Positions 1 to 23,514 of a stretch of DNA of 23,514 bases are shown here, in pieces. This DNA is from a virus. The notes below the pieces were generated by a model. The model made no database searches, had not been told where the DNA came from, and saw only the letters and a list, made by a program, of their open reading frames with translations. Made by a program: the position numbers and the translations under genes. Position 1 is the first letter of the stretch, and every line of letters begins with the position of its first letter. Where the stretch lies: positions 1-23,514 of the IMG/VR virus record IMGVR_UViG_3300047463_000108; one strand, written 5' to 3'.

Positions 1-3000
1 TATGACCCAGTGGACTGCCAACAACAGCATTGCAGGGTCACTTCTGGTCTACGACCCTGCAACAGGAAAGGGCGAGCGGATCGGCTATACGACGATTTCC
101 GCAAGCGTTGTAAGCGCAACCGGGATGACGCGCGGGGCGTTCAACAGTGAAGCGCAGACGTTTCCTATCGGAAGCACTGTGTATTTCATTCCTCACGCGG
201 CACTTCAAAACGGCTTGAACTTTTTCGATTTGCAAGCAGGAGGAAAACTAACCGCCGATAAGGTGATGTTTGGATTAAATTTTTCGGTGTCTCCACTCGT
301 TTCTAGTGTCGGACTCGTTGGGTCAAAGCAGCTTACATTCACCAATGTTGGCTGCACTGAAACGCTGATGTTTCCAAACGCCACAGGAATTCAGGGTGAC
401 GTTTTATTTGACAACTTTTCATTTACTCAGGATTTCAGAAACATCGGCGACACCAACATAAACAAACCCATAGTTCAGTCAGTAGGCGGCACGTTCACCT
501 TTAAGAATTTTTTGATCCTGTACTCCAACGACTACAGCACAAATGCTGGCGGAAGCGTTGCACTAACAATTCAAAATTGTTTGACTGTTTCAGAGATTAC
601 AAACGTAAAAGTCTTATATGTAAAAACGTCTTACACAGGAAGCTCGTCGGGAATTAGTATTAACACGATAGGACCATGCACTGTTTCAAACATAAAATCG
701 ACCGGATCAAACGTTCTTAACTACATCGACAACTGTGTGTTTAAGGATATTTATGTTTCCGGCGGGTGCTCACCGTCTTATGTTTCCTTGGCTGGAACAG
801 GAGCCACGAACCTTCAATCGAACGTCACGAATTGTATTTTCAGGGGATTTCAAAATCTTGAAGCTATCCCCGTTGGAAGGAGCAATAATGGTTTGATCAT
901 TAGCGGCCTGACGACAAAAAATAACATCTTCACGAACAAGGGTTATCCAACATTTAATTTCAGAAACTCTGGCGGTACTAACCCTTCATTTTTTGCTGAC
1001 ACAGGACGCGACAACACGTTTGCCTATTTTGATTTTATAAACTGTCGAGACAACGCAAGTCCAATCGACCCAAATGCCTCAAATCCGGGTCAACGGTTGG
1101 TCAAAATAACAAGCGACCAATATAACGCCACAATTTTAACTACTGCGACAGGACTCAGACAGGCATATCGTGGATACCGCGACATTGTTTTTGGACCGCA
1201 GGTAAACTCAACATCAACCGTATTTAACCTAGACATTAACCCTTTAACGGTCATGACTGATGGAACGGGTTCTGGCTCTGCCGGATACCTGTGTTTCGGG
1301 CCACTATGGCCGGAGGACCAGTACACTGGAACGTACTCTGGTCTTAGTGCTACCGCATACTTAAACGCGACTGGAGCACTTGCGATCACGACAACTGGTG
1401 ACCAAGTTACGATTGGTAATCAGTACTCGCAGAAGGGCATCAGCAGCTTCAACACGGGCGGGTCGATCACGATCATCGGCAATACGTCGGGAACTGTTAC
1501 CGCTGGAGCGTTCAACGGCGTCAACTACGAGTTCAGGATGTGCAACTGGGGCGATAGCCTGACCGCGCTCGCATGGCAATCGTTGACCCTGACGAACCTT
1601 GAGAGCGCACGCGCAGCTTTGACTGGTTACTCGACGAGCGTCGGCATCAATATGCAGATCCGCGCAACGGCCACGACCACGGTATCGGCGAGGACTGTGA
1701 CCCTCTTGCGTATCCCGATCACTTGGGACACGGCATATACTCCGGCTACTGGCACGTTCAATTTTGAGGTGACGAACGTGCTAGCTGGATCGACCGTGGC
1801 TCTGTCGCAGGATGGTGGCACGACTTGGAGTCAGATCACTACTGCGGCGGCAAGCACAGTCACTTTGCCCGTGAATTCGGATTTTTTGGGAAACACGATC
1901 AGCTACAAATTGCGTGTAAGAAAAGCTGGCTATGACCCAATCGAAGTTAGCGGGACAGTAAAAGACGACGTGGTTCAGATTGGAGAGGTTGGCGTCAGTA
2001 TTCGAGTCGATCAGGTGCAAACACTCGATGCCAACGGAACTCCTGTATACGGAAACGGAACGACCAGCGCACTGGTGTCACTAGACTACGCGGCACTTCG
2101 GGTAGATATTGGGAACGGGAGCGTCAGTGGCGCGGACCTTTACGACACGGTCGTCAATAACGCCGTAAATACAACTGGCATTAAATACGCTTGGCCGATC
2201 TCTTCTCCGGGCCTTGCTGGCGGGTTCGATGTTACGGTTGAAAACACTTGGAAGCTGCGTAGGAAACTCGTCACTGATACAAACGCCGCTATTTCTGTAT
2301 TCGTGCTGTACGGGCCAAATCCCGCTCTGTCGCCAGTGGATACGGTGAACGGAACAGTGGCTCTTTCACATACTTTCGTCTTGGCAGTAACCGGATCTCT
2401 CACCGGAAGCGTGCTCGGCCTGTCACTCGATGGCGGTAGCACATGGTCAACGGCCACATCCACAGGCGCAACGGTTAACTTCAATGTGGTTTTCACGACC
2501 TACGGGGGAACCAAGAACTATATCGTTCGAGTGCGGAAGGCGGGATACACGCCGCTTCAGTACTCTGGTTCGCTAACCTACCAAAACGGGTCTATCCCGG
2601 CAGCACAGGTGCAGGTCGTGGACATCAACGGGGTGGCCGTTTACGGCAGGGGTCCGGGGACCACCACGGGAAACATCAACATCGTCCCTGCAAGCTCTCG
2701 CGTGGACATTTCAAACGCGCTGGTGGTCGGTGAGGACTTATATGACTACATCGCGGCGTGGGAAGCCACGACGACCGGAGTGCAATATCCAGAGGTTCTT
2801 CAGTTTAACGGGACCGACTCGATTATCCTGAATAACTTCAAACTGCGAAGGTGGAACGCAACGGACACCAACGCGATGATCGACATGATCGTTTTTTACG
2901 GCCCCAATACGACACTGAATCCTGTCGATGAAGCTAACGGATCGGTTCAGTTGTTCCCTCGCGTCGTTCGTCAGGGAAGTTTGACGACCATTGGACAGGC

Positions 3001-3115
3001 CGTCTGGGACTACCAGACTTCCTCTGCGACGACCTCTGGAAGCATGGGTGAGCGGCTGAAGGATGCTTCAACAGTGGCAACCAACGGGCAGCAACTCACG
3101 GCGGCACTGACGTAA
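1..3115 (+). CDS. Tail fibre/spike-like protein, probably 5'-truncated by window edge
   Basis: Unrecognised by name; best read as a virion surface fibre or spike. The first in-frame ATG is at base 2 and no upstream bases are available to show a ribosome site, so the frame probably continues to the left and the true N-terminus is missing. From that ATG the product is 1037 residues. Residues about 100-420 are rich in Asn, Gly, Ser, Thr and short hydrophobic strands, as in right-handed beta-helix proteins. Residues about 580-985 form two copies of a ~200-residue unit, each with a DGG(T/S)TWS motif, an RVRKAGY motif, a (G/A)(A/E)DLYD motif, a KLRR motif and a YGPN motif. The C-terminus has a VWDYQTSSATTSGSMGERLK segment, a tail end common in phage structural proteins. 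Base composition changes inside the gene near 1300-1400. The structural role is inferred from composition, repeats and the neighbouring virion genes. Confidence 0.6.
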   Translation, partial: MTQWTANNSIAGSLLVYDPATGKGERIGYTTISASVVSATGMTRGAFNSEAQTFPIGSTVYFIPHAALQNGLNFFDLQAGGKLTADKVMFGLNFSVSPLVSSVGLVGSKQLTFTNVGCTETLMFPNATGIQGDVLFDNFSFTQDFRNIGDTNINKPIVQSVGGTFTFKNFLILYSNDYSTNAGGSVALTIQNCLTVSEITNVKVLYVKTSYTGSSSGISINTIGPCTVSNIKSTGSNVLNYIDNCVFKDIYVSGGCSPSYVSLAGTGATNLQSNVTNCIFRGFQNLEAIPVGRSNNGLIISGLTTKNNIFTNKGYPTFNFRNSGGTNPSFFADTGRDNTFAYFDFINCRDNASPIDPNASNPGQRLVKITSDQYNATILTTATGLRQAYRGYRDIVFGPQVNSTSTVFNLDINPLTVMTDGTGSGSAGYLCFGPLWPEDQYTGTYSGLSATAYLNATGALAITTTGDQVTIGNQYSQKGISSFNTGGSITIIGNTSGTVTAGAFNGVNYEFRMCNWGDSLTALAWQSLTLTNLESARAALTGYSTSVGINMQIRATATTTVSARTVTLLRIPITWDTAYTPATGTFNFEVTNVLAGSTVALSQDGGTTWSQITTAAASTVTLPVNSDFLGNTISYKLRVRKAGYDPIEVSGTVKDDVVQIGEVGVSIRVDQVQTLDANGTPVYGNGTTSALVSLDYAALRVDIGNGSVSGADLYDTVVNNAVNTTGIKYAWPISSPGLAGGFDVTVENTWKLRRKLVTDTNAAISVFVLYGPNPALSPVDTVNGTVALSHTFVLAVTGSLTGSVLGLSLDGGSTWSTATSTGATVNFNVVFTTYGGTKNYIVRVRKAGYTPLQYSGSLTYQNGSIPAAQVQVVDINGVAVYGRGPGTTTGNINIVPASSRVDISNALVVGEDLYDYIAAWEATTTGVQYPEVLQFNGTDSIILNNFKLRRWNATDTNAMIDMIVFYGPNTTLNPVDEANGSVQLFPRVVRQGSLTTIGQAVWDYQTSSATTSGSMGERLKDASTVATNGQQLTAALT
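1739..2353 (+). repeat. Intragenic duplicated unit, copy 1 (protein level)
   Basis: Codons for residues about 580-784 of the fibre-like protein. Shared landmarks with copy 2 occur in the same order: DGGTTWS, YKLRVRKAGY, VYGNG, ADLYD, NTTGIKY, TWKLRR, TDTNAAI and VLYGPN. The two copies are offset by about 206 residues. Similarity is clear in protein but diverged in DNA, so the duplication is old. Boundaries are approximate. Confidence 0.75.
2357..2956 (+). repeat. Intragenic duplicated unit, copy 2 (protein level)
   Basis: Codons for residues about 786-985. Landmarks are DGGSTWS, YIVRVRKAGY, VYGRG, EDLYD, TTTGVQY, NFKLRR, TDTNAMI and VFYGPN, matching copy 1 in order. Each unit looks like an immunoglobulin-like beta domain followed by a second beta domain, judged only from alternating strand-like segments. 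Confidence 0.75.
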
Positions 3116-3156
3116 TACTTGTTGACCGTGTAGAAAGTTGAGTTCAGAGTCAGGTC

Positions 3157-3492
3157 ATGGCTGGTAACTTTAGCGTAGTAAGCCCGTGGTTCTCATCGGG
3201 GACGATCTCTGCGGACTACACGAGCACCCCGTTCAATGTCGGGATGTTCGATAGGTTCGCATTCCAATACAACCTGACTGGCACCCTGGCAGGAACTTTC
3301 AAGCTCCAGGCATCTATTGACGATCTAAACTATGTCGATGTCCCAGACAGCCAACTTACGATCACATCCCCAAACGTCTACCTTATCTCGGTGACGGACT
3401 TTGCCTACCGGTACATCAAGGCGACTTTCAAGCGCGTATCTGGCACCGGAGAGATCGTCGCAACCATCAGCACAACCAATCTACAGAACTAA
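3157..3492 (+). CDS. Small beta-rich virion-associated protein, paralogue A
   Basis: A 111-residue protein with no membrane segment and strand-like composition throughout. It shares a pattern with the product of 3792-4130: FNVG(M/G)F near residue 27, GT(F/L)KLQ(A/G)S followed by an N(Y/W)xD(V/I) motif near residues 46-60, and a Y(R/Q)(Y/F)(I/V)(K/R) motif near residue 85. This kind of small beta-sandwich, with a KLQ-S-D-N-W core, is common among phage structural genes and resembles lectin-like or discoidin-like folds, but the exact role is unknown. It follows the fibre-like gene after a 41-base gap and its stop codon TAA is one base before the next ATG, so it is probably cotranscribed with both neighbours. 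No clear ribosome site is seen upstream. Confidence 0.7.
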   Translation: MAGNFSVVSPWFSSGTISADYTSTPFNVGMFDRFAFQYNLTGTLAGTFKLQASIDDLNYVDVPDSQLTITSPNVYLISVTDFAYRYIKATFKRVSGTGEIVATISTTNLQN

Positions 3493-3493
3493 T

Positions 3494-3790
3494 ATGGCTG
3501 CTATCTGGTTTAAGCTAAAGGCACTGTTCTCGAAGAAGACCAAGGTAATCGAGACTCCGAAGATCCAGATTACCTCAACCGGTAAGGAGCCTGTCACTGA
3601 CGAGGCCCGCGAGAAGTACATTAAAGATCTCAAGAAATGTATCGAAGACAGGATTCGAGAGTATCCCTCATGGGAGGAGATCATCGAAGCTCTGGCAGAT
3701 GCAGAGTGTGGGGATAAGACGAAACTTCAGGTCGTTATCCGCAGGCGTCGTTTAACCAAACTGAAGTACCCAAAACCAAAGGAGATCTAA
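3494..3790 (+). CDS. Small charged protein, unknown function
   Basis: A 98-residue, strongly charged protein with a short hydrophobic/aromatic start (MAAIWFKLKALF) and a basic tail containing VVIRRRR and KYPKPK. The middle, residues about 40-65, looks helical and is rich in Lys, Glu, Asp and Arg. An in-frame reading extends upstream to 3401, but that part overlaps the preceding gene; the ATG at 3494, just after the upstream stop, is the sensible start and implies reinitiation. The gene sits between two paralogous beta-rich genes and its own stop is one base before the next ATG. No family is recognised. The amphipathic start could touch a membrane or another protein, but this is a guess. Confidence 0.65.
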   Translation: MAAIWFKLKALFSKKTKVIETPKIQITSTGKEPVTDEAREKYIKDLKKCIEDRIREYPSWEEIIEALADAECGDKTKLQVVIRRRRLTKLKYPKPKEI

Positions 3791-3791
3791 T

Positions 3792-4130
3792 ATGGCATCG
3801 TATGCTGTTTCGCCGCTCGATGTAGCTGGTGATATGTCTGGTAGCTTCAACGGAACCTCGTTCAATGTGGGCGGATTCCATGATGTGGCTGTTTCGAGTG
3901 TTGTTACCTCTGCCTCAGCCCTTAACGGAACCCTGAAGCTCCAAGGATCTGTGGATGGGACCAACTGGGCAGATATCAGCGGTCTTACCGGAAGCATCAC
4001 CGCAAACGGGACGACGATCTATAAAGTAAATGCAAATCCTTACCAGTTTGTTCGCCTTGTTTGGACGAGCAGTGCTGGTTCTGGAACCTTGAATTCCAAG
4101 GTTGGCACCGTCATGACGGGCCGATTCTAA
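3792..4130 (+). CDS. Small beta-rich virion-associated protein, paralogue B
   Basis: A 112-residue beta-rich protein, diverged from the product of 3157-3492: both have FNVG(M/G)F, GT(F/L)KLQ(A/G)S, N(Y/W)xD(V/I) and an aromatic-basic motif near residue 85. Here the core has the DGTNWAD form often seen in phage beta-sandwich proteins thought to sit on the virion. Start at 3792 is one base after the upstream TAA. The duplication with an unrelated gene in between suggests that an original gene was copied and the 98-residue gene inserted between, or that the pair was copied and one partner lost. A role as a decoration or tail-appendage protein is inference only. Confidence 0.7.
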   Translation: MASYAVSPLDVAGDMSGSFNGTSFNVGGFHDVAVSSVVTSASALNGTLKLQGSVDGTNWADISGLTGSITANGTTIYKVNANPYQFVRLVWTSSAGSGTLNSKVGTVMTGRF

Positions 4131-4134
4131 AAGA

Positions 4135-4140
4135 AAGGAG
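4135..4140 (+). promoter_or_regulatory. Strong Shine-Dalgarno site for the 21-residue peptide
   Basis: AAGGAG lies 9 bases before the ATG at 4150, immediately after the stop of the preceding gene. It is the best ribosome site between 3100 and 5700 and is the main reason to believe the tiny ORF that follows is translated. Confidence 0.7.
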
Positions 4141-4149
4141 AATATTACC

Positions 4150-4215
4150 ATGGCTAAGAAAACTGCAAAGAAAGCTGCCAAGAAGGGCGGCAAGAAGATG
4201 AAGAAGGCTTGCTAA
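4150..4215 (+). CDS. Lysine-rich 21-residue miniprotein
   Basis: A very short ORF encoding MAKKTAKKAAKKGGKKMKKAC and ending in TAA. Ten of 21 residues are lysine, arranged as KK pairs separated by Ala, Gly or Thr, like the tails of histone H1 or bacterial HU-related proteins; a single cysteine is the last residue. AAGGAG sits 9 bases upstream, ideal spacing. It lies in the 94-base gap between the stop of the beta-rich gene and the terminase start, so no larger gene explains it. The charge suggests binding to DNA, RNA or another acidic partner, and its place directly before the terminase suggests a link with DNA packaging or condensation; both are inference. It could instead serve mainly as a leader whose translation feeds ribosomes to the terminase start 9 bases downstream, which lacks its own good ribosome site. 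Confidence 0.6.
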   Translation: MAKKTAKKAAKKGGKKMKKAC

Positions 4216-4224
4216 TTAAGCAGC

Positions 4225-5787
4225 ATGAACGCTGATATCTACCTAGAACGCTTCAAGGCAATGAAACGCGACCCTTGGGAGTTCGCCACTAAGATGGTGT
4301 TCACCAAGGACGAGGTTGACCGCATCAACCCGATCAAGCGTTTCCCTGCCAACCTTCAGTATCAGAAGCTGTACATGCGGATTTGGCAGAAGTTTCCCAA
4401 AGTCGCTGTGCCCAAGTCGCGTCGTATGATGATGTCTTGGACGAACATTCTTCTGTATACCTGGGACACCCTGTTCAATGTAGGTCGTCAACAAGCGTTT
4501 GTGTCTAAGAAGGAAACCGATTCGCACGAGTTGATCGAGCGATCGAAGTTCATTTTGGAGAACTTAGACTTTTCCTACTGTCCAAAGGAGCTGTTTCCTG
4601 CTTGGAGCTGCAAATTCGGTGAACTGGCATTTAAGGAGACTGGTTCTCGTCTGTTGGGATTCCCGTCGGGCGCGGACCAGCTCCGTCAGTTCACCTTCTC
4701 GGGGCTGCTATTCGACGAGGCGGCCTTCTGGGAGAATGCGGAGGAAGCCTATTCCTCAGCCGTCCCGACCATCGAAGGTGGTGGAAGGCTTACCCTGATC
4801 TCCTCACCTGCCCCAGGATTCTTTAAGAACATCGTATTTGACCAGCTGGACGATGGGCACAGGCGCATCTCGCAGCCCGAACACTTCCCTCTCGACCGAT
4901 TCCCGATGGAGGGAGTCGAGGTGTGGCAGAACCCCAGCAACAAGTTTGTTGTCTTTCAGCTTCACTACAGCGCCGACCCAAAGAAGCGCGATCCGAACTG
5001 GCTCGAAAACATCCGTTCCTCGATGAGCAGTGCCAAGTTCAATCAGGAGTACAACCTTCAATGGGACACCTTCCACGGGAAACCCGTATTCCCAGACTTC
5101 TCCGAACGGCTGCACTGCGTAGAGCATGCATCTCCCGAGCTTGGGCTCCCATTGATCCTTGGCATTGACCAAGGTCTAAATGCAGCCTGTATCGTCTGTC
5201 AGGTGCAGGGGGACAGGTTTGTTATCCTCAAGGAGATCCTTGGGGTGAACATGGGGGCCGAGCGATTCGTTGAAAAGGTCTGCTCCGAGCTGTCTGTCAG
5301 CTTTCCTGAGTGGCATGACTATTCATCCAAGTACCTTGTATTCATGGATCCTGCCGGATTCAGCAGGCGGGATGTGGATGAGCGCACATACGCCTCAGTT
5401 TGGGCCAAGAAGGGCTTTAAGCCCATGCCAGGGCCAATGCTATGGGAAGAGCGCAGACAGGCCGTAGAGAACCTCCTATTGCGCCAGAACAAGGACGGTC
5501 CATGCTTCCAGGTCGTAAAAGGCGAGGCTCCAACCATTGTGCGTGGATTCATGGGCGGCTATCGGTACAATGACAAGCATTTCGAGATGGAGCCGTCAAA
5601 GATCAGGCCATTGAAGGATGAGCATTCCCATCCTCATGATGCGCTCCAGTATGCTGCCGGTGGTTTCTATAGGACTAAAACTAAGACTGGAAAACTTGGA
5701 ATTCCTGAGCTGAAATACTCCAAGTACCAAGAGAAGAAGGTGGAAAATGGACCAAAAGGATATCAATTCAAACACGATCGACGATGA
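4225..5787 (+). CDS. terL: Terminase large subunit (packaging ATPase/nuclease)
   Basis: The motor that pumps phage DNA into the procapsid through the portal and cuts it. The length, 520 residues, is normal. The N-terminal ATPase has a Walker A region at residues 64-71, KSRRMMMS, lacking the usual Gly-Lys; a Walker B motif, LLFDE, at 161-165, with D164/E165 as metal and catalytic residues; and a coupling segment, TLISSPA, at 190-196. The C-terminal RNase H-like nuclease has D315 in ILGIDQG, D375 in FMDP and D472 in HPHDALQYAAGG, the usual acidic triad. No strong Shine-Dalgarno is seen before the ATG at 4225; the 21-residue ORF ends 9 bases upstream, so translation is probably coupled. The 3' end overlaps the portal gene by 41 bases. 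No small subunit gene is recognisable beside it. Confidence 0.93.
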   Translation: MNADIYLERFKAMKRDPWEFATKMVFTKDEVDRINPIKRFPANLQYQKLYMRIWQKFPKVAVPKSRRMMMSWTNILLYTWDTLFNVGRQQAFVSKKETDSHELIERSKFILENLDFSYCPKELFPAWSCKFGELAFKETGSRLLGFPSGADQLRQFTFSGLLFDEAAFWENAEEAYSSAVPTIEGGGRLTLISSPAPGFFKNIVFDQLDDGHRRISQPEHFPLDRFPMEGVEVWQNPSNKFVVFQLHYSADPKKRDPNWLENIRSSMSSAKFNQEYNLQWDTFHGKPVFPDFSERLHCVEHASPELGLPLILGIDQGLNAACIVCQVQGDRFVILKEILGVNMGAERFVEKVCSELSVSFPEWHDYSSKYLVFMDPAGFSRRDVDERTYASVWAKKGFKPMPGPMLWEERRQAVENLLLRQNKDGPCFQVVKGEAPTIVRGFMGGYRYNDKHFEMEPSKIRPLKDEHSHPHDALQYAAGGFYRTKTKTGKLGIPELKYSKYQEKKVENGPKGYQFKHDRR

Positions 5788-7651
5788 GTCGATTGTTGTC
5801 AGGACTACTCAGAACTACATCCGCGAGGCGTATGAGGCTCGTCGCGAGCGCATTCGGCTGAATCGGCTGAATTATGACATTTTCCACCACCGCCAGGACT
5901 ACTCTCACAAGCGTCCTGGGCAGTCTCAGGAGTTCCTGCCGAAGCAGCAGATGGCTGTCGAGCAGATGTCGAGCTTTGTGTCTCAGGGTCTTGTGGACAT
6001 CGGCCACTGGTTCAATGTCGAGAAGCAGCCCGGGATTAAGTCGCAGCGGATCGACCCTACTGAGATCTATTGGCTTCTCCTTCGTCAGCTCGAGAAGACA
6101 GGGTTTGTTACTTTTGTTGGTGATGCTATCAAGACTGGTGCTCTTGGCTCGCTGATGATTGCCAAGGTTCATGGCAAGTCGGTCAAGAAGCCGCGGTTCT
6201 TCACTCAGCTCATCGACAACAAGTCGAAGCTTTTTAAGATCGAGAAGGATGTCTGGCAGCTTTATGTTGAGCTGATTCGTCCCGAGGACTTCTATCCCGA
6301 TCCGAGTGGAGCCGGGCTCTATCAGTGCCAGACCATGTGGGTGGATAAGTCCGAGGTTCTGAAGCTTTCCGAAGGCGAGGACGCCATCTATGACAAGGAC
6401 AAGGTCGAGAGTCTGACCGGATTCGCATTTGATGAGTATGACGAGGCATGGGCTGACAAGGACCGCGAGACGGACCAGTCGCGCACCTATTCGGACTACC
6501 GCGTTCGTATCAAACTTACCGAGTGCTGGGGCGACATCATCGAGCCCACGACTGGAAAGAAGCTGTATGAGAACGTGACCTGGACCATTGCAAATGACAC
6601 GGTCCTGATCGCTCCCCCGAAGCCGAATCCGTTCTGGCACGGCAAGAGTCCGTTCGTGGTGGCACCGATCACTCGTGTTCCGTTCTCGGTATGGCATCGC
6701 TCTCCGATGGACGGAGCTACTCGTCACAACATTGCGCTTAACGAGCTGTACAATCTGATGGTCGATGCCGGCATGATGTCGGTGTTTGGCATTAAGCAGA
6801 TCCGCACGGACTGGCTCGAGGACGACCGCGAAGTTGCAGACGGAGTGCGCCCTGGACAGACTCTTCGCGTGTCGAGCGTGTGCCCCCCTGGGATGACTGC
6901 CCTTCAGCGCGTGGACGAAGGGGCCCTGAGCGGAGAGGCCCTGCAGATGTTCAACCTGATGAACGCCGAGCTGAACACATCTGCCATGACGAATGACCTT
7001 CGCATGGGCGCTCTCCCGACTCGTGCGGTCAAGGCAACTGAGGTTGTTGAAGCGTCTCAGACGATCACCTCGATGTTCTCTGGCATTGCTCGTAGCATCG
7101 AAGTGGACTTCATTGAGCCGATCCTCGAGCTTGCATGGAACGTGATCATGCAGAATGCAAACGACCTCGACTCGGATGAGGTCATGGCTCTGCTTGGCGA
7201 CGTTAAGGGAACTGAGTTTGCCGCACTGAGCCCTGAGGATAGGTTCGCTGAAACCACGCAGGGAAATAAGTTCAAGGTCTTCGGCGTATCCCAGACGCTC
7301 AATAAGCAGAAGGACTTCAGAAAGCTCACGGCACTTCTGCAAACGATCGGGTCTAGCGAAGTTCTGGTCGAATCGTTCATCAAGAAGTACAGCTTCGAGA
7401 AACTTCTTGGCGAGATTGTCAGGAGCCTCGACATTGAGCCAGGTCGCATCGAGCAGGACGAAGTTGATCAGATGATGATGGCAATGGGCCCACAGCTGAT
7501 GGAGCAGGGATCAACCCAGCTTGGATCACAGCCGAACGCTCAGAGCCAGATTCCTCAGGCAGCAACTGGTCCTGAGCAGCCTGATGTAGTCCAGAGCAAC
7601 ATTCCGCGGAACGTGTTTCCACCTAGTCCCGCGGTAGCTGGGATGACCTGA
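5747..7651 (+). CDS. Portal protein (head-tail connector)
   Basis: Forms the ring at one capsid vertex through which DNA enters and leaves and on which the tail is built. At 634 residues it fits podovirus portals. It directly follows the terminase, the classic order. Residues 20-85 are helical and basic; residues about 320-345, with HNIALNELYNLM, and the segment at 418-470 (RMGALPTRAVKATEV, then a helix and EPILELAW) are typical of the long helix and crown-proximal parts of portals of this class. The last ~75 residues are rich in Gln, Pro and Ser and probably disordered. The ATG at 5747 lies inside the terminase gene, preceded by AAGAAGGTGG, a usable ribosome site. Its TGA shares a base with the next ATG. 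Assignment rests on position, size and these motifs rather than a database match. Confidence 0.85.
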   Translation: MDQKDINSNTIDDESIVVRTTQNYIREAYEARRERIRLNRLNYDIFHHRQDYSHKRPGQSQEFLPKQQMAVEQMSSFVSQGLVDIGHWFNVEKQPGIKSQRIDPTEIYWLLLRQLEKTGFVTFVGDAIKTGALGSLMIAKVHGKSVKKPRFFTQLIDNKSKLFKIEKDVWQLYVELIRPEDFYPDPSGAGLYQCQTMWVDKSEVLKLSEGEDAIYDKDKVESLTGFAFDEYDEAWADKDRETDQSRTYSDYRVRIKLTECWGDIIEPTTGKKLYENVTWTIANDTVLIAPPKPNPFWHGKSPFVVAPITRVPFSVWHRSPMDGATRHNIALNELYNLMVDAGMMSVFGIKQIRTDWLEDDREVADGVRPGQTLRVSSVCPPGMTALQRVDEGALSGEALQMFNLMNAELNTSAMTNDLRMGALPTRAVKATEVVEASQTITSMFSGIARSIEVDFIEPILELAWNVIMQNANDLDSDEVMALLGDVKGTEFAALSPEDRFAETTQGNKFKVFGVSQTLNKQKDFRKLTALLQTIGSSEVLVESFIKKYSFEKLLGEIVRSLDIEPGRIEQDEVDQMMMAMGPQLMEQGSTQLGSQPNAQSQIPQAATGPEQPDVVQSNIPRNVFPPSPAVAGMT

Positions 7652-7923
7652 TGGAAAAACTAGAGGTTCTCAACGAGAGTAGAGTTGCGCGGCACGTTTA
7701 TGAAGCAACGAAGCGGTATCTCGATGAGCATAAGAAGTCTCTACTGGATCGACTTTTAGCCGAGACTAGGACGGGTCCGATCGATCCACAGACGTATGCC
7801 AAATATCTTGGGGGGATATCAGCCCTGGATGAGCTGGAGTCGGCATTACGCAGGAGCATTTTGAAAGGCGAAAAAACAGAAAGGGAACTATTAGATGCAG
7901 CAACAAGAAGTGGCCGGAACTGA
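7651..7923 (+). CDS. Small helical protein between portal and scaffold
   Basis: A 90-residue protein predicted by eye to be nearly all helical and highly charged, with heptad-like hydrophobic spacing over residues 10-40 and 55-85. The start codon shares one base with the portal stop (TGATG), implying translational coupling, and the 3' end overlaps the scaffold gene by 29 bases. No membrane segment or known motif is seen. Small helical genes at this spot occur in other short-tailed phages, without an agreed function. A role as an assembly cofactor or portal-binding protein would fit, but nothing in the sequence proves it. Confidence 0.75.
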   Translation: MEKLEVLNESRVARHVYEATKRYLDEHKKSLLDRLLAETRTGPIDPQTYAKYLGGISALDELESALRRSILKGEKTERELLDAATRSGRN

Positions 7924-8557
7924 ACTCTTTAATCAGAATGTTGAAACTCCACAGGAGCAGGCTCCAGAGGAGCAGGCCAAGCCTGAGGTAAATGAATCCG
8001 CTCCCATTTATCTTGGCGGCAAGAAGTTCAACAACGTCGATGAGCTGGCGGCGTATACCGCAAAGCTGGAGCAGGACAATCGCATTGCTGCTTCGAGCCT
8101 TCAGACTAAGCCTGTGCAGACGCAGGCCGAGAAACCTCTCAGCGAACTGATCTTTGAGGATCCTGAAAAGGCTCTTGCGATTCATGAACAGAAGGTCATC
8201 CAGAAGCTTAAGGCAGAAGAGGCCCAACGCGCTAGTGAGCAAAAGTTTTGGACTGACTTCTACAAAGAAAACAAAGACTTGTCGGATGATTCTGAGCTTG
8301 TCCAGTTTGTCATGAACAAGAACTGGGGTGAGATTTCTCAGCTTCACCCTGAGCAGGCTTCGAAGAAGATTGCCGAGTATACCAGAAAGACGATTCTTCG
8401 CTACAAGGGGGACACTGGAACTAAGACCCAGCTTCCCTCTGGTCAGGCGCAGACCGGTCCTTCAACTACGCGATCTGCTCCGTCTGTAACAGAAAGTCGT
8501 CCTGCGCCGGTTGACTTTGTGTCGCAGCTAAAGAAAATTCAAAAGGGTAGGAAATAA
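7895..8557 (+). CDS. Capsid scaffolding protein
   Basis: Probable internal scaffold on which the major capsid protein assembles. It is 220 residues, acidic and Gln/Glu/Lys-rich, with a Gln-Glu-Pro-rich N-terminus, a helical, coiled-coil-like middle (residues about 80-125, including LSELIFEDPEKALAIHEQK) and a Ser/Thr/Pro-rich linker before a basic C-terminal helix ending QLKKIQKGRK. A basic C-terminal helix is the coat-binding part of known podovirus scaffolds such as that of P22. It lies directly before the capsid gene, the standard place. The start at 7895 overlaps the preceding gene by 29 bases and has AAAGGGAA upstream. No protease motif is seen here or nearby, so the scaffold is probably released intact or removed by an unseen protease. 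Confidence 0.85.
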   Translation: MQQQEVAGTELFNQNVETPQEQAPEEQAKPEVNESAPIYLGGKKFNNVDELAAYTAKLEQDNRIAASSLQTKPVQTQAEKPLSELIFEDPEKALAIHEQKVIQKLKAEEAQRASEQKFWTDFYKENKDLSDDSELVQFVMNKNWGEISQLHPEQASKKIAEYTRKTILRYKGDTGTKTQLPSGQAQTGPSTTRSAPSVTESRPAPVDFVSQLKKIQKGRK

Positions 8558-8566
8558 TTTAACTTT

Positions 8567-8571
8567 GGAGG
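8567..8571 (+). promoter_or_regulatory. Strong ribosome binding site of the major capsid gene
   Basis: GGAGG sits 9 bases before the ATG at 8581, in a 23-base gap after the scaffold stop. It is among the best ribosome sites in the window, fitting a protein needed in hundreds of copies. Confidence 0.75.
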
Positions 8572-8580
8572 CTATCTACA

Positions 8581-9531
8581 ATGGCGAACTTTGAGTGGAC
8601 GTTTGATGCTCCGTCAGGAGTATACAAGAACCACGCTCTTTCTGCCGACCTTCGCTCTGCCGCTGTCGCGGAAAGCAAGTTCATGCAGTTTGTGCGTCCT
8701 GAAAGCGGCTATGGCCGTAAATCCGGTGAGTCGATCACGATTGCTCGTGTTTCGAGCCTCGCCATTCCGTCGAGCGGAAAGCTGTCTGAAGGGTTCAAGA
8801 TCCCTGAAGACGCGCTGACCATCTCCACGGTTGCTATCACTGTTTCGGAATGGGGCCGTGCGGTTCCTTTCACGAGCCTTGCTGAAGACCTGTCGAAGTT
8901 CGACATGGAGTCGATTGTTCAGCAGGAACTCATGAAGCAGATGCGCCTGATCATGGACAACGCCGTGGCAGCCGCTTTCAAGACCTGTAAGATCAAGGCT
9001 CGCTCGACCTCGGTGTCGGCTGTTGCTTTCGATACTGCTGGATCCTTCACTGCTCTTGGCACGAACCAGCTCGACGTTGCTCACGTCGAACAGATCCGCG
9101 ACTACATGTACAAGGATCTTCTCGTTCCTGCTTACGAAGGCGATGACTATGTCTGTTTGCTTTCGACCAAGGCAAAGCGCGGACTCCTTTCGTATCCGGC
9201 TTGGGAAGACTGGCACAAGTACACCGATCCGCAGGCTAAGTATAACGGCGAAATCGGTCGTATCGAGAACATCCGTTTCATCGAAACGAACAACAACAAC
9301 GCCCTGTCCAATGCCTACGGCACGAACAGCATCGGTGAAGCTATCTTCTTCGGCGCTGACGCTGTGGTGATGGCTGTTGCCCTTGATCCTGAACTCCGCG
9401 CTGCTGTCCCTGGCGACTTCGGTCGTCAGAAGGCTGTGGCCTGGTACGGAATTCTGGACTTCGGTCTGGTTTGGGACACGGCTAACGCTGGTGAAGCCAA
9501 GGTTGTTCACTTCGGCTCTTCGGCTACCTAA
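8581..9531 (+). CDS. Major capsid protein
   Basis: The 316-residue shell protein, expected to have the HK97 fold shared by all tailed phages. Support: position right after the scaffold, perfect ribosome site, strongly biased codon use and size. Residues about 38-60, GYGRKSGESITIARVSS, then KLSEGFKIPEDALTIS and TVSEWGRAVPFTSLAEDLSKFD, followed by a helix rich in Met and Gln (residues about 115-135), match the pattern of N4 gp56-type capsid proteins, where an extended arm precedes the long spine helix. No N-terminal pro-region is evident. The gene ends in TAATAG, a double stop, so there is no obvious frameshifted longer form like that of T7 gene 10. Without a search the exact capsid family is uncertain. 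Confidence 0.9.
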   Translation: MANFEWTFDAPSGVYKNHALSADLRSAAVAESKFMQFVRPESGYGRKSGESITIARVSSLAIPSSGKLSEGFKIPEDALTISTVAITVSEWGRAVPFTSLAEDLSKFDMESIVQQELMKQMRLIMDNAVAAAFKTCKIKARSTSVSAVAFDTAGSFTALGTNQLDVAHVEQIRDYMYKDLLVPAYEGDDYVCLLSTKAKRGLLSYPAWEDWHKYTDPQAKYNGEIGRIENIRFIETNNNNALSNAYGTNSIGEAIFFGADAVVMAVALDPELRAAVPGDFGRQKAVAWYGILDFGLVWDTANAGEAKVVHFGSSAT

Positions 9532-9543
9532 TAGGGGGTTGAA

Positions 9544-9990
9544 ATGTACGTCAATCAAGGAATTTTTGGAAAACTGGTTCCGGCTCTCTCTGGAGCTGTG
9601 GCACCTGCCGTCCTTACCAGCACCGGCGTGAAGTCGGAGTATGCTTGTATCGGCGAGCGTGTTGCAGTCCAGCGCGTGGCTATTGCTATCAGCACCGCAG
9701 TCGTTTCGTCTGGCGCAGTGGTCATCGCCGTGAAGAATCGCCCAACCATTGCTTCGGCAACTGGTGAAGCGACCATCACGACCCTGACCGTTCCTGCTGG
9801 CACGGCTGCCGGTAAGGTCGTCTACAAGGACATCAACGAAGCCCTGATCGCTCCGGGCGGCTCGCTGGTGTTCGAAGTGACCACTGCTGCTGCTGGCGGT
9901 GGCGCTGCTGGTGGCGGCATCTACGGATTCGTGGCCTCGGAAGATCCTGAGTACAAGGTCAACGAATCTTCGATGATCGCTTCTGCGTAA
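9544..9990 (+). CDS. Head-associated protein, possibly capsid decoration
   Basis: A 148-residue protein, rich in Ala, Gly, Val and Thr, with almost no charged clusters and a pattern of short beta strands; residues about 118-128 form a Gly/Ala run (AAAGGGAAGGG) that is probably a flexible loop. It starts 12 bases after the capsid stop with a GGGGG-type ribosome site, and it shares the capsid gene's codon style, so it is likely made in large amounts. The terminator at 10011-10049 follows it directly. Position and expression signals suggest a capsid decoration or cement protein. No family is recognised, and a head-completion role cannot be excluded. Confidence 0.75.
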   Translation: MYVNQGIFGKLVPALSGAVAPAVLTSTGVKSEYACIGERVAVQRVAIAISTAVVSSGAVVIAVKNRPTIASATGEATITTLTVPAGTAAGKVVYKDINEALIAPGGSLVFEVTTAAAGGGAAGGGIYGFVASEDPEYKVNESSMIASA

Positions 9991-10010
9991 TTAGACAATG
10001 TCGACACATA

Positions 10011-10049
10011 ACGGGGTATTGGCTAGGATGGCCTCTACCCCGTTTTTTT
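10011..10049 (+). terminator. Rho-independent terminator after the capsid genes
   Basis: An 8-bp perfect stem pairs ACGGGGTA (10011-10018) with TACCCCGT (10036-10043), extended inside by a 2x2 internal loop and a GGC/GCC stem (10021-10023 with 10031-10033). It is followed by a run of seven T at 10043-10049. It lies 20 bases after the stop of the head-associated gene and the following ribosome site begins at 10050, so downstream genes either need read-through or their own promoter. The placement after the capsid gene resembles the T7 arrangement, where a leaky terminator follows gene 10. Confidence 0.88.
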
Positions 10050-10061
10050 GAGGAGATTAAA

Positions 10062-10358
10062 ATGGCTGCTACTTATACGATTCTTTATCAGGACCGCTCT
10101 GGCCGTGGAAAGAATGTCCAGACCGTTTCGATTGCTTATGACACTCAGGCTTATTCGTCCGGCCTTGCCGTTGACGGAGCAAGCCTTGGCTGCCCGAACA
10201 ACATCGACAGCTTGATGGTTTATGACTCGCAGGGATTCCACGCTGCCTTCAATGGCGGCAAGATTCGCCTGTACAAGCAGGATGGCAGCACTGGTGCCCT
10301 GGTTGAGGTTTCCGGCAACCAGACCATCACTGTTAAAGTCGTTGCAACGGGCTGGTGA
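10062..10358 (+). CDS. Small beta-rich protein, unknown function
   Basis: A 98-residue soluble protein with alternating hydrophobic residues and many Tyr, Ser, Gly and Thr, which suggests a compact beta fold. Residues about 77-83 read LYKQDGS, a likely turn, and the C-terminus ends in TITVKVVATGW. GAGGAG at 10050-10055, 6 bases before the ATG, is a strong ribosome site placed directly at the end of the terminator's T run. It lies between capsid and tail genes. A minor structural or decoration role is plausible from position alone; no family is recognised. It does not share the motifs of the beta-rich pair at 3157-4130. Confidence 0.7.
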   Translation: MAATYTILYQDRSGRGKNVQTVSIAYDTQAYSSGLAVDGASLGCPNNIDSLMVYDSQGFHAAFNGGKIRLYKQDGSTGALVEVSGNQTITVKVVATGW

Positions 10359-10388
10359 TCGGGCAATATCTCAGTCAAAGGAGACTCT

Positions 10389-10607
10389 ATGTCTTTTGAT
10401 TTGACTGTAGATAAGCGCGACTCCAAGAGCGGACGAGTAGTTTCGTCCAATCCGTATACTCGATACGCAAGTGCTGATGGTGTGGTTTACCTGCGCGACG
10501 GTGTATATTACACTGAAAGCGGGCAGATCGCTTCCGAGGACTTGATCAAGCGGGTTGTTGGAAAAGAAGCAAAGCTGGAGACACCAGTTAATACTTTGAA
10601 AAAGTAA
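10389..10607 (+). CDS. Small protein between capsid and adaptor genes, unknown
   Basis: A 72-residue protein. The first two thirds look beta-rich with many Tyr, Val, Asp and Ser (YTRYASADGVVYLRDGVYY), followed by a likely helix, EDLIKRVVGKE, and a Lys-rich end. AAAGGAG lies 5 bases before the ATG, a strong ribosome site, and the flanking genes are on the same strand, so it is almost certainly translated. No membrane segment or catalytic motif is seen. Its place just before the head-to-tail adaptor would fit a minor head or head-completion protein, but this is only positional. Confidence 0.7.
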   Translation: MSFDLTVDKRDSKSGRVVSSNPYTRYASADGVVYLRDGVYYTESGQIASEDLIKRVVGKEAKLETPVNTLKK

Positions 10608-10643
10608 GACTATTGTCTCGAGTGGTTTGGGGGATGGCTACTC

Positions 10644-11864
10644 ATGGCAATTTTGACGACTTCAATCCTGAAGAAGAACGCCCTGTTTAGAGCAGGCGAG
10701 CTTACCGACGGTACATCCCCCTACGATTCCAAAGCCTTGGAATACATGAACCAGATCTACCGGGCGATCATGTCCGGTGGAAATGAGTTTGATCTCGAGC
10801 TTGGGGCCGTCTGGACCTGGGCCAAGGCCAAGCAACCTGCCACGATTGTCCTTCAGCCCAAGGTTTCAGGTTCGGTTGACGTTACGAACGGATCCACGGC
10901 CATCACCTTTTCTGCTCCGATTGCCTCCTCGATGAGGGGTCAATGGTTTAAGGTTTCTGGTCGAACGGAAGTCTTCAGGATCTCATCCCATGCCGCAGCA
11001 TCTGCCAACGCAGTAATCGACACCCCGTATACCGAAGATACTGGGACTGCGCTCCCGTTCGAGATCTACATTCTCGAGTACGATCTTCCTATTGCGATCG
11101 AGCGGATCACTGCGCCGATGGTGGTCAACAGGCAGCAGAATTTCGAGTCCCCAGAGGATGGCCTGATCTATCAGGTGGATGCCGCCAATATTAACTACAA
11201 CTTCCCGATGAAGTTCCTTCCCGAGGAAGTGCCTCAACAGTACGCCCAGGTATCCAGGGACGAGTTTGGATCGGTCAGGGTTAGGTTCAATGCCTCTGCT
11301 GGATCTCAGACCCGCGTGGCGTTTGACTATATCCCCACCTATTCGCCCCTATACGAGGCGATTCTGGAGAATGGCACCTCAGCCATCAACACCACCACGA
11401 ACACCCTCTCTGTGGCCCGTCCGCACGGTTTAATCAATGGCACGAAGGTGGTCTTTGATGTGATCAATTCGTCCACCCTGCCAAGCGGCCTTTCTCTCGA
11501 GAAGATCTACTATGTGGTTGGAGCAACGTCCCTCACCTTTCAGGTATCCCTGACAGAGGGCGGATCCGCGGTGGCACTTGGAACTGCCGGAGTTGGAGAG
11601 ATCTCCATTAGCAATATCCCGATCATTCCCGATTCATTTAGCAATGTTCTTGAGTACGGATCGTCGGCCTATCTCATGATTGATAAGAATGATGAGAGAG
11701 CCGAGTCTCTGGCTGCCCTTACCAAGAGCAAGATGGCGGCCATGATTGCCTCAAACAATCGAGAGATGGCCCAGGCATCCGGCGGACGGCTTGGTCAGAT
11801 GATTCCGCGCATGGATATGTACTCTGGTCCTCGTCGGTACTGGAGACAGAGTGTGACGCCTTAA
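10644..11864 (+). CDS. Head-to-tail adaptor (tail tubular A / gp4-like)
   Basis: Probably forms the ring that joins the portal to the tail. The 406-residue protein has a helical N-terminus (residues about 5-60, with SKALEYMNQIYRAIMS), the pattern of T7 gp11 and P22 gp4 adaptors, and a helical C-terminus (about 335-375). A beta domain fills residues about 70-145 (GSVDVTNGSTAITFS, then QWFKVSGRTEVFRIS). Residues about 240-322 form an inserted beta domain of the type PHGLINGTKVVF, LPSGLSLEKIYYVV, LTFQVSLTEGG, a module found in many phage tail proteins. The ATG at 10644 is preceded by GGGGGA; another ATG at 10634 is out of frame. The next gene starts 10 bases after the stop and encodes the hub protein, the usual pair. 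The assignment is from architecture and position. Confidence 0.78.
   Translation: MAILTTSILKKNALFRAGELTDGTSPYDSKALEYMNQIYRAIMSGGNEFDLELGAVWTWAKAKQPATIVLQPKVSGSVDVTNGSTAITFSAPIASSMRGQWFKVSGRTEVFRISSHAAASANAVIDTPYTEDTGTALPFEIYILEYDLPIAIERITAPMVVNRQQNFESPEDGLIYQVDAANINYNFPMKFLPEEVPQQYAQVSRDEFGSVRVRFNASAGSQTRVAFDYIPTYSPLYEAILENGTSAINTTTNTLSVARPHGLINGTKVVFDVINSSTLPSGLSLEKIYYVVGATSLTFQVSLTEGGSAVALGTAGVGEISISNIPIIPDSFSNVLEYGSSAYLMIDKNDERAESLAALTKSKMAAMIASNNREMAQASGGRLGQMIPRMDMYSGPRRYWRQSVTP
11361..11609 (+). other. Inserted beta module in the adaptor
   Basis: Residues about 240-322 of the adaptor carry the motif series HGLINGTKVVF, LPSGL and YYVV, ending in TFQVSLTEGG. This is a module widely reused in phage tail and structural proteins. 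The bacteriophage adaptors of T7 and P22 are roughly half this length, so the module plausibly explains the large size here. It may decorate the outside of the neck or contact fibres. Confidence 0.55.
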
Positions 11865-11874
11865 GGGGAGCATA

Positions 11875-13602
11875 ATGTATAGGGGCCAAAACATACTAAT
11901 CCCACTTGGCAGTGGCGGGCTCTTTACAGACGTTCCACAGAGTCGGGTTCCGCCAACGAACCTCATCGAAGCTCAGAACGTAACCCTGACGAATGGATAT
12001 TGCGAGAAGTCTCCCGGGTCCAAAAGATGGAACCAAGTAAATCCATTTACTGGGGATACGGTTGTGGGCGGAGGTATTTCCGCGTTCGCAGAGTTTTATC
12101 CTTCTCCTCTGAACCAGAGGATTATCGTACTCTCGAAGACCGGTCAGGTTTACAAGTTTAACAACCCGTATGAGCGTGTAACTGTAACGGCATCGTCAGG
12201 ATCTCCGTCTTCGCTTGGTGTCGGAGTTCAACCGCATCTTGTCATCTCAGGTCAGGAAAGCCCATCGTCTGACCGTAAGGTTTTTATTTTCAGCGGGCAT
12301 AGTCCTGTTCAGGTCATCGTTGGCGATGAAACAACCTACCGCGGGATGACGACTCCTGCAGCGGACTGGGAATCAAACTATCCTACTTTTGGAATCGTCT
12401 ATCGCTCGAGGCTTTGGTGCTTTGGGAACACGAATCGTCCTGACTTCTTGTACGCATCCAAGTTTCAGAATTACGAAGACTTTACTCCCGGTATCAATGC
12501 AACGGACTCTCTGTTGTTTGACATTTTCCCAGGAGACGGAGAGGCCATCACATCCGCCTTTGTGTTCAAGGGCAATCTTTTCGTCTGCAAGAGCCCCGGC
12601 TTGTACAGGCTTATCGATCAGGATGCAGATCCAGATAACTGGTATTTCGAGCGAGTAAACGCTGACTTCGGCACCGCCAGCTCACACTCTGTTGCACAGA
12701 TCTTTGATGACGTGCTTTTGTTCAACTCGCAGGGATCTGTAACGATCCTTTCAGCCGCTTTTCAGTTCGGAGACATTGAGTCTGCCGACCTGTTTAACAG
12801 GCTGTTGGTGGAGAGGTACTTTCGAAACATTGTGTCCGGGTATGGTCTTACAAAGACCCAAGCGATGTATTACCCAGACAAGAAGCAGGTGTATTTCTCC
12901 GCACAGTCTAAGTCCTCGATTGTGAACGATACGATCATTGTCTTGGACATGTTCGGCAAGGAATCACAAATCACGATTAACAATAAGGATCAGCCGAACT
13001 ACTTCGGATTGATCAAGGATGATTCTGGCATCTCGAGGCCATTCTATGCGGCTGATGACGGTAATATTTATGGCCTGGATAGTGCAAATCGCGCTGCTAA
13101 ATATTCTGTTGCTGGTCTTTATGTCGTAGATGACTACTGGGATGACGGCTATGTGGTAGACGAGGCCATCGGCGGATACGCCTACAACATGGTCGCCCAG
13201 ACTCCGCACATGGACTTTGGGTTTGCCGATCCAACCATTGGGCTCAAGACGAAGCGGTATGAGTTTCTTGAACTTACATTTCAGCCAACCGGGGACTGGG
13301 ATGTATATGCCGACATCTACATCGATTCAGAGCTTAAGGAGACGGTGAGCTTCAACCTGAATAGGGACAGGCCAATGGCGGCGGTTTCTGTTGCCTCCGG
13401 TATCACCAACGGTTTCGTCCTGGATATCGACAGACTTGATGCCGACTTTCCAAAGTCTATTCGAAAGCCATTGCATGGTCAGGGAAGGACCATTAGCGTT
13501 AAGCTACGTTCAAACGGATTCTCTCAGAACATCAAGTTGCAGTCGTTGATGGTGTACTTCAAGGTGTCTGACGAGCGTCAAATTAGGGATTTGAGGGTAT
13601 AA
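11875..13602 (+). CDS. Tail hub/nozzle protein (tail tubular B / gp10-like)
   Basis: A 575-residue beta-rich protein that would form the stub tail below the adaptor. The block at residues about 172-206, with YRSRLWCFGNTNRP followed by YASKFQNYEDFTPG, is the hallmark segment of podovirus hub proteins of the T7 gp12 / P22 gp10 kind: an aromatic-basic strand, a xRPxxLYAS turn and a YxDF motif. Other blade-like segments include IIVLSKTGQVYKF (83-95) and VFKGNLFVCKSPGLYRL (230-246), consistent with a beta-propeller. AAGGGGAG lies just before the ATG at 11875, 10 bases after the adaptor stop. The stop codon is one base before the next ATG. The C-terminal ~120 residues are again beta-rich and may bind fibres. 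Confidence 0.82.
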   Translation: MYRGQNILIPLGSGGLFTDVPQSRVPPTNLIEAQNVTLTNGYCEKSPGSKRWNQVNPFTGDTVVGGGISAFAEFYPSPLNQRIIVLSKTGQVYKFNNPYERVTVTASSGSPSSLGVGVQPHLVISGQESPSSDRKVFIFSGHSPVQVIVGDETTYRGMTTPAADWESNYPTFGIVYRSRLWCFGNTNRPDFLYASKFQNYEDFTPGINATDSLLFDIFPGDGEAITSAFVFKGNLFVCKSPGLYRLIDQDADPDNWYFERVNADFGTASSHSVAQIFDDVLLFNSQGSVTILSAAFQFGDIESADLFNRLLVERYFRNIVSGYGLTKTQAMYYPDKKQVYFSAQSKSSIVNDTIIVLDMFGKESQITINNKDQPNYFGLIKDDSGISRPFYAADDGNIYGLDSANRAAKYSVAGLYVVDDYWDDGYVVDEAIGGYAYNMVAQTPHMDFGFADPTIGLKTKRYEFLELTFQPTGDWDVYADIYIDSELKETVSFNLNRDRPMAAVSVASGITNGFVLDIDRLDADFPKSIRKPLHGQGRTISVKLRSNGFSQNIKLQSLMVYFKVSDERQIRDLRV

Positions 13603-13603
13603 T

Positions 13604-15682
13604 ATGCCGGGTATCAGCAGACTGAAAACATGGGTGGCTCGAGAAGTTCTGGTCTATTCCGACCTGAATGCAGAGTTTGACAACATCATTAACAACCTCG
13701 AGGCAGCCAACGTAGACGGATACTCGGCATCGGTTGCCCAGATGCGCGAAACCACCGATCCGGGTGGCGTTGGATCCGAGAGCTTGGCGCTTCGGGTTTC
13801 GGATGAGATCGAGCGTATCCGGTTTGCCATTAGCCGTATCATCGGAAAGACCTATTGGTACGAAACCCCCAGCCGGTCGCTCCAGGCTGCGTATTCGGAT
13901 GCAAGCCTTTACATGCAGCTCAGTCCATATAACCAGACGCTCTCGGTGGCTGACATGGCTGCTGAGGCGATTCAGGCTGGATTCATCGACTCGGACAACT
14001 TCGACGACAACAACTGGCTCGACACGACGAACAAGAAGATGTCGGACACGGCCTTTGCATTCAAGAACGATCCAGCTGATTCGCGGTATTTCTTCATGGA
14101 CACGGCCCGCACCTCGGCCACGTCCTCCACGCTTTCGTTCTGGTTCAGGAACTTCGCTGCAAATGATACTATCTACCTCAATGCTCTTTCTGGGCTTAGG
14201 ATCTATCTCGACGCCAATGGATACCTGAAGCTCACTCAGGAGACATTCGACTCTGTTACCAACGGCACGAAGGTAGCTCAGAACATCGTTGGAACTAGCA
14301 GTGTCGCTGGATCGACCACATTCAAGAACGTCATTGTTCGGTATAAGTACACGAACTCTGTCTCGGATCAGATCGACCTACTCTTGGATGGTGTTCTTGT
14401 TGGCTCCATTACTGGTGTTCAGCTTCCGGTTAATATTCCCGTTGCTCCTGCAAATAAGTCAGTGATCTTGGCTAATCGCTCTCCCAACGTACCAAGCGAA
14501 CTGCTTACCTTCCCGACAGGCGGAGTCCCCGGAAGCTATGGCTGGACCAAGACCAACACTGGCCTGATGTCTGAGAACGCGACCACTGGAGTTCTGACAC
14601 TGACTGGGAATCTTGCAGCAGACACGCTGTATTACACGAAGGCAACGGCTGCTGGTGCTCTCCCGACGGACGGACAGTTCATCGAGATGAAGATGAAGTA
14701 CGGGGCAAACATCACCTCGGCAACCGACGGTGCTGTGGTTGGCGCTCCGTTTGGGTTCTATCTCCACAACAACACGAGCAGCCTTGGTGTGTTCTGTCGA
14801 ATCCTTCCAGATGAGATCGTGTTCAACAAACCGGCTGCCGGAGTAATTGACGCAACTCAGGGTCCATTGCTTTCGATCGCGCACAACTTCACGCAGTGGA
14901 CTCATGTCTTCTTCGTGATGAAGCCTACTGTCACCTTTATTTTCCTGAATGGAGAACTGAAAGGATCATTCACGACACCGGCTGACACCACTGCCAACAA
15001 CGAGATCAAGTTTGGTAAGCTCACCTCGTCGAACGTGGCTCCCACGATTCAGATCGAGTACCTGTACTTCGGCACGATGGCAGCAAGCAATCCAGACTAC
15101 TACCTGGAGAATGCGACGAACGTGCAGCAGTTGTCTGATATCTGCGCCATTCGCGGTTTTGTGACGGACGCTGCCGTCATCTCGTCGCTTCAGTCGTCTA
15201 GTCCGTTCTCACTGTTTGGTAAGAATCAAAGGATGAGCGGGTCGGTCATCAACCGTTCGTACTGGCTTGCCACTTCGATTGCGACCACGGCAAGTGCTTC
15301 TATTGGTACCCTGTCTGACTTTTACTCGGATGGGATCACTCCGGTTAAGATCTGGGCGAACATTGCCTTCCGTCCATCTGTGGCAACGGCTGGAACCTAC
15401 CATGTCATGGCCCACCTGAAGCTCGCCCGTTCATATGACGGGGCTGCCCAGCATGTGACTGGACTGGTTAGCTCGACGACAGACGGCCTGACCGCCCTTG
15501 GTCAGCTCTCAAATGCTGTCACGGTTCAGATGAGCGCATCTACCAGCCAAGAGATGCAGATCCCGATCTCGACCGCCCTGATCCTTCCTGCCGGGAAGTA
15601 TACGATGACTGGGGTGGTCAACAATCTGACCTCTGCCGCCACGATTATCGTGAACAAGGCTCGATGCTGGGTGAGCAACTAG
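13604..15682 (+). CDS. Tail fibre with two jelly-roll (LamG-like) domains
   Basis: A 692-residue adhesin that should attach to the tail by its N-terminus and bind the cell surface. Residues 9-90 carry a conserved tail-attachment pattern: W-x-REVLVYSDLNAEFDNI, then NVDGYS, TTDPGGVGSESLALR, a DEIERIRFAISRI helix and TYWYETP. Residues about 125-290 read as a concanavalin/LamG-like sandwich (TLSFWFRNF, LRIYLDANGYLKL, IDLLLDGVLVGSITG). Residues about 300-495 read as a second one (FGFYLHNN, WTHVFFVMK, FIFLNGELKGSF, EYLYFGTM). Residues about 515-692 are a further beta domain. The ATG at 13604 is one base after the hub stop; GAGGGT lies upstream. Jelly-roll domains in fibres usually bind sugars, but the ligand cannot be read. 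Confidence 0.82.
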   Translation: MPGISRLKTWVAREVLVYSDLNAEFDNIINNLEAANVDGYSASVAQMRETTDPGGVGSESLALRVSDEIERIRFAISRIIGKTYWYETPSRSLQAAYSDASLYMQLSPYNQTLSVADMAAEAIQAGFIDSDNFDDNNWLDTTNKKMSDTAFAFKNDPADSRYFFMDTARTSATSSTLSFWFRNFAANDTIYLNALSGLRIYLDANGYLKLTQETFDSVTNGTKVAQNIVGTSSVAGSTTFKNVIVRYKYTNSVSDQIDLLLDGVLVGSITGVQLPVNIPVAPANKSVILANRSPNVPSELLTFPTGGVPGSYGWTKTNTGLMSENATTGVLTLTGNLAADTLYYTKATAAGALPTDGQFIEMKMKYGANITSATDGAVVGAPFGFYLHNNTSSLGVFCRILPDEIVFNKPAAGVIDATQGPLLSIAHNFTQWTHVFFVMKPTVTFIFLNGELKGSFTTPADTTANNEIKFGKLTSSNVAPTIQIEYLYFGTMAASNPDYYLENATNVQQLSDICAIRGFVTDAAVISSLQSSSPFSLFGKNQRMSGSVINRSYWLATSIATTASASIGTLSDFYSDGITPVKIWANIAFRPSVATAGTYHVMAHLKLARSYDGAAQHVTGLVSSTTDGLTALGQLSNAVTVQMSASTSQEMQIPISTALILPAGKYTMTGVVNNLTSAATIIVNKARCWVSN

Positions 15683-15730
15683 ATGTGTATTTTGATGAAC
15701 GAATACAATAGAATTTCGGTGAGGTGCTAA

Positions 15731-16597
15731 ATGGTATTTGGATTTGATGATGCACTAATTTTGGGTGGCATTGGGGCACTTGGAAGTATTGTAGGAGGAT
15801 CAATTCAGGGATCTGCCCAGCAGCGTGCTGCCGAGATGCAGCTCCAAGCTGCTCGGGAGGCTCAGGCTCAACGAGAGAAAGAACGCAAGGAAGCTCTTAG
15901 TTATGCCGGTCCATCCGCGGCAGAACTCGAGATTCAGCAGAATGCCCTTGAAATGCAGCGCCGGATCATTGGCGATGCCCAGAAGCAGCTCGACTTCCTT
16001 CAGTCTGGTATCGACATCCTGAATCCAGGGGCCTCCCAGCTCGGTAAGGGCATGTACGCCGCAGCCCTCGAGAGGACGCTTGGGAAGCAGTACCAGGCCA
16101 TGAGGATGGCTCTTGGGGAGCGGGGTATCACCGAGGCGTCTACGGCTGGCCAGGGGGCTTATGCGCGCTTTGGAGAGGCTGCTGCCAATGCTTCCTTGGC
16201 TGCCCAGCAGCAGCTCCAGCAGCAGGCTTATGGGGCGATGGACTTTACCTCCCGCATGGAGAATCTGATCAAGAGCCGGCAGATCAATGCTGCCCTTGCC
16301 AGCCCTGTCTCCACCCTGATGGCACAGAACGTGCCGTATGCCGGTGCCTCTCAGGTTGGTGCTGCTCAGATGGGCGGAATGCTCTCTCAGCTTGGAGCCA
16401 ACCTGTCGAATCTCGGGATCCAGCAGATGCAGTTTGGACAGATGAAGGATCTGTTTGGACAGAAGTCTGGAATTGATCCCTATGGCGGAATGGGTGCCCC
16501 ATCTACCCCGGTGATGTATCAGTCTCCAACATTTGGAACCATTGGGCTTCCATCGGCCCCAACCAGCTATCAGTCAGCCAATTTTGGCACACTTTGA
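15731..16597 (+). CDS. Internal virion/ejection protein with glycine zipper
   Basis: Probable small ejection protein, comparable in place and design to T7 gp14 or P22 gp7, which insert in the cell envelope during DNA entry. It is 288 residues. Residues about 9-28 are a Gly-rich membrane-like stretch (LILGGIGALGSIVGGSIQG). Residues 29-110 are a Gln/Glu/Arg/Ala-rich coiled coil. Residues about 140-225 are Ala/Gln-rich and helical. The C-terminus has a degenerate tandem motif, PSTPVMYQSPTFGTI then PSAPTSYQSANFGTL. GAGGTG precedes the ATG, and the stop TGA overlaps the next ATG. It opens a five-gene block of similar proteins. Function is inferred from composition and order, not from a specific family match. 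Confidence 0.72.
   Translation: MVFGFDDALILGGIGALGSIVGGSIQGSAQQRAAEMQLQAAREAQAQREKERKEALSYAGPSAAELEIQQNALEMQRRIIGDAQKQLDFLQSGIDILNPGASQLGKGMYAAALERTLGKQYQAMRMALGERGITEASTAGQGAYARFGEAAANASLAAQQQLQQQAYGAMDFTSRMENLIKSRQINAALASPVSTLMAQNVPYAGASQVGAAQMGGMLSQLGANLSNLGIQQMQFGQMKDLFGQKSGIDPYGGMGAPSTPVMYQSPTFGTIGLPSAPTSYQSANFGTL
16495..16594 (+). repeat. Two-copy C-terminal motif in the ejection protein
   Basis: The last residues of the 288-residue protein repeat the pattern PS(T/A)P-x-x-YQS-x-x-FGT-(I/L), with the second copy reaching the stop codon. Copies are about 17-18 codons apart and differ in sequence. Short C-terminal repeats of this kind often act as docking peptides, but no partner is known. 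Confidence 0.6.
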
Positions 16598-16863
16598 TGA
16601 AACGAACAAAGTCTAACTCCGCAGAGCTGATTCAGCGAATCGCCAAGATGCCAGAGATCAAGCTGGACGGTCTTGAGGCGTTCTTTAAGCCTGAGGAGAT
16701 GCCCGAGTTTGACTATAGCCCTGTCGGACGACACAGGCTCCTTCAGGCGTTTAGGAACAAGTACGGAGAGTCCTACAGGAACAAGCGCGGAGTCATGAAG
16801 CTGATCAAGGACTTCGACAACAAGCGAGATCTGGTTCTGAAGATCTTGAAGGTGAGGGAATAA
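16597..16863 (+). CDS. Small helical protein inside the ejection block
   Basis: An 88-residue basic, helical protein with no membrane segment. An in-frame TTG lies one codon upstream, but the ATG at 16597 shares a base with the preceding TGA (TGATG) and is the natural coupled start; the stop TAA likewise shares its last base with the next ATG. Residues about 36-88 are rich in Arg, Lys, Tyr and Phe (NKYGESYRNKRG, then VMKLIKDFDNKRDLVLKILKVRE), and residues about 30-42 hold an acidic patch (FKPEEMPEFDYSP). The one-base overlaps on both sides mean fixed stoichiometric expression with its neighbours, so a minor virion component or chaperone of the ejection proteins is plausible. No family is recognised. 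Confidence 0.72.
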   Translation: MKRTKSNSAELIQRIAKMPEIKLDGLEAFFKPEEMPEFDYSPVGRHRLLQAFRNKYGESYRNKRGVMKLIKDFDNKRDLVLKILKVRE

Positions 16864-18419
16864 TGGCACTTGTAGATCAACTGATGGGCAAACCCATGGA
16901 AGCTGTTGCTCCTTTGACCGGGGCACCAGAAACCTACCAGAAGGCCGTACAGACCTCCTACGACATCGCTCAAAACCAAGAGAAGCTTCGTCTTGCCAAT
17001 GAAGAGCTAAACCTAAAGCAAAAAGAAGTAGAGATGGAGTTTATGTCGAAAGGCATTGCCTCTCTTTCCGCGTTGTCTAAGGCCAAGGGAAAAACAAGAT
17101 CGTTTATGGCGAGCCTGGTTGGCTCTTATTTTGAAAAAGCAGGACTTAGTTATAACAAAAGCACCCTTGATTCTATTGTTGGAGATCAAGAAGCAGTCCA
17201 GACAGTTGAAGACATCATTAAGCAATCTAAAAAAGAAGGGCTTAATGACATGCAGATTACAGCAAGGCTATCAGATGCATTTGCTGATGATCCAGAAAGA
17301 GCAAAACCAACACTAGAACTTATTAAAGCAAAGTCTCAAGCTGCATCTCAGTTTCAGATGAAGGCATCCTTGGCTCAATATGAAGCCGGAGCAAAAGCCA
17401 TTCAGGCAAAGATTGACCAAGAAGCAAAAGACAAGACAGAGGCTGGAAAGTATATTGAAGGATTTGTTCAGAGAAACTCCATCTCTCCAGATGTTGACCT
17501 TTTCCCAAGACTTCAAGGAAAAGACTCTGTTGGTCAGGCAAACGCACTTAAAACATACGAATTGCAATACGGATCAGCATTCAAAAGAATTCGAGATGGG
17601 ATGAAGGAATATAAAAATGTTTCTGAATCCACCAGAAGAGCTATCGACGAAGCAATGCATCAGGCAAACATTGCGTGGGGTGCCCTTGACAACAAGGGTG
17701 CTGCCGCAAACATGCGTGTTGCAGAGTCGTTGCATAACGTAGCAATTTCTGGAGATAGGTCTGCAGGAAAGGATGTAAATGTTCCGAAGGAACTTTCAGA
17801 CCTTCGCAAGGAATCATCCAAAGTATTTGAAGATGACATTAAAATGTTAGAGGCGGCAGAAAAAATACGCAAATTTGCAAGACAAAAGGGAACAGTCACA
17901 GCAGGAATGTTAATGGGTAACTTTCAAATCCTTAGAGAAGGAAAGTCATCCGTATTGAGAGAGGGCGAAATCGACAGAATGATGAAAGATCAGGGACTTG
18001 CTGATCGTCTGTCTGTTCTTATTGATAGATACTCGACGAGAAAATCAGAGACTTTAGGAAAAGACGTTCGCCAGCAATACGAAAATGTAGCCAATCAAAT
18101 GATTTCATTGATCAACTCTAGGATTAAGGACAAGGCCCAGCCATTCATTGAGTCTGGTCGAGCATTTGGGGCCAAAGAAGATCAAATTAGAAGGCAACTG
18201 TTTGATCCATCTCTTCAGAGAGTAATTTACATGCTTCCCGGAGAGCCAAGCGTTTCTTCTGCGAAAGAGCAGGAAGCTCCAAAGAAGCCCTCTGGTCCGC
18301 TCAAAAAGCCAAGTGAAGCGTTTGTGAATAAACTTAGAGATGCAAACCCAGCGTTGAAGAACAGCGCAAATCTAAGGTCTTTTTTGGTTCAGCGCGGATA
18401 TGACCCTTCAGGTTACTAA
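16863..18419 (+). CDS. Internal virion/ejection protein, coiled-coil rich
   Basis: A 518-residue soluble protein, mostly helical and highly charged, with no membrane segment. Residues about 35-65 (QNQEKLRLANEELNLKQKEVE) are a coiled coil; the middle, about 160-260, is another Ala/Lys/Glu-rich helical stretch. Residues about 345-430 hold a more conserved-looking part (LMGNFQILREGKSSVLREGEI, then MISLINSRIK). The last ~60 residues are Pro/Lys-rich. Its ATG overlaps the preceding stop by one base. Position second among the large proteins of the block and lack of a membrane segment resemble T7 gp15, a soluble part of the ejected tube. Base composition is lower in G+C than the genes before it: 42% in 60 bases sampled at 17161. 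Confidence 0.7.
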   Translation: MALVDQLMGKPMEAVAPLTGAPETYQKAVQTSYDIAQNQEKLRLANEELNLKQKEVEMEFMSKGIASLSALSKAKGKTRSFMASLVGSYFEKAGLSYNKSTLDSIVGDQEAVQTVEDIIKQSKKEGLNDMQITARLSDAFADDPERAKPTLELIKAKSQAASQFQMKASLAQYEAGAKAIQAKIDQEAKDKTEAGKYIEGFVQRNSISPDVDLFPRLQGKDSVGQANALKTYELQYGSAFKRIRDGMKEYKNVSESTRRAIDEAMHQANIAWGALDNKGAAANMRVAESLHNVAISGDRSAGKDVNVPKELSDLRKESSKVFEDDIKMLEAAEKIRKFARQKGTVTAGMLMGNFQILREGKSSVLREGEIDRMMKDQGLADRLSVLIDRYSTRKSETLGKDVRQQYENVANQMISLINSRIKDKAQPFIESGRAFGAKEDQIRRQLFDPSLQRVIYMLPGEPSVSSAKEQEAPKKPSGPLKKPSEAFVNKLRDANPALKNSANLRSFLVQRGYDPSGY

Positions 18420-18432
18420 TTAAGGAATAAAT

Positions 18433-21099
18433 ATGCCAAAAGCAGAAAAAATCCAAACACCATACGCAGCAAGACCGGGTGCATTGGCCTCTCCAGTTCC
18501 GCAGGAGCAGGGGCTTTCAAAAGATGAAGAGGCCGCACTTGAAGAGGCTTCTAAATGGAGTCCTGACGAGCAGGCCGCACTTGATGCAGCCAAAAGCTTT
18601 ACTCCAGAACAATCTAAGGGATTAGAAATCGCTCCTGAGTTTGGAACAATGGCTGAACAGGGGGCAATATCCAAGCAGGCGCTAGAAACCGCTAAGATCT
18701 TTGGAACAGAGATGGCCGGTGGTGCCGCAACATCGCTTCCGGGCGCAATGATTGGTGGAGCGATTGGTGCGTGGGCTGGTGGCGGTATTGGTGCCCCTAT
18801 AGGAGCATATGCTGGGAATGTTATTGGATCATATTTTACAAAGGATGTTGTAAATCCACTCAGAAAAATTGTCGGACTTCCTTCTGAAGAGGATCGCGCT
18901 AGAGAAACAGACGTTTTTTTGTCTTTGTTTTTTGGAATTCCTGGCCTCTTAAAAGGAATGGATGAAGGATTTGAGGCCATAGCAAAAGGACTTGATAAGT
19001 CTGCAATAGATCCAGATCTGGCTAAGTCTGTTGTTGTAGAGTCAAACATAAGAGAACTTAATAAGGATCAGGCTCAAATTATTGCAGCAATGTCACCAGA
19101 AGACAGAATGATCATGCGCTCTGTTAGAGATGCCGTGGTCGCCGCTCAAAAAGATCTCTATACTGGAGAAAAGGTATTTACTCCTGAAATTGCTGCTCAA
19201 AAGGCATTTGAGTTTGAAAGTGACTGGGTTGCTCTAACAAAAAGAGATGGTCTTAACGCAGCCCAGGCCGCCCAGGTGTTGATGAACAAGTATGGCAACA
19301 CCATTCAGGCCAACAAGCTTGTAAACGATCTTGCAACCACGGTTGGTGAGAAACTTTCTCAAGAAGATCTTTTGGCAATCACCGCTCAGCCGGGAAAAAT
19401 CATTGAGCTTAAAAAGCAGAGGTTGATGAATCAATGGTCTAATGCCGTTGAGACTCTTCGAAAGGTTAAGAACATCCCCGGAATTGATTCTAGGGAATAC
19501 ATGAAGAATGTCGAGGCCGCAAGGCAGGCGGCACTCGATGCTGGCGACATGGAAGCTGCCAAGCATCTTGATAACATCATCACCAATCTCGGTGAGCGCA
19601 AAAAAGTTCTTGATGCAAGTGTATTTGCTGAAAGGACCGGCGGAAAGCCGCCTACATTTACTGATGTAGACACTGGAAAAAGGCTCACTGCAAAGTCTGG
19701 TGAAATTCCATTCCCTCAAACTCAAGAGCCCCTAGAAGTTTCTGCAAGAGAGCCAATATTTGAAGTTCAGACAAAATCACAGCTTCCAACGCGCGGAAGG
19801 TCTGACATTCTTCCACAGGGAAGAGAAAGCATTCCACAAAGCCGAGACGAAGGCCCATTCCTTTTCGAAACCCAAAAGGTTGAGCGCCCTGCCGTAAGTC
19901 TTGGAAAAAGAGAAGTCACTCTTCCAGAGTCCGAACAGCTAGGTCTTTCTCTTCGCCAGAAGAACGAGATGACTGCCAAGCAAAGGGCAGAGTCGTTGCT
20001 TCCTGCTGAATATCCAACAAATGAACTTGTGATTCCACCTGCGTTTGCAAGGCAGACACAGGGATCAATCATTCAGTCCATTGATGTTCTTATCAAGAAA
20101 AGGGCAAGGCTTGACGCCATTGCAAGGAATCTCCCGGAAGGAGAGAAGAAGCAGGCGTATATTGCTGCGGTGTCAGCCCTCAGGGATGTTGAAGATCCAT
20201 TTATTGATGCTCTTATCGGATCTGGAAACTCTCAATTCAGAAGCGCCGGCATTTCTTATAAGTCGGCAAAGGGTGGGTTGCGGGAGCTTAACTCTGCTGT
20301 GGATAGCATTGGAAATTTCGCAAACCAAGATTCGCTATCAGTCGCCAGGGCGCTGGATTCTGCTGATCCAAAGATTGTCAAAACATGGTCTGGAGTAATG
20401 CCTGTAGAGGTTAGGCAAAAGATTGCTCGTGAGTTTGTAATGAACAAACTTGGAATGACTGAAGGTCTTCCAATCGCCCCAATAAAGCCAGAACAGGCAA
20501 ATAGGGTTGCCAAGGTCATTGGTGATCCAAGTTTTCTGTCAAAGGTTAACTCACTTGTTGGCGAGGGGGCTGGAAAGCAAATTCAAGACACAATGAAACA
20601 GCTCTATAAAGCTTCGAGAATTGCATCTACCCTTCCTGAGGGATCGCTTGCAAAATCTCCTGGTCTTAAAAAGGTTATTTTTGACGCGGTTTATTCTTTA
20701 GCAAGGGTTGCACCACAAATAAATAGGTTTTACGCAGGAAGATATCTCTTAGAGCCAAATTCAAGAGCATATCGAGACTTTATTAAGTTCTCGATGTCAT
20801 CTGATTTTGATGCGACTATGAATTCAATTCAGGGAATTACGGAAATCAATGCTGCTAAAACAGAGATCAATAAATTGTTTCCAGTTCAAGACAACATTGC
20901 TCAACGAGCATTAAGAGTTCTTGATGGTAAGGCAGCAAGCATTCCATATGTTGGGAGCTATATTTCTCAGAAGACACTTTACCCTGTCGGTGGTGCTGCT
21001 CGAGGAGCATTAATTGGCCGCGGCAAAACTGAGGGTGGGGCTGGAGACTTTCAGATGGAAAAAGACCAGCCCAGCGATTTTAGAATGGAAGGCCAATGA
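18433..21099 (+). CDS. Large internal virion/ejection protein with glycine zipper
   Basis: At 888 residues it is the longest complete gene here and the likely counterpart of T7 gp16 or P22 gp16/gp20. Residues 30-70 are acidic with a repeated (D/E)E(A/Q)AAL motif. Residues about 95-135 are a Gly/Ala/Ile run (GGAIGAWAGGGIGAPIGAYAG), a glycine-zipper hairpin able to enter a membrane, and 161-175 (TDVFLSLFFGIPGLL) is a second hydrophobic patch. Residues 200-880 are helical. No lysozyme or transglycosylase motif is seen in the protein; that activity is on the next gene, overlapping by 4 bases (ATGA). AAGGAAT sits upstream of the ATG at 18433. It may form the part of the ejection tube spanning the inner membrane; this is inference from composition. 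Confidence 0.72.
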   Translation: MPKAEKIQTPYAARPGALASPVPQEQGLSKDEEAALEEASKWSPDEQAALDAAKSFTPEQSKGLEIAPEFGTMAEQGAISKQALETAKIFGTEMAGGAATSLPGAMIGGAIGAWAGGGIGAPIGAYAGNVIGSYFTKDVVNPLRKIVGLPSEEDRARETDVFLSLFFGIPGLLKGMDEGFEAIAKGLDKSAIDPDLAKSVVVESNIRELNKDQAQIIAAMSPEDRMIMRSVRDAVVAAQKDLYTGEKVFTPEIAAQKAFEFESDWVALTKRDGLNAAQAAQVLMNKYGNTIQANKLVNDLATTVGEKLSQEDLLAITAQPGKIIELKKQRLMNQWSNAVETLRKVKNIPGIDSREYMKNVEAARQAALDAGDMEAAKHLDNIITNLGERKKVLDASVFAERTGGKPPTFTDVDTGKRLTAKSGEIPFPQTQEPLEVSAREPIFEVQTKSQLPTRGRSDILPQGRESIPQSRDEGPFLFETQKVERPAVSLGKREVTLPESEQLGLSLRQKNEMTAKQRAESLLPAEYPTNELVIPPAFARQTQGSIIQSIDVLIKKRARLDAIARNLPEGEKKQAYIAAVSALRDVEDPFIDALIGSGNSQFRSAGISYKSAKGGLRELNSAVDSIGNFANQDSLSVARALDSADPKIVKTWSGVMPVEVRQKIAREFVMNKLGMTEGLPIAPIKPEQANRVAKVIGDPSFLSKVNSLVGEGAGKQIQDTMKQLYKASRIASTLPEGSLAKSPGLKKVIFDAVYSLARVAPQINRFYAGRYLLEPNSRAYRDFIKFSMSSDFDATMNSIQGITEINAAKTEINKLFPVQDNIAQRALRVLDGKAASIPYVGSYISQKTLYPVGGAARGALIGRGKTEGGAGDFQMEKDQPSDFRMEGQ

Positions 21100-21593
21100 C
21101 CCCATCCTGGCTCAAGAAGTGGGATAAGCGCATCCTTGAGATCTCGAGGGAGGCTGCGATCCGACACCAGCTGGATCCGCACTGGGTGCTCGCCGTTATC
21201 CAGACCGAGAGTGCCGGCTTCCCCCACGCCATGCGGTATGAGACGGGATGGTCCTACTTCTGTCGCCCGGAGTTCTATGCCGACCGTCTGGCAATCACGG
21301 TGGACACAGAGCGTCAGATGCAGAAGTTCTCTTATGGCCTGATGCAGATCATGGGCTCGGTTGCCCGGGAGTATGGCTTCGGTGATTCCTTGGCCCTTCT
21401 TGTAGACCCGTTTAGAGCCACAGAATACGGCTGTAGGCACCTGAAGAACTTCCGCCGCAGGTACCCCCTGGGCAGGGACTGGATCGCCGCCTATAACGCC
21501 GGCAGCCCCCGTAAGAACCCGGACGGGACTTACACCAACGAGGCGTATGTGAAGAAGGTGGTCGGCTTCTGGTCCGACCTGGCGGACACCTAA
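21096..21593 (+). CDS. SLT-type lytic transglycosylase (virion-associated or endolysin)
   Basis: Cuts the MurNAc-GlcNAc bond of peptidoglycan. The 165-residue protein is a bare SLT domain (lysozyme-like fold): VIQTESAGF with catalytic E38; SYGLMQIM near residue 79, the GLMQ substrate-groove motif; DPFRATEYGCRHLKNFRRRY near 108-128; and WIAAYNAGSPRK with NEAYVKKV near the end, the AYN motif of the family. No signal peptide or membrane segment is present. It starts inside the previous stop (ATGA). In T7 the same domain is fused to gp16, so here it may act at entry as part of the ejection apparatus, or at the end of infection as the endolysin. Its G+C is strikingly high: 65% in the 60 bases at 21181. 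The stop overlaps the convergent gene by 4 bp. Confidence 0.88.
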   Translation: MTPSWLKKWDKRILEISREAAIRHQLDPHWVLAVIQTESAGFPHAMRYETGWSYFCRPEFYADRLAITVDTERQMQKFSYGLMQIMGSVAREYGFGDSLALLVDPFRATEYGCRHLKNFRRRYPLGRDWIAAYNAGSPRKNPDGTYTNEAYVKKVVGFWSDLADT

Positions 21594-21802
21594 CTTGCCT
21601 TAACGAGCCGCTTCAGCTCTTCGAGGTCCGACTCCATCTGGTTGATCTTGGTCCAGATGAGTTCACGGTCAGCCTTAATGACGGCTACATCGAGTGCGAT
21701 GGTCTTGGTGGAGAGGTCGATATCATCCACCTTCTTGAGCACCCTGCCTGTGAAAAACCCCACAATGGCTAATAGAACCGTATTCAGGTGCGCCGTTTCC
21801 AT
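21590..21802 (-). CDS. Small membrane protein with coiled coil, holin- or spanin-like
   Basis: A 70-residue protein on the opposite strand. Residues 7-18 (NTVLLAIVGFFT) form a single short hydrophobic segment, followed by basic residues and then a helical coiled coil (about 28-66, IALDVAVIKADRELIWTKI then MESDLEELKRLVK). The start ATG is preceded by AAGGAG at 21809-21814 (read on the minus strand), a strong ribosome site. Its stop overlaps the transglycosylase stop by 4 bp in convergent orientation. The neighbouring lytic enzyme and this layout suggest a lysis accessory: a small holin, or an Rz-like inner-membrane spanin that is unusually short. The membrane segment is marginal in length, so this stays tentative. 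Confidence 0.6.
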   Translation of the reverse strand: METAHLNTVLLAIVGFFTGRVLKKVDDIDLSTKTIALDVAVIKADRELIWTKINQMESDLEELKRLVKAS

Positions 21803-21805
21803 CGC

Positions 21806-22099
21806 TTACTCCTTAACTGGTTTTGGATGTGCCGCCTTGATGGTGAGCCGAATATGCCTGAGCACCTCGATGGCCTGTTCTCCGCCGTCGAAGTAAGCGT
21901 TCATGAACTCTTCCGGGCTCGGGTATGCAGCCTTCCTAGCAGCGATACACTGAGCAAGATCATACTCGTAAGAGATGTCTGTTACTTCTACAGAGTATTC
22001 TCCAGCCTCACCTAGCCCAAGAGCCGTCCAGTTTAGCTCCTGCTCAGAGATGTACTCAGAAATAATGCCATTTTTATCCTTAACCTTAAATCGCTTCAT
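21806..22099 (-). CDS. Small protein downstream of fibre gene, unknown
   Basis: A 97-residue soluble protein. The N-terminal third is beta-like (MKRFKVKDKNGIISEYIS), the middle acidic (GLGEAGEYSVEVTDIS), the C-terminal part helical with AARKAAYPSPEEFMNAYFDGGEQAIEVL. The YPSPEEF(M/L)(N/D)AY pattern followed by a Gly-acid turn is seen in many short proteins encoded next to phage tail-fibre genes, whose role is unclear and may be as a chaperone or cap. Its ATG overlaps the stop of the fibre gene by one base (TAATG) and its stop is 3 bases before the next gene, so the three minus-strand genes form an operon. Confidence 0.68.
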   Translation of the reverse strand: MKRFKVKDKNGIISEYISEQELNWTALGLGEAGEYSVEVTDISYEYDLAQCIAARKAAYPSPEEFMNAYFDGGEQAIEVLRHIRLTIKAAHPKPVKE

Positions 22100-22510
22100 T
22101 AGTTTCCAATCCTTGTAATGGAGATCTTATTATAGAGAGCATTAGCGGTTAATGTCAGACCACTAGTCGTAGCGTCGATTGTATCTCCAGCCACACAAGA
22201 AAGAATGATTTGTGTTGCAGTAGTTGTATTTGCTGTTGCTAATCCTTCTGATTTATTAACAGTGCTTTGACGAACAATAATATAATTCTGACCAGCAGCC
22301 CCATTATAAAAAAACGCAGAAACTAGATACTTTCCTGAAACTGGACAGGTAAATTTCCAGTTTCCAGCGCCCGTTGTAACAGCACCATGAGTATCGATTT
22401 CTTTTGTGTCATAATTAATAACTGCACCAGATGATAGAACCTGAGCAGTAGCAGTATTATAAACAGCTACAACACTCTCACTCGCCGCGATGGCAGAGGG
22501 GCCGGAGAGG
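22099..22510 (-). repeat. Second C1q-like domain of the minus-strand fibre
   Basis: The C-terminal copy of the tandem jelly roll. It corresponds to the first copy (about 22510-22905) at the SGKYLVS / AGFYQVN strand and at the closing SITRI / SINRL strand. It is poorer in G+C (37% in 60 bases sampled at 22261) than the region encoding the start of the first copy (53% at 22801). Boundaries are approximate. Confidence 0.55.
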
Positions 22511-23514
22511 CGATTGATGGAAATCCAATGGTAAACTGAAGCATTACTTAAAGTAACCGCCGCATCTGAACGAATCGAAATTGTTTGTCCAGCAGTTGCG
22601 TAAACAAATCCAGAAATATGTTTAACTTCGGATGTGTCGCGATTGTTTTGAAGCTGCCACACCTTGGTTCCGTTTAAATAAATATAATATCCAAGGGCAG
22701 TTTGAGTAGTAATATAAACAGATCCATTGACCTGATAAAATCCGGCTACTGGAACAACGTACTGGCTACCGTTCCACGCTCCATGTGTATCATAAGAAAG
22801 AGTAGAAAATGGAATGTCGGTGACGTTTGCGGTCAACGCTTGTCCGGCGTTGCCCGAATACTGCATGGACACCACCCTCGTATCCGTGTCATTCGACATC
22901 TGGACGGTGGAGGACCAGCCCTGAATTGGTATTCCTTGAGCCTCAAACATTACCGCTTCAGTGCTATTAAAAATAGCAGATCCATTTACGGATTCATTAA
23001 ATGGAGAAATTGCTACGGTGAACGAATCTGATCCGAATGAAAATACAGACTCTGTTCCTTTAATTTGAACTGTTCCACTCTTATTTGTGCTGGCCGATGC
23101 CGTATCCCTGTACCATCGGCCTACTGTTTTTACGGAATCAGCGCCCTTTCCAGTGGCAATAGATAGTCCTGCTGGCAAAGAAATGGAGTTTGGGATCCCA
23201 GAAACCGTCCCAGTTGTGAACTGTCCCATCAGGTCAATAGAATCTCCATTTCTTCGATAGAAAATGGAAACTCCTGTTGGCGTTCCAAGTCCAACATACG
23301 CTGCCGGAGTATAAGCCGTCCAATCCGTCACCGGAGCGCCATACTGAACCACCTGCGGGCCGCAGACGATGTTGTCGAGAGCGAGGGTGTAATCAAGAGC
23401 ACTGGTTGTAGCGCAGTGGAAACAGAGTCTGTAATTCTTCACAGAAGAATCTGTCTGGAACGTAGCAATCTGTTTCAGTTTAGTCCCAGCAGTTCCAGCA
23501 AGGATCTTGTAACC
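22099..23514 (-). CDS. Tail fibre with tandem C1q-like domains, 5' end off the window
   Basis: The reading frame stays open for 72 bases upstream of the GTG at 23442 to the window edge, so that GTG is not the natural start and only the last 471 codons are seen. The visible part begins with FQTDSSVKNYRLCFHC and DYTLALDNIVCGPQ, then APVTDWTAYTPAAYVGLGTP, a pattern frequent in phage fibre stalk-tip regions. Residues (counted from the GTG) about 180-312 and 320-447 each read as a C1q/TNF-like jelly roll: residues 226-240 hold SQYVVPVAGFYQVNG, answered by residues 361-375, NWKFTCPVSGKYLVS, in the second; both end with an ISI(N/T)R strand. C1q-like domains trimerise and bind ligands, fitting a receptor-binding tip. 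Expressed on the opposite strand to the other virion genes. Confidence 0.8.
   Translation of the reverse strand, partial: GYKILAGTAGTKLKQIATFQTDSSVKNYRLCFHCATTSALDYTLALDNIVCGPQVVQYGAPVTDWTAYTPAAYVGLGTPTGVSIFYRRNGDSIDLMGQFTTGTVSGIPNSISLPAGLSIATGKGADSVKTVGRWYRDTASASTNKSGTVQIKGTESVFSFGSDSFTVAISPFNESVNGSAIFNSTEAVMFEAQGIPIQGWSSTVQMSNDTDTRVVSMQYSGNAGQALTANVTDIPFSTLSYDTHGAWNGSQYVVPVAGFYQVNGSVYITTQTALGYYIYLNGTKVWQLQNNRDTSEVKHISGFVYATAGQTISIRSDAAVTLSNASVYHWISINRLSGPSAIAASESVVAVYNTATAQVLSSGAVINYDTKEIDTHGAVTTGAGNWKFTCPVSGKYLVSAFFYNGAAGQNYIIVRQSTVNKSEGLATANTTTATQIILSCVAGDTIDATTSGLTLTANALYNKISITRIGN

Follow-up and report, generated by a model that had tools for sequence, protein, structure and literature searches.

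A conserved lysine-rich miniprotein gene directly ahead of the terminase large subunit gene in a lineage of uncultured phages

We identified a 21-residue, lysine-rich miniprotein encoded directly before the gene of the terminase large subunit (terL) in a 23.5-kb virus fragment, the whole of which (23,514 nucleotides) was analysed and is called the window here. Comparison with relatives shows that the reading frame is coding and conserved, has a ribosome site of its own and is inherited together with terL. The miniprotein is real and belongs to a class of phage miniproteins that is poorly described; the function given for it here is a reasoned guess. The reading that we favour, with confidence evenly poised between acceptance and doubt, is a translated, disordered miniprotein of the late head and packaging module of an uncultured short-tailed phage lineage, which would bind DNA non-specifically beside a normal small terminase. 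The gene is below the usual length cut-off of gene finders and was hence missed. The features of the window are as follows.

3792..4130, plus strand: upstream neighbour, a 112-residue F5/8C-like protein, absent from some relatives that have the miniprotein
4134..4140, plus strand: ribosome-binding site AAAGGAG of the miniprotein, from the sequence and from AGGAG or GGAG before the counterpart ORFs of clade-A relatives
4150..4215, plus strand: lysine-rich miniprotein ORF, 21 residues, MAKKTAKKAAKKGGKKMKKAC, from the sequence, the counterparts before terL in relatives and the codon-position bias
4210-4212: codon of the terminal Cys
4216..4224, plus strand: 9-base gap between the miniprotein stop and terL, best fold −5.0 kcal/mol, lacking the hairpin of nine relatives
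4225..5787, plus strand: terL, terminase large subunit, 520 residues (PHROG 2, E 8e-27)

The ORF starts with an ATG at 4150, runs for 21 codons and stops with TAA at 4213-4215. Its product contains 10 Lys among 21 residues and a Cys at the C-terminus, with no acidic residue and a net charge of +10. These values agree with the initial annotation, which had described a complete ORF that is nearly half lysine and ends in Cys. Its AAGGAG site was also found, as AAAGGAG nine bases before the ATG, and the poor ribosome site that it had noted for terL was borne out, since none is clear before the ATG at 4225. The late module of the window runs from a tail-fibre-like gene through an F5/8C-like gene, a 99-residue gene and a second F5/8C-like gene to the miniprotein, terL, and the portal-like, scaffold-like and major capsid protein genes. 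The two F5/8C-like small proteins (3157-3492 and 3792-4130), on either side of the 99-residue gene, are paralogous (30% identity) and form part of an exchangeable tail side.

Relatives were collected from IMG/VR, and clade A was defined as the distinct contigs with a terL at least 68% identical and a readable gap (n = 8). A Lys-rich ORF of 20-66 residues, preceded by AGGAG or GGAG, stands directly before terL in seven of these eight contigs (the window, L001, L002, L005, L006, which is near-identical to L007, L008, and L011). L004, inside the same close terL clade, has no Lys-rich ORF before terL. In a second terL clade of about 45% identity (L047, L049, L194), all three members carry the ORF, and the ORF is missing from this position in many relatives whose terL is around 45-50% identical. 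The absences in L004 and in these more distant relatives indicate that the miniprotein is not essential. In a tree of 50 terL proteins, the carriers fall in two fully supported clades (6/7 and 3/3 carry the ORF; L011, with only a terL fragment, was left out of these counts). Both carrier clades are nested in a larger group that is otherwise without the ORF, which would fit a single gain followed by losses as well as two gains.

The initial annotation had proposed comparing this gap among related phages, and both the KK-rich frame and the ribosome site proved to be kept before terL; the frame persists across length changes, and a ribosome site precedes the ORF in each relative. Between L001 and L008, identity is 93% in the ORF, 92% in the following gap and 87% at the start of terL, and 40% in the 150 bases upstream. 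Judged from these comparisons, the ORF travels with terL and the tail-side upstream gene is swapped freely. Other small basic genes also occupy this position: L195 has a 65-residue ORF that ends three bases before terL (826) with the C-terminal sequence KPRPKRRRRRRRR, an arginine counterpart, and L203 has a different basic small gene, ending in TTKKPAKKAK. Cultured phages include no close relative (best terL 37%, best capsid protein 30% identity), making named phages unusable for comparison; inspection of the corresponding regions of Hodr, Rollin, and MEP301 added nothing. The genome_contigs collection contained no terL relative and ten capsid relatives, L220 at 53% and the others at 33% or less.

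Chance was ruled out as the origin of the ORF by shuffling of the window together with the conservation in relatives. The real window has exactly one ORF of 18-70 codons with at least 40% Lys, and none arose, with or without a ribosome site, when the entire window was shuffled 200 times with its dinucleotides preserved. Among three independent pairs (window-L005, L002-L008, and L047-L049), 33 of the 55 differences lie at third codon positions (binomial P = 4.6e-5), a bias of the kind sought by the comparison of synonymous and nonsynonymous changes that had been suggested initially. The comparison is limited by short, low-complexity sequences and by pairwise alignments built on protein, which favours identity and biases simulations of amino-acid identity; the third-position count, taken from the same alignments, is less affected and was preferred. 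Conserved Lys and Ala residues are encoded by differing codons, with AAA and AAG mixed at conserved lysines.

To locate similar genes, we scanned 144 distinct contigs (1.42 Mb) for ATG-initiated ORFs of 13-70 residues with a ribosome-site match, at least 25% Lys and a net charge of at least 0.3 per residue. The scan returned 24 ORFs, none on the minus strand: 11 directly before terL, 8 between the portal and capsid genes, and 5 elsewhere. A simple repeat pattern applied to the relatives' whole records was too strict and missed true members. The following Lys-rich small ORFs of the placement scan lie between portal and capsid genes; those of L188 and L198 stand between the portal gene and an 85-residue gene.

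L188:5839-5883, MAKKKTKKKMAKKK
L198:1426-1488, MATKKTVKKSSKKPTPKKGC
L102:6945-7076
L037:4466-4513

Other phage contigs also encode Lys-rich miniproteins (MYGKK..., L242-L320), which resemble the window peptide in length (mostly 15-40 residues), ribosome site, KK periodicity, and terminal Tyr or Cys. They differ in their gene neighbours, which include endolysin, tail, scaffold, terL, and portal genes, and kinship with the window peptide is not implied. The presence of such peptides beside endolysin and tail genes in unrelated phages favours a general role among late genes over a terminase-specific one. Near-pure oligolysine ORFs (MYGKKVMKKKKKKKGKKKK and similar) also occur 3' of a 150-residue gene in L243, L248, L259, L274, L289, and L295; this gene matches endolysin phrog_894 in L243, and a similar gene is present in L299.

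The ends of these peptides carry a signature that is new and far above chance. We compiled a non-redundant set of 54 Lys-rich miniproteins, of which 15 belong to this lineage and 39 were among the matches listed by an IMG/VR pattern scan, whose pattern left the terminal residues and position 2 unconstrained. In this set, with its IMG/VR part taken among the matches listed, the last residue is Cys in 8/54 and Tyr in 12/54, position 2 is Tyr in 11/54, and Tyr or Cys fills 5 of the 1223 inner positions. Of the ordinary genes on the same contigs that have a ribosome site, 0.4-1.3% encode a C-terminal Cys and 1-4% a C-terminal Tyr. Redundancy was removed at 80% identity among equal lengths only, making the P values (down to 1e-15) too good, and the effect is large. 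Within the lineage of the window, 5 of the 15 miniproteins have a C-terminal Cys.

A disordered 21-mer, as this peptide probably is, with ten lysines and no acidic residue would be expected to bind DNA (or RNA) non-specifically, and the late packaging neighbourhood favours DNA. A histone-tail-like role in DNA binding is plausible from the low-complexity K/A/P/G make-up of these ORFs, and oligolysine peptides have been used for DNA condensation (PMC4015834). In the mechanism that we propose, the paired lysines would bind the DNA backbone irrespective of sequence, and the bound peptide would neutralise or condense the phage DNA, or keep it close to the motor and portal, while packaging proceeds. 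Through the C-terminal Cys or terminal Tyr that many members have, the peptides may pair or stack on DNA, and the peptide may also be present in the virion. It would act alongside a normal small terminase, and the initial suggestion that it stands in for a missing one was abandoned. A small-terminase candidate, L007:2-514, matches PHROGs 2538 (E 2.2e-4) and 10899 (E 3.3e-5) and lies 5' of the tail-fibre gene, about 4.5 kb from terL, a position that in the window would fall past the left edge. Its homologues occur in L002 and L008, both peptide carriers, and in many phages lacking the peptide; such coexistence indicates that the peptide is not a TerS replacement. The 21-residue, low-complexity peptide likewise has no folded HTH or oligomerization domain and matches nothing in PHROGs, Pfam, or NCBIfam.

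The best rival, which has a documented precedent in a short-tailed phage, is a portal or tail-channel virion protein like T7 gp7.3; in the tail channel, the DNA end is encircled by the N-terminus of gp7.3, which is unresolved and carries mostly positive charge (PMC11784390). The basic disordered chain would wrap the DNA end and exit ahead of the DNA at ejection. The T7-like order of the window (portal, scaffold-like gene, capsid protein, then large late genes) and the Lys-rich ORFs immediately 3' of the portal gene in L188 and L198 are consistent with such a role, but gp7.3 has a resolved tail-binding C-terminal part without equivalent in peptides of 14-30 residues, and we consider this reading unlikely. 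It is distinctly unlikely that the peptide is directed at the host, as a cationic binder of RNA or ribosomes, an agent of nucleoid takeover, or a lysis helper at the inner membrane: similar peptides follow the phrog_894 endolysin in other phage contigs, yet in this lineage the gene belongs to the packaging module rather than to lysis, and the non-lysine face, Ala and Gly, is weakly hydrophobic.

A regulatory leader, in which translation of Lys codons near a hairpin would tune readthrough into terL by attenuation or coupling and the peptide itself would be idle, appears improbable. Strong hairpins (−16 to −25 kcal/mol) lie between the miniprotein ORF and terL in nine relatives, where 33-64 bases separate the two. 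Their positions are as follows.

L001:2592-2627
L047:3204-3262
L194:2435-2498
six other relatives

The hairpin arms have wholly different sequences in the two terL clades, so that the structure, not the sequence, recurs, and their tails are only partly T-rich. This arrangement suggests that transcripts usually terminate after the peptide gene, or that transcription enters terL by readthrough. The hairpins, the 9-base gap of the window and the lack of a ribosome site at terL would suit a leader. Nevertheless, an attenuator requires a terminator hairpin and an alternative fold, and the window lacks the hairpin (best fold of its gap, −5.0) while no alternative antiterminator fold is evident among the predicted ones. 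The AAA/AAG mixture at conserved lysines, conservation at the peptide level, relocation 3' of the portal gene, and the C-terminal Cys/Tyr signature also speak against it. Simple ribosome coupling is disfavoured by a hairpin between the ORF and terL, and the initial idea of a mere coupling leader is weakened by the hairpin and 33-64 bases in nine relatives and by the conserved peptide sequence. Finally, we regard as very improbable a purine-rich DNA element, such as a packaging site, that is open by accident. AAGAARGC-type repeats adjoining terL would fit one, but third-position-biased changes at conserved residues, the ribosome site in each relative and a frame that survives length changes rule out a pure DNA element.

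The favoured reading of a DNA-binding packaging miniprotein has a wider bearing. DNA of dsDNA tailed phages is usually thought to be packaged against cations and polyamines; with a conserved oligolysine protein produced next to the motor, a protein counter-ion or DNA handler would join them. Phage genes below the usual length cut-off are an easily missed class. As a tentative and unlikely extension, tailed phages of several lineages may share an overlooked class of 14-66-residue oligolysine proteins, capped by Tyr or Cys and encoded among packaging and late genes, which would act as protamine-like condensers paired or cross-linked via their ends in packaging or in the capsid.

No family library describes these peptides; PHROGs, Pfam, and NCBIfam gave nothing for the window peptide, and our literature search found no account of phage Lys-rich miniproteins. 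A PDB search was also negative. The 66-residue version of L011 had no match in a phage protein search and weak ones, both below cut-off, to Pfam HC2 (E 2.6e-4) and NCBIfam histone H1-like (E 7e-4), with 21.6 bits against a cut-off of 40 for HC2 and 19.8 against 80 for NF038053. With low-complexity sequence, weak profile matches of this kind reflect composition, and neither the window peptide nor L011 reaches the model cut-off for histone H1-like or HC2 membership.

Among known systems, the phiX174 J protein and the microvirus DNA-packaging peptides are likewise tiny, strongly basic and without a folded domain, with the gene among capsid genes, and the window peptide (+10 in 21 residues) shares their charge, shortness and lack of a fold. 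J is packaged with single-stranded DNA in a tailless virus, whereas the phage of the window is tailed, has dsDNA and uses a terminase motor. Adenovirus mu and the bacterial HC2, AlgP, and histone H1-like tails are short Lys/Arg-Ala-Pro low-complexity chains that condense DNA; the L011 version has similar KRPAAKKAA repeats, although the window peptide matches none of the HC2/H1-like families and L011 does so only below their cut-offs. T7 gp7.3, similarly, is a small protein of a podovirus virion, and a disordered, positively charged part of it lies around DNA, but the protein is much longer, has a tail-binding C-terminal end and showed no homology to the window peptide. On the best reading, phiX174 J, adenovirus mu, and T7 gp7.3 would be the closest analogues in mode of action.
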